Origin: Chryseobacterium oranimense
GTDB taxonomy: Bacteria > Bacteroidota > Bacteroidia > Flavobacteriales > Weeksellaceae
Length of the DNA: 64,000 bases
Assembly (NCBI RefSeq): GCF_025244725.1
Contig: NZ_CP104203.1
Coordinates: forward strand, 3,906,001 to 3,970,000
Direction of reading: 5' to 3'
Below are positions 1 through 64,000 of the stretch, in pieces. Within the stretch, counting starts at the first letter, position 1, and each line of letters starts with the position of its first letter. The notes beneath the pieces are model-generated. The model had not been told where the DNA came from and searched no databases. It saw only the letters and a program-made list of their open reading frames with translations. A program made the translations under genes and the position numbers.

Positions 1-108
1 GATTTCCCTGATATTTGTGCTTTTTAAAATATCTTTGTGTTTTTTCTGCGCAGAAGCAGTACCCGAAGCAAGGATCAGGAAGAGGAGGGTCGTTAAAATT
101 TTTTTCAT
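1..108 (-). CDS. Secreted DUF6759-like protein, N-terminal fragment
   Basis: This is the first 36 codons of a gene that runs off the left edge. The visible part is a signal peptide (MKKILTTLLFLILASGTASA, then Q), followed by a short basic mature start. The segment DILKSTNIREI matches NILKSKNIYEI at the same place in the neighbour at 904-1677, so this is a paralog of that DUF6759-like protein. Only 18 bases separate it from the upstream trmB stop, so the two are probably co-transcribed. Function is unknown, and the rest of the protein lies outside the window. Confidence 0.7.
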   Translation of the reverse strand, partial: MKKILTTLLFLILASGTASAQKKHKDILKSTNIREI

Positions 109-126
109 CAGTTTGTTTTTATTTCA

Positions 127-804
127 TCAGCTTATCCGGAATTTTATATAGGTTATAGTTTTTCCTTTGGCTGAGAAAAGTTCTTCATAATATGTTTTTA
201 TATCTCTCAGGTGTTCCGTATTGGGATCATATTCAGGAGCACCGTAAATGTCGTGATGAGCGGAAATGATTTCATAGCCAGCCCCCTGCAGATAGCCTAA
301 TGTATAGCCATGCAGAAATTCGGAATCGGTTTTCAGATGGATAATTCCACCCGGTTTCAGGAATTTTTTGTAGCGTTCTAAAAAATCGGGGTGAGTAAGC
401 CTGTGCTTGGTTCGTTTGTATTTGATCTGAGGGTCAGGGAACGTGATCCAGATTTCATCCACTTCATTTTCTGCAAAAAAATGATCTACAAGCTCAATCT
501 GTGTTCTGAGAAATGCAACATTAGTCATTCCATTGTCTACAGCTTCTTTGGCACCAAACCAGAATCTGGCACCTTTAATATCTATTCCGATGAAGTTTTT
601 TTCAGGGAAGGTTTTGGCAAGTCCTACTGAATATTCTCCTTTACCACAGCCAAGTTCCAGTACAATCGGATGATCGTTTTTAAAGAAATCCTTTCTCCAG
701 TTTCCTTTAAGAGAAAAACCGTTTAAGGCGTCCTCTCTTGTGGGTTGGATAACATTTGGTAAAATTTTGTTTTCAGCGAATCTTGCTAATTTATTTTTGC
801 CCAT
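127..804 (-). CDS. trmB: tRNA (guanine-N7-)-methyltransferase
   Basis: TrmB makes m7G46 in the tRNA variable loop, using S-adenosylmethionine. The SAM site VLELGCGKGEYSVGLA is clear, followed by the family blocks FIGIDIKGARFW, WITFPDPQIKYKRTKHRLTH and LKTDSEFLHGY, which include the FPDP and KxRH-type residues of the active site. I chose ATG at 804 (MGKNKLARFAENK), where bacterial homologs normally begin. An in-frame ATG at 846 would add 14 residues that do not resemble the family. The protein is 225 aa, close to the usual length. The following gene starts 18 bases after its stop. Confidence 0.93.
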   Translation of the reverse strand: MGKNKLARFAENKILPNVIQPTREDALNGFSLKGNWRKDFFKNDHPIVLELGCGKGEYSVGLAKTFPEKNFIGIDIKGARFWFGAKEAVDNGMTNVAFLRTQIELVDHFFAENEVDEIWITFPDPQIKYKRTKHRLTHPDFLERYKKFLKPGGIIHLKTDSEFLHGYTLGYLQGAGYEIISAHHDIYGAPEYDPNTEHLRDIKTYYEELFSAKGKTITYIKFRIS

Positions 805-903
805 CGAGTTATTTATAAAATCCTGCAAAAATAGTGAATTTTGCATAGAGTACCTTGTCTTTTAAGGATAAAAGACAGGTCTCAGGGCATATTTATAGAC
901 GGT

Positions 904-1677
904 TTATTGTGTTGCAGAACTCCCTAACGTAACCATAATGGCTTTTTCAATTGTTTTTTGGGAGGCATACTGGGCGCCGCAAACAAGGCTTGTGAAAAGA
1001 TATTGTCCTTTATCTATAACAATGGTGCTGTCATCATGGGCGGGAACGGCAAGTCTGTATTTGGTGGTTCCTACGCTCTCCATTCTTACAATGATATTAC
1101 AGTCAGAATTATTTTTAATAAGAACGATGCTTGTTTTGCTGGTCGGGTCGTTATCGAACAGTGAGTTTAATATTTTTACTGTTTTGTTCTTATGTTCTAC
1201 CGGATTTTCGGCCATCAGCATATTGAACTCTTCAGCTTCTGCATTAGGGATAGCAGCATTGGCTGTTGTATTAACCACAAAGGTATTTTGGGCAGTACTT
1301 GGAGTATAAATTACTGTGGATTGTTTGGCGGCAAGTTCTGCCTTGTATTTGGCGATCTGTTTCTGTTTGATAATGGCATTCATTTCATCGAAAGTGATCT
1401 TGGTAGAAGGTCTTCTTTTCAGCAGGGCAAGCATTTCCTGCATATCTTTTACTTTCTGATCGGCAGGGTGGGCATCTCTGATGTACTGCGTCATCATTTC
1501 CATTACCCGCGGTTTCAAAACAGATCTTCTGGGATCATCAGGGTGGGCATCTCTGAGAAAAGCATTGATCTCATAGATATTTTTACTTTTTAAAATATTG
1601 CTGTAGTCTTTCCCTCTTTTTTGGGCAGACACATTAAAAAACAGAACAGAAACAAACAGTAAAAGTAATTTTTTCAT
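904..1677 (-). CDS. Secreted DUF6759-like protein
   Basis: A 257-residue exported protein of unknown function with signal peptide MKKLLLLFVSVLFFNVSA before Q. The N-terminal third has two copies of an RDAHP(D/A)D motif about 30 residues apart, suggesting an internal helical repeat. The C-terminal ~90 residues (KNKTVKILNSLFDND to the IDKGQYLFTSLVCGAQY block) form a compact beta-rich domain shared with the protein at 16775-17530. I recall this as DUF6759, common in Chryseobacterium, but that comes from memory. ATG at 1677 is preferred over a TTG two codons upstream. It lies downstream of 1881-2669 but is separated from it by a hairpin terminator, so it probably has its own promoter. Confidence 0.8.
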   Translation of the reverse strand: MKKLLLLFVSVLFFNVSAQKRGKDYSNILKSKNIYEINAFLRDAHPDDPRRSVLKPRVMEMMTQYIRDAHPADQKVKDMQEMLALLKRRPSTKITFDEMNAIIKQKQIAKYKAELAAKQSTVIYTPSTAQNTFVVNTTANAAIPNAEAEEFNMLMAENPVEHKNKTVKILNSLFDNDPTSKTSIVLIKNNSDCNIIVRMESVGTTKYRLAVPAHDDSTIVIDKGQYLFTSLVCGAQYASQKTIEKAIMVTLGSSATQ

Positions 1678-1809
1678 TAACAAATATTAAATTAAAAGCT
1701 GATGTTCTTTTTTAATTTATGTTTTTAGGCAATTAGTTTATGGTAATAACGAAATACTATTGTTTTTATTTTTTACACTTAATAGTCAGATAAATTTAAA
1801 CATAATTTT

Positions 1810-1856
1810 AAATAAAAAAGAAATGTACATTATAAATTATCAGATAATATACATTT
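1810..1856 (-). terminator. Rho-independent terminator after 1881-2669
   Basis: Read on the minus strand, a 13-bp stem (AAATGTATATTAT pairing with ATAATGTACATTT, one G-U pair, about 10-base loop) is followed directly by CTTTTTTATTT. It sits just past the stop of the minus-strand gene at 1881-2669. Confidence 0.7.
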
Positions 1857-1880
1857 CTTAAAATATGTTTATGAAAATTT

Positions 1881-2669
1881 TTATTTAATAACCTCCTGAA
1901 GATTCGAGGTTTTAAGCCTTTTCTGATAGATCGGAAGATACTTTTCAATAGGAACTTTTATCGCCTCAAAATTACCGGAAAGCACATAAGCTTCAATATT
2001 TTCTGAAGTATAAACAAACTGAAGGAAGTTATCAATAAGATTATCCGGAATTTTAAACTTTGCAAAATAATCCTTACCGAGATAATTTTTGATCTGGGTT
2101 ACAGAATTATTCATCCTTTCATAGGCCATATAGCGCTGTTTTTTCTTTCGGTCTCCCGAAAGGATATCATAGATGCTTTCCAGGCTGAAAGTAAGTCCTC
2201 CGTCTCTTAATCCGGCAACCGGAAGCTCTGGGGAAGTTCCATCACCTTTTGGTTCCGGAAGTCCAATCACTTTTTTGATCGCAAGACCTTTATCTTCTTT
2301 TCTTATAGAATTTACGTCATACCTGAGATTTCCTGTAGGCTTGAACCTGTTCAGTACAATCTCCTGAATTTCGTAATAGGCAATTTTTAATTCAATAAGG
2401 TTTTTCTGCTGCATCATCTGCGGAGTAAGCTTCACATCTTTCCTTTCTGTGACAATGGAAGTGAAACGGATCACATCTCCGGGAGCAGCGGGGATATTAT
2501 AAGTACCGTTATAATCGGTAAGTACCGTTTTCTGGGTATTCAGATTGGTAACGTAAACCTGGTTGAGATACAAGATAGAGTTGTCTCTTAAAAATACCTC
2601 TCCGGAATAGGTCTGTGCATGGATTTTTGCCAGAAAAATCAGCAGCAAAAGGGTAATTAGCTTCTTCAT
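1881..2669 (-). CDS. Secreted carboxypeptidase-regulatory-like domain protein
   Basis: A 262-residue exported protein with signal peptide MKKLITLLLLIFLAKIHA before Q. Residues 20-95 read as a CarboxypepD_reg-like beta-sandwich of the kind found at the N-terminus of many Bacteroidota surface proteins: a vYVTNLNTQ strand, TDYNGTYNIPA and PGDVIRFTSI. The remaining 165 residues (basic, helical, with DVNSIRKEDKG and IYDILSGDRKKKQRYMAYE) match a conserved Bacteroidota hypothetical family that I cannot name further. There is no T9SS tail and no TonB-receptor barrel, so it is probably periplasmic or outer-membrane associated. A -7 box (TAATTTTG) lies just upstream. Confidence 0.8.
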   Translation of the reverse strand: MKKLITLLLLIFLAKIHAQTYSGEVFLRDNSILYLNQVYVTNLNTQKTVLTDYNGTYNIPAAPGDVIRFTSIVTERKDVKLTPQMMQQKNLIELKIAYYEIQEIVLNRFKPTGNLRYDVNSIRKEDKGLAIKKVIGLPEPKGDGTSPELPVAGLRDGGLTFSLESIYDILSGDRKKKQRYMAYERMNNSVTQIKNYLGKDYFAKFKIPDNLIDNFLQFVYTSENIEAYVLSGNFEAIKVPIEKYLPIYQKRLKTSNLQEVIK

Positions 2670-2679
2670 ATAATTGGGG

Positions 2680-2687
2680 CAAAATTA
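2680..2687 (-). promoter_or_regulatory. Flavobacterial -7 promoter box
   Basis: TAATTTTG followed by C on the minus strand matches the Bacteroidota consensus TAnnTTTG. It is only about 10 bases before the ATG at 2669, implying a very short leader. No convincing -33 TTG was found at the usual spacing. Confidence 0.45.
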
Positions 2688-2732
2688 CGTAGAAATACAG
2701 CAATTTATGCCTATTTAGATAGTGATTACAGG

Positions 2733-2768
2733 TTAAAGTTATATTAAACTTTAACATTAAACTGTTAA
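2733..2768. repeat. Two overlapping inverted repeats
   Basis: TTAAAGTT-N6-AACTTTAA (2733-2754) overlaps TTAACA-N6-TGTTAA (2751-2768). They lie between the 3' end of the gene at 2828-6223 and the promoter of 1881-2669. With no clear T tract they could be a weak terminator or an operator for the downstream gene. Confidence 0.45.
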
Positions 2769-2827
2769 TGAATGTTATAAATGTTTCAATAGTAAAAAGA
2801 TATGATGAAATTTAGAGTAAAATCATT

Positions 2828-5800
2828 CTAATCTTTATTTTTTACCAGGAGCCAGCTTGTATATTTTACGGAAGTAGAAGTGCCATATTCCGTCCAGGTA
2901 ATAAAATACCAGTATGTTGCCGTAGGCACAGGTCTTCCGCCCATTCTTCCATCCCAGATGTATCTGTTGCTTGGGCTTCCCCTGAAAACTTCAGCACCGT
3001 AACGGTCGAAAACTCTGAATTCCAGGTTCGGATTGCTCATTAAAGCAGAATAATCGATCGTATCATTGTGGCCGTCACTATTAGGGGTGATGGTATTAAT
3101 GAGATTGATGATAGCAAACTGCTTATCTACTTCACCACATAATTTGGAGTCTCTCACAAATACGGTATGGCTTCCTCTTGGTACATTGTAAAAAATATTG
3201 ATGCTTTGCCAGTTCACTCCATCCAATGAGTATTCATAAGGAGGGGTACCGCCAGTCACTCCGACTGTTACGGTAGAACCGTTAATTTCAATAGAACTGA
3301 TTGTAGGAAGTGGAGCTTCTGTAACATTCACATATTGTTTGTAAACACATCCGTTGAAGGTAAGCTCTACCCAGTAACTTCCCACAGGAACATTGGAAAT
3401 AGAAGGAGAAGTAGCACCTGTACTCCACAGATATTTTTCAAAGCCGGGACCGGCATCTAGTTTAGTGGTTGCTTTTGAACAGATAACCTGATCTTTTAAA
3501 AGGTCAGATTTCTTAGGAGTTTTAATAGTGATTTTAACAGATCCTACCTCAGGACAAGTACCGCTTTTCTCAAATCTGATATAGTAGGTCTGTGTACCTG
3601 TAACGTTAACGGTACCTGATAAAGGATTGATATTATTCTGAGCATTTCCCAGACTTCCATAGAAAGTATAAGTTACAGCAGGATCTGCTGTAAACTGAGG
3701 AATGAATTGGGTAAGATTGACCGCTTTTGTTCCGTCAAGATCATCATCACAAACACTTGTAGCCACTGCTGAGGTTAATAAAGTAACACGGGCTCCGATA
3801 CTGAACTGTAAAGGCCTCACAACAACGGCACAGCCGTCCGGAGATTCCACCCTGATGTAAATTGTGGTTGTAGCCGTATAGCTCCAGTTATTGGGAAGTG
3901 TATTGTTATTTCCAGCATTGGCATCAGCAAGAGATGCGTAATATCTTACGTTGGTAAAATAATTGGGATTATTCAGTACAATACCTGTTATATTAGACAG
4001 GTTCACGGTAACCGTTCCGTCCATATTATCATCACAGAATGTTCCGTTGTAATTGTTTGTTATTATAGCCAGGTTATATAAAGAAAGAGTGATCTGGGCA
4101 ATACTTTTACAGCCAAGATTGTTTTTTACTACTGCATAGACAATGGTTCCGTCCGGTGCAGTATAAGCATTGGCGGATGTAATAAGCGCTCCCGGATTTT
4201 CTGTCTGTGCATCTGCCAGGGTAGGATAGTAGGTAATAGTGACCGGCGAGTTGTTGGTCACATTCGCGGAAGTAAGATTGAAGGTTCCCTGCCCGTTGAT
4301 ATTACACGCATGTAGTGTAGCGTTCGTTACAATAAGAGGTATAATATTGATGGTGACGGTTACGGTTTCACAATCTGTAAAAACAGGATCATCCCCGCAG
4401 AAAGTATAGGTAAAAGTATCTGTTCCGGTAGTGCCGGGCGTGTTGACAGAATAAGTAATAATACCGGTCACAGGATCTATGACTGCAGTTCCCAATGTAG
4501 GCGCATTCACAATAGCAACAGTGGAAGGAACAGGTGTCTGAGCAGAACTGCTGAATGTAGGGGTAATGGTTTTGGTATTACAGACATTATAGGTTGATGT
4601 GGTCAGTTTTGTACAGTTTAGTACTTTAAACTGTTCCGTTACCAAAGGGGCACACCTTCCCATGGTTACCGAACAGGTATAATATCCGGACTGTGTGGGA
4701 CTGATGGATGCTCCTGTAGCTCCGGGGATAAGATTTCCGTTCACATACCACTGATAAGTGTCATAAATTACCGGGTCTACCGTAAGTACAATTCCCGGAA
4801 CACAGTTTCCTCCTGATCTTAAAATAACAGGCTGTGTAGGGAAACCTGCAAAAAAGCCTCCATATCCTACAGCATTACTGCCTGCAGTAATCCCTGCGGT
4901 AACCGCTTTGTCAGAAATTACGGTAATAGTTCCGGTTACATTAGGAATACCATAGGTCACCCAGTTATTGGTACCTGTCATGTTAAAAGGACCTGTGGTT
5001 GCCGGCGGAACAGCTCCGTTGACCGTAACATTGGCGCCTTTTTCAGTAATAAGATTCAGCTTTGTGGGAATATTAAGAATTCCTAATGGATTAGCCGTGG
5101 AATGCACAAAATTTTCATCAATAAACCCTAATTCATTGATCTGTTTGGGAAGATAGCAGTTCAGAGCCGGAATAAAATTGAACCCGCCGGTTGCCACTTC
5201 ACTTCCTGATACGGAATCTCCTGCCAGAATCTGGTATACGTAAGCATTTTTGGAAGTTTTAAGGTAAAGATTATAATGTGATGCTCCCTGCAGTTTATAT
5301 TTTGCGTTTGGAACGATATAATACTGCCCTGCATTTAAGGTAGCAAGGGGAGGGATTTCATCATTGACAAAAATCTGGGTATTGTTTTCAGTAGCAATAA
5401 CAATGGCTCCTTCCATATTGGATCCTACACTGCCGTTTCCTTTGACCAGGGCAAACTCGCTTCCAAGTCTTTCAACAGGAACAGACTGATCCATCAGAAT
5501 ATCAGAACTTGAAGGGAAGTTTCCGGAATACTGGCCGTTGAAATTTCCATTGGTTACATTCACCGGTTTGTTAGCTGTGATTTTAGCACCAATAAAGCCA
5601 TCTGTATTGGTGGAACCTGAACCATCTATAATGTAGGATTGCCCTTTATTGAGGGTAAATGTCATGGTAGGGTTTGTAGCGCCGGTAGTTCCGTTGGAAA
5701 ACTGCACTGTTGGCTTATATCCGCTTACTGTAACTGTGGTGTTGTCCTCAGTGGCAAGAACACTGGCCATGAAGTTTAAGATGGGATTAACGACCGTTAT

Positions 5801-6223
5801 GGGAGCATTGGCGACATAGAAATTTTTTCCTGTGGAAGGTATTCCTTTAGAAGTAATAATCTCTGCATGGTTGAATACGGAAAACCTGAGATTGGCATAA
5901 AAAGGGAAGTCTGCCTGCAGATAGAGCCCTTTTGTAGTAGGAGTAAACAGATCTGCCTGAAGAGTTGTTATGATATATTTTCTGAGTACATCAAATTTCT
6001 GGGGATTATTCTTACTGATGGTTACCGTACCAATAAGAATGTTGTTGTTGTAAATATTTACAGGGAAGGGAGTGGTTCTGTTGGTCGATAAATATAATTT
6101 CTGATACGGATTGGGACCTCCGGATCTGTCCACCATGGGAGCAAACCAGTGTTCCCTGTCCAATTGACCGAAGGCCAAGGTGAAAAAAGAAAGTATAAAT
6201 AAAAAAGATAAAATTTTTTTCAT
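2828..6223 (-). CDS. Giant IgGFc-binding-like protein, T9SS type B sorting domain (array copy A)
   Basis: A secreted 1131-residue surface protein. Residues 1-19 are a signal peptide. Residues 20-465 resemble the IgGFc-binding N-terminal region (EHWFAPM, LATEDNTTVTV, FTLNKGQSYIIDG, VTNGNFNGQ, DILMDQSVPVERLG). Residues ~478-535 look Ig-like, and ~540-630 are cadherin-like (VIDPVTGIITYS, DTFTYTFCGDD). Residues ~633-903 hold three ~90-residue modules, two of which begin with CDD(N/D)xDG. Residues ~905-1038 hold an LDAGPG module and a SprB-like repeat (GGTPPYEYSLDG), and ~1041-1131 the type B sorting domain (ITPNSDGHND, VFDRYGAEVF, WDGRMGG, YWYFITW). It is the last copy in transcription order of four paralogs. 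Adhesion or matrix binding is plausible but unproven, and the IgGFc label does not imply binding to antibodies. Confidence 0.9.
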   Translation of the reverse strand: MKKILSFLFILSFFTLAFGQLDREHWFAPMVDRSGGPNPYQKLYLSTNRTTPFPVNIYNNNILIGTVTISKNNPQKFDVLRKYIITTLQADLFTPTTKGLYLQADFPFYANLRFSVFNHAEIITSKGIPSTGKNFYVANAPITVVNPILNFMASVLATEDNTTVTVSGYKPTVQFSNGTTGATNPTMTFTLNKGQSYIIDGSGSTNTDGFIGAKITANKPVNVTNGNFNGQYSGNFPSSSDILMDQSVPVERLGSEFALVKGNGSVGSNMEGAIVIATENNTQIFVNDEIPPLATLNAGQYYIVPNAKYKLQGASHYNLYLKTSKNAYVYQILAGDSVSGSEVATGGFNFIPALNCYLPKQINELGFIDENFVHSTANPLGILNIPTKLNLITEKGANVTVNGAVPPATTGPFNMTGTNNWVTYGIPNVTGTITVISDKAVTAGITAGSNAVGYGGFFAGFPTQPVILRSGGNCVPGIVLTVDPVIYDTYQWYVNGNLIPGATGASISPTQSGYYTCSVTMGRCAPLVTEQFKVLNCTKLTTSTYNVCNTKTITPTFSSSAQTPVPSTVAIVNAPTLGTAVIDPVTGIITYSVNTPGTTGTDTFTYTFCGDDPVFTDCETVTVTINIIPLIVTNATLHACNINGQGTFNLTSANVTNNSPVTITYYPTLADAQTENPGALITSANAYTAPDGTIVYAVVKNNLGCKSIAQITLSLYNLAIITNNYNGTFCDDNMDGTVTVNLSNITGIVLNNPNYFTNVRYYASLADANAGNNNTLPNNWSYTATTTIYIRVESPDGCAVVVRPLQFSIGARVTLLTSAVATSVCDDDLDGTKAVNLTQFIPQFTADPAVTYTFYGSLGNAQNNINPLSGTVNVTGTQTYYIRFEKSGTCPEVGSVKITIKTPKKSDLLKDQVICSKATTKLDAGPGFEKYLWSTGATSPSISNVPVGSYWVELTFNGCVYKQYVNVTEAPLPTISSIEINGSTVTVGVTGGTPPYEYSLDGVNWQSINIFYNVPRGSHTVFVRDSKLCGEVDKQFAIINLINTITPNSDGHNDTIDYSALMSNPNLEFRVFDRYGAEVFRGSPSNRYIWDGRMGGRPVPTATYWYFITWTEYGTSTSVKYTSWLLVKNKD

Positions 6224-6243
6224 TCAGCTGAGGGAGTTTAACA

Positions 6244-6251
6244 CAAATTTA
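6244..6251 (-). promoter_or_regulatory. -7 promoter box of array copy A
   Basis: TAAATTTG on the minus strand, 20 bases before the ATG at 6223, fits TAnnTTTG. It follows the terminator of copy B, so copy A is probably its own transcription unit. Confidence 0.55.
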
Positions 6252-6283
6252 ATAATAAAATGGATTTATACCTTGAAAAAATA

Positions 6284-6315
6284 ATAAAAAAACCGCGATA
6301 GTAAAATCGCGGTTT
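6284..6315 (-). terminator. Terminator after array copy B
   Basis: A perfect 10-bp stem AAACCGCGAT / ATCGCGGTTT with a 6-base loop is followed on the minus strand by a T-rich run. The same stem sequence recurs after copy C at 9266-9295. Confidence 0.85.
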
Positions 6316-6336
6316 AAATGGTCAGTTTTTCAGGAA

Positions 6337-9180
6337 TTACTCTCTGCTTTTAACAAGAATCCAGCCTGTATATTTTACTGCAGTCTGTTTTCCGGATGGC
6401 TCATTCCAATGAATTTCAAACCAGTAGTTGCCGGTAGGAACCCTTTTGCTTCCGCCTAAAGTTCCATTCCATTTATAACCGTTTGATTGATCTCCCTGAA
6501 ATATTTTGCTTCCGTATCTGTCGAAAATAGTGAACTCCAGATTCTTTTTACCTGCCAGTAAAGAGTAATCCAGAACATCATTTACCCCGTCATCATTGGG
6601 AGTAATAGCATTGATCAGGTTAGGAATGGTAATTTCCACTTTAATAGGATCACAGTTATAGCTGTCTTTTACATATACCGCAGATATGCCTCTTGCTACA
6701 TCAGTGAAAATGTTGGAATCCTGCCACTGGATATTATCAAGTGAGTACTGATAGGGAGGATTTCCGCCTATTGCGTATACCGTAACTGTAGTATTTGAAA
6801 CATCAATACTGGACACTACAGGCTGTTCGGAAGCATATACTTTTACCGTCTGCAGGGTAATACAGTCACCCGTTTTCAGCTTTACCCAATAGGTTCCTAC
6901 ACCAACGTTACTGATTGCCTGTGTAGTGGCTCCCGTACTCCATTCATAACCATTGAATCCGGGTCCTGCGTCAAGTGTGGTTTTATCTTCCACACAAATA
7001 ATTTTATCAACAAGAACAGCAGAGGTTACAGGAGGAAGAACAGTAAGGGAAACTTCTGCAATTCTGTAACAGCCATTCGCGTTGATTACTTTTACATAGG
7101 CAACTCCTGTAGGGGCAATATAATTGGCAGGGTTTAAGATTTCATTTGTACTGTTATCTGCATCTGTAGGAGAAGGATAATATTTTTTGGTAACTCCTGG
7201 CTGCGTAGTGACTGAAGCATTGGTAAGGTTAAATAACCCGGTTGCCGGATTGGCTTCCAGATAGCATGCTCTTAAGGATGCATTGGTAACGATCGGGCTT
7301 TCGGAAACCGTTAAATTCAATGTTACTTCCTCACAGTCCGTAAAGTCAGGGTTATTTCCACAGAATTTGTAAACAAAAGAGTCAGGTCCCACATAATTAT
7401 AAGCAGGAGCATAGCTGATAACTCCTGTAGCAGGATCAACAACAGCATTACCATTAACGGGTGGTGTAACGATGATTACGCTGCCCGGTACTACAGACTG
7501 GGTGGAATTCGTAAATGTGGGAACAATCAGCTTAACACCATCACAAACCGTTTGATTTAATGTCGTTTCCGTAAGACATGTGAATACTTTATACACCGGA
7601 GTGGTTATCGGAGGACAAGAACCGACCGTTATTTTTACAGTATAATTGCCTGATTGTGTAGGAATGTAAGAATTGCTTACAGCTCCGGTGATAGGAGTGC
7701 TGTCCCTGTACCACTGATAAGAATCAAAGCTGTCATCTACTTCCAGTACAATTCCGGGAATACAGTCACCGGTTTGTTTGGCAATCACCGGAATGGAAGA
7801 AAATCCTGCGAAATATCCGCCATAGCCTACCACACCGCTTCCGCCGGAGATTCCTGCAGTTACAGCCTTTGAAGAGGTGATCGTTACATTTCCTGTAACA
7901 TTAGGTACAGAATAAGACACCCATGCTGAGGTTCCTAATACAGGATAAGGCCCCTGTGCTGCCGGGGGTGTGCCGCCGTTGACGGTAACCGCTGCCCCGG
8001 TTTCTGTGAGAATGTTTAATTTAACATTATTGGTCGTAGGAGGCAGGATATTAATGTTTCCTATTTCATCAATTTTTCTGGGAAGGTAGCAGTTCAATGG
8101 AGGAATATAATTGAATCCCACTGTAGCATTACTGTTGGCAACACCTGCCAGTAGCTGGTACACATAAACATTTTTGGTTGTTTTAATGTACATGTTGTAG
8201 TGATTATTACCCTGATTGATGTAATTATTGTTGTTAAGTTTGTTTACCCTGTAGCTTTCTCCTTCATTTAAGGTTATTGCTGGTGTCGCTCCATTGTTGA
8301 TGAATACTTGCGTGCCTCCTTCTGTGGCAACAATCAAAGCATCTTCCATTCTTTCACTAATATCTCCGTTTCCTTTTACAAGAACGAATTCATTTCCTAA
8401 TCTGTCTGTAGGTACGGACTGGTCCATTACGATATCTGCCCCGTCAAAAAATGAACCGGGTGGAATGATGGCAAACTGACCGTTAAAATTTCCATTGGTT
8501 ACAGAAATAGGTTTATCAGCCTCTATTTTGGCACCGATAAAGCCTTCTTTGTTTCCTGCTTTATCACCAACTCCTTCAATGATATAGGACTGACCTTTAT
8601 TGAGGGTGAATGTGAGAGACGGATTGGTTACGCCGGTCCATCCATTGCTGAACTCCACATTGGCAGAATAATCAGATACGGTAACTACAGTATTGTCTTC
8701 CGTAGCCATTATACCGGTAGTGAAATTCAACGCAGTTACAGGATTTTCTATGGGGGCAACCACCGCATAAAACTTTTTGCCGATTCCTGCTTTTCCTTTG
8801 GAAGTCAGAATCTCACCATGACTGCTTACAGAAAATCTGAAGGTTGCAAAATAAGGCTTTGTCCCTTTTGTGTACAATCCTTTGTTTACCGGAGCAAACA
8901 TTTCGGAAGTATTGCTGATAATGATATTTCCTAAAGGAATGGGAAATGTCTGGGGAGCCCCTTTGGCAACCGTCACTGTTCCCAGCAGGATATTGTTGCT
9001 GTAAATTTCTACAGGAAACGGGGTTGTGGAATCTGTAGAAAAATACAAGGCCTGTTGAGGACTGAGAATATTTGTGCTTCTTGCCGCCATCGGAGCAAAC
9101 CAATGCTCTGTATCTCTTTGCGCAAAAAGCGGATTAGCTGCTGTGAACAGCAAAAGAAAAGTGAGTAAAAATGTTTTCAT
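6337..9180 (-). CDS. Giant IgGFc-binding-like protein, T9SS type B sorting domain (array copy B)
   Basis: A 947-residue paralog of copy A. It has a signal peptide (MKTFLLTFLLLFTAANPLFA before Q), then RDTEHWFAPMAAR and the same IgGFc-binding-like region (ATEDNTVVTVS, DIVMDQSVPTDRLGNEFVLV). After that come an Ig-like segment (YQWYRDSTPITGA), a cadherin-like module (VVDPATGVISYAP, DSFVYKFCGN), one ~80-residue module, the LDAGPGFNGYEWSTG module, a SprB-like repeat (GGNPPYQYSLDN), and the type B sorting domain (ITPNDDGVND, IFDRYGSKIF). It lacks the two CDD-x-DG modules of copies A and D, which accounts for its being about 180 residues shorter. It is closest to copy C. It is bracketed by near-identical terminators and has its own -7 box (TATTTTTG at 9204-9211). 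Confidence 0.9.
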   Translation of the reverse strand: MKTFLLTFLLLFTAANPLFAQRDTEHWFAPMAARSTNILSPQQALYFSTDSTTPFPVEIYSNNILLGTVTVAKGAPQTFPIPLGNIIISNTSEMFAPVNKGLYTKGTKPYFATFRFSVSSHGEILTSKGKAGIGKKFYAVVAPIENPVTALNFTTGIMATEDNTVVTVSDYSANVEFSNGWTGVTNPSLTFTLNKGQSYIIEGVGDKAGNKEGFIGAKIEADKPISVTNGNFNGQFAIIPPGSFFDGADIVMDQSVPTDRLGNEFVLVKGNGDISERMEDALIVATEGGTQVFINNGATPAITLNEGESYRVNKLNNNNYINQGNNHYNMYIKTTKNVYVYQLLAGVANSNATVGFNYIPPLNCYLPRKIDEIGNINILPPTTNNVKLNILTETGAAVTVNGGTPPAAQGPYPVLGTSAWVSYSVPNVTGNVTITSSKAVTAGISGGSGVVGYGGYFAGFSSIPVIAKQTGDCIPGIVLEVDDSFDSYQWYRDSTPITGAVSNSYIPTQSGNYTVKITVGSCPPITTPVYKVFTCLTETTLNQTVCDGVKLIVPTFTNSTQSVVPGSVIIVTPPVNGNAVVDPATGVISYAPAYNYVGPDSFVYKFCGNNPDFTDCEEVTLNLTVSESPIVTNASLRACYLEANPATGLFNLTNASVTTQPGVTKKYYPSPTDADNSTNEILNPANYIAPTGVAYVKVINANGCYRIAEVSLTVLPPVTSAVLVDKIICVEDKTTLDAGPGFNGYEWSTGATTQAISNVGVGTYWVKLKTGDCITLQTVKVYASEQPVVSSIDVSNTTVTVYAIGGNPPYQYSLDNIQWQDSNIFTDVARGISAVYVKDSYNCDPIKVEITIPNLINAITPNDDGVNDVLDYSLLAGKKNLEFTIFDRYGSKIFQGDQSNGYKWNGTLGGSKRVPTGNYWFEIHWNEPSGKQTAVKYTGWILVKSRE

Positions 9181-9203
9181 ACATGTGGGAATTAGGATTG
9201 GCG

Positions 9204-9211
9204 CAAAAATA
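9204..9211 (-). promoter_or_regulatory. -7 promoter box of array copy B
   Basis: TATTTTTG then C on the minus strand, 23 bases before the ATG at 9180. The leader contains CCTAATTCC, which also occurs in the leader of copy C. Confidence 0.55.
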
Positions 9212-9265
9212 GGAGAATATTTTCAGTGAGATTGTAAAATATGTAAAAAATACCGATTTTTTGTC

Positions 9266-9295
9266 AAAAAAAAACCGCGATTTCAAATCGCGGTT
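9266..9295 (-). terminator. Terminator after array copy C
   Basis: A perfect 11-bp stem AACCGCGATTT / AAATCGCGGTT with a 1-base centre, followed on the minus strand by eight T. Its core equals that of the terminator after copy B. Confidence 0.85.
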
Positions 9296-9318
9296 AATTA
9301 TTTATTGCTTAAAGATGG

Positions 9319-12180
9319 TTATTCAATATTTTTAACTAAAATCCATCCTGTGTAATAGACAGGGGTTTTTTCTTTGTTGGATTCATTCCAGTTGATATGA
9401 TACCAATAGGTTCCGGTTACAAGTTTTTTATCATAATGCTTTCCGTCCCATCTGTAATTGTTGAATTTGTTTCCGGTGAAAATCATGTTTCCGTATCGGT
9501 CATAGATTACAAAAGAAAGGTTTTCTTTATATGCCAAATCGCTGTAATCGATAAAGTCATTTTTATTGTCACCGTTAGGGGTAATAGCATTTACCAGGTT
9601 AGGAACAGTTACTTCCACCGTAGTAGGCTCACAGTTGTAAGCGTCTTTTACGTAGAAAATATGCTGACCTCTTGTAAGTCCTGTGAATACATTGGAATCC
9701 TGCCAGTTAGCTTGTGTGTCTACAGCAAATTTGTATGGAGGTTTTCCACCATTTATAATTACTGTTGCTGTTGTGTTGGATATTTCAATCTTGGTAATTA
9801 CCGGATCTTCAGCTTTTCTTACTCTTACAATCTGTGGAAGTAAACATCCGTTTTTACCCAGAATTACAGTGTACTCTCCAATACCTACATTTTGAATGGA
9901 AGAAGTTGTAGCTCCGGTGCTCCATAAATAAGAATCATATCCAGGACCTGCATCCAGATTTGTATGGCCATCTGCACAGATATATTGGTCAACAAGAACC
10001 GATGATTTTTTTATCGGAAGAGCAATCAGCTGGATTTTTGCCGTTGCTATACATCCTTCGTTGGTTGTAACTTTTACATAAACATATCCTCCGGCAGACG
10101 GATAATTTGTAGGAGTAGTAATTTCGTTGGTACCCGCAGTAAGGTCAGCCATCGTAGGATAGTATTTTTTTATAACTCCATTATAGTCAGTAATGCTTGC
10201 TTTGGTAAGATCAAAATAAGCATAAGGATCTACATCGTATTGGCATGCCTTAAGTATGGCGTCTCTCACTACGAAAGGTACTACGGTAAGATTTAAAGTA
10301 ACCTGCTCACAATCGATAAACTCAGTAGCATTACCACAGAATTTATATACGATCTGATCCGGACCATAATAGTTGGCTGTAGGAGTGTACGTAATTGTTC
10401 CGTTTGAGTTTACCATAGCTGTACCATGTGTTGGTGCGGTAATAATAACCAGTGTGCCTGGTACCGGCGTTTGTGTTGAAGAGGTGAATGCCGGCGTAAT
10501 TACCTTTGTGGAACATGCACTCAAAGTTTGAGTAGTCAGTTTTAAACAAGTATATACTTTATAGATAGGGGTTGTAACAGGAGGACATGTACCCATTATC
10601 ACTTTTACGGTATAGTTTCCTGAAGTTGTAGGTGCATAAGTATTGGCTGTAGCACCCGGGATAGCTGTTCCGTTTAAAAACCACTGGTAGCCTTCATAGG
10701 TATCGTCTACCTCAAGAATGATACCCGGAGCACATTCTCCTGATTTTTTTGAAATAACAGGGATTGATGAGAATCCTGCAAAGTAACCGCCATATCCTAC
10801 GGCACCACTACCTGCGGAAATCCCTGCAGTAACGGCTTTTGTAGAAGTGACAGTAACGTTTCCTATTATATTGGGAACTGAATAAGATACCCATGCGGTA
10901 GTTCCTGTTACAGGAAAAGGTCCCTGTACTGTTGGAGGAGGTCCTCCGTTCATAATAACATTAACAAGTGCGCCTGCTTCGGTAAGGATGTTTAATTTCA
11001 CATTTTTAGTACCGCTGGAATTGGTTTCAGGGAGCTCATTGATCAATCCTATTTCATCAATTTTCCTTGGCAGGAAGCAGTTCAATGGTGGGATATAATT
11101 GAATCCTTCTGTTGCTGAACTGTTTGGAAGTCCTGCAAGAAGCTGATACACATATGCATTTTTAGAAGTTTTGATATGCATATTAAAGTGAGAACTTCCC
11201 TGATCAATATATGGGAAAATATAAGTATTATTAGGTCCTTGGCCCACTCTCACCCACTGGCCCTCATTCAGGGTTTGAATCGGGGTGGTAGAGCCGTTAA
11301 GAAATACTTCTGTGTTGTCTTCTGTTGCTATGATTAATGCATCTTCATCTCCATCATCACTATCGCCGTTTCCTTTTACAAGAACAAACTCGTTTCCAAG
11401 TCTGTCTGTTGGTACAGATTGGTCCATAACAATATCTGAACCGGCCGATCCTGCACTTGGAGGAAGAGCAAACTGACCGTTAAAGTTACCGTTAGTCACG
11501 GATATCGGTTTGTCAGATACTATTTTGGCACCGATAAAACCTGTGGCATTAGTTCCAACATTGTCCCTGCCCTCGATGATATATGCCTGCCCTTTATTAA
11601 GGGTGAATGTCATGGTTGGATTGGTTGTTCCAGTAGTACCATTGGTAAATTGTAATCCAGGGCTATATCCGGAAACAGTAACCGTAGTATTGTCTTCCGT
11701 AGCTAAAACTCCGGTTGTAAAATTTAAATAAGTAATGGACTGTCCGGTCATTGGAGAAGCGGCAACATAGAATTTTTTTCCAATACCCGCTTTTCCTTTT
11801 GACGTTAATATTTCTCCGTGGCTGGTAACACTAAACCTGAAATTTACATAATATGGTTTTGTCCCTTTAGTATAAATTCCTTTACCAACAGCAGTGAACA
11901 TTTCTGTAGGCAGAGAGGTAATCATCGTTGCTGTTGTTATGTCAAAGGTTTTTGGATCGCCCTTCATAATGGTTACTGTTCCAAGCAGTACTCCGTTACT
12001 GTATATTTCTACAGGGAAAGGAGTGGTTGAATCCGTAGAAAAGTATAAAGCCTGTTTTGGAACCGACAGAGCAGAAGGTTTTGCTGCCATAGGAGCAAAC
12101 CAGTGTTCCGTATCCCTTTGTGCAAAGAGCGGATTAATTGATAAAAGAAATAATACTAAGCTGAGTAGAAATCTTTTCAT
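9319..12180 (-). CDS. Giant IgGFc-binding-like protein, T9SS type B sorting domain (array copy C)
   Basis: A 953-residue paralog, nearest to copy B: both have NPLFAQRDTEHWFAPMAA at the signal peptide junction. It has an IgGFc-binding-like region (LATEDNTTVTVSGY, DIVMDQSVPTDRLGNEFVLV), an Ig-like segment (YQWFLNGTAIPGA), a cadherin-like module (FTSSTQTPVPGT, DQIVYKFCGN), one ~80-residue module, LDAGPGYDSYLWSTG, a SprB-like repeat (GGKPPYKFAVD) and the type B sorting domain (ITPNGDNKND, IYDRYGNMIF, YWYHINW). Like copy B it lacks the two CDD-x-DG modules. It is 77 bases downstream of copy D with no hairpin between them, but has its own -7 box, so read-through plus internal initiation is possible. 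Confidence 0.9.
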   Translation of the reverse strand: MKRFLLSLVLFLLSINPLFAQRDTEHWFAPMAAKPSALSVPKQALYFSTDSTTPFPVEIYSNGVLLGTVTIMKGDPKTFDITTATMITSLPTEMFTAVGKGIYTKGTKPYYVNFRFSVTSHGEILTSKGKAGIGKKFYVAASPMTGQSITYLNFTTGVLATEDNTTVTVSGYSPGLQFTNGTTGTTNPTMTFTLNKGQAYIIEGRDNVGTNATGFIGAKIVSDKPISVTNGNFNGQFALPPSAGSAGSDIVMDQSVPTDRLGNEFVLVKGNGDSDDGDEDALIIATEDNTEVFLNGSTTPIQTLNEGQWVRVGQGPNNTYIFPYIDQGSSHFNMHIKTSKNAYVYQLLAGLPNSSATEGFNYIPPLNCFLPRKIDEIGLINELPETNSSGTKNVKLNILTEAGALVNVIMNGGPPPTVQGPFPVTGTTAWVSYSVPNIIGNVTVTSTKAVTAGISAGSGAVGYGGYFAGFSSIPVISKKSGECAPGIILEVDDTYEGYQWFLNGTAIPGATANTYAPTTSGNYTVKVIMGTCPPVTTPIYKVYTCLKLTTQTLSACSTKVITPAFTSSTQTPVPGTLVIITAPTHGTAMVNSNGTITYTPTANYYGPDQIVYKFCGNATEFIDCEQVTLNLTVVPFVVRDAILKACQYDVDPYAYFDLTKASITDYNGVIKKYYPTMADLTAGTNEITTPTNYPSAGGYVYVKVTTNEGCIATAKIQLIALPIKKSSVLVDQYICADGHTNLDAGPGYDSYLWSTGATTSSIQNVGIGEYTVILGKNGCLLPQIVRVRKAEDPVITKIEISNTTATVIINGGKPPYKFAVDTQANWQDSNVFTGLTRGQHIFYVKDAYNCEPTTVEVTVPNLVNAITPNGDNKNDFIDYSDLAYKENLSFVIYDRYGNMIFTGNKFNNYRWDGKHYDKKLVTGTYWYHINWNESNKEKTPVYYTGWILVKNIE

Positions 12181-12202
12181 GTGTGTGGAATTAGGATTTC
12201 TA

Positions 12203-12210
12203 CAAATTTA
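12203..12210 (-). promoter_or_regulatory. -7 promoter box of array copy C
   Basis: TAAATTTG on the minus strand, 22 bases before the ATG at 12180, fits TAnnTTTG. The leader shares CCTAATTCC with copy B. Confidence 0.5.
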
Positions 12211-12257
12211 AAATAATATTTGAAATAGTGTTAAATAAATATAACAAAAGTTAAAAA

Positions 12258-15200
12258 TTAATCACGATTTTTAATTAAAAGCCATCCGGAATATGAAACT
12301 GGTAATTTCGTATCTGGCTCAGTCCATGTGATTACGTACCAATAGGTTCCCGTAGGAAGGTTTCTTCCGTTAACTTTTCCGTCCCAGATATAGTTTCTGT
12401 CGGATGATTTGTAAACAGATAAGCCGTAGCGGTCTGCCACTTCTATTTTTACATTCTGCTTGATCCTTAGATCAGAATAATTAAGAACATCATTAAGTCC
12501 GTCACCATTTGGTGTAATGGCATTAACGAGATTCAGGATCAGAAATTCTTTGGTCACCGGCAGGCATCCGTCTGAACCCACTACAAACACCTTATGTATT
12601 CCTCTCGAAAGTCCGATGAAAACATTGGAAGTCTGATAGTTAATTCCATCCAGAGAGTATTGGTAAGGAGGTGTTCCTCCGGTTACGTAAACCGTTGCTG
12701 TAGAACCTGATGTCTCAATTTTAGTAATTGTGGGAGCTTCAGCAGTAGTTACACTTACAGTCTGACGATATACACATCCGTTGAACCCAAGGTCAACATG
12801 ATAATTTCCAATTCCAACTGTGATGCTTGGCGTTGTAGCGCCGTTGCTCCACAGGTAAGATGAGAATCCTGGTCCTGCATCCAATATCACTTTTTCATCT
12901 GGGCACACCACCTGGTCGTGGAGGGTGCCGGACTTTTTAGGAGTTTTTAAAGTAAGCTTAAGAACTCCTGTATTAGGACACTCTGAACTATTCTGAAATC
13001 TTACATAATAGGTATGAACAGAAGTAATATTTTGTGTAGTAGAAATAGGATTTATTCCCGCCTGAGCATCAGCCAGTGAAGCATAAAATGAAAGAATTAC
13101 TGTAGGATCTGTGGTAAATAAATTCTTGTAATCGTTAAGATTGGCCGGTTCAGATCCGCTGAGATCGGTGTCGCAGACATCTGCTGTTGCAGAGTTGGTT
13201 ATTAAAGTGATTTTATTTCCGATTTTAAAATTGATCTGTCCGAATACCGGAGGACAGTCGCCAGCGTTGGCTGAAACCCGAACATAAACATTAGTATTGG
13301 CAGTGTAGGTCCAGTTTATAGGAAGAGTGTTGTTGTTTCCTGCAGTTGCATCTGCCTGAACAAGATAGTATTTTACGGTGAAGTTTGCAGAATTGGTTAC
13401 AATCTGTGGTGTTACAGCAGCAAAGTTTACATTGATAATCCCGTCAAAATCATTATCACAAAGGTTTGCATTGAAGTTTCCGGTATTTATATTAGGGGAA
13501 GGATTCACTGTTAATGTAATCTGGGCTGTCCTGGAACATCCGAATGCTGAGGTCACATTAGTGTAAACTGTTCCTGCAGGTCCTGAATAGGCGGCCGGGT
13601 TTGTGATTGAGCCTGTTAAATTCGAGTTTGTATAATAGGTTACTGTTGTACCTGTATCAGGGCTTAAAACGGCAGAGGTAAGGTTAAAGATCCCGTTCCC
13701 GTTGACGTCTGAGCATGAAGACATAGCTGCATTCTGGGTTTGAAGAACATCAATATTCACCTCCACTTTGAAGTATTCAAAATCGGCCGGACTGCCATTT
13801 CCATTAATATAATAGACAAAAGAATCCGTTGTGTCTGTTGTAAGCCCGGTATTAGGGGTGTACGTAATCTGTCCTGTTGCAGGATTTACTATTGCCGTAC
13901 CGTTTGCAGGCTGCGAAATGATGCTTGTATTGACAGGAACAATCGTTTGTGTTGAACTTGTAAATGCAGGAGTGATTACTTTTGTGTTACATGATCCAAT
14001 ATTATAAATCGTTGTTGTAATTGGCGGGCATTTAGTATGATAATAATTGTCTGTAAGTAATGACCCGCAACCGCTTTTCGCAACAGAGCAGGTATAATTT
14101 CCTGTTCCGTACAATTCAGGGTCTATAGAATAAGATGTAGCTCCTGGAATAAGATTTCCGTCAAGATACCACTGATAAGAATCATAAGAGTTATCCACCT
14201 GTAATAAAACTCCTGTATAACAATCTCCTGTTTTTGAAATTACCGGAACTGATGAGAATCCTGCAAAATATCCTCCATAACCTACTGCGCCACTTCCTGC
14301 TGCAATTCCTGCAGTTACAGACTTGGTTGAATTCACAGTTACAGTGCCTGTAATGTTGGGGACTGTATAGGTTACCCAGTTTGGATTTCCATTCACAGGA
14401 TAAGGTCCGTTTGCAGTAGCAACAGGATTCCCATTTAGAGTAACTGTTGCTCCGGTTTGAGTAATAATATTTAATCTGGCATTAAAATTCTGACTTCCAA
14501 TCTGATTGATAAAACCAATTTCATCCACTTTATTTGGCATAAAGCAGCTTAAAGGTGGAATAAAGTTCATTCCGCCTGTCGCATATTCATTGCCCCCTGT
14601 TGTGCTGGAAACCCCTGCTAATAATTGATATACATAAATATTGTTATTAGCCGAAATGCTCATATTATAATTGTCACCCGCTCCATGCTGTACATAATTT
14701 ATGCTAGGAACCATGTAATATTGTCCTTCGTTTAATGTAATGCCTGTAGGAATTCCATTGATGGTAATGTTAGTACCGTTTTGTGTGGCAACAACTAAGG
14801 CGGTTTCCATTTCAGAAAGGATTGTTCCGTTTCCTTTTACGACAACGAACTCTTTTCCTAATCTCTCAATAGGGACTGCCTGATCCATCAGAATATCATT
14901 GTTGGTAAAATTTAAGCTGGTATAAATTCCGTTACAATTTCCATTGGTGACAGACACAGGCTGTGATGCCTGAATTTTTGCGCCAATCAACCCGTCAAGA
15001 TTATTCATGGAAGCTGTACTTAGGGCATCCATAATATAAGATTGCCCTTTATTTAATGTAAAAGTCCTGGTAGGGCTTGAAGTTCCGTCTGAAAAAACTA
15101 CATTTGGATTGTAGCCGGAAACAACTACGGTAGTATTATCTACAGTTGCGGTAATTCCTATTGTGGAGTTTACATAAGCTGCTATACCTGTTAATGGAGC

Positions 15201-15614
15201 CAATCCTACGTAAAATGTTTTTCCAAGTCCCGCTAAACCTTTTGAAGTAATAATTTCAGCGTGGTTGGGTACAGAGAATCTGTAATTGGCAAAGAATTTT
15301 TTAGGCCCCTTTACATTTAAACCCATCGAATTTGGGGTAAAAAGATCTGATTGATTATCTGTAATTAAAAAATTATTGGGAATACTGATCTGAGCCGGAT
15401 TTCCCTTACTAACCTGAACTGTTGTATAAAGTACATTATTGTTAAATATTTGAACATTAAACGGAGTGGTCTCGTTCGTTGAAAGATATAAATATCCCTG
15501 AAGCCCTACCATTCCAGATTTTGAAGCCATCGGTGCAAACCAATGATCGGTATCAAGCTGCGCATTGAATAATAAACAAAGAAAAGTACAGATAGTTAGT
15601 AGAATTTTTTTCAT
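12258..15614 (-). CDS. Giant IgGFc-binding-like protein, T9SS type B sorting domain (array copy D)
   Basis: A 1118-residue paralog, first in transcription order. I chose ATG at 15614 (MKKILLTICTFLCLLFNA before Q). An upstream in-frame TTG at 15635 lies inside the -7 box TACATTTG and cannot be the start. Order: signal peptide; IgGFc-binding-like region (DHWFAPMASKSG, DILMDQAVPIERLG); Ig-like segment (YQWYLDGNLIPGA); cadherin-like module (IVNPATGQITYTP); a ~80-residue module; two modules starting CDNDFDG and CDTDLSG; LDAGPGFSSYLWSNG; SprB-like repeat (GGTPPYQYSLDG); type B sorting domain (ITPNGDGLND, ADRYGLSVY, WDGKVNG, YWYVITW). The architecture equals copy A, at the opposite end of the array. 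Confidence 0.9.
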   Translation of the reverse strand: MKKILLTICTFLCLLFNAQLDTDHWFAPMASKSGMVGLQGYLYLSTNETTPFNVQIFNNNVLYTTVQVSKGNPAQISIPNNFLITDNQSDLFTPNSMGLNVKGPKKFFANYRFSVPNHAEIITSKGLAGLGKTFYVGLAPLTGIAAYVNSTIGITATVDNTTVVVSGYNPNVVFSDGTSSPTRTFTLNKGQSYIMDALSTASMNNLDGLIGAKIQASQPVSVTNGNCNGIYTSLNFTNNDILMDQAVPIERLGKEFVVVKGNGTILSEMETALVVATQNGTNITINGIPTGITLNEGQYYMVPSINYVQHGAGDNYNMSISANNNIYVYQLLAGVSSTTGGNEYATGGMNFIPPLSCFMPNKVDEIGFINQIGSQNFNARLNIITQTGATVTLNGNPVATANGPYPVNGNPNWVTYTVPNITGTVTVNSTKSVTAGIAAGSGAVGYGGYFAGFSSVPVISKTGDCYTGVLLQVDNSYDSYQWYLDGNLIPGATSYSIDPELYGTGNYTCSVAKSGCGSLLTDNYYHTKCPPITTTIYNIGSCNTKVITPAFTSSTQTIVPVNTSIISQPANGTAIVNPATGQITYTPNTGLTTDTTDSFVYYINGNGSPADFEYFKVEVNIDVLQTQNAAMSSCSDVNGNGIFNLTSAVLSPDTGTTVTYYTNSNLTGSITNPAAYSGPAGTVYTNVTSAFGCSRTAQITLTVNPSPNINTGNFNANLCDNDFDGIINVNFAAVTPQIVTNSANFTVKYYLVQADATAGNNNTLPINWTYTANTNVYVRVSANAGDCPPVFGQINFKIGNKITLITNSATADVCDTDLSGSEPANLNDYKNLFTTDPTVILSFYASLADAQAGINPISTTQNITSVHTYYVRFQNSSECPNTGVLKLTLKTPKKSGTLHDQVVCPDEKVILDAGPGFSSYLWSNGATTPSITVGIGNYHVDLGFNGCVYRQTVSVTTAEAPTITKIETSGSTATVYVTGGTPPYQYSLDGINYQTSNVFIGLSRGIHKVFVVGSDGCLPVTKEFLILNLVNAITPNGDGLNDVLNYSDLRIKQNVKIEVADRYGLSVYKSSDRNYIWDGKVNGRNLPTGTYWYVITWTEPDTKLPVSYSGWLLIKNRD

Positions 15615-15631
15615 TTTTCTCAATAAGGGAT

Positions 15632-15640
15632 GCAAATGTA
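15632..15640 (-). promoter_or_regulatory. -7 promoter box of array copy D
   Basis: TACATTTG then C on the minus strand, 17 bases before the ATG at 15614. It decides the start codon, because the longest reading frame begins with the TTG of this box. Confidence 0.6.
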
Positions 15641-15750
15641 AGTATTAAAAATCAATATTTTACATAAAATTTAATGATAGATTTCTGTAATGTTCACTAT
15701 TGTTGAATATTTAATATTTTTTAATGTTGTCTGAAACTTGATATTGATAA

Positions 15751-15779
15751 ATAAAAATCCCGGTGAAATTCACCGGGAT
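15751..15779 (-). terminator. Terminator after tsf
   Basis: ATCCCGGTGAA / TTCACCGGGAT forms a perfect 11-bp stem with a 1-base centre, followed on the minus strand by TTTTTAT. It sits just below the tsf stop. Confidence 0.9.
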
Positions 15780-15802
15780 CAGTATTCTTATTTGAAAGAT
15801 AA

Positions 15803-16630
15803 TTAAGCTAAGCTTACTCTTACAAAACCTGTTACTTTAAGGTCTGCATTTACAGATTTTACATAGTCAGCTACAGAAATAGAGCTGTCTTTGATGAAAT
15901 CCTGGTGTACCAAAGTGTTGTCTTTGTAGAATCTCTGCATTTTACCTTTCAGGATATTGTCGATAATGTTTGCAGGCTTACCTTCTTCAGTAAGTTTATG
16001 TCTTTCGATTTCCAATTCTTTGTCGATAGTTTCCTGAGAAACTCTGGTTTCGTCAAGAGCGATTGGGTTCATTGCAGCAGCCTGCATAGAAACAGCTTTA
16101 GCTACTTCGTCAGCTCCGTCTACCTTAGCAGAAAGGGCAGTGATAGCAGCGATTTTGTTTCCAGCGTGGATGTAAGCTCCAAGGTAAGGTCCTTCGATTC
16201 TTTCGAATGCTCCGATCTCGATTTTCTCACCGATAACTCCTGTCTGCTCGATTAATTTATCAGCAACAGTAAGTCCGTGGAAATCTGTAGCTAAAAGCTC
16301 TTCTTTAGTAGCCGCGAAAATAGCCATTTCAGCTAATTCGTAAGCAAGCTCGATGAAAGCTTCGTTTTTAGCAACGAAGTCAGTTTCGCAGTTTAGAGAA
16401 ATTACCACACCTAAAGTGTTGTCCTCGTTTACTCTAGCGATTACTGCACCTTCAGAAGATTCTCTGTCAGCTCTGTTTGCAGCAACTTTCTGCCCTTTTT
16501 TTCTAAGGATGTCTACTGCTTTTTCGAAGTCTCCTTCTGCTTCAACTAAAGCTTTCTTGCAGTCCATCATACCTGCACCTGTTTGGTTTCTTAATTTTGC
16601 TACGTCTGCAGCAGCTGGTGTATAAGACAT
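15803..16630 (-). CDS. tsf: Translation elongation factor Ts
   Basis: EF-Ts is the nucleotide exchange factor for EF-Tu. The N-terminal UBA-like domain and signature are clear: VAKLRNQTGAGMMDCKKAL, then GAVIARVNEDNTLGVVI and the core block LNCETDFVAKNEAF with the TDFV motif that contacts EF-Tu. The protein is 275 aa, normal for the family. In most bacteria tsf follows rpsB, but here the upstream gene is a divergent DUF6759-like protein. tsf has its own -7 box (TATCTTTG) and a ~60-base leader, and a strong terminator behind it, so it is monocistronic. Confidence 0.98.
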   Translation of the reverse strand: MSYTPAAADVAKLRNQTGAGMMDCKKALVEAEGDFEKAVDILRKKGQKVAANRADRESSEGAVIARVNEDNTLGVVISLNCETDFVAKNEAFIELAYELAEMAIFAATKEELLATDFHGLTVADKLIEQTGVIGEKIEIGAFERIEGPYLGAYIHAGNKIAAITALSAKVDGADEVAKAVSMQAAAMNPIALDETRVSQETIDKELEIERHKLTEEGKPANIIDNILKGKMQRFYKDNTLVHQDFIKDSSISVADYVKSVNADLKVTGFVRVSLA

Positions 16631-16690
16631 AATATGTATTATTTTTTTATTTAAGATTAGTATTAATTTTTAGCTTAATTTTAAAGCAGT

Positions 16691-16699
16691 GCAAAGATA
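16691..16699 (-). promoter_or_regulatory. -7 promoter box of tsf
   Basis: TATCTTTG then C on the minus strand is an excellent match to TAnnTTTG, about 60 bases before the tsf ATG. It shows that tsf is transcribed independently here. Confidence 0.65.
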
Positions 16700-16774
16700 A
16701 TGATTTTAATGATAAACTAAAAAATGACTTTTCACGTTATTGATATATTTAATACTATTTTAAAGACTTGATTA

Positions 16775-17530
16775 ATGAAAAAAATCTTTCTACTTATATT
16801 TCTATGCATTTTTGCCTTAGGTTTCTCCCAAAAAAAGAAAAAATCGAAATCCAAGGCGGTCGTAGAAAAAGAAACGGTAATCATCTACACGGAGCAGGAT
16901 GCTGAAGCTTCCAGAGAGGCCAGAGTGATTGCAGGTTTCCTGAAGCAGAATCCCGGACATGCCAAAACTGATTATTTTAAAAGAAAACTGATTGAAATGA
17001 TTATGGCCGATAATTCTCCTGAAGCTAAACCTACCATTAAACCGATCAGTAAAGAAAAAATAGAAAAAATTGTTCAAAATAATGAGCTTAACAGCGGTAA
17101 AGTAATAGCAGCCAACAAAACATCTGCTGACAATAAAAGTACAGATAAAGTAAATGATGCTATAAATGCTTTGAAAGAAGAGAGATTGGCAAGCGTTGGT
17201 TCTACAGGTTCAGCCAAAACTGCCGGGGTTTCCAAAACGGAGCCCAGTGAAGCTAATAAAAAAACGGCAGCAATGCTTACGCATCTTTTCAATAATGATA
17301 TGAATAAGAATGAGGCTTATGTTAATATCAAGAACAGATCAAGCTGTAACCTGGTTGTAAAGATAAGCGGAAAAAAATATTATAATTTGACCGTTCCCGC
17401 AAAAGGGCAGAATTTTATTCTGATAGATAAAGGAGAATATGTATTGACAACAATGGTGTGTGATGCCAAATATTCTTCAATAAAGAAAGTAACTCAGGAT
17501 ATTGAGATTGCACTCAACGTAGCTGATTAA
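16775..17530 (+). CDS. Secreted DUF6759-like protein
   Basis: A 251-residue exported protein with signal peptide MKKIFLLIFLCIFALGFS before Q, followed by a very lysine-rich stretch (KKKKSKSK). It shares two regions with 904-1677. One is the helical segment VIAGFLKQNPGHAKTDYFK, aligned with the RDAHP repeat. The other is the C-terminal ~85-residue domain, with NLVVKISGKKYYNLTVPA and LIDKGEYVLTTMVCDAKYSS. The two invariant cysteines (SSCNL and TMVCDA) are also in the paralog, so a disulfide is possible. Function is unknown. It is transcribed away from tsf and ends at a bidirectional terminator. Confidence 0.8.
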   Translation: MKKIFLLIFLCIFALGFSQKKKKSKSKAVVEKETVIIYTEQDAEASREARVIAGFLKQNPGHAKTDYFKRKLIEMIMADNSPEAKPTIKPISKEKIEKIVQNNELNSGKVIAANKTSADNKSTDKVNDAINALKEERLASVGSTGSAKTAGVSKTEPSEANKKTAAMLTHLFNNDMNKNEAYVNIKNRSSCNLVVKISGKKYYNLTVPAKGQNFILIDKGEYVLTTMVCDAKYSSIKKVTQDIEIALNVAD

Positions 17531-17550
17531 ATCAATTAAAACTAAACTAT

Positions 17551-17586
17551 AAAAAAAACGGTTAAGAAATTTTCTTAACCGTTTTT
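17551..17586. terminator. Bidirectional terminator between convergent genes
   Basis: AAAACGGTTAAGAAA / TTTCTTAACCGTTTT with A runs on one side and T runs on the other. It serves the plus-strand gene ending at 17530 and accA ending at 17591. Confidence 0.9.
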
Positions 17587-17590
17587 ATGT

Positions 17591-18547
17591 TTATCCTTTA
17601 AACTGTCCCATTGCAATGAATTTCTCCTGCCTTTGGGTTTCAAGTTCCTGTCCTGAGAACTTTGAAAAAGCTTTAATGTTCTGTAAAATAGAATGCTTAA
17701 GGTTCAGATAAGCTACTTCAGGATCATACTGAGCACCTCCAAGGGGTTCTTCAATAATACCGTCGATGAATTTTTCTCTTAAAGCATCTGTCGGGGTAAG
17801 GTTTAATGCATTGGCTGCATCTTCCTTGTGATCCCAGTTTCTCCATAAAATAGAAGAGCAGCTTTCCGGTGCAATTACGGTGTACCATGTATTTTCAAGC
17901 ATGTATACTTTGTTCCCTACGCCTATTCCCAATGCTCCGCCACTTGCTCCTTCACCGATGATATAGGTGAAGATAGGTGTTTTAAGCTGAACCATTTCGA
18001 AGATATTTCTGGCAATCGCCTCTCCCTGGCCTCTTTCTTCAGCTTCTAATCCCGGATAAGCTCCCGGTGTGTCTACTAAAGTCACCACAGGAATGTTGAA
18101 TTTTTCAGCAAGCTTCATCAGTCGTAAAGCTTTTCTGTATCCTTCAGGATTCGGCATTCCGAATCTTCTGTACTGTCTTTCTTTGGTTGTTCTCCCTTTC
18201 TGGGTTCCGATGATCATTATTTTCTGACCATCCAATGTAGCTAAACCACCAATCATTGCAGGGTCGTCTGCGAAATTTCTGTCTCCGTGAAGTTCCAGGA
18301 AACTTCCTTTATCTACCATTCCATTGATATAGTCAATTGTATAGGGACGATCCGGATGACGGGATAGTTGTACTCTCTGCCAAGGGGTAAGATTTCCGTA
18401 GATTTCTTTTTTCTTTTCCAAAATCTTATCCTCAATCTGGCTGCATGCTAATTTTACATCAACACCACTTTCTTCTCCTACTAAAGAACAAGTCTGAAGT
18501 TGATCCATCAGATCTTTTATAGGAAGTTCGAAACTTAAATATTCCAT
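17591..18547 (-). CDS. accA: Acetyl-CoA carboxylase carboxyltransferase subunit alpha
   Basis: AccA forms, with AccD, the carboxyltransferase that moves the carboxyl group from biotin to acetyl-CoA at the start of fatty acid synthesis. The family blocks are clear: [77 protein letters not shown] and [15 protein letters not shown]. At 318 aa it has the usual length. accB and accC are 16 kb away in this window and accD is not present. Confidence 0.97.
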
Positions 18548-18595
18548 TTCTTGAAGTAAATTAAATCTTTCAAATTTATGAAAAATTATGAAAAA

Positions 18596-20320
18596 CTATT
18601 TAAAATTATTGATAGCATTGTTTATTCGGGAGATAGTTTCCTCTTTTCCAATCAGTTCCATGATGTCCGGAACGTCAGGACCTTTTAGTTCTCCTACCAA
18701 AGATAAACGCAGTGGCATCATTACTTTTCCCATGCCCATGCCTTTGTTTTCCGCGAAATCGTGGACTGCCTGCTTCAGGATTTCTGATGTAAATTCAGTG
18801 GTTGTAAGATTTTCTGCCAATTCACCTAAAACAACAGATGTTTCTTCGTTCCATGCTTTTTTCGATGCTTTCTCATCATAAGAAAGGGGAGCTTCGAAGA
18901 AAAATTTTCCGTTTTCGTAAATGTCTTTCGGAAAGGTAGCTCTTTCTTTCATCAGATGAATAATTTTTAATAATTTTTCATCCTCAATATTTAAGTTTAA
19001 GTCTAAATTTTTAAGAATAGTTAATAATTCTTCATTAGATTTTAATTGGATATAATGATGATTTAGTGATTCTGATTTTTCTTTACTAAATCTAGCTCCG
19101 GCTTTATGAACTTTATGTAAATCAAATTCTTTGATCATTTCTTCCAAAGTGAGATTTTCTTTATCGTCAGCAGGAGACCAGCCTAAAAGCGAAATCATAT
19201 TAATAAATGCCTCAGGAAGATAACCGCTTTCCCTATAGCCTTTTGAGACATTTCCTGTTTTAGGATCCGTAAAGTTTAAGGGAAACACAGGGAATCCGAA
19301 TTTATCACCGTCTCTTTTGCTTAATTTCCCGGAAAGGCCCTTCTTTAAAAACTGCTTTACGGAAGCGGTTAAAGGGTTATCTTTATCGTTTTCGCCCAGC
19401 ATGGACTTAAATCTTGGGTTTTTTACTTCTGAAAAGAAAGATTTGATAAGCTCTGCGGATTCATCAAAAGAAAACTGACTGTTTTTCAATACAAATTCTT
19501 CTGCAAAAGATTTTGTAATACCATCTATGTTATCTTTATTGATTAAAGTTGATACATCAGGCTTCAGGATCAGGGACAGGTGTGCGAACTGTGGCGCTTC
19601 CCAGCCCATTGCTTCGTATAGTAAAGTGTGAAGTCCTAAAGACGGCAGCCATTCTTCACCACGGATCACGTGGGAAATTTCCATTTCATGATCATCAATG
19701 ATGTTGGCAAAATGGTAAGTTGGCATTCCGTCGTTCTTTACAAGAACTTTGTCGTCCAGTGTATTGGTATTCACGGAAGAATGTCCGCGGATAATATCTT
19801 CAAGATTAAGGGTTCTGTCTACCGGCATTTTGAATCTTACCACATAAGGTGTTTTTTCATCCAGTAATTTCTGAACTTCCTCTTCGGAAAGGGCGACACT
19901 GTTTCTGAGACGGTTTCTGGTTTTATTATCATAAGAGAAAACTTCGCCATTGGCCTCAAATTCAGCACGGATGGCATCCAGCTCTTCCGGAGTATCGAAA
20001 GCGATGTAAGCGTAGTCTGTTTTCAGGATCTGTTCGGTGTATCTGTCGTAGATATCTCTTCTTTCAGACTGTCTGTAAGGGGCAAATTTCCCTCCTTTCT
20101 TAGGACTTTCATCAGGAATGATTCCGCACCATTCTAAAGCTTCCTCGATGTATTCTTCAGCTCCTTCAACGTATCTTGCCGTATCTGTATCTTCAATACG
20201 AAGAACAAATTCACCACCCTGGTTTTTAGCAAAAAGATAATCATATAATGCGGTTCTTACGCCTCCCAAATGCAAAGGTCCTGTAGGACTTGGAGCAAAA
20301 CGGACTCTTACTTTCTCCAT
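18596..20320 (-). CDS. gltX: Glutamate--tRNA ligase with an insertion before the KMSKS loop
   Basis: A class I synthetase charging tRNA-Glu. The HIGH-type motif is APSPTGPLHLGG (residues 9-20), RIEDTDTARY follows, and the KMSKS-type motif is GKLSKRDGDK (331-340). The start is ATG at 20320. A TTG seven codons upstream lies in the -7 box TAAATTTG (20339-20346). The protein is 574 aa, whereas I know bacterial GltX as roughly 470-510. The excess is one block at about 255-329, between ILKP and GKLSKRDGDK, where homologs normally have only a few residues. The block is lysine- and acid-rich (SFAEEFVLKNSQFSF, NPRFKSMLGENDKDNP) with no stop or frameshift. Catalytic motifs are intact, so the enzyme is probably active. 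Confidence 0.95.
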   Translation of the reverse strand: MEKVRVRFAPSPTGPLHLGGVRTALYDYLFAKNQGGEFVLRIEDTDTARYVEGAEEYIEEALEWCGIIPDESPKKGGKFAPYRQSERRDIYDRYTEQILKTDYAYIAFDTPEELDAIRAEFEANGEVFSYDNKTRNRLRNSVALSEEEVQKLLDEKTPYVVRFKMPVDRTLNLEDIIRGHSSVNTNTLDDKVLVKNDGMPTYHFANIIDDHEMEISHVIRGEEWLPSLGLHTLLYEAMGWEAPQFAHLSLILKPDVSTLINKDNIDGITKSFAEEFVLKNSQFSFDESAELIKSFFSEVKNPRFKSMLGENDKDNPLTASVKQFLKKGLSGKLSKRDGDKFGFPVFPLNFTDPKTGNVSKGYRESGYLPEAFINMISLLGWSPADDKENLTLEEMIKEFDLHKVHKAGARFSKEKSESLNHHYIQLKSNEELLTILKNLDLNLNIEDEKLLKIIHLMKERATFPKDIYENGKFFFEAPLSYDEKASKKAWNEETSVVLGELAENLTTTEFTSEILKQAVHDFAENKGMGMGKVMMPLRLSLVGELKGPDVPDIMELIGKEETISRINNAINNFK

Positions 20321-20338
20321 TTCAATAAAAATTTTGTG

Positions 20339-20346
20339 CAAATTTA
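20339..20346 (-). promoter_or_regulatory. -7 promoter box of gltX
   Basis: TAAATTTG then C on the minus strand, 18 bases before the ATG at 20320. The apparent upstream TTG start is part of this box. Confidence 0.6.
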
Positions 20347-20473
20347 CTTAAAATTACCCGAGTTCAGGGTAAGAAAATTAAGATTAAAAGGCTGAAAGCT
20401 TGAAGGAGAGGACTGGAAGTTCTTATTTATATTATTTTTACACTGATCCCTTTCTTTAATGAAATTTATTTCC

Positions 20474-20573
20474 CCACCGATTTCACGGATTTCCGCAGAT
20501 GTTTATGTTATACTTTAATGAAATTGTTAAAATGATACGCAATGATTCGTGTAAATCCGTGAAATTCGTGGTT
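20474..20573. repeat. Imperfect inverted-repeat element
   Basis: The 295-base gap between gltX and the next gene holds two facing arms. The left arm (20476-20498) contains CGATTTCACGGATTTCC. The right arm (20549-20572) reads, as reverse complement, CCACGAATTTCACGGATTT. The shared core TTTCACGGATTT is separated by ~55 bases. Words of this type (CACGAATTTCACGGATTT) recur in intergenic DNA of many Bacteroidota, as far as I recall. It encodes nothing and lies upstream of gltX and downstream of a glycosyltransferase. Confidence 0.6.
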
Positions 20574-20615
20574 AAAAAAAATTAATAAACCTTCTATTTT
20601 CTTCAAGCTTCTATC

Positions 20616-21521
20616 TTATTTAAGCATGAGTAGTTTAAAGAATAAGACCGGATTTTTATACTTGACCTTGTATTTTTCTTTTTTCCATTCCGTTCGCAGT
20701 CTCTCTTTTTCGGACTCAGAATCTTTTTCGGACAAAAGGATTTCATACTTGAAATGGATGAGCTTCAGCTGGTATTTTTTATAAAGTTCTTTGTCGGCTT
20801 TGATATAATCGAGGTATTTGTGAGTTACTTTTTCATAAGAATCTTTCATCAGCTTCCAGTTTCTTGAAAGGCTTGTGGAAAGAATCCTGTAGTAAAACAG
20901 TTTTTTATCGATAAAGCCTATTTTGTATCCTTTGGAGGTAAGTCTCAGATTCATATCCCAGTCTTCGGTATTGATGTTTTCGTCAAACGGATATTTCACC
21001 AGAAGCTCTTTTTTTACGAATGTTCCTACATTGGCTGTTTTATTTTCAGAAACATTTTCATGGAAAAAACGGTCAAGGGTATCTATGATCTGTTTTTTTT
21101 CTTTTGGGGTATAGGCATCTGTCATTTTATCTTCAGACTGATAATATTTATAGCCATCTGAAAGGATAAAATCTACCGGGTTCTTCTGAATGTATGAAAC
21201 TTTCTCTGCTAAATGATCTTCAGTGAACCAGTCGTCTCCCGAAAGAAGGGAAACATATTCTCCCGAAGCATGTGAAACTGCTATATTAATGTTTTTTGAT
21301 ACTCCAAAACTTTCAGTGTTCCGGATCATCCTGAAATGCCGGTCAAATTTTGAAAGGACTTTTTCCGCATTTTCAAATGTCTTGTCTTTGGAAGCATTAT
21401 CCAAAAGAATGATTTCATAATTGATATAGGACTGCGAAATAGCGGACAAGCATGCCTGCTCAATGAACTTTTCATGGTTCATGGTAATAATGATGAGGCT
21501 TACAAGCGGCGGATTGTTCAT
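20616..21521 (-). CDS. Glycosyltransferase family 2
   Basis: A 301-residue GT-A enzyme: N-terminal VSLIIITMNHEKFIEQACLS, a nucleotide-sugar fold ending in YEIILLDNASKDKTFENAE, the metal-binding DDW region in VSLLSGDDWFTEDHL, and a later acceptor-side block (NTEDWDMNLRLTSKGYKIGFI). There is no membrane segment, so it should act at the inner face of the inner membrane on LPS, capsule or another surface glycan. Sugar specificity cannot be read from sequence. It is the left end of the glycan cluster and has a long gap on both sides, so it may be transcribed alone. Confidence 0.9.
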   Translation of the reverse strand: MNNPPLVSLIIITMNHEKFIEQACLSAISQSYINYEIILLDNASKDKTFENAEKVLSKFDRHFRMIRNTESFGVSKNINIAVSHASGEYVSLLSGDDWFTEDHLAEKVSYIQKNPVDFILSDGYKYYQSEDKMTDAYTPKEKKQIIDTLDRFFHENVSENKTANVGTFVKKELLVKYPFDENINTEDWDMNLRLTSKGYKIGFIDKKLFYYRILSTSLSRNWKLMKDSYEKVTHKYLDYIKADKELYKKYQLKLIHFKYEILLSEKDSESEKERLRTEWKKEKYKVKYKNPVLFFKLLMLK

Positions 21522-21639
21522 TGCTTTTAGGGTGGAATTGTTTAAAATTAGGGTGTATCCTGTAAATAAAATAAAAGTATTAGATAAATCAGTAGAGTTT
21601 TATGGTATTAACGGATGATATTTTATATTGTTGTGGAGA

Positions 21640-23586
21640 TTACTGCATCATACTGTATATTTTAGTTAAAATAATATCTTCAACATTATCTACAGGGATT
21701 CCGCTTTGTCCGTAAATGAAGAAGCTTTCATATCCCTCATAGTTGGGAGCAACTTTTTTTATGTGCCATTTTACGGGAAGATAACTTGATACATCATTGG
21801 AATATCCTAATACGGTTAGTTTCATGGGGTTGAAATGGTTGTATAAATCAATGGCATATTGAGAAACGGCTTCCCGGCTCAATGCGATAATATTCCAGTC
21901 ACCTATCTTTAAAATTTGTATATAAACCGTTGCAGATTTAGGAAGTGTACCTGATGTATACTGATGAATCATTCTATTGGCCCATCTTACATTTCTTTCA
22001 GAGACTTGGTCGTATTTTCCTAAGTTGGCATTTTTAATACTCACAGCCTTATTGAAAGTGAAATTATTAAGAGGTACAGCAATTGAGTCAAATTTAACAG
22101 TAATTTCTCCGGTAACAGCTGATGATGATACAGAAAATAAATTATTGAAATCCTGAGTCAGTTTATTTGCAGTTTGATCGGGAGTATCTGTTTTATAAGG
22201 ATTAATATCACCTGCACATCCCTGCATAAGCTGTATATTGCTAATGTTCTTTAATGTTCCGAGTTTATCTCTTGTAGCTCCTACATAGTTCGATGAAATG
22301 GTAACAAAATCACGTGCCGGGCTATTATGCCAGACAGGGTGGGTACTTGCACTCATAATGACACCATTCACAGTATTTGTATTGTTCTGTTTTGCTATTA
22401 CCATGGTGATATTGTTGTCTAAATCTTTAGAAAGGTCTGCCCTGTTGTATCCTATATTTGTTTTGCCTTTTACGAAGCTTAAATTGCTGTCTGTTTTATT
22501 GTTAATGGCGTTTTGTGTAGCCGTTAAAACAGAATTTTTCACAATATCAAGATATCTGGGATCAGGATTGCGATAGAAATCCTGAAGGCACGAATAACTT
22601 TGAGATAGAGGTGCATAATGAGTATGGGAGCAGTTGATTAAAATTGCATTTTCATCGATATTAAATACATTTTTTATTTCGGTTTTTATTTTGTGTGAAA
22701 AGGAATAATTTATACCACATAAATCCAGGGTAATAATGAGCGCTTTTTTTGAATTCTTTTCAAAATAAGATGCATATGCGTAAATAGGTGTCTGGCTGTG
22801 CTGAGCGTAATAAAATTTATTTTTGTTGGAAATTGCGTATAATTTATTGTTAGTATAGGTAATATTTGATAGGTACCTACCATAAGTTGTCTGGTTAGGA
22901 GTTCCGATTTTTGACCAGGTTTCGTCAGGGGTTGAAACACTTCTTATCCATAAATCATTGTCATACTTGGACAAAGCAATCAGGTTAGTTCCATCATTGG
23001 TTAGTGATCGTACAGAATTGGCTTTTCCTATATTTTTCCAAGGGATATTAAACGGGCTGCTATCTCTTACCCAGAGGGTGTTATTTTTCTTGGTCCCATA
23101 CAGTTTATTGTTAAGAAAAGTAAGACCGGTAGCTTCATAGGCAAACCCGATATTGGTCCATGGGGCATCATTTTCACTTGCATTTCTCATCCAGAGCTTA
23201 TTGTTTTTATCTGTGCCATAAAGCTTGCCGTTTCCATAGGCCAATGCAGTTACATAATAAGCTGTTCCTATAGAAACCCAATTGGGTGCGCTGTTGTTGA
23301 TATCGGCCTGCCAAAGCCTGTTATCACTTGTCGCCATATAAAATTTTGTATCGGAAGAGCATATAGCAACAGCATTTTGTGCTATACCGGTTTCCTGGAA
23401 ACTGATACTGAATCTTCCTTGTTTGGGATCACCGAAGCCAGCCAAGGGAGAAGACAATATGTTAGTGTTTGGATTGATAGATTCTTTTGAAAATCCTACT
23501 AAATAGTTCTGTCCAAAGATGAAATTCTGAAGCAAAAACAGGGTTATAAAACCTGCAAAAATCTGCACTTTAGTTTTAGACATCAT
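21640..23586 (-). CDS. Neutral-ceramidase-like protein with an inserted beta-propeller
   Basis: A 648-residue exported protein with signal peptide ending near FIFG before QNYLVGFSK. The ceramidase-type N-terminus (YLVGFSKESINP, SPLAGFGDPKQGRFS, residues ~28-60) is interrupted by about 205 residues of repeats. Each repeat has xxLW(M/V/I)R, PW.xIG and NKLYGT(D/K)K, about 40 residues apart (four to five blades, tectonin-like). The hydrolase resumes at ~267 with PIYAYASYFE, ALIITLDLCGI, then SHTHYAP (320-326), STHPVWHN (414-421) and MQGCAGDINP (454-463), matching the zinc-binding and catalytic regions of neutral ceramidases. The start overlaps the previous stop (TAATG). It has no T9SS tail. Hydrolysis of ceramide or a related amide is likely but unproven. 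Confidence 0.85.
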   Translation of the reverse strand: MMSKTKVQIFAGFITLFLLQNFIFGQNYLVGFSKESINPNTNILSSPLAGFGDPKQGRFSISFQETGIAQNAVAICSSDTKFYMATSDNRLWQADINNSAPNWVSIGTAYYVTALAYGNGKLYGTDKNNKLWMRNASENDAPWTNIGFAYEATGLTFLNNKLYGTKKNNTLWVRDSSPFNIPWKNIGKANSVRSLTNDGTNLIALSKYDNDLWIRSVSTPDETWSKIGTPNQTTYGRYLSNITYTNNKLYAISNKNKFYYAQHSQTPIYAYASYFEKNSKKALIITLDLCGINYSFSHKIKTEIKNVFNIDENAILINCSHTHYAPLSQSYSCLQDFYRNPDPRYLDIVKNSVLTATQNAINNKTDSNLSFVKGKTNIGYNRADLSKDLDNNITMVIAKQNNTNTVNGVIMSASTHPVWHNSPARDFVTISSNYVGATRDKLGTLKNISNIQLMQGCAGDINPYKTDTPDQTANKLTQDFNNLFSVSSSAVTGEITVKFDSIAVPLNNFTFNKAVSIKNANLGKYDQVSERNVRWANRMIHQYTSGTLPKSATVYIQILKIGDWNIIALSREAVSQYAIDLYNHFNPMKLTVLGYSNDVSSYLPVKWHIKKVAPNYEGYESFFIYGQSGIPVDNVEDIILTKIYSMMQ

Positions 23587-24356
23587 TAATTCTCTTTTAC
23601 AATTTTCTGTTCAAAAACCTCTTTATTTTCATAGGACCCTTTAAGAAGATATATTCCTGCCGGAAGATCCGAAATATCAATAGAATTTATATCTGAGTAG
23701 GTCTTTAACAGCGTGTTATCCATACTAAAGACCTGAAGAGATTTAATGGTTGTTTCTATACTAAGTTCTCCGGCTGTAGGATTAGGATAAAATAATGATT
23801 GGTTTTTTTCAGATACCGGTTTCCCCTGAACCGATACATTATCTATAAACCAGTTATTGCCATCATCATCTTTTTTTACAAAAGCAATATAGATTTGCTT
23901 ATTATCAAATTTTGAAATGTTGATTCTTTTCAAACTGAAGTTTTTGCCAAATGATCCATCGGTATAAGATGCGACTGTTTGAAACTGATCGCGATTGACT
24001 TGAGAATCTGTGGATACTTTTATTTCGTATTTTGTAGAATTACCGGTAAATGAGTTGTGTTGCGAAAATACTAGAAAATTGCCCTTATAATTAGTTAAAT
24101 CTATTTTCGGACTAATAAGCCAGTCTTCATTTAATTCACCTGAATTCTCATATCTTACAAAGAAACACTTATCAGAGCCATCTTTATTCAGACTCTCTAA
24201 TTGCCAATTGTTAAAATCATCTCCTGCATCATTTTTACCTCTTAAAACAGCCCATTCTTCGGGGACTTTTGAAAGGTTATAATTATTGAAATTATCAGAA
24301 AACTGCCCATAAAAGAAAGAGCTCAATAATAGAAGACCTGTAAAAATCAATTTCAT
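23586..24356 (-). CDS. Choice-of-anchor J / cleaved-adhesin-like protein, T9SS type A sorting domain
   Basis: A 256-residue secreted protein. The signal peptide (MKLIFTGLLLLSSFFYG, then Q) is followed by a jelly-roll domain of the choice-of-anchor J kind (NDAGDDFNNWQLES, NEDWLISPKIDLTNYKG, IAFVKKDDDGNNWFIDNV). The last ~75 residues are a T9SS type A tail (LFYPNPTAGELSIE, IDISDLPAGIYLLKG, FEQKIVKEN). It should cross the outer membrane through T9SS and be anchored or released. Its TAA overlaps the ATG of the ceramidase-like gene by one base, so the two are translationally coupled and may work together on lipids or host glycolipids (inference). Confidence 0.9.
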   Translation of the reverse strand: MKLIFTGLLLLSSFFYGQFSDNFNNYNLSKVPEEWAVLRGKNDAGDDFNNWQLESLNKDGSDKCFFVRYENSGELNEDWLISPKIDLTNYKGNFLVFSQHNSFTGNSTKYEIKVSTDSQVNRDQFQTVASYTDGSFGKNFSLKRINISKFDNKQIYIAFVKKDDDGNNWFIDNVSVQGKPVSEKNQSLFYPNPTAGELSIETTIKSLQVFSMDNTLLKTYSDINSIDISDLPAGIYLLKGSYENKEVFEQKIVKEN

Positions 24357-24621
24357 ACTTGTGTGTTTTCTAGATAATACATGATTTATGATTAAAAAAA
24401 TTCAAAAAAAGTGATCTCACATAAAATCAATTTTTGACCTGCGAAATTTACATTATTTTTAAATACTACAGAAAACAAATAGGAATAAATTAAAATAAAA
24501 GAATATATTTATTTTTCATTCAATTATTTGACTTATAAAGTGATATGATCAGATTTCTTTAAACTTGTTTCTTGTATTAATAGAGTTGATAAAGGGGAGT
24601 TATTATTTTTTATGAAGCGGG

Positions 24622-25872
24622 CTATGGGTGATTTTGAATTTCATTAGAAGGCAAGTTAAGTAATTGCTCCAGATATTTACTGAAAATTTCAGGATCCAAT
24701 CTGTAATCCTCATGGAAACCCTCATAATCCTGCGGATAAATATAGAAATAAAGATCAAAGCCTGCTTGTTTAGCTAAGGTAGAAAAAATAGCAAAGTCTC
24801 CCCATACAGAACTGAACCAGCTCAGACCTTTAGCACCTTCATTGGCAAATAATACATTCGTCCAGGCCGCACCGCTGGGGCCAATAATATATTCGGCATT
24901 GTTCACCAGGTAGATTTGTTCATGAATATTCAGATCTTCAAAAAAGACTTCTTCAAACCCATGCTTTTGTACCAATGCCAGAATTTCTTCTTCATTATAT
25001 TTTCTGTACTGGGATCTTCTGGAGATAAATATTCTTTTAACAGGCTGAATACGGACTTTAGTGAGATCCAGATTGTCAAAGGCTGTTTTTCGGAGATATT
25101 GCAGTGACGATTTCGATAGTTTGGTAAATCCGGCTTCATAAGTCATACCCGGCATAATATTCGGGACTGCATAATTGTTGCTGGTGATATGCCATAGCTT
25201 TTTAAAGCGGTAATAATTTTTTTCGTGGCTGAGGAACACAATTTTATAATCCTTCAAAAAGAACATGAGAAGATCCTTCAGGTTTTCAACCTTCTGTACA
25301 TCCTCGTCTATAACGATCAGCTTATTCTTTGCATCAGGAATATGTTTAAAATACTCAACTTTGGACAGAATATCTACCAGGAAATGATAATAATTGAAAG
25401 TAAACGTTCCACCCATGAAAATAGCTTCCTCATCATAATAAACCTCTTTATAGTTCTTTACCTTGGCAAGCGTCATGGAATGCTGCAAAAGATTGTTGGT
25501 ATTGTAGACATACGTAATCCTGTCGTCGTCATGCCATCTTTCGTAGTAGATCTTCTCTTTTTTAAGATCTAAAAAATAAGTGGAATTGGGAATGCATAAA
25601 ACATTCTGAAGGGCAAAAATCTCAATGGGATTTTTGGGAGCTTTTATAGTAGCCTGAGTAACAGTGTTAAACGTTTTAGGCAGAAACAATTCTGACTCTT
25701 CTTTATCACTGATCATAATTCTTTCCGTGCAGCATTCAGAAGGGATAGAATCCAGCGGTAAAAAATCGGTTACGAGTCTTTTGGCTTTTCTGAAAAAAGA
25801 CTTGATATAATATTTTTTTCTAAGTGCTTTAAGCTCCTTTTCTAAATGTTCAATTTGTTCCTTCGCATTCAT
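24622..25872 (-). CDS. Glycosyltransferase family 61 (DUF563-like)
   Basis: A 416-residue enzyme starting with a coiled coil (IEHLEKELKALRKKYYIK) and a basic amphipathic stretch, then a GT61-type catalytic region: GTFTFNYYHFLVDILSKVEY, ISRRSQYRKYNEEEIL, and the conserved IIGPSGAAWTNVLFANEG block. GT61 includes enzymes for bacterial capsule or LPS and eukaryotic xylosyl/GlcNAc transfer. Substrate is unknown here. No signal peptide, so cytoplasmic. 60 bases separate it from the upstream GT4 gene, with which it is probably co-transcribed. Confidence 0.85.
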   Translation of the reverse strand: MNAKEQIEHLEKELKALRKKYYIKSFFRKAKRLVTDFLPLDSIPSECCTERIMISDKEESELFLPKTFNTVTQATIKAPKNPIEIFALQNVLCIPNSTYFLDLKKEKIYYERWHDDDRITYVYNTNNLLQHSMTLAKVKNYKEVYYDEEAIFMGGTFTFNYYHFLVDILSKVEYFKHIPDAKNKLIVIDEDVQKVENLKDLLMFFLKDYKIVFLSHEKNYYRFKKLWHITSNNYAVPNIMPGMTYEAGFTKLSKSSLQYLRKTAFDNLDLTKVRIQPVKRIFISRRSQYRKYNEEEILALVQKHGFEEVFFEDLNIHEQIYLVNNAEYIIGPSGAAWTNVLFANEGAKGLSWFSSVWGDFAIFSTLAKQAGFDLYFYIYPQDYEGFHEDYRLDPEIFSKYLEQLLNLPSNEIQNHP

Positions 25873-25932
25873 ATTCTAAAACTTAGGATAAACTAAGAAA
25901 TATGTTTATTTCCGGCAGGTACAAATCATATT

Positions 25933-27120
25933 CTATAATATGCCGTTATAATAATTCAGGGTTTCATCTGCCATCTTATCAATACCGAATTGTGATTCTA
26001 TTAATTTTCGGGCATTTACTGAAATCCTGTTTCTCAGCTCATCGTCTTCAAAAATAAGACTTATCTTTTCGTGGAAGTGATCTTCCCCGGCAATCAGGCC
26101 ATTTACAGGTTCCTCTATAATTTCTTTAAAGGAATCTATTGCAGAACATACAACCGGTTTCTGCATAGCCATTACCTCAAGCAAAGATAAGCTAAAATTT
26201 TCACCTTTGGAGGGAAAACAAACCACGTCTGCCTGGCCAATGAGCTCCACAATTTCCACACCCGGCTTATTCCCATAAAAATGAACAGAATTCCTGGTTT
26301 CCGGATCCTGAATATTTTCGGTTATATAATCGGGGTAGTGGTTGGGCTTTCCTATAAAATGAAGCGATGCTGCGGGATATTTTTTTTTAAGCTTAATAAA
26401 AGCGGTAATAAGGGTTTCCGCTCCCTTTTCGTAGGATACATTTCCTAAATAGAAAACAGATTGGCGAATGACTTCCGTATTTTCAGAAGGCTTGTAGAAC
26501 TTTTCATCGATACCGTTGTAGATGAGTTTGGGGTTTTTAATGCCGAAAAGGCTTCTATTAATCGCTTCATTGTACTTTGATATCACAATGATGTTTTTCG
26601 AGCTTTTAAAGGCTTCTTTTTCACAGAAGATTCGTCCTTTGTGAACTTTTTTATACCCAAAATACTTTTCCAGAACAGACCAGGAGCCGTGGCATCTGAT
26701 CACATAGGGAATTCCTTTGGGAATAGAAATTGCCAGACCGTCAAAATCATGAGTTTCTGCAATGTCAAAATGAAGGCTATTCTTCCTGATCCAGGCATTT
26801 ATTTTGTCCGAAATTATTTTTTTCTCCGACAGATAAGTTTTAAAATGAATCTTTTCAAGAGCTTTTATTTTTCCGGTAGCTGATCTTAGCAGCTCAAGAA
26901 CAGGATTGGCTTTAAAAATATCTTTTACGGAATGAATCTTTATACCATTCTCCTCTATATCAAATGCGTATTTTGAGATCAGGAAAACATGTACCGAGAT
27001 GCCTCTTTTTACAAGTTCTGCACATAAATTCTTATAAAAAACGCCTGTACCGCCTACTTTGGGCGTGCGGGAAGACTGGTATTCCCGGGTTACAATAAGT
27101 ACATTTTTTATTTCCTTCAT
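25933..27120 (-). CDS. Glycosyltransferase family 4
   Basis: A 395-residue GT-B enzyme. The N-terminal domain begins VLIVTREYQSSRTPKVGG with the glycine-rich acceptor loop GGTGVFYKNLC. The C-terminal domain has VFYLGNVSYEKGAETLI, SLHFIGKPNHYP and the retaining-GT signature FPSKGENFSLSLLEVMAMQ with the two glutamates of the EX7E motif, then KPVVCSAIDSFKEII. It overlaps the upstream gene by four bases (ATGA), a clear operon sign. It likely adds a sugar to a surface glycan at the cytoplasmic side. Confidence 0.92.
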   Translation of the reverse strand: MKEIKNVLIVTREYQSSRTPKVGGTGVFYKNLCAELVKRGISVHVFLISKYAFDIEENGIKIHSVKDIFKANPVLELLRSATGKIKALEKIHFKTYLSEKKIISDKINAWIRKNSLHFDIAETHDFDGLAISIPKGIPYVIRCHGSWSVLEKYFGYKKVHKGRIFCEKEAFKSSKNIIVISKYNEAINRSLFGIKNPKLIYNGIDEKFYKPSENTEVIRQSVFYLGNVSYEKGAETLITAFIKLKKKYPAASLHFIGKPNHYPDYITENIQDPETRNSVHFYGNKPGVEIVELIGQADVVCFPSKGENFSLSLLEVMAMQKPVVCSAIDSFKEIIEEPVNGLIAGEDHFHEKISLIFEDDELRNRISVNARKLIESQFGIDKMADETLNYYNGIL

Positions 27121-28091
27121 GAATTCAGTTTAAATACTGTGTTTACCCAATGGTCAAGCGTATATTTATTATAAACTTCTTCAGGCAGTTTTTCGTATGG
27201 CGTATTGAAAAAATCTTTGTTTACATTATGGAAGTCTTTATCCAGGACCAGAATATTGTTAGGATTGTAAAAATCATACGTTTTGATCGTAGGATTGTCC
27301 GTAATGATTTTCTTTTCCAGTGCCATAGCTTCAAATATTCTGAAACTAAGCCCGGTCTGGTTCGCACGCATCAGATCAAGAATGACTTTGGTATTCTTAT
27401 AATAATCCGGCAATGCATGATGAGGTATTTTTTTTCTTCCGAACTTTAAAATATCAATATTTTTTGGATCAATGATCTGGTTCAGTTTGTTTTTCCAGCC
27501 TTTTTTGCCGACCATGTATACCTCAAATTTTATTTTCAGAGGAAGCAACCTGTTGATTAAAAGATTCAAAGCAGAGAGCCTTTTTTTATCATAGGATGTA
27601 ATGTAGAACAGATCCAGATTGGGATGCTGCTTTTCGGCAGGAATATGATCGAGGTAATTATAGTTGGTGATCTTTTCGAAACCGAAATTCTTCACATCAT
27701 TATCATCAAAGGAAAATATAGTATCAAAATGATGCAGGTGAGTCGCAGGGTTTCTGGCCATGCTGTCATAAAGATAGGCAATATTCCGGTCCGCGTATTC
27801 CCTGATCTTCTTATGAATGTTTTCCTCAATAGCCTCAGGATTGATAACCAGGATCTGATCCTGTTTCCCTATTTTTTCCAGAGATTCCAGTATGAAACTT
27901 TGTCTTTTGTGATATTTCGGGTTTTTGCCCAGAAAAATCTTGCTGAAAGTGTTTTTTATACGCTCACCAGTATTTTTATGGGTAAAGGCTCCGATGTTGA
28001 TATGGCATGCCTCAATGCCTTTATCACTCAGTTTTTCCACTATGTGTTCATCATAATGCCAGAAATCGAAGCTGATTAAACAAATTTTCAT
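27117..28091 (-). CDS. Glycosyltransferase-like protein, GT-B fold (CgeB / LPS core type)
   Basis: A 324-residue protein that I place by pattern only. The N-terminal half lacks the usual glycine loop (MKICLISFDFWHYDEHIVEK, then IAYLYDSMARNPATHLHHFD). The C-terminal half has the donor-side block ILDLMRANQTGLSFRIFEAMALE, followed by KKIITDNPTIKTYDFYNP, as in the CgeB-like/Glyco_trans_1_2 group. It is first of the minus-strand glycan operon, with a -7 box TATTTTTG (28096-28103) right before it, and overlaps the next gene by four bases. It faces a divergent GT4 gene. Confidence 0.78.
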   Translation of the reverse strand: MKICLISFDFWHYDEHIVEKLSDKGIEACHINIGAFTHKNTGERIKNTFSKIFLGKNPKYHKRQSFILESLEKIGKQDQILVINPEAIEENIHKKIREYADRNIAYLYDSMARNPATHLHHFDTIFSFDDNDVKNFGFEKITNYNYLDHIPAEKQHPNLDLFYITSYDKKRLSALNLLINRLLPLKIKFEVYMVGKKGWKNKLNQIIDPKNIDILKFGRKKIPHHALPDYYKNTKVILDLMRANQTGLSFRIFEAMALEKKIITDNPTIKTYDFYNPNNILVLDKDFHNVNKDFFNTPYEKLPEEVYNKYTLDHWVNTVFKLNS

Positions 28092-28094
28092 ACT

Positions 28095-28132
28095 GCAAAA
28101 ATAAAAATTTCATAATTAAATTTATATTTTTG
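28095..28132. promoter_or_regulatory. Divergent pair of -7 promoter boxes
   Basis: Minus-strand TATTTTTG (28096-28103) serves the operon starting at 28091. Plus-strand TATTTTTG (28125-28132) serves the gene starting at 28151. The two are 21 bases apart, so the polymerases would compete for the same DNA. Confidence 0.55.
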
Positions 28133-28150
28133 ATGAAAACCCTGAGCGGA

Positions 28151-29230
28151 ATGCAAAAGAAAATTCTTATTGATGCCGAAAGATTAAAGTACCCGAAGTC
28201 GGGAATTGCCAACGTATGTGTTTCATTAATAAAGGGTCTGGACGAAAAAGCCTCTGATTTTGACTATACTTTTTACGGTCCGAAAAAAAATATTCCAGGG
28301 ACAAAAAAAAAATTTAATATTATTGACTGGAAGTTCTGGCAAAAGAAAATTTCGATCAAAATCAAGCCCTTTTCACTGATTCATACCACTCATCAGCTTT
28401 CCGAATATTTTCATACCATAAAGAACGGGCAGAAAAAAGTGGTGACGCTTCATGATCTAAACTTCTTACATGATAACAGTTCGGAACGAAAGGTGGATAA
28501 AAGTAAAAAGCTCGTTCAGAAGAATATTGGGAACGCGGATGCAATAGTTTGTATCTCAGAGTTTGTGAAGGATGATTTTCTTAAAAACAAGGGGCTTTTC
28601 AAGCTGAAAAGCAATGTTAAAATTGAAGTAATCTATAACGGACTCATTTTTCCCGAAACTACAGGATTCAGCTCCCGAAACAATTACAGTTTTATCGGTA
28701 AGAAATACATTCTGAATATTGGGGTTCTTTTCCCCAAAAAAAATCAGGAAGTGCTTCTGGATCTTATCTCAAAAAACGACAGAGATCTTGTATTGATAAC
28801 TTCATCTGCAAAATCAGCCTATAAAGAACAGTTTTTAGAAAAAATCAGAAAACTTGGACTGGAAGGGAGAGTGCATATTTTAGAAAATATAGATAATAAT
28901 GAAAAGTATTTTCTTCTGGAGCATTGTGAGTCCTACTGTCATCCTTCACTGGCCGAAGGCTTTGGAATTCCGCCTGTAGAAGCAATGTATTTTGGAAAGC
29001 CTGTTTTTCTAAGTAAGCTAACTAGTCTTCCAGAAATTGGAGGAGACCTGGCTTTCTATTTTGATGATTTTTCGGCAGAGCATATGCAGCAGGTTTATGC
29101 ATCGGGAATACAGCTTTATGACTCAAGAAAAGAGGAATATGCCTTAAAATTAAAGGATAGAGCAATAAAGTTTGGGTATCTTGAGATGGCTGCTGCTTAT
29201 GAAAAACTTTACAGCGAGCTGCTGAATTAA
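28151..29230 (+). CDS. Glycosyltransferase family 4
   Basis: A 359-residue GT-B enzyme, the only plus-strand member of the glycan cluster. Features: ILIDAERLKYPKSGIANVC, VVTLHDLNFLHDN, DAIVCISEFVKDDF, IYNGLIFPETTG, ILNIGVLFPKKNQEVLLDLI and the EX7E signature HPSLAEGFGIPPVEAMYFGK. The start is ATG at 28151 (MQKKILIDAE). An ATG at 28133 and a TTG at 28130 touch or lie in the -7 box and would leave no leader. It ends tail-to-tail with the deacetylase gene, the two stop codons overlapping by three bases. Confidence 0.88.
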   Translation: MQKKILIDAERLKYPKSGIANVCVSLIKGLDEKASDFDYTFYGPKKNIPGTKKKFNIIDWKFWQKKISIKIKPFSLIHTTHQLSEYFHTIKNGQKKVVTLHDLNFLHDNSSERKVDKSKKLVQKNIGNADAIVCISEFVKDDFLKNKGLFKLKSNVKIEVIYNGLIFPETTGFSSRNNYSFIGKKYILNIGVLFPKKNQEVLLDLISKNDRDLVLITSSAKSAYKEQFLEKIRKLGLEGRVHILENIDNNEKYFLLEHCESYCHPSLAEGFGIPPVEAMYFGKPVFLSKLTSLPEIGGDLAFYFDDFSAEHMQQVYASGIQLYDSRKEEYALKLKDRAIKFGYLEMAAAYEKLYSELLN

Positions 29231-29970
29231 AGTTTAATTTTTCCGAGCCTCAGTTTCCACTTAAATACATTGAAACTGTCGCCTCCTTTGATATCAATCC
29301 TTTTGATTTCAAATTTATTTTTCCACGGATAATAAGCAATATTGTTACCGATACGTACTGCGGAAGTAATTCCTGCATTTTCAAGGATAGAGAAAAATTC
29401 TTTTTTCTGTTTTCCTTTTTTGGGAAACTTACCATAAGGATAGGCGAGTACCTTTGTAAATGGGATGGCCTTTTCCTCCAGCGTACGGATGTTTTTATGA
29501 AGATCATCTGCCGCTTCCTGTAAAGAAATTTGCGAATAGTTCCTGTGGGCATGGCTGTGCAGGGCTATTTCAACCAATTCGGGATTAAGGGATTTAATCT
29601 CGTCAAAGGTCATCAGCTGTCGGTTTTCTTCATTTTCACTTTTCTCGATAAGCTCGGTTGGAACGAAGATCGTTGCTTTCAGTTTATACTTTTCCAGTAA
29701 GGGAATCAGATATTGAAGGTTATTGAGATAACCGTCATCAAATGTCAGAATAAGTTTATGTTTCAGCTGGCTGCTGGCATTCAGGTCGTTAAAAAATAAA
29801 GTATTGTAATTACTTTTAATGTATTTAAATTGGTTTTCAAGGTTTTCTGCTGAAACAGTAAGAAGATCTCTGCTCGGAATTTCTTTCTCCGGCAGAACTT
29901 TATGATACATGAGAATACGGACACTTTCTGTTTTTGAAAATCCGAATGTCCTTTTGATAAATCTAAGCAT
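29227..29970 (-). CDS. Polysaccharide deacetylase family protein (NodB-like)
   Basis: A 247-residue carbohydrate esterase 4-type enzyme: VRILMYHKVLPE, then the metal and catalytic block KLILTFDDGYLNN (TFDDG), TIFVPTELI, the second metal motif ALHSHAHRNYSQ (HSHxxH) and LAYPYGKFPKKGK. It probably removes acetyl groups from a GlcNAc-containing surface glycan or peptidoglycan. There is no signal peptide, so a cytoplasmic substrate (glycan intermediate or lipid-linked sugar) is plausible. It shares an overlapping tail with the GT4 gene at 28151-29230. Confidence 0.88.
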   Translation of the reverse strand: MLRFIKRTFGFSKTESVRILMYHKVLPEKEIPSRDLLTVSAENLENQFKYIKSNYNTLFFNDLNASSQLKHKLILTFDDGYLNNLQYLIPLLEKYKLKATIFVPTELIEKSENEENRQLMTFDEIKSLNPELVEIALHSHAHRNYSQISLQEAADDLHKNIRTLEEKAIPFTKVLAYPYGKFPKKGKQKKEFFSILENAGITSAVRIGNNIAYYPWKNKFEIKRIDIKGGDSFNVFKWKLRLGKIKL

Positions 29971-30289
29971 GGTTATCTGAATTTTATAAAAACGTATGTC
30001 CTATAACGATCTTACGGTTTATAATAATTCTACTGTTTTAGTTGAACGACTGATTTTATAATGATAAGTCTACAAAAAAATAAATATGTTACAATCTTCA
30101 AAAATAATTAAATATCAGATGTATTGGCTTAAAAAAATATTAAAATAATATTTTAGCCTGGACATTTATAAATCTAAATAAAGCAATACAAAGATAAAAA
30201 ACATTATCTGACGATCAGCAACATACCTGTATTGAGAGTGGAAAAATAAAGCCGGAAGTACTCCGGCTATTGTATTTTAAATATATAAA
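29971..30289. other. 319-base gap with possible short transcript
   Basis: No convincing reading frame. It contains a minus-strand -7 box TATCTTTG (30189-30196) about 220 bases before the deacetylase start, an AAATATT / AATATTT inverted repeat near 30137-30160, and the terminator of the upstream gene at 30242-30268. A long leader or a small RNA is possible but not shown. Confidence 0.4.
30242..30268 (-). terminator. Terminator after the GT2 gene at 30290
   Basis: AGCCGGA / TCCGGCT stem with a 5-base loop followed on the minus strand by TTATTTTT. Confidence 0.85.
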
Positions 30290-31045
30290 TTATTTGAGTT
30301 TGAGGATCTCGTTGATCTTTATGTATTTCAGGAAAGTGTAAAATGCACCGGTAATAGAAATATAAAATCCGGCAACGCCATCAAGAAAGCCCAACTTAAA
30401 AAAATAGGTTTTCATGAAATCAAAAAAAGGCGAAAAAATAATCTTAAAAAGAGATACCGATTTCCCGTTGGAAATCTTTTTTTCGGCCATCAGCTGGGTA
30501 TAGCTGTTGATTTTTTCAATATGATGGGCAATACTTTTATAGGTATAATGATCAATATTTCCGGGTAATTTCCCCTTTTTATCTTTTGTTATAAAGCATT
30601 CATGTACCAGGTCGTCGGTGTATTTTCCATGTCCTTTTTTAAAGAACCTTTCTCTCCATACGTCTCCCCAACCACCATATTTAATGGTTTTTTTCAGCAG
30701 GATGTTGTTGAAATGAATTTCATAAACATTATAAGGAGGGTTGGAACTATTTAAAATTTCTTTAATGGCCTGCACTGCTTTCTGGTCCGGAACTTCATCG
30801 GAATCCAGGAACAGGATCCATTCTCCCGAAGCTTCAGACAGGGTATAGTTTTTCTGACAGCCGAAGCCGTTAAATTTTTTCTGGATAAATTTTACCTTTG
30901 GAAACCCAGTACAGATCTCCTTGGTTTTGTCTGTGGAAAAAGAATCAACGACAATAATCTCATCGGCTATCTCATAGATGCTTCTGATACTTTTCTCAAT
31001 GATTCTTTCTCCATTTAAAACAATATAACAGACTGATAACTTCAT
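30290..31045 (-). CDS. Glycosyltransferase family 2, WaaE/KdtX-like
   Basis: A 251-residue GT-A enzyme: LSVCYIVLNGERIIEKSIRS, EIIVVDSFSTDKTKEI, GCQKNYTLSEASGEWILFLD with the metal-binding DSDEV, and GGWGDVWRERFFKKGHGKY. This pattern is typical of the WaaE-like group that adds glucose to the LPS inner core. The C-terminus has a membrane-associating stretch (FLDGVAGFYISITGAFYTF). Its start overlaps the rocD stop by one base (TAATG), tying a glycan gene to an amino acid gene in one operon. Exact sugar is not known. Confidence 0.87.
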   Translation of the reverse strand: MKLSVCYIVLNGERIIEKSIRSIYEIADEIIVVDSFSTDKTKEICTGFPKVKFIQKKFNGFGCQKNYTLSEASGEWILFLDSDEVPDQKAVQAIKEILNSSNPPYNVYEIHFNNILLKKTIKYGGWGDVWRERFFKKGHGKYTDDLVHECFITKDKKGKLPGNIDHYTYKSIAHHIEKINSYTQLMAEKKISNGKSVSLFKIIFSPFFDFMKTYFFKLGFLDGVAGFYISITGAFYTFLKYIKINEILKLK

Positions 31046-32292
31046 TAATGAAATTCTGTAATAGTTTTTTCAATGATTTTGACGCAGTCTAACAGCTGCT
31101 CTTCTGTAATCACCAAAGGAGGTGCCAATCTGATGATATTTCCGTGGGTAGGCTTGGCAAGAAGGCCGTTTTCTTTTAATTTTAAGCATAAGTCCCAGGC
31201 TGTAGAGCTGTCCGGAGTATCATTTATTAAGATAGCATTTAAAAGACCTTTTCCTCTTACTTTGATAATCAGGTTATTTTTGTCAATGATTTTTTCAATT
31301 TCGGATCTGAAAAGCTGACCTAGCTCTTCAGCTCTTTCAGATAATTTTTCGTCCTTAACCACATCCAGGGCAGCGACTGCTACTGCACAGGCAATTGGAT
31401 TTCCCCCAAATGTAGAGCCATGTTGTCCAGGCTTGATCACATTCATGATATTGTCATTGGCCAATACTGCGGATACAGGATACATACCTCCCGAAAGGGC
31501 TTTTCCTAAGATCAGGATGTCAGGCTGCACATTCTCGTGGTGGCAGGCAATAAGTTGTCCTGTTCTCGCAATACCGGTCTGAACTTCATCTGCAATAAAC
31601 AGTACGTTATGCTTTATACATAATTCAGATGCATTTTTAAGGAAGCCTTCGTCCGGAACGTAAACACCGGCTTCACCCTGAATGGGTTCTACCAGAAATG
31701 CAGCAATACTCCCTGCCTCTCTGTTCAGTACTTCTTCCAGTGCGGCAATATCGTTGTAAGGAATTTTTATAAATCCGGGGGTAAAAGGCCCGTAATTCTG
31801 ATTGGCATCAGGATCATTGGAGAAAGAAACAATAGTGGTGGTTCTTCCGTGGAAATTGTTTTCGCAAACAATGATTTTGGCTGCGTTTTCTGAGACTCCT
31901 TTTACTTCATAACTCCATTTTCTGGCTAATTTTACGGCAGTCTCTACGGCTTCAGCTCCGGAATTCATAGGAAGTACCTTGTCAAATCCGAAAAGAGTAG
32001 TGATTTTCTGCTCATATTCTCCCAGTTTTGAATTGTAAAAAGCTCGTGAAGTAAGAGCCAGTTTCTGAGCCTGTTCTACCAGCGCCGACACAATTTTGGG
32101 ATGAGAATGCCCCTGGTTCACAGCAGAATAAGCGGAAAGGAAATCATAATATTTTTTGCCTTCCACATCCCATACAAAAACACCTTCTCCACGGTCCAGA
32201 ACTACTGGAAGAGGATGATAGTTGTGCGCTCCGTACTGGTCTTCAAGGTCAATAAAATACTGTGAGTTTTTTGCTGTTGCTGCTGTTGACAT
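31045..32292 (-). CDS. rocD: Ornithine--oxo-acid aminotransferase
   Basis: A 415-residue PLP enzyme of aminotransferase class III that converts ornithine and 2-oxoglutarate to glutamate semialdehyde and glutamate. Key blocks: [88 protein letters not shown] and the PLP lysine in [17 protein letters not shown], then [16 protein letters not shown]. It starts with ATG at 32292 and has a -7 box TAAATTTG (32309-32316). It is followed by an overlapping glycosyltransferase gene. Confidence 0.95.
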
Positions 32293-32602
32293 ATGTTTTG
32301 GTTTTTGACAAATTTAAGCATTATTAATGAGATGCATGAACAAAAACATAATAGGGTACGAGGAAGTATTTAAAGTGTATTTTAGGGTCGGATTGGGGCG
32401 TTTTAGAAAATATTTCTTTTCCTGATGAGGTAGGATAGGTTTTATATCTTTCAGGATAGCCTTTGTATGATTTGAAAGTAATTTACCGAGCGATTGATCC
32501 CGGAAATGCAGTTTTCAATCATTACGGCCAAAAAAAGACAGAACAATATCCCTCGGGATACCATTCTGTCTGCTGTTATTTTTTGATATAGGAATTAGAC
32601 TC
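32293..32602. other. 310-base gap between rocD and tssD
   Basis: No reading frame or RNA gene is supported. It holds the rocD -7 box (32309-32316) and the tssD terminator (32530-32571). The middle ~200 bases show nothing recognisable. Confidence 0.6.
32530..32571 (-). terminator. Terminator after tssD
   Basis: A long hairpin: outer stem AGACAGAA / TTCTGTCT and inner stem TATCCC / GGGATA, followed on the minus strand by a run of T. Confidence 0.85.
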
Positions 32603-33010
32603 TTAAGATGAAGGCCATTCTCCTCTGTATGAAGAATTACCAAGATCAATTTGTTCTGCACTCACAACAAAAGTAATGTACATGCTATTTTCATCCACTG
32701 CGTCGAAGTCTACTTCATGCTGGATTACATATCCGTTCTCCCATTTCAAAGTAGTCAGTGTTCCTTCTTCGTGAGACTTGTTGAAGGTAACCTCTCCGGT
32801 TGTAGGCTTGTATTTTCCGTTAAGAAGGCTTTCCAGAATGTCTGATTTTTCTGTAGCTTCCACTGTGATTTTGATCAGCGCATTGGAAGGGTCTGATGCC
32901 ACTCTTCCTGATACATCTGTAGAACGGGATACACTGTAGTTAAGCTTTAATAACTTTTGTCCCTCACCGCCGTTGAATTTTAAAATTCCTCTTGAATTTC
33001 TTTCTGCCAT
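32603..33010 (-). CDS. tssD: Type VI secretion tube protein TssD (Hcp, Bacteroidota type)
   Basis: A 135-residue protein with the pattern of Bacteroidota Hcp: an N-terminal strand (GILKFNGGEGQKLLKLNYS), VSRSTDVSGRVASDP, ITVEATEKSDILESLLNGKY, KPTTGEVTFNK, TLKWENGYVI, and the C-terminal VSAEQIDLGNSSYRGEWP. Hcp forms stacked hexameric rings, the inner tube of the T6SS. No other T6SS gene lies in the window, so this is an orphan tube or effector-carrier gene. It has its own -7 box (TATTTTTG, 33061-33068), a 50-base leader and a strong terminator, as expected for a highly expressed single gene. Confidence 0.88.
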   Translation of the reverse strand: MAERNSRGILKFNGGEGQKLLKLNYSVSRSTDVSGRVASDPSNALIKITVEATEKSDILESLLNGKYKPTTGEVTFNKSHEEGTLTTLKWENGYVIQHEVDFDAVDENSMYITFVVSAEQIDLGNSSYRGEWPSS

Positions 33011-33060
33011 GATTAATAAATTTTAATTGTTAATATTTTGTGATTTGTTCTTTATATCAC

Positions 33061-33068
33061 CAAAAATA
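33061..33068 (-). promoter_or_regulatory. -7 promoter box of tssD
   Basis: TATTTTTG on the minus strand, about 50 bases before the tssD ATG. No clear -33 element was found. Confidence 0.5.
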
Positions 33069-33258
33069 GAAGTAATTATATTATCAGGAAAAAGTTTTGG
33101 TAAAAATTTTAAAAAGTGTAGTAATTCTTCGACTAACAATCGTTAGGTAAATTAATAATTGGTAATCAGTGATTTATAAAGCTTAGTGTTATGGAATTAT
33201 TAACTTCCGATGAGCAGGGAGATTCGACGTTTTTATATAATCTGAACCGGATTTGGAA

Positions 33259-33287
33259 TAAAAAAACTGCCCCGGAATGGGGCAGTT
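33259..33287 (-). terminator. Terminator after accC
   Basis: AACTGCCCC / GGGGCAGTT stem with a 5-base loop and a T run on the minus strand. Confidence 0.9.
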
Positions 33288-33309
33288 GATAATGTATCTG
33301 TAAATAATC

Positions 33310-34665
33310 TTAGTGATTATCATATTTTCTGTCCATTACAAAATCCTCCATGAATTTTGTCGTATAATTTCCTGACAGATAATCTTCGTTATCCATCAGC
33401 TGTCTGTGGAAAGGAATAGTTGTTTTTACTCCTTCAATATAGAACTCTTCCAGTGCACGTCTCATTTTAGCGATAGCTTCCTCACGGGTCTGAGCCGTAG
33501 TGATAAGCTTAGCGATCATAGAGTCATAGTTGGAAGGAATTGTATAGCCTGAGTAAACGTGAGTATCCACTCTGATCCCGTGTCCGCCAGGAATATTTAA
33601 TCCAGTAATTTTTCCCGGAGACGGTCTGAAATCAGCATAAGGATCTTCAGCATTGATTCTGCACTCGATTGAGTGTAATTTCGGGTAATAGTTGATTCCG
33701 GAAATAGGAGTTCCTGCTGCAAGAAGAATCTGTTCTCTGATCAGGTCATAATCAATTACCTGTTCAGTAATAGGATGCTCTACCTGAATTCTTGTATTCA
33801 TTTCCATGAAATAGAAATTTCTGTGCTTGTCTACAAGGAATTCAATAGTTCCCACACCTTCGTACCCAATGAATTCAGCAGCTTTTACAGCAGCTTCACC
33901 CATTTTCTCACGCAGTTCGTCGGTCATGAAAGGAGAAGGAGTTTCTTCAGTCAGTTTCTGGTTTCTTCTCTGTACAGAACAGTCTCTTTCAGAAAGGTGA
34001 CATGCTTTTCCGTACTGGTCACCGGCCACCTGAATTTCGATGTGTCTTGGCTCTTCAATCAGTTTTTCCATGTACATTCCTCCGTTTCCGAAGGCAGCCA
34101 CAGCTTCCTGAATGGCAGATTCCCAGTGATCTTTAAGGTCTTCCGCTTTCCATACGGCTCTCATCCCTTTTCCGCCACCACCGGCAGTAGCTTTGATCAT
34201 GACAGGATATCCTGTTTCTTCAGCTACCTTTACAGCATGCTCGTAAGATTCGATCAGTCCGTCAGAACCTGGTACACATGGTACTCCTGCAGCCTTCATT
34301 GTTGCCTTGGCGTTGGCTTTATCACCCATTCTTTCGATCTGCTGAGGAGATGCACCAATGAACTTGATGTTGTTATTCTGACATATTCTTGAGAAGTTGG
34401 CATTTTCAGATAAGAATCCGTAGCCCGGATGAATGGCATCAGCATTGGTAATTTCTGCTGCTGCTATAATATTAGAGATTTTAAGATAGGAATCTTTGCT
34501 CATAGCAGGTCCTATACAAACTGCCTCATCAGCAAATCTTACATGAAGACTGTCTTTGTCTGCTGTAGAGTATACGGCAACGGTTTTAATCCCCATTTCT
34601 TTGCAGGTACGTAAGATACGCATTGCAATTTCGCCACGGTTGGCTATTAATATTTTTTTGAACAT
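33310..34665 (-). CDS. accC: Acetyl-CoA carboxylase, biotin carboxylase subunit
   Basis: A 451-residue ATP-grasp enzyme that carboxylates the biotin on AccB. Motifs: [34 protein letters not shown], the glycine-rich ATP loop [67 protein letters not shown] and the C-terminal RPSPGKITG. Length and all active-site motifs are standard. It follows accB by 93 bases, in the usual order, and ends at a strong terminator. Confidence 0.98.
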
Positions 34666-34682
34666 CTTCTTCGAAATTTTAA

Positions 34683-34741
34683 ATTATAAATTTTGAATTT
34701 TAAATTATTTTAAATGAAAGCATTCATCTAAAATTTATAAT
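34683..34741. repeat. A+T-rich inverted repeat between accB and accC
   Basis: ATTATAAATTTT (34683-34694) and AAAATTTATAAT (34730-34741) are perfect 12-base arms around 35 bases that are themselves built of AAATTTTAAATT-like words. It could form an RNA hairpin between accB and accC, or be a dispersed repeat. Confidence 0.55.
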
Positions 34742-34758
34742 CTTTAATCTAAAATTCC

Positions 34759-35241
34759 TTAAGATGGATCTACTAAGAATAAAGGCTGGTCGTATTCTAC
34801 CGGTGTAGCATCGTCTACTAAAATCTTAACGATTTTTCCGCTGATTTCAGAATCGATCTGGTTGAATAGTTTCATTGCTTCAATTACGCAAACTACTTTT
34901 CCTGCAGAAATTTCGTCACCAACGTTTACGAATACATCTTTATCCGGAGATGGTTTTCTGTAGAAAGTACCGATCATTGGAGATTTGATAGCCACATATT
35001 TGCTGTCATCTGATGCTGCTTCCGCTTTTTCAGTAGAAACTGCTGCCGGAGAAGCAATCGGAGCTGGAGCTGCCGCAGCTTGAGGAGCTGTGTGGTAAAC
35101 AGCTGGCTGTGCATAAACTGCATCGCTACCGGCTAATGGAGTTTTAATGGTGATTTCGAAATCTTTAGTTTTGTATTTTACTTCTGAAACTTCAGCCTTA
35201 GATACAAACTTAATAAGATTTTGTATGTCTTTAATGTCCAT
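34759..35241 (-). CDS. accB: Acetyl-CoA carboxylase biotin carboxyl carrier protein
   Basis: A 160-residue BCCP: an N-terminal helical segment (MDIKDIQNLIKFVSKAEVSE), an alanine/proline-rich linker (~35-75) and the C-terminal biotinyl domain with the attachment lysine in CVIEAMKLFNQI and the thumb-like preceding SPMIGTFYRKPSPDK. The lysine is carboxylated by AccC and passed to AccA/D. It has its own two-part promoter, with both -33 and -7 elements, and precedes accC. The flavobacterial gene fabH, which I recall often lying between rpmF and accB, is absent. Confidence 0.97.
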   Translation of the reverse strand: MDIKDIQNLIKFVSKAEVSEVKYKTKDFEITIKTPLAGSDAVYAQPAVYHTAPQAAAAPAPIASPAAVSTEKAEAASDDSKYVAIKSPMIGTFYRKPSPDKDVFVNVGDEISAGKVVCVIEAMKLFNQIDSEISGKIVKILVDDATPVEYDQPLFLVDPS

Positions 35242-35264
35242 AAAATTGATATTTGATTTTGTTC

Positions 35265-35293
35265 CAAAGATACCAAAAAAACATAAAAAACAA
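35265..35293 (-). promoter_or_regulatory. accB promoter with -33 and -7 elements
   Basis: On the minus strand TTG (35291-35293), an 18-base spacer and TATCTTTG (35265-35272) fit the flavobacterial TTG-N17-23-TAnnTTTG consensus. It begins right beside the terminator of rpmF, so accBC is a separate unit. Confidence 0.7.
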
Positions 35294-35332
35294 CAAAAAA
35301 CCGCCTAATTTTATCAAAATTAGGCGGTTTTT
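35294..35332 (-). terminator. Terminator after rpmF
   Basis: AAAAACCGCCTAATTTT / AAAATTAGGCGGTTTTT is a perfect 17-bp stem with a 3-base loop. Confidence 0.9.
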
Positions 35333-35368
35333 GTATTAAAATGAGGCTTTTTCAGTGAAAAGCGACTC

Positions 35369-35572
35369 TTAGTTTTCTTCTGTAGTTGCTACTTCTTTTT
35401 CCAGTACTACTTTACCTCTGTAGTAAAGTTTTCCTTCATGCCAGTGAGCTCTGTGGTAAAGGTGAAGTTCACCAGTTGTTGCATCTTTCGCTAATTGAGG
35501 AACTACTGCTTTATAATGAGTTCTTCTCTTATCTCTTCTTGTGGACGACTGTCTTCTCTTAGGATGTGCCAT
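35369..35572 (-). CDS. rpmF: 50S ribosomal protein L32
   Basis: A 67-residue L32: [20 protein letters not shown], then [20 protein letters not shown]. The ATG at 35572 is chosen because L32 begins MAHPKRRQS; a longer upstream frame would add an unrelated 14-residue lead. The cysteines of zinc-binding L32 forms are missing; here HLYHRAHWH provides histidines only, as in other non-zinc versions. It follows DUF177 in the usual yceD-rpmF order and is cut off from accB by a terminator. Confidence 0.97.
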
Positions 35573-35638
35573 TTTGAATAACTTTTTTAATTGATGAGCG
35601 ATGAGATTCATCATCTCATCATATTTAAATTATTTTAT

Positions 35639-36169
35639 TTAATTATTGTCTTTTAATTTTCTCAACGCGTCCCATCGGGGATCACTGTCATGTTCTTCCT
35701 CTTCGGATTCTTCAATATCTTTCGGACTGAACTTGTTTAGAATTTCCAGATCTTCATCGCTTACATTCGGTGAAATTTTTTTCATCGGTATAGAAAGCTG
35801 TACATTTTCGTAAATCAGCTGAGCTACATTGAATGCATGATCTGAAGCTGGTATGGTAATGACGTCTTCATTGCTGTCGTCATATTCTTCACCAAAATTC
35901 ACCAAAATTTTAATCTCGTTTTCAATAGGATAGTCGAACTCATCATTTGTGATGTCACAAACAAGGGTTACTGTCCCATGTACTTTGATCTCAAATTCTA
36001 AAAACGTGGTATGCTTTTCGAGAAAAACATCTGCTGTTATTTTAGGATTTGTAAATTCCTGTTCAGTGTCAAATAATTGAAAGAACGTTTTATCTATCTC
36101 AAATTTGAACACGTGCTTCCCGTTTTTGAGTCCGGAAAAGCTTACGTCATAGTTTCTTAACTTGTCCAT
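35639..36169 (-). CDS. DUF177 (YceD-like) protein
   Basis: A 176-residue protein of the DUF177/YceD family, whose genes often lie just upstream of rpmF. YceD-family proteins have been linked to 23S rRNA metabolism in other bacteria and plants. The family blocks LEFEIKVHGTVTLVCDITND and the acidic C-terminal half (DIEESEEEEHDSDPRW) are visible. The usual cysteine pair has a single Cys (LVCD). The start is ATG at 36169 (MDKLRNYDVSF); an upstream TTG at 36184 lies in the -7 box TATTTTTG (36181-36189). It is probably co-transcribed with rpmF. Confidence 0.88.
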   Translation of the reverse strand: MDKLRNYDVSFSGLKNGKHVFKFEIDKTFFQLFDTEQEFTNPKITADVFLEKHTTFLEFEIKVHGTVTLVCDITNDEFDYPIENEIKILVNFGEEYDDSNEDVITIPASDHAFNVAQLIYENVQLSIPMKKISPNVSDEDLEILNKFSPKDIEESEEEEHDSDPRWDALRKLKDNN

Positions 36170-36180
36170 AAAATGAGTGT

Positions 36181-36189
36181 GCAAAAATA
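36181..36189 (-). promoter_or_regulatory. -7 promoter box of the DUF177-rpmF operon
   Basis: TATTTTTG then C on the minus strand, 12 bases before the ATG at 36169. It rules out the longer TTG start. Confidence 0.5.
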
Positions 36190-36253
36190 TGCAATTTTTT
36201 TATAATAACAAATAAAATCCATAACAAATTAATTTAAAATTTGTTTTAACCAG

Positions 36254-37345
36254 TTATCCTTCATTTTCATCCGGCAGATCTTCATCCACTCCGTTGTCAA
36301 CGGCCATCTTTCGTGGCTGCATACGGTTGTTCATCAGATCGTTATACTCGCTTCTGTTTCTGAAGATTTTAATAGCTGTGAAGATAGCTTCGGTAAAACT
36401 CTGCTCATCGGCAATGTTTTTTCCTGCAATATCATAAGCAACTCCATGATCTGGAGAAGTCCTGATAAACGGAAGTCCCGCCGTGTAATTTACTCCTTCT
36501 TCATAGGCAAGAGTTTTGAACGGAGCAAGCCCCTGATCATGGTACATAGCTAAAACAGCATCGAAGTTTTTATACTTGTTAGGCTGGAAAAAGCTGTCCG
36601 CAGGATATGGTCCGAAAGCCAGTATTCCATTATCGGAGAGTTCCTTTATTGCCGGTTCTATAATTTCTATTTCTTCTTTTCCAATTACGCCTCCGTCGCC
36701 TGCATGAGGGTTCAGTCCCAACACGGCAATTTTCGGTTTCTGTACACAAAAATCCTCAATCAAAGTCTGATTCAGAGCTCTGATCTGTTTCTTTATTTTT
36801 TCTTTGGAAATATTTTCTGCTACGCTGGCAATTGGGATATGATGGGTAGAAACAGCTACTTTAAGATCTTCCGTAACCAGGAACATAAGCCCTTTCTTAC
36901 TGAATTTTTCTTCAAAATATCCTGTATGTCCGGCATGTTTAAAGCCCATCTTTACCATTTCATCCTTATTGATGGGTGCGGTAACAAGAACATCAATGTC
37001 ACCCTTCATTAAAGCCTCGGTAGCAAGTTCCAGAGAATCAATAGCCATTTTGGTTGATTCCTCCGTTGGAACTCCCAGTTCTACATTCACATTGTCCTTG
37101 GTAAGGTTTACCATATTCAGTTTTCCGGCCTGGGCCTGCGATGCTTCATTGATGTAGTTGAAGTTCAGATTCAGCTTGAAAATATTTTTCTGGAAGGTGA
37201 ATAACTTTCCCGAGCCAAAAATCACCGGAGTGAAAAAATCCGTAATGGTTTTGTCACTCAGGGACTTCATGATGATCTCCGGACCGATGCCGTTAAAATC
37301 ACCGATTGAAATTCCTACTCGTACTTTATGGTTTTTTGGGCTCAT
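36254..37345 (-). CDS. pdxA: 4-hydroxythreonine-4-phosphate dehydrogenase
   Basis: PdxA oxidises 4-phosphohydroxy-L-threonine in pyridoxal 5'-phosphate synthesis. The family blocks are clear: VGISIGDFNGIGPEII, PINKDEMVKMGFKHAGHTGY (with the metal His), GLNPHAGDGGVIGKEEI, MYHDQGLAPFKTLAYEEGVN and GLPFIRTSPDHGVAYDIAGK. At 363 aa it is somewhat longer than the usual ~330-350, due to a C-terminal acidic tail (DEDLPDENEG). It is divergent from ribE with only 48 bases between. Confidence 0.97.
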   Translation of the reverse strand: MSPKNHKVRVGISIGDFNGIGPEIIMKSLSDKTITDFFTPVIFGSGKLFTFQKNIFKLNLNFNYINEASQAQAGKLNMVNLTKDNVNVELGVPTEESTKMAIDSLELATEALMKGDIDVLVTAPINKDEMVKMGFKHAGHTGYFEEKFSKKGLMFLVTEDLKVAVSTHHIPIASVAENISKEKIKKQIRALNQTLIEDFCVQKPKIAVLGLNPHAGDGGVIGKEEIEIIEPAIKELSDNGILAFGPYPADSFFQPNKYKNFDAVLAMYHDQGLAPFKTLAYEEGVNYTAGLPFIRTSPDHGVAYDIAGKNIADEQSFTEAIFTAIKIFRNRSEYNDLMNNRMQPRKMAVDNGVDEDLPDENEG

Positions 37346-37351
37346 TTTGAT

Positions 37352-37381
37352 TATCTTTGAAGATTATAATTTACAAATTTA
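37352..37381. promoter_or_regulatory. Divergent -7 boxes between pdxA and ribE
   Basis: Plus-strand TATCTTTG (37352-37359) for ribE and minus-strand TAAATTTG (37374-37381) for pdxA sit in the 48-base gap, each 28-34 bases from its start codon. Neither has a good -33 TTG. The close divergent arrangement links two vitamin-cofactor genes. Confidence 0.55.
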
Positions 37382-37393
37382 GCAAAAAATAAT

Positions 37394-37978
37394 ATGTTCA
37401 CAGGAATTATTGAAGCAGTTGGCGTTATTGAAAAGATTGAAGAAAAAGGAAGCAACATAGATTTTACATTAACATGCCCTTTTACAAACGAGCTAAAAAT
37501 AGATCAAAGCCTTGCCCATAACGGATGCTGTCTTACAGTTGTTGAGATCAAAGGAGATCAATATGTGGTAACGGCCATCAACGAAACTCTTGAAAAAACC
37601 AATCTTGGAAAATGGGAGGTAGGTACTGTGGTAAATCTTGAACGATGTATGAAGATGGATGGAAGACTGGACGGGCATATCGTGCAGGGACATGTTGATA
37701 AAACAGGTGAAGTGGCAGGAATTGAAAATAAAGACGGAAGCTACTTTATTACTATTAAATATGAAGATGCCGGCAGTTTTGTGACTGTTCCTCAAGGATC
37801 TATTACAGTGAACGGGATAAGTCTTACTGTGGCAAAAAGTGAGGATACGCAGTTTTCTGTAGCCATTATTCCGTATACCTGGGAGTTTACCAATATGCAG
37901 CATCTTAAAATCGGAGATAAAGTTAATTTAGAATTTGACATTATTGGTAAGTATATTGCTAGGTTAATTAAAAAGTAG
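37394..37978 (+). CDS. ribE: Riboflavin synthase, alpha subunit
   Basis: A 194-residue riboflavin synthase that converts two 6,7-dimethyl-8-ribityllumazine molecules to riboflavin. Two tandem lumazine-binding barrels are visible: MFTGIIEAVGVIEKIEEKG with SLAHNGCCLTVV, then QGHVDKTGEV with GSITVNGISLTV, and the C-terminal trimerisation helix KVNLEFDIIGKYIARLI. No FMN riboswitch fits in the 48-base upstream gap. The histidine kinase gene starts two bases after its stop, so the two are probably co-transcribed. Confidence 0.97.
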   Translation: MFTGIIEAVGVIEKIEEKGSNIDFTLTCPFTNELKIDQSLAHNGCCLTVVEIKGDQYVVTAINETLEKTNLGKWEVGTVVNLERCMKMDGRLDGHIVQGHVDKTGEVAGIENKDGSYFITIKYEDAGSFVTVPQGSITVNGISLTVAKSEDTQFSVAIIPYTWEFTNMQHLKIGDKVNLEFDIIGKYIARLIKK

Positions 37979-37979
37979 G

Positions 37980-39434
37980 ATGCCAATAAGTAAATACAAA
38001 GGATACAGTTTAAGGAACCGGGTGTTTTTCGGTTTTCTGCTCGTATGTTTTTTAAGTGTTGTCGCTACATCGCTGGTTCCCTATTTCGTTTTAAGGAATA
38101 ATTCCCTGCAACAGAGTAATATTGATATGCAGGAGAAAACTAATGCCGTGATGACCTATCTTAATTATGCGGTGAGCCGAACCCTCGTGGAGACCAAAGA
38201 TCTTCCGCAGGTATTGGGCAACAGTATTTTTGAGATAGCAGATATCAACAAGCATGATATTGTGATCTACGATCTGCAGGGAAATTACCTGCTCTCCAAT
38301 AAGGATGAAAGTCTTATTGAACAGAAAACCATTCCGGTGAATATTGTCAATAAAATTCTTGCTACTGATTCCAGGGTAGATATTAAAGGATATGATAAGT
38401 CCAAAGATGCGGAGCGCACCTCTTCTTATCTTCTTTTGAAAAACAATGAGCTTACACCTATAGGAATTGTATATATTCCTTTATACCATAATGAATCTGC
38501 TTATCTGGATGTTCTTCACCAGTATATCAAATATATTCTCCTGGTAGATATTTTCCTCATTCTGTTCAGTATCTGGATTAGTTGGGTAACGTCTAACAGT
38601 TTAGCGAAAAATATCACCAAATTTTCTGATATGATTACCCGCATTACTTTATTCGAAAACGAAATGCGTCCTATCAGATATTACAAGAATGATGAGCTTA
38701 ATGCACTGGCAAGAGCTTACAACAGGATGATTCTTCAGATCCAGGACCAGAAAGAGAGACTGCGTTTCAAAGCATCCGAAGAAGCCTGGAGGGAAATGGC
38801 AAAGCAGGTCGCCCATGAGGTTAAAAATCCTTTAACTCCGATGAAGCTGACTATCCAGAACTTTGAAAGAAAATTTGATCCCGAAGATCCGAATATCAGG
38901 GAACGTGTAAAACTGATGAGCAAGACAATGGTAGACCAGATCGACCTGATTGCGACTGTTGCTTCTGCTTTCTCCGAATTTGCCAAGCTGCCTGAAAAAA
39001 ATAATGAGGTCATTAATCTGAATACGGAAGTTGAAGATATCCTGCGTGTTTTCAATGACGACAGTATTTTTATGCACTCCAACAAGTCGAATATTATGAT
39101 CAATATGGACAGGATTTACCTTTCCAGGATCATTACGAACCTTGTGACCAATGCGAAACAGGCGCAAAGTGACGAGCGTAAGCTAATCATCAATGTAGAT
39201 GTGGAACAACACCAGAGAAGAGTAATGATTTCCGTACAGGATAACGGGATCGGAATTCCCGAAAATATGTATGAAAGAATATTCGAGCCCAATTTTACTT
39301 CTAAAAACAGTGGTATGGGACTCGGGCTTTCTATGGTAAGAAAGATGATCGAAGATTACAAAGGTGAAATCACCGTGAGATCTGAAGTAGGAAAAGGATC
39401 TACATTTACCATTACACTCCCTACCAATTTATAG
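37980..39434 (+). CDS. Sensor histidine kinase, NtrY-like
   Basis: A 484-residue inner-membrane kinase: TM1 at ~14-36 and TM2 at ~183-205 flank a ~145-residue periplasmic sensor, then a HAMP region, the DHp helix with phosphoacceptor His in WREMAKQVAHEVKNPLTPMK (~residue 279) and an HATPase domain (NLVTNAKQA, DNGIGIPE, GMGLGLSMVRKM, GSTFTITLP). The conserved NPLTP after the histidine is typical of NtrY-type kinases. No response regulator is adjacent, so its partner is elsewhere. It begins two bases after ribE and its stop overlaps the next gene (TAGTG). Confidence 0.92.
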   Translation: MPISKYKGYSLRNRVFFGFLLVCFLSVVATSLVPYFVLRNNSLQQSNIDMQEKTNAVMTYLNYAVSRTLVETKDLPQVLGNSIFEIADINKHDIVIYDLQGNYLLSNKDESLIEQKTIPVNIVNKILATDSRVDIKGYDKSKDAERTSSYLLLKNNELTPIGIVYIPLYHNESAYLDVLHQYIKYILLVDIFLILFSIWISWVTSNSLAKNITKFSDMITRITLFENEMRPIRYYKNDELNALARAYNRMILQIQDQKERLRFKASEEAWREMAKQVAHEVKNPLTPMKLTIQNFERKFDPEDPNIRERVKLMSKTMVDQIDLIATVASAFSEFAKLPEKNNEVINLNTEVEDILRVFNDDSIFMHSNKSNIMINMDRIYLSRIITNLVTNAKQAQSDERKLIINVDVEQHQRRVMISVQDNGIGIPENMYERIFEPNFTSKNSGMGLGLSMVRKMIEDYKGEITVRSEVGKGSTFTITLPTNL

Positions 39435-40129
39435 TGAAGCCTTTTAGATTTAAAAATTTTGAAATTCAGCAGTCAAAAGATGTTTTCCGTGTGGGAACAG
39501 ATGGGGTATTGTTGGGTATTCTGGCTGATGTAGAAAATGCTTCGGAAGTTTTGGAAATAGGAACCGGGACCGGCCTGATTTCGCTGATGCTTGCCCAGAG
39601 AAATCCCAACGCCTATTTTCTTGGACTCGACATCAATGAAGAGGCAGCTTTACTTACCAGAACAAATTTTGAAAATTCCCCTTTTCATTCAAGGCTGAAA
39701 AATATTCATCAGGATCTTAAAACTTTTAAAACTGAAAAGAAATTTGATCTTATTGTTTCAAATCCTCCTTATTTTGAAGAATCTTCTTCTGATAAAGATA
39801 AGCTGGCCCGCCAAACTGTTGAACTGAATTTTAAGCAGCTTATCGAAGTCTCTGCAAACTTATTATCTGAACAGGGTATTCTATCGGTTATTATTCCTGC
39901 GGAAGCCGGAAGAGGATTTATAGAAACGGCTTTGAAACACCGGTTATTTTTAAAACGAAAAATCAATATTAAAGGAATAGAAGGCTCAAAAACGAAAAGA
40001 TTAGTTCTTGAATTTTCCTTCACCGAAGGAATGATTAAAGAGTCTGATTTCGTGATAGAAAAAAGTCCGAGACAATACTCGGACCCATATCTTGAACTCA
40101 CCAAAGAGTTTCATGTCTTTAAAAATTAG
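39434..40129 (+). CDS. tRNA1(Val) adenine(37)-N6-methyltransferase-like protein
   Basis: A 231-residue SAM-dependent methyltransferase. The SAM loop is VLEIGTGTGLISLMLAQR, and the catalytic motif is NPPY in DLIVSNPPYFEESS, as in adenine-N6 enzymes of the TrmN6/YfiC group. The N-terminal FKNFEIQQSKDVFRVGTDG also fits. The start is GTG (39434), overlapping the kinase stop by one base; no ATG is available nearby. Substrate assignment to tRNA1(Val) A37 rests on family similarity alone. Confidence 0.85.
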   Translation: MKPFRFKNFEIQQSKDVFRVGTDGVLLGILADVENASEVLEIGTGTGLISLMLAQRNPNAYFLGLDINEEAALLTRTNFENSPFHSRLKNIHQDLKTFKTEKKFDLIVSNPPYFEESSSDKDKLARQTVELNFKQLIEVSANLLSEQGILSVIIPAEAGRGFIETALKHRLFLKRKINIKGIEGSKTKRLVLEFSFTEGMIKESDFVIEKSPRQYSDPYLELTKEFHVFKN

Positions 40130-40197
40130 AATTTAGAAGCTAGAGATTAGAAGTTAGATGATCAAGGTTCAGTTTATCTTTCTCTAATTCTTTAATC
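40130..40197. repeat. A+T-rich TTAGAA-type repeat in a convergent gap
   Basis: Short direct repeats (TTAGAA four times in about 30 bases) face CTCTAATTCTTTAATC on the other side. The gap lies between convergent genes and could act as a bidirectional terminator. It resembles A+T-rich repeats at 34683-34741, 50400-50468 and 56430-56466. Confidence 0.45.
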
Positions 40198-40908
40198 TTA
40201 TTCAAATAGCTCTGCAGTATCCAGTACAGAAACTTTTCCATCCTCACATCTGATTGCTTCACCAGGGAAGTTCTGGATCATATGATAATCATGCGTTGCC
40301 ATTACCACAGCAGCTCCGTTTTCAAGGGCTACCTGTTTCAGAAGAGTCATAATCTCGTTGGAAGTTTCAGGGTCTAGATTTCCTGTAGGTTCATCGGCAA
40401 GGATAAGATCCGGGTGGTTCAGTAAAGCTCTTGCAATAGCGATACGCTGCTGTTCACCTCCGGAAAGCTCATGCGGCATCTTGTGCTTCTTGCTTTTCAT
40501 GTTTACGCTTCCCAGTACTTCATTGATGCGGTCTTCCATCTTTACTTTATCGCTCCATCCGGTTGCCTCAAGAACGAATTTTAAGTTTTTCTCAACCGTT
40601 CTGTCCGAAAGAAGCTGGAAGTCCTGGAATACAATACCTAGTTTTCTTCTCAGGTTAGGAATATCCGAAGGTTTAAGCTTCGCCAGTTCAAAACCTACTA
40701 CAGATCCATGTCCTGATGCTAAAGGAATGTGTCCGTAAAGGGTTTTCAGAAGAGAACTTTTTCCGGAACCTGTCTTTCCGATAAGGTAGCAGAACCTGCC
40801 TTTTTTAATGTTAAGGTTAACATCAGAAAGAACAGTGAAGTTTTTTTGCGCAATTTTTGCGTGCTGTAAGCTTATAATATTATCTCCGGAGATATTTGTA
40901 TGCGGCAT
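40198..40908 (-). CDS. ftsE: ABC transporter ATP-binding protein, FtsE-like
   Basis: A 236-residue ABC ATPase: Walker A LIGKTGSGKSSLLKTLYG, Q-loop VFQDFQLLSDRTV, signature HELSGGEQQRIAIARAL, Walker B LILADEPTGNLD and the switch ATHDYH. The DRTVxxNL and SGGEQQR blocks and lack of a permease next door are typical of FtsE, which pairs with FtsX in cell division. FtsX is not in the window, so the assignment relies on sequence pattern and could be a related LolD-type ATPase. Confidence 0.75.
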   Translation of the reverse strand: MPHTNISGDNIISLQHAKIAQKNFTVLSDVNLNIKKGRFCYLIGKTGSGKSSLLKTLYGHIPLASGHGSVVGFELAKLKPSDIPNLRRKLGIVFQDFQLLSDRTVEKNLKFVLEATGWSDKVKMEDRINEVLGSVNMKSKKHKMPHELSGGEQQRIAIARALLNHPDLILADEPTGNLDPETSNEIMTLLKQVALENGAAVVMATHDYHMIQNFPGEAIRCEDGKVSVLDTAELFE

Positions 40909-41002
40909 AATTCAATTTTATGGTTCTATTTCTAACCTATTTTTTCAGATCTTAAAAATAGAAAAAAGAAGCTTAAAAACCTTAAACTTTAGGAAATTTT
41001 AA

Positions 41003-41038
41003 CAACAAAAAATGCCTGAAAAACTACTTTTCAAGCAT
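41003..41038 (-). terminator. Terminator after rpmH
   Basis: ATGCCTGAAAA / TTTTCAAGCAT hairpin with a G-U pair, followed on the minus strand by TTTTTT. Confidence 0.75.
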
Positions 41039-41063
41039 GATTTGTATATGATAATCCGAGATA

Positions 41064-41222
41064 TTATCTCTTAGCGCGGGATGCACTAACAGTTAAACTC
41101 TTTCTGCCTTTAGCTCTTCTTGCTGCCAAAACTCTTCTTCCATTTGGCGTAGACATTCTTTCTCTGAAACCGTGTTTGTTTCTTTTCTTTCTTTCTGATG
41201 GCTGGAATGTTCTTTTACTCAT
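41064..41222 (-). CDS. rpmH: 50S ribosomal protein L34
   Basis: A 52-residue basic protein: [38 protein letters not shown] and [14 protein letters not shown], matching L34. It is preceded by a two-part promoter and a ~45-base leader and ends at a terminator. The usual neighbours dnaA and rnpA are absent. Confidence 0.97.
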
Positions 41223-41265
41223 TACTATATATTTAAATCGTAATTAATCTATTAATTTTCAGGTT

Positions 41266-41296
41266 GCAAAGATATAGAAATTTTTAAAAGTTACAA
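41266..41296 (-). promoter_or_regulatory. rpmH promoter with -33 and -7 elements
   Basis: On the minus strand TTTG at about 41293-41296 is followed by a 19-base spacer and TATCTTTG (41267-41274), a close match to the flavobacterial consensus. It is the strongest promoter candidate in the window. Confidence 0.75.
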
Positions 41297-41417
41297 ACTT
41301 TACTTATCTTTTTTTAGAAATTATTTGAAATGTTTTTTATTCCTATTTTTATAAGCGGTACCCGGAAACGAAATCTGGTGTAAATAAATAATATGTAGCT
41401 CATTTATTTAAAAGCTC

Positions 41418-41425
41418 TATCTTTG
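41418..41425 (+). promoter_or_regulatory. -7 promoter box of the NrnA-like gene
   Basis: TATCTTTG matches TAnnTTTG and lies 33 bases before the ATG at 41458. Confidence 0.55.
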
Positions 41426-41457
41426 AAAACTCAAATTTAAAGAAAAATAAACACACG

Positions 41458-42462
41458 ATGTTTACACCAGCAGAACTTTTAGATATCAATACATTACTTA
41501 CGCCTGAAAACAAGATAGTTATCCTCACGCATTATAATCCGGATGGGGATGCTATAGGTTCCAGCCTGGGGTTGAAGCATTATTTGGCAGCAAAAGGTAT
41601 TCCTGCGGAGGTAATTGTACCCAACGATTTTCCGAAATTTCTGAAATGGATGCCGGAATCTAAAAAGGTAATCATCGGTGAGTATAAAAGAAAATATGCA
41701 TTCGACCTTATCAGTGGAGCAGATGTGATCTTTTGCCTTGATTTTAATTCTCCTTCAAGAATAGGAATATTAGGAGAATGGCTGATTAAGTCCAGAGCCA
41801 AGAAAATTCTTATCGACCATCATCAGCAGCCTGAGCAATTTGATTTTGTTTATTCTGATACCGTAATTCCTGCCACTTCACAGATGATTTATCATTTTAT
41901 AGAAGCTATGGAAGATGAAAAGCTGGTCAATCAGAATATTGCAGAATGTCTTTATACGGGGATTATGACGGATACAGGCGGTTTCCGTTTCCGTTCCACA
42001 AGCGCAACAACCCACAGGATTATAGCTCATTTAATCGAGAACGGTGCTGATCCTTCTGTTATCACTTCCAATACCTGGGATACCAATACGGTTTCCCGTC
42101 TTCACCTTCTTGCTCTTGTGCTGGGAAGAATAGAAGTGGTAAACGATGGTAAAGTGGCTGTTTTGTCTCTTACAAGAAACGAACTGAAAGAATTTGGTTT
42201 CCAGAAAGGGGATACGGAAGGTTTTGTGAATTATGGATTAAGTATTGCCGGGGTAAAGATGGCCGCTTTCTTTATGGAAGACCTGTATGATGATTTTATT
42301 AAAATTTCTTTCAGAAGTAAGGACGATGTAGATGTGAACCAGTTTTCCAGAAAATATTTTAACGGTGGCGGCCACATCAATGCAGCGGGAGGAAAATCCA
42401 ATGAATCTCTGGCAGATACTATTGAAACATTTAAGAAGAAACTAGAGCAGGAAGCGTTTTAA
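41458..42462 (+). CDS. nrnA: DHH-family phosphoesterase, NrnA-like (oligoribonuclease/pAp phosphatase)
   Basis: A 334-residue DHH/DHHA1 protein. Metal-binding motifs: HYNPDGDAIGSSLGL, CLDFNSPSR, the DHH motif in ILIDHHQQPE, and the substrate-side TGIMTDTGGFRF. The C-terminal DHHA1 domain carries the glycine-rich FNGGGHINAAGG. NrnA-type enzymes degrade short oligonucleotides and 3'-phosphoadenosine 5'-phosphate. Start is ATG at 41458 with a -7 box upstream. It is followed by a convergent patatin gene. Confidence 0.88.
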   Translation: MFTPAELLDINTLLTPENKIVILTHYNPDGDAIGSSLGLKHYLAAKGIPAEVIVPNDFPKFLKWMPESKKVIIGEYKRKYAFDLISGADVIFCLDFNSPSRIGILGEWLIKSRAKKILIDHHQQPEQFDFVYSDTVIPATSQMIYHFIEAMEDEKLVNQNIAECLYTGIMTDTGGFRFRSTSATTHRIIAHLIENGADPSVITSNTWDTNTVSRLHLLALVLGRIEVVNDGKVAVLSLTRNELKEFGFQKGDTEGFVNYGLSIAGVKMAAFFMEDLYDDFIKISFRSKDDVDVNQFSRKYFNGGGHINAAGGKSNESLADTIETFKKKLEQEAF

Positions 42463-42525
42463 GAAGGCAAAAGGACGAAATTGCATAAATAACTATCATG
42501 CTAAAACTCCTATACACTCATACCC

Positions 42526-43329
42526 TTATTCACTCAAACCTTTAGTGTAACCTTTGCTCTCGAGTTCTTCGCACGTGTATTCGTAAACTTCCTGAAACAT
42601 GATATCCAGGTTTTTCTTGCTGAATAAGCTGAATTTCGTCATTTTAGGAGGATCTAAAAAAATATCACAGGATTTAACCTTAGAATAAACCGATTTTGCG
42701 ATAGCCAAGTGCAGAATCCGGTCGAATTCTTTCATAAGGCTCATTTTTTTTAATTCATCATAGCTTATGGAGTTGACGTGAGAGGCAATCAGAAAATCAC
42801 ATTTATCAATAATCGGCTCTATCGGGAGGTTATCTAAAACGCCTCCGTCAACATATATTTTTTCTCCCATCCTTACAGGCGGAAGAATGAACGGAACGCT
42901 TGATGATGCCAAAAGAGGACTGAAAAGCTCTCCTTCCGAAAAGAAATCCACAATTCCGTGGGTCATTTCTGTAGCAGTTACGTAAACAGGAATTTTTAAG
43001 ATCCTGAAATCATTTTCAGGGAAATGATCGGTGAACAGCTTTAAGATGAAATTGGAGCTGAAAATGCCATTCTTGGAAAGCTTAAGGTAGGACCTTGAAA
43101 AGAAGGTAGTATACTTTACAATATCCATCATCTCATCCGGAGATTTCCCGAAAGAGTAAAATGCTCCTACAATAGAGCCGGCGCTGGTCCCTGAAATAAT
43201 ATGCGGTTTCAGATTGTATTCTTCCAGTGCCTTCAGTACTGCGATATGAGCAATCCCACGCATGCCCCCACCGGAAAGTGTAAGGCCTATGACCGGCGGT
43301 TTCTTTTTTTTGAACGAGAATAAACCCAT
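42526..43329 (-). CDS. Patatin-like phospholipase family protein
   Basis: A 267-residue RssA-like protein: oxyanion block LSGGGMRGIAHI, nucleophile elbow SGTSAGSIVGAF (GxSxG) and the catalytic Asp in YVDGGVLDNLPIEP (DGG). No signal peptide is visible, so it is probably a cytoplasmic acyl hydrolase of bacterial patatin type. The substrate is unknown. Confidence 0.9.
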   Translation of the reverse strand: MGLFSFKKKKPPVIGLTLSGGGMRGIAHIAVLKALEEYNLKPHIISGTSAGSIVGAFYSFGKSPDEMMDIVKYTTFFSRSYLKLSKNGIFSSNFILKLFTDHFPENDFRILKIPVYVTATEMTHGIVDFFSEGELFSPLLASSSVPFILPPVRMGEKIYVDGGVLDNLPIEPIIDKCDFLIASHVNSISYDELKKMSLMKEFDRILHLAIAKSVYSKVKSCDIFLDPPKMTKFSLFSKKNLDIMFQEVYEYTCEELESKGYTKGLSE

Positions 43330-43398
43330 TGAAATAATTAATCCCTACTAAGATACAAGAATTTTTGACACACTGACTTAGGCCGGCATTCCGATCTG

Positions 43399-44181
43399 TT
43401 AGAGAACTAATTTTTTGGGTAAATTATGAAGAAGCTCGGTATTGATGATTTCGGCACAGATGCTGGGTTTTTCCCAATGTCCGTTGTGCCCGCAGTCAAG
43501 GATATAAGATTTTATATTCGTTCTGTCCGGCAGATGTTTGATCATGGTGTCTGTTTTTACTGCATTATCGTGTTTTCCGGCCAGGATTAAAATTTTAGCT
43601 TCCAGGCTTTCTATGACATGCTTTTTGTCTGTCCTTTCCACCATGCCTTTTACGCAGGCAAGCGCGCCCATATTGTTGGTTGAAAGCGCTGTTTCGAGTG
43701 CAATTTCAATTTTCCCCTCCAGAATATCTCTTTCATTAGGATTAAAAAGGTTTGGAACTCCGGCCCGGGCGTAGTGGGCAAAAGCATCTTTGATAATTCT
43801 ATAACTTTTGATACGCTGCTGCTTTTTCTCTTCATCATCAGGGAAATAGGTGGAGAAAAATAGAGTCAGGCTTTTAAGAACTTCAGGATATTTTTCTGCA
43901 AAAGCCAGTGAAGTATATCCTCCCATGGAATGTCCTAAAAGATGTATCTGGTCCAGTTTCTCATGGTCCAAAACTTTTTTCACTTCATCAGCCATCAGTT
44001 CCATAGTGTGGACTTCTGCCAGGATATCAGATTGTCCGTGACCGGGAAGGTCTATTTTAAGCAGTGAGAAATTGTCAGAAAGATGAGGCTCCATGTCGCT
44101 CCAGATGGAAATGTTTTCCATAAAACCGTGAAGAAGCACCAAAGTCTCTTTTCCGTTTCCTTTTCTTTCAAAGTTCAGCAT
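43399..44181 (-). CDS. Alpha/beta hydrolase
   Basis: A 260-residue alpha/beta fold enzyme: LVLLHGFMENISIW (oxyanion HGF), IDLPGHGQSD, nucleophile LLGHSMGGYTSLAF (GHSMG) and the C-terminal catalytic His in CGHNGHWEKP. A lid region around YFPDDEEKKQQR lies between. Likely an esterase of unknown substrate. It lies downstream of exbD, separated by a terminator, and upstream of the patatin gene. Confidence 0.9.
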   Translation of the reverse strand: MLNFERKGNGKETLVLLHGFMENISIWSDMEPHLSDNFSLLKIDLPGHGQSDILAEVHTMELMADEVKKVLDHEKLDQIHLLGHSMGGYTSLAFAEKYPEVLKSLTLFFSTYFPDDEEKKQQRIKSYRIIKDAFAHYARAGVPNLFNPNERDILEGKIEIALETALSTNNMGALACVKGMVERTDKKHVIESLEAKILILAGKHDNAVKTDTMIKHLPDRTNIKSYILDCGHNGHWEKPSICAEIINTELLHNLPKKLVL

Positions 44182-44205
44182 AATCTTAGTTGTTTCTTCA
44201 AATTT

Positions 44206-44236
44206 AAATAAAAAAGAGCATTGTAAAAATGCTCTT
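44206..44236 (-). terminator. Terminator after the orphan exbD
   Basis: AAGAGCAT / ATGCTCTT stem, 7-base loop, then T run on the minus strand. Confidence 0.85.
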
Positions 44237-44241
44237 CGATT

Positions 44242-44769
44242 CTATTGGGTTAATTCGGTATAAACTTTCTTTTCCCATGGTTTTATATCTGTGATACCGT
44301 ATCTTTCTTTTTTAGAAATCGCGATATTGTCCAGGATGTCTACGAAATTTTTATAGTTGGCGTCATCAGTAGGTTTTACAATGACGGTGAAATTTTCCGG
44401 TACCGGTGCATTTTGATAGGCTTCAGAAATAATCTTGGAGATTTTTACCCCACTGAAATCTGTTTCTTTCAGGTTTGCTGCATTCAGGTCCTTCTCATTG
44501 CTTTGGTGATAAAATACCCTGTTATCTTTCCCGAGGATAAAGGTTACCTGATTTTTATCTCCAATATGAGGAATGTTTGTTGGATGTGGATTAGGATCCT
44601 TTGCCGGAAGCCCCAGATCCATTACATTGGGTTTTGTAAAATTGGTGGTAAACATAAAGAAGGTGATCAGTAGAAATCCTAAATCTACCATCGGAGTCAT
44701 ATCCACCCGGATTAATTTTTTTCTTTGTTTGCTTCCTCCCTGTTTTTCTTGTGCGATTACTTCAGCCAT
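44242..44769 (-). CDS. ExbD/TolR biopolymer transport protein (orphan)
   Basis: A 175-residue inner-membrane protein with one N-terminal helix: RVDMTPMVDLGFLLITFFMF, where the Asp is the proton-carrying residue, followed by a periplasmic domain. It is a close paralog of the ExbD at 61070-61642 (TKPNVMDLGLPAK, VIVKPTDDANYKNFVDILDN, ITDIKPWEKKVY). Unlike that copy it has no ExbB, second ExbD or TonB beside it and is flanked by terminators, so it is a stand-alone gene whose partner ExbB is presumably elsewhere. Confidence 0.93.
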   Translation of the reverse strand: MAEVIAQEKQGGSKQRKKLIRVDMTPMVDLGFLLITFFMFTTNFTKPNVMDLGLPAKDPNPHPTNIPHIGDKNQVTFILGKDNRVFYHQSNEKDLNAANLKETDFSGVKISKIISEAYQNAPVPENFTVIVKPTDDANYKNFVDILDNIAISKKERYGITDIKPWEKKVYTELTQ

Positions 44770-44983
44770 AATTCATATTTTTAAATGTTAAACGGTTTTT
44801 GGTGAAAAAGTAAAATGTTGATACTTATCTGAATCTATACAAAGTTTATACCTAAAATTAATAAATATCAATAAAATTTAAAATTTATAGAATGGTTGGC
44901 ATAAAAAAGCCATACAAGATTTTATATTCGCAAGCTTTTGTGATTTTTTAAGAATATGATTATTTTTAGTTTTATAAATATCA

Positions 44984-45017
44984 AAAAAGCCCTATCAAAA
45001 TAATGATAAGGCTTTTT
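44984..45017 (-). terminator. Terminator after dsbD
   Basis: AAAAAGCCCTATCA / TGATAAGGCTTTTT stem with one mismatch, then a T-rich tract on the minus strand. Confidence 0.85.
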
Positions 45018-45036
45018 ATTATGTTTAAACTAAAAA

Positions 45037-47103
45037 TTACTTCGTCGTTTTGTAGTAATTAACGCCGCATTCTAAGAACTTTTTGAAATCCTCTTTCGGC
45101 ATATATCCGGATACCGGTGTATTGATTACTTTACCATCCGGAGTGATCAGAACGTAATGCGGCTGGGAATTATTGTTAAAATTCACCTGCTGGAATAAAC
45201 TCCATCGGTCACCAATTGTCTTTACCTTTTTGACCTGTCCGTCCCCAAGATCAATTTTGGTTTTCTGATCTTCAGGAAGTTCTTCCTTATCATCTACATA
45301 CAAAGATGCTAATACAACATCATTTTGTAAAATCGGAAGGATGTCCGGCTCGCTCCATACGAATTCCTCCATTTTACGGCAGTTTTCACAACCATAACCG
45401 GTGAAGTCGATCAAAATAGGTTTATTCTCCTTTTTAGCAAGCTCAACGGCTGTAAAGAAGTCATGTTCAGGATGCATACCCAGAATTCCGTCTTTTTCAT
45501 CATGGAAATAGCTGACATTCAATGGAGGCAGAATTCCGCTTAATAACTGTAGTTTGGGACGCTCGGAAGGAATTAATCCCTGAATCAGGTAAATCACAAA
45601 ACCTATCCCTAGAGCTCCCAATACCTTTCTGGTAATGGAAATTTTCGGCTTTTTATCATCATGAGGAAATCTTATCAGCCCGAATAAATAAAGTGCCAAT
45701 CCTAATGCAATGATGATCCATATGGCAATAAAAAGCTCTCTTTTTAGCAGGAATGTTTTAGAAACCAGATCGGCTTTAGATAAGAATTTTAAAGCCAAAG
45801 CTAATTCTATGAAACCAAGCACTACTTTCACGGTATTCATCCATCCTCCTGATTTTGGAAGACTCTGTAAAGCCTGCGGGAATAAAGCCAGCAAACCAAA
45901 AACAATAGCCCACGCCAGCCCGAATCCTGCCAGTGCAAAGGTAAGCAGCATAGGAACATTGGTAGATCCTGTTACTGCACTTCCCAGTAAACTTCCCAGA
46001 ATAGGTCCCGTACATGAGAAAGAAACAATGACAAGAGTTAATGCCATGAAGAAAATACCGATAATTCCTCCTGCTTCTTCTGCTTTTGAAGACTTATTGG
46101 CAATAGAACTCGGTAATGTGATATCATAATATCCGAAGAAACTTCCCGCGAAAAAGATAAATATGATGAAGAAGGCAATATTCAGCCATACACTTGTGGA
46201 AATCTCATTGAAGATGTTTCCGGCAATTCCGTCGATCAGATGGAAAGGAAGGCTTAACAGCACAAAGATCAGGAGAATGAAAAATCCATAGATCAATGCA
46301 TCTCTTTTGCCTTTTGCCTTATTTTTATTTCCTTTGGTAAAGAAAGAAACCGTTAGTGGGATCATAGGGAATACACAAGGGGTAAGAAGGGCAATTAAGC
46401 CACCTACGAATCCTAAAAATAAATAGGTCCAGTAGTTTTCTCCTACTTTTTCCACTGCAGTTCCGCAATCGGTCAAAGGTTTCTGGAAATCAATGGTTGC
46501 TATTTTTAGCTGTTTCGGATCAAGCTTTGAAGCTTCTGCCACTGTTACTTCGCCTTTTACAGGGTCCGCGACAACAGTTTCTACCGTTTTTACCGAGTCT
46601 TTCGGAGCTTCAGTTTTTTCTTCTGTAGCTTCTTCAACGGCTCCTTTTGGGGTTACTTTCTGATTGAATTCTAAAGTATTCGGAGCTAAACAAACCCTGT
46701 CATCACAGGTCTGGTAGGTAATTTCAGAGATCACATCTGCAGGCTTTGCAGGATCTTTCAGTTTAAATTTCTGCTTGAAACCGGCTGAATTGGAGTAGAA
46801 AACAATCGTTCCCCCGAAAGCCTCTGAAAATTCCTCATGTTTCTTGCCAACTTCAGTAAATTTTCCGATCAGCTCAATATTTTTCCCTGAAACTTTGTAT
46901 TCGGTAGGAATTCCCGTATCCTCAGGAAGATCTTTGGAATAGATATGCCAGCCGCTTTCCATGGTAGCATTTAAAACAGCTTCATATTGGTTGTTCCCCA
47001 AATCGTTGACGGTGAACTTAAACTTTACGGGATTCTTGATCTGTGCATTAATTCCTGCCGCTAAGAAGAGCAGAACTGCTAAAAACCAGTTTCTAAATTT
47101 CAT
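45037..47103 (-). CDS. dsbD: Protein-disulfide reductase DsbD family protein
   Basis: A 688-residue electron carrier across the inner membrane. Residues ~1-20 are a signal peptide, followed by the periplasmic alpha domain with its cysteine pair (YQTCDDRVCLAP). The middle is the transmembrane beta domain, about eight helices, with the cysteines in LLTPCVFPMIPLTVSFF and VSFSCTGPILGS. The C-terminus is a thioredoxin-like gamma domain with CxxC in IDFTGYGCENCRKMEEF. It passes thioredoxin electrons to periplasmic substrates. It overlaps tilS by four bases (ATGA). Confidence 0.93.
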   Translation of the reverse strand: MKFRNWFLAVLLFLAAGINAQIKNPVKFKFTVNDLGNNQYEAVLNATMESGWHIYSKDLPEDTGIPTEYKVSGKNIELIGKFTEVGKKHEEFSEAFGGTIVFYSNSAGFKQKFKLKDPAKPADVISEITYQTCDDRVCLAPNTLEFNQKVTPKGAVEEATEEKTEAPKDSVKTVETVVADPVKGEVTVAEASKLDPKQLKIATIDFQKPLTDCGTAVEKVGENYWTYLFLGFVGGLIALLTPCVFPMIPLTVSFFTKGNKNKAKGKRDALIYGFFILLIFVLLSLPFHLIDGIAGNIFNEISTSVWLNIAFFIIFIFFAGSFFGYYDITLPSSIANKSSKAEEAGGIIGIFFMALTLVIVSFSCTGPILGSLLGSAVTGSTNVPMLLTFALAGFGLAWAIVFGLLALFPQALQSLPKSGGWMNTVKVVLGFIELALALKFLSKADLVSKTFLLKRELFIAIWIIIALGLALYLFGLIRFPHDDKKPKISITRKVLGALGIGFVIYLIQGLIPSERPKLQLLSGILPPLNVSYFHDEKDGILGMHPEHDFFTAVELAKKENKPILIDFTGYGCENCRKMEEFVWSEPDILPILQNDVVLASLYVDDKEELPEDQKTKIDLGDGQVKKVKTIGDRWSLFQQVNFNNNSQPHYVLITPDGKVINTPVSGYMPKEDFKKFLECGVNYYKTTK

Positions 47104-48419
47104 TTTTTCTTTTCATTAAAAATTTTGAGAATACTTTTCGTTTTCTCATCCTTTGCATATCTTCTGTCTTGTCTGAGAGGTACAATTCCGAGCACGGAAT
47201 TTTTGCTGTCACACAGTATCCAAATTTTTGGCCTCGCTAAAATAGATAATTTTTCGTCCCTAAAAAACTTAGAAACCTTCTTTCTGCCTGAAAAACCAGA
47301 CGGATAGAACTCATCACCATCCTGCTGTTTTCTTAACCGCAGTGGGAACTGAAGTTTTTCAGCATCAAAATCCCATTCAAAACTGTTATTGATTCCTTCA
47401 ATATTGTCAATTGTATTTTCAAGGCTGATACTCATCAGGTCTTCTGATAAATTAAAACTTTCCATCAAAAGGATTTCATCTTTTGTTTCCTGTTCCTTGT
47501 TTTTATCTACGAGAATTAACTCATTCCGGTTGATGATGAGGTGATAATCTTTTGAAAAAAAAGAGCTTCCGTTTTCTGCAGTGAAAATCTTGGGGATTTC
47601 TTCTTCCTGATCAAATCCGTATTTCTTTAAAATCTCAAATTGTACGAAAGTGCTTTCCAGGCTCAGCTTTTCCTTTGATAAGATTTTGTGCTCCGGGTTA
47701 AATAAAGTTATTTTATTTTCAATTTCCTCAATCTGTTTTTCTACAAAATCCCTGCTTTGGTTTAAATAAGAAGAGCTTTTTTTGAAATTTTCCAAAAAAT
47801 GTTCATTCGTTTCTAAAAGTTTGGGAACGATTTCATTTCTGATTTTGTTTCTTAGATAATCACTTTTTTTATTTGAAAGATCTTCCCGGAAATCAATCTT
47901 ATTTTTTTTAGCATACTCATAAATTTCCTCTTTTGAAAAATGTAAAAGTGGCCGGATTGTATTGTTCCTGCCCGCCGGAATTCCGCTCAGTCCGCTGATG
48001 CCGGAAGCTTTGGAAAGATTAATGATGAATGTTTCCAGCTGGTCGTTCAGATGATGGGCGGTAACTAGAAACTCAAGGTTTTCCTGCTCCCGGACTTCCC
48101 TGAAGAAGCGGTAACGGATTTCCCTGGCCCAAAGCTGAATAGAATTTTCCGGTTTTTTATCTTTTTCCGAAACCTCATACAGATGAAACCGGACATGATT
48201 TTTCTCACAAAAATCCTGAACCGTTTTCTGGTCCAGATCCGAATCTTCGCCCCGGAGCTTATAATTGATATGGGCAACCTGGTAAGTAAGTCGCAAACCC
48301 TCAAAAAGAGAGGCCAGAACCATAGAATCGGCACCGCCGCTTACAGCCAGAAGATAGCTGTGATTTTCCGGATTTCTGACAAGCTTTTCAAGCTGATTTT
48401 TAAAACTGAATTTTTCCAA
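47100..48419 (-). CDS. tilS: tRNA(Ile)-lysidine synthase
   Basis: TilS attaches lysine to C34 of tRNA-Ile(CAU). The PP-loop LLAVSGGADSMVLASLFEG (SGGADS) is clear, followed by VAHINYKLRGEDSD, VTAHHLNDQLETFIINL, GIPAGRNNTIRPLL and a C-terminal TilS domain (FPLRLRKQQDGDEFYPSGF). The protein is 439 aa, normal for the family. It begins the tilS-dsbD operon with a two-part promoter upstream. Confidence 0.95.
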   Translation of the reverse strand: MEKFSFKNQLEKLVRNPENHSYLLAVSGGADSMVLASLFEGLRLTYQVAHINYKLRGEDSDLDQKTVQDFCEKNHVRFHLYEVSEKDKKPENSIQLWAREIRYRFFREVREQENLEFLVTAHHLNDQLETFIINLSKASGISGLSGIPAGRNNTIRPLLHFSKEEIYEYAKKNKIDFREDLSNKKSDYLRNKIRNEIVPKLLETNEHFLENFKKSSSYLNQSRDFVEKQIEEIENKITLFNPEHKILSKEKLSLESTFVQFEILKKYGFDQEEEIPKIFTAENGSSFFSKDYHLIINRNELILVDKNKEQETKDEILLMESFNLSEDLMSISLENTIDNIEGINNSFEWDFDAEKLQFPLRLRKQQDGDEFYPSGFSGRKKVSKFFRDEKLSILARPKIWILCDSKNSVLGIVPLRQDRRYAKDEKTKSILKIFNEKKK

Positions 48420-48444
48420 GACTTATGTTGAAGATTTCTTTTAT

Positions 48445-48487
48445 GCAAAGATAATCGATAAAATTCAATTCAATTTTCCTAACTTTG
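48445..48487. promoter_or_regulatory. Divergent promoters of tilS and the OmpA lipoprotein
   Basis: Minus strand: TTG (48471-48473), 17-base spacer, TATCTTTG (48446-48453) for tilS. Plus strand: TAACTTTG (48480-48487) for the OmpA gene, 23 bases before its ATG. Confidence 0.65.
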
Positions 48488-48509
48488 ATTCGTCTAAAAA
48501 TGATTACAT

Positions 48510-49343
48510 ATGAAGATTATTAAAATTTTAGGAATTTCTGCAATGGCGTTGGGGCTAACTTCTTGTGTCAGTAAAAAGCAGTATGATGCATTAAGCACAA
48601 ACTATAAGCAGTGTATTGAAAATATTGGGGAAAGACAAAGAGAGATCCAGGATTTAAAATCTCAGAACTCTGCATTGTCAGGGGAGAATAATCTTTTAAA
48701 AAGCCAGCATGACGCTTTAAAATCGTCTTTGGATGCATGTCTTTCCAATACAGGGAAAAGTTCTGCCAATATTGATAAGCTGGTTGGGGAAATCAATGCT
48801 TCAAATTCATATATCAAGCAACTGATCTCTAATAATGCTAAAAATGACAGTCTGAATCTTGCTCTGTCTAACAAGCTTAAAAGATCTCTTGATAACGTAG
48901 CGGACGATGATGTACAGGTAAAAGTACTGAAAGGAGTGGTAATGATCTCGCTTTCTGACAAAATGCTTTACAAAACAGGAGACTACAATGTACTGCCTGC
49001 TGCTCAGGAAGTGCTAGGAAAAGTAGCTAAAGTAATTAATGATTATGATAAATATTCTGTACTTATTGAAGGTAACACGGATAATGCGCCTTTAAATTCT
49101 CCGAACCTGCCAAGAGACAACTGGGATCTTTCTGCATTGAGAGGAACTTCCATTGCTAAAGTCCTTCAGACACAGTTCGGTGTGGATCCTGCAAGAATGA
49201 CAGCGGGTGGACGTTCTGAATATAACCCTAAAGCAACCAATATGAGTGTTTCGGGAAGAGCGGAAAACAGAAGAACAGAAATCATCATAATGCCGAAGCT
49301 GGATGAATTCATGAAATTAATGGACATAGCTCCTAAAAAGTAA
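48510..49343 (+). CDS. OmpA-family outer-membrane lipoprotein
   Basis: A 277-residue lipoprotein: lipobox LGLTSC (Cys ~19), a long coiled coil (~25-125, with repeated QxxLxxxN-like heptads such as ENNLLKSQHDALKSSLDAC), and a C-terminal OmpA peptidoglycan-binding domain (VLIEGNTDNAPL, WDLSALRGTSIAKVL, GRSEYNPKATN, GRAENRRTEIIIMP). It would tether the outer membrane to the cell wall. Own promoter upstream and a terminator behind. Confidence 0.93.
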   Translation: MKIIKILGISAMALGLTSCVSKKQYDALSTNYKQCIENIGERQREIQDLKSQNSALSGENNLLKSQHDALKSSLDACLSNTGKSSANIDKLVGEINASNSYIKQLISNNAKNDSLNLALSNKLKRSLDNVADDDVQVKVLKGVVMISLSDKMLYKTGDYNVLPAAQEVLGKVAKVINDYDKYSVLIEGNTDNAPLNSPNLPRDNWDLSALRGTSIAKVLQTQFGVDPARMTAGGRSEYNPKATNMSVSGRAENRRTEIIIMPKLDEFMKLMDIAPKK

Positions 49344-49357
49344 TTGAACATATATAC

Positions 49358-49395
49358 AAAAATAAATCCCGAATGATTTCGGGATTTATTTTTTT
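49358..49395 (+). terminator. Terminator after the OmpA lipoprotein
   Basis: AAATAAATCCCGAA / TTCGGGATTTATTT is a 14-bp stem with a short loop, followed by a T run in the plus direction. It may also serve the minus strand. Confidence 0.9.
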
Positions 49396-49397
49396 CA

Positions 49398-49556
49398 TCA
49401 AATTAGCTCTTCTTTTTTCAATAAGGAAATAATCCGATGAAAAAATGAATTGGATATTTCTGTTTTAGTTTTTTTTAACGAAGAATCCGCCTTGCCTTTC
49501 GGCCCTGCGGTCTTCTGATTCTCAGTGTTAATTAGTAGTTTTTCCCCTACATTCAT
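49398..49556 (-). CDS. Possible small protein, 52 codons
   Basis: A short frame starting ATG at 49556 (MNVGEKLLINTENQK) and ending FHRIISLLKKEELI. It is basic and lysine-rich with a possible C-terminal amphipathic helix. A -7 box TACATTTG (49590-49597) followed by C lies 33 bases upstream, giving a natural leader. I do not recognise a family. It could be non-coding. Confidence 0.4.
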   Translation of the reverse strand: MNVGEKLLINTENQKTAGPKGKADSSLKKTKTEISNSFFHRIISLLKKEELI

Positions 49557-49588
49557 TTTTTTTCTTAGTGTTTTACCCTTTGTTCTCT

Positions 49589-49597
49589 GCAAATGTA
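49589..49597 (-). promoter_or_regulatory. -7 box for the possible small gene
   Basis: TACATTTG then C on the minus strand fits TAnnTTTG, the main support for the small frame at 49398-49556. Other transcripts could start here. Confidence 0.45.
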
Positions 49598-49708
49598 TCA
49601 CTAACTTCCGTACGAGAGTATCCGTATTTTTACGGTATTTTGAATGGGGTTTTTACGGAGAAAGGAATGAAAATAGAGTTGGTAATTATTTTTTTCTTTA
49701 TATTTAAG

Positions 49709-49716
49709 TACTTTTG
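49709..49716 (+). promoter_or_regulatory. -7 promoter box of the O-methyltransferase
   Basis: TACTTTTG fits TAnnTTTG and lies 23 bases before the ATG at 49739. Confidence 0.5.
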
Positions 49717-49738
49717 GACAATATAAAAGAATTGCAGT

Positions 49739-50386
49739 ATGAGCTTTTTTGAAGAGAAAAATCCTGAAATGGACAGGTATCTGGAGACCCATGCATCCTC
49801 AGAGCCTGAAATTCTGAAAAAACTGAGAAGAGAGACGTATCAGAAGACCACACAGCCGCATATGATATCCGGGTATCAGCAGGGAAGGCTTTTAACTATT
49901 ATTTCCCAAATGATGCAGCCTAAAAATGTACTGGAAATAGGAACTTTTACAGGATATGCCACACTCTGCCTGACAACAGGACTGGCCAAAGATGGAAAAA
50001 TTACCACACTGGACGTGAATGAAGATCTTGCTTATCTGCCGAAAAAATATTTTGAGGAAAGTGAATATGCAGAACAGATTGAATTCAGGCTTCAGGATGC
50101 AAAGCAATTTTTACGAGAAACGGATGAGGTTTTTGACCTTGTTTTTATAGATGCCGATAAAGAAAACTATGCGGAATATTTCAGACTGATCAAGCCCAGA
50201 ACAAAATCAGGTTCTGTGGTGATGTTTGATAACGTTCTGTGGTACGGAAAAGTACTGGAGGAAAATCCGAAACAGAAATCTACACAGGTCATCAGGGAAC
50301 TGAATGATTTGATCGCAAAAGATGATGATTTTGAAAATCTTATTTTACCTTTGCGTGACGGAGTAAACTTCCTGCGAAGGAAGTAA
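49739..50386 (+). CDS. SAM-dependent O-methyltransferase (class I, caffeoyl-CoA type)
   Basis: A 215-residue CamOMT-like enzyme: SGYQQGRLLTIISQM, SAM loop VLEIGTFTGYATLCLTTGL, ITTLDVNEDL, the metal-binding Asp in VFIDADKENYAEYF and MFDNVLWYGKVLE, ending with LPLRDGVNFLRRK. The family methylates catechol-like hydroxyls in many bacteria; the actual substrate is unknown. It stands before a secreted peptidase gene with an 84-base A+T-rich gap. Confidence 0.92.
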   Translation: MSFFEEKNPEMDRYLETHASSEPEILKKLRRETYQKTTQPHMISGYQQGRLLTIISQMMQPKNVLEIGTFTGYATLCLTTGLAKDGKITTLDVNEDLAYLPKKYFEESEYAEQIEFRLQDAKQFLRETDEVFDLVFIDADKENYAEYFRLIKPRTKSGSVVMFDNVLWYGKVLEENPKQKSTQVIRELNDLIAKDDDFENLILPLRDGVNFLRRK

Positions 50387-50470
50387 TTAAAAAAATAATT
50401 AATAGATTAAGAAATTAAGAGACAATGTAATTTCTAAATCTCTGAATTTCCTAATTTCTAAATTAATAAA
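50387..50470. repeat. A+T-rich repeat before the NlpC/P60 gene
   Basis: Short words (AGAAATTA, TAATTTCTAAAT twice) form a loose inverted repeat between the O-methyltransferase stop and the next ATG. Similar to the repeats at 34683-34741, 40130-40197 and 56430-56466. Confidence 0.45.
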
Positions 50471-51193
50471 ATGAATAAAGGAATTTGTAATGTTACTGTA
50501 GCACCGGTTCGTGCAGAAAATTCTGACAAAGCGGAAATTGTTACGGAAATCCTGTTTGGGGAAAGCGCAGATATTTTGGAAGTGAATAAAAACTGGACCA
50601 AAATAAAAATGCATTATGACGGCTATGAAGGGTGGATGGATACCAAACAATTGAAACCTGTAACAGACGAGGAGCTGGCAAAAAGAAAAGTGACCATAGT
50701 GACTGAAGATTTTTCTTCGGTACTTACGAACGATGGAAAAACCCTTTTATCAATGGGATCTGAGGTGGAATTTCCGGCGGTAGCTTCAAGAAGGAGCCAT
50801 GATCTTCGTGAGAGTATTGCTTTAGCGGCAAAAGAATTCCTTAATGTGCCTTACTTATGGGGTGGTAAAAGCTTTTTTGCAGTAGACTGTTCAGGCTTTA
50901 CCCAGCTCGTTTATAAAATTCATGATATTAAATTGCCGAGGGATACCTATCAGCAGGCAGAAGTGGGCGAACCTTTGACCTTTGTAGAGGAAAGCCAGCC
51001 CGGCGATTTAGCTTTTTTTGAAAATCCTGAAGGAAAGATTATCCATGTAGGAATTATGCTGGACAACCAAAAGATTATCCATGCATCAGGAAAAGTAAGA
51101 ATAGACACCCTTGATTCTACGGGGATCTTTAATAAGGAAATGAATAAGCATACCCATAAACTGAGAGTAATCAAAAACGTGCTTCAGAGTTAA
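50471..51193 (+). CDS. NlpC/P60 (C40) peptidase with SH3 domain
   Basis: A 240-residue cell-wall peptidase. The N-terminal ~60 residues are a bacterial SH3-like domain (ICNVTVAPVRAENSDKAEI, ILEVNKNWTKIKMHYDGYEG). The C-terminal NlpC/P60 domain has VPYLWGGKSFFAVDCSGFTQ with the catalytic Cys, GDLAFFENPEGKIIHVGIML with the His and the final IIHASGKVRIDTL. It probably cleaves peptidoglycan stem peptides. There is no clear signal peptide, so it may be cytoplasmic muropeptide recycling or use another export route. Followed by a DUF1648-like gene after 11 bases. Confidence 0.93.
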   Translation: MNKGICNVTVAPVRAENSDKAEIVTEILFGESADILEVNKNWTKIKMHYDGYEGWMDTKQLKPVTDEELAKRKVTIVTEDFSSVLTNDGKTLLSMGSEVEFPAVASRRSHDLRESIALAAKEFLNVPYLWGGKSFFAVDCSGFTQLVYKIHDIKLPRDTYQQAEVGEPLTFVEESQPGDLAFFENPEGKIIHVGIMLDNQKIIHASGKVRIDTLDSTGIFNKEMNKHTHKLRVIKNVLQS

Positions 51194-51204
51194 ATATCAT
51201 CCGA

Positions 51205-51672
51205 ATGGAGAATATTATTTTTACAGCTTTTGATATTTTTAATTTCGGATTAGTGGTTTTTTTCTGGTGGTTTACCCTGAAACATTATAAAACCCTTCCT
51301 AAAAGAATTCCTGTTCATTTCGATTTTGATGGAAAAGCAGATAATTTCGGAAACAAAGCCTTTTCTTTTTTTACCCCACTTCTGGGGACGTTTTTCTATT
51401 TCCTGTTTGCCTATACATTAAGACATCCTGAAACAGCCAATTTTCCTGTAGAAATCACAGACCAGAATAAAGATGTCCAGTTCCTGATTATGGAAGCATT
51501 TTTGAGATGGCTGTTTGCACTGCTCATGCTTATTTTCATGAATGGGCAGGATTATACGTTCAGATATGCTTTTGATGAAAATGTGAAACCGAAAGTTCCA
51601 TTACCGACGGCTATTTTATCAGTGATAGGAAGCTTAATCATTGTTTTAATTTTTGTAGCGATATTCAAATGA
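51205..51672 (+). CDS. DUF1648-like membrane protein
   Basis: A 155-residue protein with four hydrophobic segments (FNFGLVVFFWWFTL, LLGTFFYFLFAYTL, FALLMLIFMN, AILSVIGSLIIVLIFVAI). The loop after the first reads LPKRIPVHFDFDGKADNFGN, which is the DUF1648 signature (IPxHxxxxGxxDxxG). Function unknown; the domain occurs in membrane proteins near sporulation or bacteriocin genes in other phyla. It overlaps the cupin gene by four bases. Confidence 0.8.
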   Translation: MENIIFTAFDIFNFGLVVFFWWFTLKHYKTLPKRIPVHFDFDGKADNFGNKAFSFFTPLLGTFFYFLFAYTLRHPETANFPVEITDQNKDVQFLIMEAFLRWLFALLMLIFMNGQDYTFRYAFDENVKPKVPLPTAILSVIGSLIIVLIFVAIFK

Positions 51673-52013
51673 TATATTCTAAAAATAATTCAGAACATTA
51701 TATCTGGGGGAACAATTGTGACAGCTGGGTATTAAACGATTCCGGCAATCTTTCTGTAAAACAGGAAAAAATGCCTGTGGGCGCTGCTGAAAAACTGCAT
51801 TTTCATGAAAAAGCAGAGCAGGTTTTTTACATTTTAAAAGGGGTAGCCATACTATATATTAACGACGAAAAATTTCAGGTAAAGTCCGGGGAAAGTATTT
51901 CCATTCAGCCCGGATTAAAACATTTTATTTCCAATGAATCTGAAGATGACATAGAGTTTCTTGTTATTTCCAGCCCATCTACCCATAATGACCGTATTGA
52001 AATTGAAAAATAA
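51669..52013 (+). CDS. Cupin domain protein
   Basis: A 114-residue single cupin: first motif PVGAAEKLHFHEKAEQVFYI (HxH...E) and second motif QPGLKHFISNESEDD (the usual H of motif 2). Metal-binding residues are present. Such small proteins bind a ligand or have isomerase or dioxygenase activity; nothing here decides. Overlaps the DUF1648-like gene (ATGA) and precedes waaA by five bases, so they form one operon. Confidence 0.88.
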   Translation: MIYSKNNSEHYIWGNNCDSWVLNDSGNLSVKQEKMPVGAAEKLHFHEKAEQVFYILKGVAILYINDEKFQVKSGESISIQPGLKHFISNESEDDIEFLVISSPSTHNDRIEIEK

Positions 52014-52018
52014 TTAAG

Positions 52019-53251
52019 ATGTCCTTCCTATACAACATATTTGTCAACCTTCTTATCTTCGGAATGAAGATTTTTTCTTTGTTCAATGATAAAACTAAAA
52101 AAGGAGTTGAAGGGAGAAAGCAGTCATTAAGCAAAGTGAAAACTGCATTTTTACCTTCAGACAAAGTAATCTGGATGCACGCAGCCAGCCTTGGCGAATA
52201 TGAGCAGGGACTTCCTGTTTTGGAAAAGCTTAAAGAGAATTTTCCCGATCATAAGATTCTTATCACTTTCTTTTCACCTTCAGGCTATGACAATGTTGTA
52301 AAAAGGAAACATATTGCAGATGTAGTCTGCTATCTTCCTTTTGATAAAAAAAGCACGGTAAAAGAATTCATTTCCCAATTTGATACGGAATTGTTTTTTA
52401 CGGTTAAATACGATTACTGGTATCACCTTCTGGCAGAGCTTAAAGAGCATGGAGCCAAAATCTATGTGATTTCTGCATTGTTTTATGAAAGTCAGGCCTT
52501 CTTTACATCGTATGGAAAATGGTTTGTAAAGCAGCTCAAAAAAGATGTAGACTGGTTTTTCCACCAGACTACCTTTTCTTTTGCATTAGCCAAAAGTATC
52601 GGACTGGTTAATTCTTCGGTAGCAGGAGATACAAGATTCGACAGGGTAAAGCAGCTCCGGGCGAGAGATAATCATGTTGAATTCATTGCAGATTTTATAG
52701 GAAAACATCAATCTGTTGTATTCGGGAGCTCATGGCATGCAGAAGAAAAAATTGCGGCCACAGTTTCCAGAATGAATGCTGATCTGAAAATGATTATTGC
52801 CCCACATGATCTGAAAAGAGTAGAACATTTAAAGAACCTTTTCCCCGAAGCATTATTATACAGCGAAATACGAAATTCGGTGCTTCCGGTTCCCAAATAT
52901 CAGATTTTAATCATCGACAGCATCGGTTTGCTGTCAAAATTATATTCTTATGCAGATGTGGCGGTAGTAGGCGGAGGGTTTCATGATGCAGGGCTTCATA
53001 ATATTCTGGAAGCTGCTACGTTTGGAACTCCTGTGATTTTTGGAGATCATTATAAAAAGAATCCTGAGGCAGACGATCTTATTGCAGCCGGTGGAGGAAA
53101 ATCTTTTTCAGAAGAATATGCGGCGGCGGATTTTGTATTGTTCCTTCTTAATAATGAAGAAGAATTACAGGAAATGTCCGGAAATGCAAGAAAGTTCATA
53201 AAAGAAAAGCCTGATGCCACAAACCTTATTCTACAGAAGATTTTATCTTAA
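52019..53251 (+). CDS. waaA: 3-deoxy-D-manno-octulosonic acid (Kdo) transferase
   Basis: WaaA transfers Kdo from CMP-Kdo to lipid A, starting the LPS core. The 410-residue protein has an N-terminal membrane anchor (YNIFVNLLIFGMKIFSLF), then VIWMHAASLGEYEQGLPVLE, FFSPSGYDNV, the GT-B linker and DVAVVGGGFHDAGLHNILEA with PVIFGDHYKKNPEAD. These are the signature blocks of the family. The tail overlaps the end of the minus-strand gene at 53243-53869 by nine bases. Confidence 0.95.
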   Translation: MSFLYNIFVNLLIFGMKIFSLFNDKTKKGVEGRKQSLSKVKTAFLPSDKVIWMHAASLGEYEQGLPVLEKLKENFPDHKILITFFSPSGYDNVVKRKHIADVVCYLPFDKKSTVKEFISQFDTELFFTVKYDYWYHLLAELKEHGAKIYVISALFYESQAFFTSYGKWFVKQLKKDVDWFFHQTTFSFALAKSIGLVNSSVAGDTRFDRVKQLRARDNHVEFIADFIGKHQSVVFGSSWHAEEKIAATVSRMNADLKMIIAPHDLKRVEHLKNLFPEALLYSEIRNSVLPVPKYQILIIDSIGLLSKLYSYADVAVVGGGFHDAGLHNILEAATFGTPVIFGDHYKKNPEADDLIAAGGGKSFSEEYAAADFVLFLLNNEEELQEMSGNARKFIKEKPDATNLILQKILS

Positions 53252-53869
53252 AAATCCCTGACTTTTAATGTCTTTTATAATTTGTTCAATGTTTTCCGGG
53301 ATATGATCAGATTCAAGCCAGTTGATATCCAGGTCGTTATTGATGCATAGTTTCTGCAGATAATGATTTTCAGAAATTTTATCCCGGGTTTCTCTCAGAA
53401 GCTCATCAATCTCCATCCAGTAATCTTCATCCAGCTTTCTGGTTAATACCAGTGCTTTGAAAACTTTATTAATGATATAGATGTATAATTTATAAACATT
53501 ATCAAACCTCTGTCTGCTCAGATCTTCGTTATAATCTAAAATTCTGTTGATCAGCAAAAGATTCAGAGAAACTTCCCCAAACTTATCCGTTGTTATTTTG
53601 ACATGTTCTGTAATATCTGCACTGATAGTCCGGACGGTACTCATAAAATATTTAGCATTCCCGATGTACTTTGAGGCCAGGAGAATTTTTTCTGCAACGT
53701 TTTCTTCCATTGCATTTCTCTTATCATCGGTTGTTTCCTGGTCAATCAGCTCAAAATACAGTTTTTTAGACAAAAGTTTATCCTTTTTCAGAAGTCTGAA
53801 AATAAGACGGTCTTTTTCTATGCTGGAAAAAGCACTTAATGCAGCTTTAAATTCTTTTGAGTACTCCAC
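53243..53869 (-). CDS. Conserved hypothetical protein, all-helical
   Basis: A 208-residue soluble, helix-rich protein with no signal peptide. I do not recognise a domain. The frame is long and free of low-complexity sequence (e.g. FKAALSAFSSIEKDRLIFRL, KIEKILLAS-type heptads). Start is GTG at 53869 (reads MEYSKEFK), whose first base overlaps the stop of the upstream glycosyltransferase (TAGTG), so the two are translationally coupled. Its 3' end overlaps waaA. A role in the LPS/glycan region is suggested only by position. Confidence 0.7.
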   Translation of the reverse strand: MEYSKEFKAALSAFSSIEKDRLIFRLLKKDKLLSKKLYFELIDQETTDDKRNAMEENVAEKILLASKYIGNAKYFMSTVRTISADITEHVKITTDKFGEVSLNLLLINRILDYNEDLSRQRFDNVYKLYIYIINKVFKALVLTRKLDEDYWMEIDELLRETRDKISENHYLQKLCINNDLDINWLESDHIPENIEQIIKDIKSQGFLR

Positions 53870-54624
53870 TAATTGAAAATCTTAGAATATTTCAGAAATC
53901 CGTTAATAGCCCAGTTGGCAGTATAATAAAAGGATTTGAGAGTAGAAAAGCCCATAAAGTCCTTATATACCAGATACTGATCCTTGATAATATTTTTTTT
54001 CTTTCGTGAAACACTGTTTTCACGCATCCTGTATTTTGCTAATGTCTTGTTAATAGGCATCCCTTCAGGAATCTCTTTTAATAAATTCAGCCACATGACG
54101 TGATCTTCACGCTTGCTTTTTATCGGGAACAAAAATTTTCCGACTCTTTTGGTATCATACATGGTAGAAACCGGAGCAAGTCTGCACGTTTTCAGTAGAT
54201 TGGAAAAAGTAACGACCTTGTCAGCCAGGAAATCCTTTAAAACGGGCTGCAGCTGCTCATTACATCTCGAATAATTGCAGTAGACCAGTTCTGCGTTATT
54301 TTCCTGCATATAATCCGTCATGGTTTCCAGATATTCCGGATACCAGAAATCATCGGAATCCAGAAAAGCAATATATCTTCCTGTAGCTCTTTCAAGACTG
54401 TTATTTCTTGCATTTCCGGCGCCGCCATTTTTCTCAAGGACCTGTAATTTTATCCTTGGATCATTATATTTCCGGATAATTTCAACCGTATTGTCTTTGG
54501 AAAGATCATCGGTGATCAGCCATTCCCAGTTTTCATAGGTTTGGTTTAAAACGGACTGTATCGTCTCTTCGATGAATTCTGCGGAATTATAACAGGGAGT
54601 GATGATGGAAACCAGGTCTTTCAT
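53869..54624 (-). CDS. Glycosyltransferase family 2
   Basis: A 251-residue GT-A enzyme: LVSIITPCYNSAEFIEETIQ, WEWLITDDLSKDNTVEII, GGAGNARNNSLERATGRY, the metal-binding IAFLDSDDFWYPEYLE (DSDD), and REDHVMWLNLLK. It is similar to enzymes that add sugars to LPS core or O-antigen. It is coupled to the downstream hypothetical gene and lies beside waaA and an acyltransferase, so its acceptor is probably lipopolysaccharide (inference). Confidence 0.93.
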   Translation of the reverse strand: MKDLVSIITPCYNSAEFIEETIQSVLNQTYENWEWLITDDLSKDNTVEIIRKYNDPRIKLQVLEKNGGAGNARNNSLERATGRYIAFLDSDDFWYPEYLETMTDYMQENNAELVYCNYSRCNEQLQPVLKDFLADKVVTFSNLLKTCRLAPVSTMYDTKRVGKFLFPIKSKREDHVMWLNLLKEIPEGMPINKTLAKYRMRENSVSRKKKNIIKDQYLVYKDFMGFSTLKSFYYTANWAINGFLKYSKIFN

Positions 54625-54645
54625 TTATGCTTTTCTGCGGTAAAA

Positions 54646-55623
54646 TTATAAAAATTTTTTCTCATAAAGGTGCCACGATGCAATTCCTATCCCAATCACT
54701 ACCAGCATGCATACAAAACCCATGAAAAAAGGATTATAGCTGGAAAACAGCCCAAGCGTAGCAAATACCCTGATAGTTGGGAAGTGGAATATGTAAATAC
54801 CGTAGGTGAAATCTCCATACTTTCCGAAGTTGTTCAGGAATTTCAGTGAATAGGCGATATAGAGTACGATTATACTGATCATAATAGGGGAGAACAGCTT
54901 GATATGAAGGATCAGATCTATCCAGACCGTAATAATCGCGATAATGAACAGTATATTTTTATGTTGAATGAATTTATCAAAATGAAAATAAATCAGCATT
55001 CCTCCTATGAAATAGCAAAGTGATCCGGGTAATTGTCTGGATATGGCTGCTCTGCCCGTTATTTCAAAATAATTGAGGAATATCAGGGAAAGGAAATACA
55101 GTACAATTAAACTCACATTCCTGTATCTGTTGTTTTTCCCAAATAGTAAGAATATCAGTGGGACAGCAAAATAAAAAGACATTTCAATCTTAAGTGTCCA
55201 AAGAGCTCCGTTTACAGCTTCGTTACCAAATACTCCCGGAAGGGATGGAGCCATGAAATTCATGAAAATAGAATTCCAGAAGAAATATTTATAAACTTGT
55301 ATATTACCAAAATAATCAGAAAAAGACAGGGTACTTACCAGGCTCAGAAGGATGGTGCAGAGAAATACAACCAGTAAATAGGCAGGAACAATCCTGTTGA
55401 ATCTTTTCTTGGCGTAGCTTTTAAGGCTGGAAGATCTCTCGTAGCTCCTAGCAATAAGAAATCCGCTGACAATGAAAAACGAAAAAACGGCAACTTCTAC
55501 TGGACTGTGTGTTAAAAATTCAAGCTGTTTGGAGTCGCTTAAAGCTCCCAAATGTCCTACGAAGACAATGAAAGCGAGGAGAACACGGATGAAGTCAAAA
55601 TTATTTTTCGTTATACTCTGCAT
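54646..55623 (-). CDS. Acyltransferase family 3 protein (membrane O-acetylase)
   Basis: A 325-residue polytopic membrane protein with about ten hydrophobic segments. The family starts with NFDFIRVLLAFIVFVGHLGA and has FSFFIVSGFLIARSYERSS, KRFNRIVPAYLLVVFL and LWTLKIEMSFYFAVPLIFLL, as in Acyl_transf_3 (OafA/NodX-like) O-acetyltransferases. These acetylate surface glycans at the membrane. It lies 22 bases upstream of the glycosyltransferase gene and is probably co-transcribed with it. Confidence 0.92.
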   Translation of the reverse strand: MQSITKNNFDFIRVLLAFIVFVGHLGALSDSKQLEFLTHSPVEVAVFSFFIVSGFLIARSYERSSSLKSYAKKRFNRIVPAYLLVVFLCTILLSLVSTLSFSDYFGNIQVYKYFFWNSIFMNFMAPSLPGVFGNEAVNGALWTLKIEMSFYFAVPLIFLLFGKNNRYRNVSLIVLYFLSLIFLNYFEITGRAAISRQLPGSLCYFIGGMLIYFHFDKFIQHKNILFIIAIITVWIDLILHIKLFSPIMISIIVLYIAYSLKFLNNFGKYGDFTYGIYIFHFPTIRVFATLGLFSSYNPFFMGFVCMLVVIGIGIASWHLYEKKFL

Positions 55624-55816
55624 TTCTGTTTTTTCTGCAAAAATAGTTTTTTAATAGATAGAGGGAAAACTGAATTCAATATTTTGTTAAATAATGGCTG
55701 TTTTAAAGGTTAATCTTCCAAAATTTTCAGAAATATACTTTATTGAAATTATTTTTCACAAAAAATGGTGATATAAATCAAAAAAATTATAATTTTAGCC
55801 CTTGAAAATTTTATCT

Positions 55817-56287
55817 ATGAAGAAATTAGCATTACTATTTGCAGGTTTATCATTATTTGTAGCTACAGGGTGTAATGATGATGATAAGGAAATGGAGTAT
55901 CCTCTTGTAGGGGTTTGGCAGCCGCTGAAAGAGGTGGTTACTACCGTAGAAACCGGTGAAGAGCCTGTTTCAGATCTTATTACCTATACCGATTGCCAGA
56001 AAGAAGGCAGATGGAGATTCAATTCTGAAGCGACAGGAAAAGTAACCAAGAATGGAGAGATCGGTACAACACCGCAATGTACCATCTTATCTGATCAGAA
56101 TTTTACTTATACGTATGATAGAAGTGCGAAAACAATAGTGATCAAATTCCAGGGAATTGTAGAACCGTCCAACGGGAAAATAATTACCCTCAACGATACA
56201 ACCCTGAACTTATCCCTAAGAGAAGAGACCCAGGACCCGACTGTATATAAAACAAGGACGTATACAATGAGAAGAATTCCTCAGTAA
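55817..56287 (+). CDS. Lipocalin-like lipoprotein
   Basis: A 156-residue lipoprotein. Start is ATG at 55817 (MKKLALLFAGLSLFVATGC, lipobox VATGC); a TTG at 55802 would extend it by five residues. After the Cys comes NDDDKEMEYPLVGVWQPLKE, then GRWRFNSEATGKVTKNGEI and the final TRTYTMRRIPQ, a pattern typical of small Bacteroidota lipocalin-like beta-barrel lipoproteins (often annotated lipocalin family). No ligand can be predicted. Its terminator separates it from leuS. Confidence 0.8.
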   Translation: MKKLALLFAGLSLFVATGCNDDDKEMEYPLVGVWQPLKEVVTTVETGEEPVSDLITYTDCQKEGRWRFNSEATGKVTKNGEIGTTPQCTILSDQNFTYTYDRSAKTIVIKFQGIVEPSNGKIITLNDTTLNLSLREETQDPTVYKTRTYTMRRIPQ

Positions 56288-56313
56288 AATATACATTCCA
56301 TACCTCAATACAG

Positions 56314-56340
56314 ATCTCATCTCCGGATGAGATTTTTTAT
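56314..56340 (+). terminator. Terminator after the lipocalin-like gene
   Basis: ATCTCATC / GATGAGAT stem, 4-base loop, then TTTTT in the plus direction. Confidence 0.85.
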
Positions 56341-56429
56341 TGTAAGGGATTCCCGAATTAATTAAAATTAAAATTTCCATTTCTTTTAAAATCATTATTT
56401 TTGTGAAAATTAGAATGGGAGCTGAAAAA

Positions 56430-56466
56430 AATCTAACATCTAATATCTAACATCTAATATCTATAA
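56430..56466. repeat. Tandem ATCTAA(C/T) repeat before leuS
   Basis: About four copies of an 8-base unit related to ATCTAACA / ATCTAATA occur in tandem immediately before the leuS GTG. Copy-number variation is likely, and the repeat lies in the leader. Confidence 0.65.
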
Positions 56467-56470
56467 TAAA

Positions 56471-59284
56471 GTGTTTTACGATCATCAGCAGATAGAAAAA
56501 AAGTGGCAGAAGTACTGGGAGGACAATCAAACCTATAAAACCTCCAACAACACAGATAAACCTAAATTTTATGTTCTCGATATGTTTCCGTATCCATCCG
56601 GGGCTGGGCTCCACGTGGGGCACCCGCTGGGATATATTGCATCAGATATTTATGCGAGATATAAAAGACATCAGGGTTTTAATGTTCTTCATCCTGTAGG
56701 GTATGACAGTTTCGGACTTCCTGCTGAACAGTATGCGATCCAGACAGGTCAGCATCCGGCTATCACGACTGAGGAAAATATCAACAGATATGAAGAGCAG
56801 CTGAAAAAGATCGGTTTTTCATTCGACTGGAGCAGAGAAGTGAGAACCTCAGACGCATCTTATTATAAATGGACACAGTGGATCTTTATCGAGCTGTATC
56901 ATTCATGGTATAATAAAAATACCGATAAAGCAGAACCTATCCAGACTTTAATTCAGCATTTTGAAGAAAAAGGAACGGAAGGAATAAATGCCAACCAAAA
57001 CGACGAATTAACTTTCACGGCAGAAGAATGGAAGAATGCTTCAGACCTTGATAAAGAAGATATCTTATTAAATTACCGTTTAGCCTACAGAGCAGAGACC
57101 ACTGTAAACTGGTGTCCGGCTTTGGGAACCGTATTGGCCAATGATGAGGTGAAAGACGGAAAATCCGAAAGAGGCGGATTCCCTGTATTCCAGAAGAAAA
57201 TGATGCAGTGGAGCATGAGAATTTCTGCGTACTCCGAAAGATTATTGCAGGGATTAAATACCCTTGACTGGCCACAGCCGCTTAAAGATGCCCAGGAATA
57301 CTGGATCGGGAAATCACAGGGAGCACAGGTAAAGTTTCAGGTAGAAGGTCATGATGAGATCATTGAAGTCTTCACAACAAGACCTGATACTATTTTCGGA
57401 GCAACATTTATGGTGCTGGCTCCTGAAAATCCTTTAGTGGATGCTATTACTACAGCAGCTCAGAAAATTGAAGTAGATACTTATATAGAAGAAACTTCCA
57501 AAAAAACGGAAAGAGACAGAATGTCTGATGTGAAGAACGTGAGCGGTGCCTTTACGGGAGCTTATGCCATCAATCCTTTCAGTGGCGAGAAAATGCCGGT
57601 CTATATTTCAGATTACGTATTGATGGGCTATGGGACAGGTGCTGTAATGGCCGTTCCTGCACATGATGAGCGCGATCACAGATTTGCAAAGAAATTCAAC
57701 CTTACTATTAAAAAAGTAGTTGAGACAGATGAAGATGTTCAGGAGAAATCTTTTGACTCTAAAGATTCTGTTTGTGTCAATTCAGATTTCTTAAACGGAT
57801 TACATTATAATGATGCCAAATCAAAAATAATTTCTGAAATCGAAAATAAAGGAATTGGCCAGGGAACTACCAACTATAGACAGCGTGACGCCATTTTCTC
57901 AAGACAGCGTTACTGGGGTGAGCCGGTTCCTGTATATTATAAGGATGGAATGCCTTACACGCTTCCGGTTTCTGCTTTGCCGCTGGAACTTCCTGAAGTT
58001 GAAAAATATTTGCCAACTGAAGACGGCGATCCGCCATTAGGAAATGCAAAAGTATTTGCCTGGGATGAAGCCAATCAAAATGTGGTTTCTACAGATCTTA
58101 TTGATGATAAAACCGTATTCCCGTTGGAATTATCCACAATGCCGGGTTGGGCAGGAAGCTCATGGTATTTTCTTAGATATATGGATCCGAATGATCAGGA
58201 GGTTTTTGTTAAAAAAGAATTGGCAGATTATTGGGGACAGGTAGATTTATACATCGGAGGAAGCGAGCACGCAACCGGACACTTACTGTATTCCCGTTTC
58301 TGGAACATGTTCTTAAAAGACAGAGGCTATATTACTCATGATGAACCTTTCCAGAAACTGATCAATCAGGGGATGATTTTGGGGATGAGTGCATTTGTGT
58401 ACAGGATTGACGGAACCAATCAATATGTTTCAAAAAATCTGGCAGGAGACTATCAAACGCAGAAAATCCATGTAGATGTATCCTTGTTAAAAGGAGCCTC
58501 TGATGAGTTGGATACTGAAGTTTTCAAAACCTGGAGACCTGATTATGCCAATGCAGAATTCATTTTAGAAGATGGAAAATACATCACAGACCGTGAAGTG
58601 GAAAAAATGTCCAAGTCTAAATATAATGTTGTTAATCCTGATGATATCTGTGAAGAATACGGAGCAGACGGTTTAAGATTGTATGAAATGTTCCTGGGTC
58701 CTTTGGAGCAGTCCAAGCCGTGGAATACACAAGGATTAAGCGGAGTATATGGATTCCTTAAGAAATTCTGGAACCTGTATTTCAATGGCGAAACTTTTGA
58801 AGTTTCCGATGAGGAGCCTACAAAAGCAGAATACAAAGTTTTGCATACCTTAATAAAGAAGGTGGTTTATGATATTGAGAACTTCTCATTCAATACTTCC
58901 GTATCTTCATTTATGATTGCTGTGAACGAGCTGCAAAAAATAAAATGCAACAAACGCAATATTTTAGAGCCTTTAGCCGTTATCATCTCTCCTTATGCAC
59001 CACACATCTGTGAAGAGCTTTGGAGCTTATTAGGAAATAAAGAATCTGTGGAATTTGAGAAATTCCCTGTATTGAATGAAGAATACCTTGTAGAAGATGA
59101 AATTGAATATCCTGTAAGTGTAAACGGTAAAATGAAGTTCAAAATTTCACTTTCTGCGCAGTTATCGGCCAAGGAAGTAGAAGATTTGGTGATTTCGGAT
59201 GCCAGGATGCAGCCCATTTTAGAAGGTAAAACACCTAAAAAAATCATCGTGGTGCATCACCGTATTGTGAATATCGTAATTTAA
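56471..59284 (+). CDS. leuS: Leucine--tRNA ligase
   Basis: A 937-residue class I synthetase. HIGH-type motif in GAGLHVGHPLGYIAS, DSFGLPAEQYAIQTGQHP, editing (CP1) domain with TTRPDTIFGATFMVLAPE and GTGAVMAVPAHDERDHRFA, zinc-like region and the KMSKS motif in VEKMSKSKYNVVNPDD. Start is GTG at 56471: the next in-frame ATG is inside the catalytic region (LDMFPYPSG), so GTG is required. It is preceded by a tandem repeat in the leader. Confidence 0.97.
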   Translation: MFYDHQQIEKKWQKYWEDNQTYKTSNNTDKPKFYVLDMFPYPSGAGLHVGHPLGYIASDIYARYKRHQGFNVLHPVGYDSFGLPAEQYAIQTGQHPAITTEENINRYEEQLKKIGFSFDWSREVRTSDASYYKWTQWIFIELYHSWYNKNTDKAEPIQTLIQHFEEKGTEGINANQNDELTFTAEEWKNASDLDKEDILLNYRLAYRAETTVNWCPALGTVLANDEVKDGKSERGGFPVFQKKMMQWSMRISAYSERLLQGLNTLDWPQPLKDAQEYWIGKSQGAQVKFQVEGHDEIIEVFTTRPDTIFGATFMVLAPENPLVDAITTAAQKIEVDTYIEETSKKTERDRMSDVKNVSGAFTGAYAINPFSGEKMPVYISDYVLMGYGTGAVMAVPAHDERDHRFAKKFNLTIKKVVETDEDVQEKSFDSKDSVCVNSDFLNGLHYNDAKSKIISEIENKGIGQGTTNYRQRDAIFSRQRYWGEPVPVYYKDGMPYTLPVSALPLELPEVEKYLPTEDGDPPLGNAKVFAWDEANQNVVSTDLIDDKTVFPLELSTMPGWAGSSWYFLRYMDPNDQEVFVKKELADYWGQVDLYIGGSEHATGHLLYSRFWNMFLKDRGYITHDEPFQKLINQGMILGMSAFVYRIDGTNQYVSKNLAGDYQTQKIHVDVSLLKGASDELDTEVFKTWRPDYANAEFILEDGKYITDREVEKMSKSKYNVVNPDDICEEYGADGLRLYEMFLGPLEQSKPWNTQGLSGVYGFLKKFWNLYFNGETFEVSDEEPTKAEYKVLHTLIKKVVYDIENFSFNTSVSSFMIAVNELQKIKCNKRNILEPLAVIISPYAPHICEELWSLLGNKESVEFEKFPVLNEEYLVEDEIEYPVSVNGKMKFKISLSAQLSAKEVEDLVISDARMQPILEGKTPKKIIVVHHRIVNIVI

Positions 59285-59525
59285 AAAAAAGTTAACATTG
59301 GCAAATTAAAAAAAATGAGGGTCTTATTTTTTTAAATTTCTAACTGAAATGTTAAAATTAAGGAAAATAAATAAAATAATTAAAAATAATTATTATATCG
59401 AAATCGTATTAAAATTTCTTTATCAGAAAAATGCAAAATGTTTATTTAAGACTCTTGCATTTTAATTAATTTTGCCTTTAATTTACACCCTGTAAAATTT
59501 TAAAAACAATATAATTTAGTTAAAT
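59285..59525. promoter_or_regulatory. A+T-rich gap with the exbB promoter and an inverted repeat
   Basis: AAAATGCAA (59428-59436) and TTGCATTTT (59455-59463) form a perfect 9-base inverted repeat. A plus-strand -7 box TAATTTTG then C lies at 59467-59474, 52 bases before the exbB ATG. The palindrome just upstream of the -7 box could be an operator. No gene is in the gap. Confidence 0.55.
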
Positions 59526-60389
59526 ATGGAAATGAATGTTTCAAAAAATGATGAGCAAGTAGTTGCTAGAAAAGCAGGAGGTTTAAACCCGGCTGTTATT
59601 ATTCCTATTTTATTCGTTATAGGAGTTTGTATTTATTTATTTGTTCTTGGGAACCCAGGAAACTTTAAAGACGCAGAAAAGCTAGGTAGCGGATCTGTAG
59701 CTTTCTCAAGTGTTGAAGGAAAAGACATTCACCCAGAATCGTTTTTAGGTATTATCTACAAAGGAGGGGTTATCGTACCAATCTTGATTACTTTCATGAT
59801 TACTGTAATCGTTTTCTCTTTTGAAAGATATTTCGTTCTTGGTAAAGCTGCTGGAAAAGGAAACCTAGACAACTTTGTAGTACAGGTAAGAAGCTTATTG
59901 AATCAAAACAAAATTGATGAAGCTTTAGAAGAGTGTGACAGACAACAAGGATCTGTAGGTAACGTAGTGAAAGAAGGTCTTACTACTTACAAAGCTCTTT
60001 CTCACGATACTACTTTAAATAAAGAGCAGAAAATGGTAGCTCTTAACAAAGCAATCGAAGAAGCTACAACTCTTGAAATGCCAATGCTAGAAAAGAACAT
60101 GATGATTCTTTCTACTTTAGGTACTGTAGCAACGCTAATCGCACTTTTAGGAACTGTAATCGGGATGATCAAAGCATTCTTCGCACTAGGTTCAGGTGGT
60201 GGTACTCCAGATGCTGCTGCACTTTCTACAGGTATCTCCGAAGCCTTGATCAACACGGCATTAGGTATTGGTACTTCAGCTATCGCGATTATCCTTTATA
60301 ACTTCTTTACATCTAAAATTGACGGATTAACTTATAAGATCGACGAGATCGCTATGAGCATCCAGCAGTCTTTCGCTGAATTCAACTAA
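59526..60389 (+). CDS. exbB: ExbB-type MotA/TolQ/ExbB proton channel protein
   Basis: A 287-residue inner-membrane protein with three helix clusters: AVIIPILFVIGVCIYLFVLG, GVIVPILITFMITVIVFSF, then the core STLGTVATLIALLGTVIGMI and INTALGIGTSAIAIILYNFF. ExbB forms the pentameric ring that, with ExbD, uses the proton gradient to power TonB. It is first of an exbB-exbD-exbD-tonB operon. Confidence 0.96.
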   Translation: MEMNVSKNDEQVVARKAGGLNPAVIIPILFVIGVCIYLFVLGNPGNFKDAEKLGSGSVAFSSVEGKDIHPESFLGIIYKGGVIVPILITFMITVIVFSFERYFVLGKAAGKGNLDNFVVQVRSLLNQNKIDEALEECDRQQGSVGNVVKEGLTTYKALSHDTTLNKEQKMVALNKAIEEATTLEMPMLEKNMMILSTLGTVATLIALLGTVIGMIKAFFALGSGGGTPDAAALSTGISEALINTALGIGTSAIAIILYNFFTSKIDGLTYKIDEIAMSIQQSFAEFN

Positions 60390-60453
60390 GAATTTGTAGC
60401 AAGGAATTTGCATTCCAATTAAAAAGAAGTTTAATTAAAAATAATTCAAAACA

Positions 60454-61056
60454 ATGGCGAGAGTCAAACCAAAAAGACATGGTGTAGTGACGGATATGAC
60501 GGCAATGTGCGACGTTGCCTTCCTACTACTTACATTCTTTATCTTGACCACTCAGTTTAAAAAACCTGACGTGGAGCAGATTAAACCGCCATCTTCAATA
60601 TCAGAGAAGTTACTTCCTGATGCAAGTTTGATGACTATCAACGCTACTCCGGAAGGAAAATTCTATTTCCAGCCGGTAGACAACGCATCAGAGAGATTAC
60701 AGCTTTTAGACAAAATGGGACAAAAGTATAACATGACTTTTACTAACCAGCAAAAAGCGTCATTTCAGAAAGTACAAGCGATTGGGGTTCCTATGAGCCA
60801 ACTGAAAGGCTATCTCGATATGTCAGATGAGGAACAGAAAAGTTTCAAGAGTCCTACAGGGATTCCTATGGATAGTACAAATAAGCAGTTAGTAGACTGG
60901 GTACAGCAGAGTTTGAGCGTAAATCCTGATTACAAATTAGCAATCAAAGGAGACGTTACTACTCAGTATCCAAAAGTTAAAAGCCTATTTGAAGGTTTAA
61001 GAGATATTGATTTTCTTAAATTCTGGTTGATTACATCACAAGAAGGTAAACCATAA
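60454..61056 (+). CDS. ExbD-like protein, long periplasmic form
   Basis: A 200-residue ExbD: HGVVTDMTAMCDVAFLLLTF with the conserved Asp of the transmembrane helix, then a longer and different periplasmic domain (LLPDASLMTINATPEGKFYF, PKVKSLFEGLRDIDFLKFW). It is distinct from the second ExbD in the same operon; two non-identical ExbD copies are usual for Bacteroidota. Confidence 0.93.
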   Translation: MARVKPKRHGVVTDMTAMCDVAFLLLTFFILTTQFKKPDVEQIKPPSSISEKLLPDASLMTINATPEGKFYFQPVDNASERLQLLDKMGQKYNMTFTNQQKASFQKVQAIGVPMSQLKGYLDMSDEEQKSFKSPTGIPMDSTNKQLVDWVQQSLSVNPDYKLAIKGDVTTQYPKVKSLFEGLRDIDFLKFWLITSQEGKP

Positions 61057-61069
61057 TATATCATTAGAA

Positions 61070-61642
61070 ATGGCAGAAGTACAAGTACAGGAAAAAGGCG
61101 GCAAGGGCGGCAAGGTCCGTTCTAAGAAGCAGAATACCAGAGTAGATATGACTCCGATGGTGGACTTGGGTTTTCTATTGATTACCTTCTTTATGTTCAC
61201 AACCACATTCAGTAAACCGAATGTAATGGATTTGGGACTTCCGGCAAAACCTAAAAAGGATCAGCCGAAACCACCTCCAACAGAAATTAAACTTTCTAAC
61301 TCAATTTCTATATTATTAGGTAAAGACAATAAAATTTTCTGGCATCAGCAGGATCCTACATCTTTAACTGATCAGAATCTTAATGAAACTACTTACGATA
61401 GAGAAGGAATTAGAAAAATAATTGAGAAGGCAAGAGCAGGAGCTGCTGATAAAACAAAATTTACTGTTATTATCAAGCCTACTGACGATGCTGTATATAA
61501 GAACTTTGTAGATATTCTTGATGAGATGGCCATTACCAAAAGCGAGCAGTACGGGGTAACCGACGTGAAGCCTTGGGAAAAAGCTATTTATGATAGAAAA
61601 GTTGGAAATAATGGAGCTGCGGCTGCACCAGCTACAAAGTAA
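61070..61642 (+). CDS. ExbD-like protein, short form
   Basis: A 190-residue ExbD: TRVDMTPMVDLGFLLITFFM, a conserved proton-path Asp and a periplasmic domain (KPNVMDLGLPAKPK, IKPTDDAVYKNFVDILDE, YGVTDVKPWEKAIYDRK). Its close paralog stands alone at 44242-44769. Spacing to the preceding exbD is 13 bases. Confidence 0.93.
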   Translation: MAEVQVQEKGGKGGKVRSKKQNTRVDMTPMVDLGFLLITFFMFTTTFSKPNVMDLGLPAKPKKDQPKPPPTEIKLSNSISILLGKDNKIFWHQQDPTSLTDQNLNETTYDREGIRKIIEKARAGAADKTKFTVIIKPTDDAVYKNFVDILDEMAITKSEQYGVTDVKPWEKAIYDRKVGNNGAAAAPATK

Positions 61643-61665
61643 TTTAACCATAAAATTGTATATCT

Positions 61666-62505
61666 ATGGCAGATGAAAATGTATACAATCAGAATCTTAC
61701 TCTAGATGAGATTGTATTTGAAAATAGAAACAAGGAATATGGTGCCTATGATCTGAGACATCAGTATCCGAGACTTCTGACAAAATCTTTTATTGTTGGA
61801 ACGGCATTATTCCTGGTTGCGGCTTTGTCTCCTTTTATTTATCTTACCATTAAGAGACTTACTGCACCTCCTAAGCAGGAAGTGAAGGCAGATCTGGTAA
61901 ACATTATTGAAGATGAGCCAATTATTGAGCAGCCAAAAGAAGAAGAACCACCACCACCTCCTCCTCCAAAAGAGGAAGAGAAAATTGAGGTGATTCAGAA
62001 CGTGGTTCCTGAGCCTGTAAAAGCTCCGAAGATTGAAACACCACCGCCTCCAATTTCTAAGCAGTTAGAAACAACGACTGGTCTGAACAATCAGGAAGGG
62101 GTAAAAGCTCCGGCTTATACACCACCGCCACCGCCACCATCTACTGGTAATAAAGCCAGTACAGTGGAAGTAAAAGCAAACAACCCTAATGAGATCTACA
62201 AAGATGTAGACCAGTCTGCAGAATATCCTGGAGGTATGGGAGCATTAAGAAAGTTCCTTGGGGAAAACTTTGATACTTCTTTAATGGAAGGAGGTGAAGG
62301 TACACTTAAAGCCAAGCTTAAGTTCGTTGTAGAAAAAGACGGAACAGTTTCTGCAGTTACTATTGAAGAGAAATCTCCAAATAGCGACTTTAACAACGAA
62401 GCAATACGTGTAGTTAAGAAACTTAAAAAATGGACTCCTGCGAAAAGAAACGGGGAGAGCGTTAGATCTTACTATAGCGTACCTTTTACTATGAACTTTG
62501 AATAA
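61666..62505 (+). CDS. tonB: Energy transducer TonB
   Basis: A 279-residue TonB: a short cytoplasmic N-terminus (LDEIVFENRNKEYGAYDLRH), one transmembrane helix (FIVGTALFLVAALSPFIYL), a proline/glutamate-rich periplasmic spacer (~90-160, with EEPPPPPPPKEEE and TPPPPPPSTG) and the TonB C-terminal domain (YPGGMGALRKFLGENF, LKFVVEKDGTVSAV, VVKKLKKWTPAKRNGESV, YSVPFTMNFE). It couples ExbBD energy to outer-membrane receptors. It ends at a perfect palindrome terminator. Confidence 0.96.
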   Translation: MADENVYNQNLTLDEIVFENRNKEYGAYDLRHQYPRLLTKSFIVGTALFLVAALSPFIYLTIKRLTAPPKQEVKADLVNIIEDEPIIEQPKEEEPPPPPPPKEEEKIEVIQNVVPEPVKAPKIETPPPPISKQLETTTGLNNQEGVKAPAYTPPPPPPSTGNKASTVEVKANNPNEIYKDVDQSAEYPGGMGALRKFLGENFDTSLMEGGEGTLKAKLKFVVEKDGTVSAVTIEEKSPNSDFNNEAIRVVKKLKKWTPAKRNGESVRSYYSVPFTMNFE

Positions 62506-62528
62506 TCTTATTTATTCAACTTATAAAT

Positions 62529-62562
62529 AAAAAGAGAAGCATATGCTTCTCTTTTTATTTTT
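62529..62562 (+). terminator. Terminator after tonB
   Basis: AAAAAGAGAAGCAT / ATGCTTCTCTTTTT is a 28-base perfect palindrome followed by a T run, and is symmetric. Confidence 0.85.
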
Positions 62563-62579
62563 TTTGGTATTTTTGTTAC

Positions 62580-62777
62580 ATGATGTTCAACTGGTTATCC
62601 TTAGTTACAGGATTATTTTATATCGTATTGGGAGTTGTGGTTATTATCTACAAATTTTTCTTTACGGTTTTAGAGCCTGCTATTGCGTATGCAATGGGTG
62701 CAGTGCTTATTCTTTATGGAGTTTTCAGAATCTATAGAGCAGTTTCAAGAATTAAAGATTCACGGGATGAGAAATAG
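62580..62777 (+). CDS. Small membrane protein, 65 residues
   Basis: Two hydrophobic helices (WLSLVTGLFYIVLGVVVIIY and PAIAYAMGAVLILYGVF) and a basic tail (RIYRAVSRIKDSRDEK). Start is ATG at 62580 or the next codon; a -7 box (TATTTTTG, 62568-62575) is right before it. It overlaps the following PstS-like gene by 11 bases. It is small but well conserved in gene order, as far as I recall, in Flavobacteriia. No function known. Confidence 0.75.
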   Translation: MMFNWLSLVTGLFYIVLGVVVIIYKFFFTVLEPAIAYAMGAVLILYGVFRIYRAVSRIKDSRDEK

Positions 62778-63639
62778 TTTAAAAATTGCGTTGCTTTCTG
62801 TGATGAGCATCGCCGCTGTGAGCTGCAAAAAAGAAGACAAATCTCCATCCTATCATAAAGGAGATCTTACCATACTTACCGATGAATCTTTTAAAAGCGT
62901 TACCGAAGCATTGGCAGATGGATATATGATAAATTATCCCGAAACCCATATTAAGATTGTAACTCAGAAAGAAGATCTGGCTTTCCTTGATCTGTTAAAG
63001 GATAAAGCAAGAATAACAGTAATGTCCAGAGATCTTACTCCGGAAGAGAAAAAAGCATATGAAGAACAGGTAGATCTTAAGTTTCTTCCAGCAAAATTCG
63101 CTGCAGATGCAGTTGTATTTGTTGTTCCTAAAGACTCGCCGAAACAGAGCATTTCTATGGATGAAATCAAGAAAGGCTTAGAATCCGATGCTAAGAACTT
63201 TATTTTCGATGGAACTAATTCAAGTAACCTGAACTTTGTTGCCCAGAAACTGAAAAAGCAGCCGAAAGACCTGAAATTTTCCATTATTCCCGGAAATCAG
63301 AATATTATAGAAGAATTAGGAAAATATCCTGATAAAATTGGGGTGATAGGATTAAACACGTTCAGCCGTCCTTATGATAAAACCTCTGAAAAGCTTAGAG
63401 ATATGGTGAAAATTCTTCCTGTAGAAAATAATGGAAAACTATATACCGCTGATGCTGCCGGACTTCGTGAAATGGAATATCCTTTTACCCGTGTTCTCTA
63501 CTTTTTAACCAATGAAGGGAACTTTAATATAGCGAACGGATTTATCAGATATTCATGTACACAGTTAGGGCAGATGATTGTCCAAAAAGAAGGTTTACAG
63601 CCCTATAATATATACAAAAGAGAAGTACAGATGCGTTAA
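62767..63639 (+). CDS. PstS-like substrate-binding lipoprotein
   Basis: A 290-residue lipoprotein of the PstS/phosphate-binding fold: signal and lipobox MSIAAVSC, then GDLTILTDESFKSVTEALAD, VMSRDLTPEEKKAYEEQ, FAADAVVFVVPKDSPKQ, KIGVIGLNTFSRPYD and FTRVLYFLTNEGNF. Start is ATG at 62767 (MRNSLKIALLS), which overlaps the small membrane gene; a longer frame would add a 28-residue non-signal lead. No PstCAB permease follows, so it may not be a phosphate importer component. Confidence 0.82.
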   Translation: MRNSLKIALLSVMSIAAVSCKKEDKSPSYHKGDLTILTDESFKSVTEALADGYMINYPETHIKIVTQKEDLAFLDLLKDKARITVMSRDLTPEEKKAYEEQVDLKFLPAKFAADAVVFVVPKDSPKQSISMDEIKKGLESDAKNFIFDGTNSSNLNFVAQKLKKQPKDLKFSIIPGNQNIIEELGKYPDKIGVIGLNTFSRPYDKTSEKLRDMVKILPVENNGKLYTADAAGLREMEYPFTRVLYFLTNEGNFNIANGFIRYSCTQLGQMIVQKEGLQPYNIYKREVQMR

Positions 63640-63731
63640 AAAATATTAAAATAATAATACCCTCTTTATAAAATATTATTTTGGTCTGAAAATTGTGGAG
63701 CATATAACTCAAAATATAAGAAAAATATAAA

Positions 63732-64000
63732 ATGAAAGATATAATGATTATGAATGTAAAGAAAATTGCTTTTGGAGCTGCCGTAGTATTTTTTTCCGGT
63801 TTAGCCACTGCACAAACACTGCAGGATGGTATTAACAGTATAGACAGTGACAAATATGCTCAGGCTAAAACCAATTTCACAGAAATGGTGGCTAAAGCAC
63901 CGACAGCAGAAAATTACTTCTATTTAGGAAATACTTACCTGAAGCAGGGTGAGCCTGATTATGCTAAAGCTATTGAAAGTTTTAACAAAGGTTTAGCTGC
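63732..64000 (+). CDS. TPR-repeat exported protein, N-terminal part
   Basis: The gene runs off the right edge after ~90 codons. Signal peptide (VKKIAFGAAVVFFSGLATA, then Q), followed by TPR-like helices (YAQAKTNFTEMVAKAPTAEN, YFYLGNTYLKQGEPDYAKAI). Start could be ATG at 63732 or 63750 (MNVKKIAFG). It follows the TonB/PstS-like block and is probably part of the same locus; function unknown. Confidence 0.8.
   Translation, partial: MKDIMIMNVKKIAFGAAVVFFSGLATAQTLQDGINSIDSDKYAQAKTNFTEMVAKAPTAENYFYLGNTYLKQGEPDYAKAIESFNKGLA

Follow-up and report, generated by a model that had tools for sequence, protein, structure and literature searches.

The window analysed here is a 64,000-nt stretch of the 4.37 Mb chromosome of Chryseobacterium oranimense, and close to its start four genes, G1 to G4, follow one another head to tail on the minus strand. 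The features of the locus are as follows.

12258..15614, minus strand: G1, 1118 aa, ATG at 15614; PF17517 head and T9SS type B tail; occupies the first position of the array, which is dispensable
9319..12180, minus strand: G2, 953 aa; PF17517 head, Big_9/cadherin-like module and type B tail
6337..9180, minus strand: G3, 947 aa; PF17517 head and type B tail
2828..6223, minus strand: G4, 1131 aa; invariant last copy with 1:1 orthologues throughout the genus
1881..2669, minus strand: CarbopepD_reg-like protein, 262 aa; adjoins the downstream end of the array throughout the genus
15756..15780, minus strand: intrinsic terminator after tsf, which sets the array apart from this housekeeping gene
15633..15640, minus strand: -7 box TACATTTG before G1, conserved in congeners
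12203..12210, minus strand: -7 box TAAATTTG before G2, conserved in congeners
9204..9211, minus strand: -7 box TATTTTTG before G3, conserved in congeners
6244..6251, minus strand: -7 box TAAATTTG before G4, conserved in congeners
9273..9295, minus strand: terminator after G2, present in 47 of 50 G2-to-G3 gaps of related loci
6290..6315, minus strand: terminator after G3, present in 51 of 53 G3-to-G4 gaps of related loci

The open reading frames bear out the initial annotation as to four neighbouring same-strand genes; its label "giant" is overstated for products of 947-1131 aa. A search of the genome located PF17517 genes only in G1-G4, and the best relatives reach 97% over the G4 protein. Two DUF6759 genes, both conserved in the genus, occupy opposite flanks of the array (904-1677 and 16775-17530). 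Further along the window, at 21640-24356, a 648-aa secreted-looking protein with no Pfam domain above cut-off is encoded by a gene that overlaps by 1 base with a gene carrying a T9SS type A tail (PF18962), alongside a glycosyltransferase cluster.

The starts of all four array proteins are positively charged and hydrophobic and, judged by eye, resemble signal peptides. The IgGFc_binding domain PF17517 was detected by Pfam in the N-terminal part of each (ca. residues 130-450) with 131-138 bits for a curated cut-off of 25.6 bits, and each C-terminus carries the type B sorting domain TIGR04131 (56-67 bits; cut-off of 35 bits) as well as a CHU_C domain (PF13585) above the Pfam cut-off, so that both regions are found in every copy, as had been claimed. 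The Ig/cadherin-like modules attributed to all four stand in part: G2 is the sole copy passing the Pfam cut-off (Big_9, 32.3 bits; Cadherin_5, 26.8) and a chain of Ig-like beads is visible in the AlphaFold model of G4 (pLDDT 83, pTM 0.51), whereas no Pfam Ig or cadherin domain was found above cut-off in the three copies other than G2. The SprB-like repeat that was likewise assigned to each copy is overstated, PF13573 being seen in one copy only and below threshold (17.1 bits for a cut-off of 28).

A -7 box (TANNTTTG) occurs on the coding strand at 6244, 9204, 12203 and 15633, where it starts 26-31 nt before each ATG. That every copy has its own box, as proposed earlier, extends to related loci: in 80 of these, 247 of the 258 array genes carry such a box 15-45 nt ahead of the start, for a chance expectation of 2.65% per gene. 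A hairpin-plus-T terminator was found after G1 in a single one of 38 G1-to-G2 gaps of related loci, versus more than 93% of the gaps after G2 and G3, and G1 perhaps reads through into G2. With its own box and, for all but G1, usually its own terminator, each copy comes close to a self-contained cassette that can be gained or lost independently and is probably expressed separately.

The four copies are old paralogues as judged from their sequences. Nucleotide identity in 60-codon windows ranges from 40 to 77% with no near-identical tract, which excludes an assembly collapse or a recent duplication and indicates that the array is real; the sequences of their heads differ by 40-50%. Across about 30 congeners that were sampled, this locus comprises 2-6 copies bounded by tsf on one side, with a DUF6759 gene beyond it, and by the 262-aa CarbopepD_reg-like gene on the other, followed by a DUF6759 gene and trmB. 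The CarbopepD_reg-like gene was considered as a dedicated partner of the array and rejected, since homologues occur in genomes devoid of PF17517. Between 3 and 9 PF17517 genes per genome were counted in the 35 congeners searched, and of 33 genera sampled in the family (Weeksellaceae), 18 have the domain. The initial annotation regarded the array as unusual; this is not supported, since several family copies occur in each of the 35 sampled congeners and three tandem arrays hold 11 of the present genome's 12 type B genes. The array is most likely genus-wide and evolving rather than an anomaly.

In a tree of 124 proteins, all G4 sequences fall in one clade, in a 1:1 relation across the genus and with a nearly constant length of ca. 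1131 aa, while first copies of the G1 type form two old lineages and the middle copies are mixed. G1 is missing from C. oranimense DSM 19055, C. elymi and genome G012, each of which has retained different leftover ends of G1, indicating that these absences are losses; the near relative Chryseobacterium sp. BLS98 retains all four copies. A horizontal gain of G1, hinted at by a first tree, was rejected in view of a near relative with all four copies (L080, G1 at 95%) and of the 3' remnants of G1 in C. oranimense. G4 is the conserved core copy and the others represent an evolving repertoire that duplicates and decays.

The head of G4 (residues 20-462) is predicted as a single compact all-beta unit (pLDDT 86.5, pTM 0.89). 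The first of its sandwiches is similar to 1nc7 (93 residues, Z 9.7), but no solved structure covering the whole head was found with Foldseek or VIA-align, so that any ligand is a guess. In a viral library, the only match spanning the whole head (window 4838-6166) was FirrV-1-C4 from a brown-alga virus, whose fold the prediction resembles (TM 0.50, E 5e-9). The IgGFc name is a family label and does not imply IgG binding. That the array proteins bind host IgG by its Fc part for immune evasion, as the name would have it, is highly improbable: the head is homologous at the Pfam level to a family named after the human mucus protein FCGBP, with which it shares a PF17517-type N-terminal domain, but the carriers are, to judge from their species and strain labels, largely bacteria of soil, plants, sediment and water, where IgG is absent, and the sequence matches to Fc-gamma receptors (E 0.017 or worse) lie outside the head, in a generic Ig bead at residues 482-517. 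Past the N-terminal domain, FCGBP continues with VWD-C8-TIL repeats (PMC9354016), in place of which the array heads are followed by Ig beads and a T9SS signal. No report on PF17517 proteins in T9SS bacteria was found in the open-access literature.

A hint as to the role of the head comes from two other type B proteins of the genome, in which N-terminal legume-lectin heads are carried on the same tail as that of the array proteins. This pair is encoded inside a separate four-gene type B array (L076:10266-15031, genome ca. 3066265-3071030). The tails of the lectin-headed proteins are 55-70% identical to those of G2 and G3 over ca. 320-330 residues, the upper value being reached by G3 (70% over 332 aa). 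Within the tail, the best conserved stretch spans ca. 226 residues, in line with a reported requirement of up to 235 residues for efficient type B secretion (PMC12618676). The G3 tail and a lectin-headed gene were considered as partners in a recent gene conversion; this was rejected because the 92% identical stretch has diverged third positions, which reflects purifying selection. In the tail tree, PF17517 and lectin proteins are mixed, with starred branches, and G2 and G3 group with the lectin proteins (98/93), which would fit head swapping between arrays, but a single PF17517 clade was not rejected in a test (p 0.215). The occurrence of lectin heads on the same tail indicates that the PF17517 domain is probably an adhesin head, and its standing in the place of a lectin suggests, by analogy, ligand binding.

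Altogether 12 type B substrates were identified with TIGR04131 in this genome, in clusters of 4, 3, 4 and 1; besides the array, three genes are located at 1.99 Mb, four at 3.06-3.07 Mb and one at 2.48 Mb. SprA is present. Two independent models each detected a single PorP/SprF-like gene (genome position 2648512-2649426). The array is without a neighbouring shuttle gene, a point that is new relative to the initial annotation: in a genome-wide profile search the sole copy lies 1.26 Mb away, although a shuttle gene directly downstream of its substrate is a common and not a universal arrangement, so that its absence is not decisive. The sole gene (L074:8477-9445) adjoins what appear to be a pseudouridine synthase gene and a PASTA-repeat gene, and no substrate. 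These gene counts suggest that the 12 type B proteins all rely on one distant shuttle with a single gene copy, and a shared shuttle is the simplest reading.

The same imbalance was observed in 20 congeners, each with one full-length PorP/SprF (split over two contigs in one draft) versus 10-19 type B substrates. In a set of 80 family genomes, a full-length PorP was absent from all 12 that have no TIGR04131 and present in 67 of the 68 that have it, the exception being a 56% complete genome (Fisher p 2e-13, uncorrected for kinship). Such co-occurrence would also arise from loss of the whole T9SS, which would weaken the argument for one shuttle. A second PorP gene occurs in some genera of the family, in several instances next to a type B gene, and the one-shuttle rule is accordingly strongest in Chryseobacterium. 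In a family with many PorP genes (G037), a candidate orthologue of the shuttle was discarded, the best match being only 30% identical and devoid of an rluD neighbour. The tails of G1-G4 are 46-57% identical to each other; those of another array (L075) are only 33-41% identical to them, which is below the identity at which shuttle sharing has been demonstrated.

Type B substrates have mainly been studied in Flavobacterium johnsoniae, where most have a private adjoining shuttle gene, in contrast to the present genome in which 12 of 12 appear to share only one. SprB, the gliding adhesin of that species, is like the array proteins a type B T9SS cargo and a surface adhesin (as predicted here); it differs in having its own shuttle gene, sprF, next door, and the array proteins have no SprB repeat above cut-off. 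SprB is also far larger. In F. johnsoniae, 9 of 12 type B substrates have an adjacent shuttle gene, and the orphans Fjoh_1123, Fjoh_1720 and Fjoh_4934 share the shuttle Fjoh_1677 (PMC12618676). The array proteins are like these orphans in their type B tail, in the lack of an adjacent PorP/SprF and in having tails similar enough for a shared shuttle.

Taken together, the sequence features indicate that G1-G4 most likely encode surface-displayed, adhesin-like T9SS type B proteins, and we regard it as reasonably probable that the locus is an array of modular surface adhesins displayed via one shared PorP/SprF shuttle. The adhesive or matrix-binding system initially proposed is thereby retained in part: an adhesive surface with diverged copies and separate promoters is supported indirectly, by the type B signal, the bead-like stalk and the lectin-headed sister proteins, and IgG or matrix binding is not.

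Two other roles were weighed. The array proteins might be mainly structural, sticking to each other or to their counterparts on neighbouring cells and so forming a fibrous coat or biofilm matrix. The bead chain is similar in fold to homophilic Ig adhesion proteins, and the best structural matches of the G4 stalk include six fragments of the grappling hook protein GhpA from Aureispira (PDB 9flx, 9flu, 9fls, 9flp, 9flv and 9g8b; Z 8.1-8.6), likewise a chain of Ig-like beads but several times larger (chain numbering to about 5000) and without a sequence match to the array at E 1 or better. Type B tails of F. johnsoniae can, moreover, anchor cargo at the surface (PMC12618676). Z-scores of about 8 are, however, only modestly above background for Ig-like beads, Foldseek matches to Ig chains are generic, and heads that differ as they do here, on copies that come and go, fit divergent ligands better than a single self-assembling coat; we consider this role unlikely, albeit the least so of the alternatives. 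A role away from the cell, in which the proteins are released and serve as scavengers or glycan-binding factors in the surrounding medium instead of as surface adhesins, appears distinctly less probable. Release is known for other T9SS cargo, for example AmyB, which has a type A tail (PMC12618676), and the bead folds also match the glycan-binding proteins BT4661 and SGBP-B, but the type B tails studied so far hold their cargo on the surface (PMC12618676) and the Pfam search found no enzyme domain in the array proteins.

In the favoured reading of modular adhesins, each protein would consist of a signal peptide, an all-beta PF17517 head of ca. 440 residues as putative ligand binder, a rod of Ig-like beads that resembles, if only modestly above background, the grappling hook protein GhpA, and a type B tail of ca. 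230 residues. Each gene is preceded by its own promoter box and, except for G1, usually followed by its own terminator. As expected from their families, the products would be exported by Sec and then pass through the T9SS translocon with SprA; with no shuttle gene alongside, the 12 type B tails would be handed to the single PorP/SprF-like outer-membrane shuttle 1.26 Mb away, as the gene counts support, and be retained at the surface through it. The common display tail may then carry heads of different binding specificity, of the IgGFc type here and of the legume-lectin type in another array. More tentatively, and with chances that we place somewhat short of even, one PorP/SprF may be a shared outer-membrane partner for the family's type B secretome (1 to 19 substrates per genome), serving exchangeable adhesin heads with no cognate shuttle per substrate, with the PF17517 head as an unsolved fold whose ligand specificity diversifies copy by copy.

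The array offers natural variants of a widespread, uncharacterised head domain that is common to human FCGBP. The presence in the genus of one shuttle versus 10 to 19 substrates also provides a clean genetic test of type B display: if the one-shuttle model is true, deletion of one gene should leave the surface without any of its type B repertoire.
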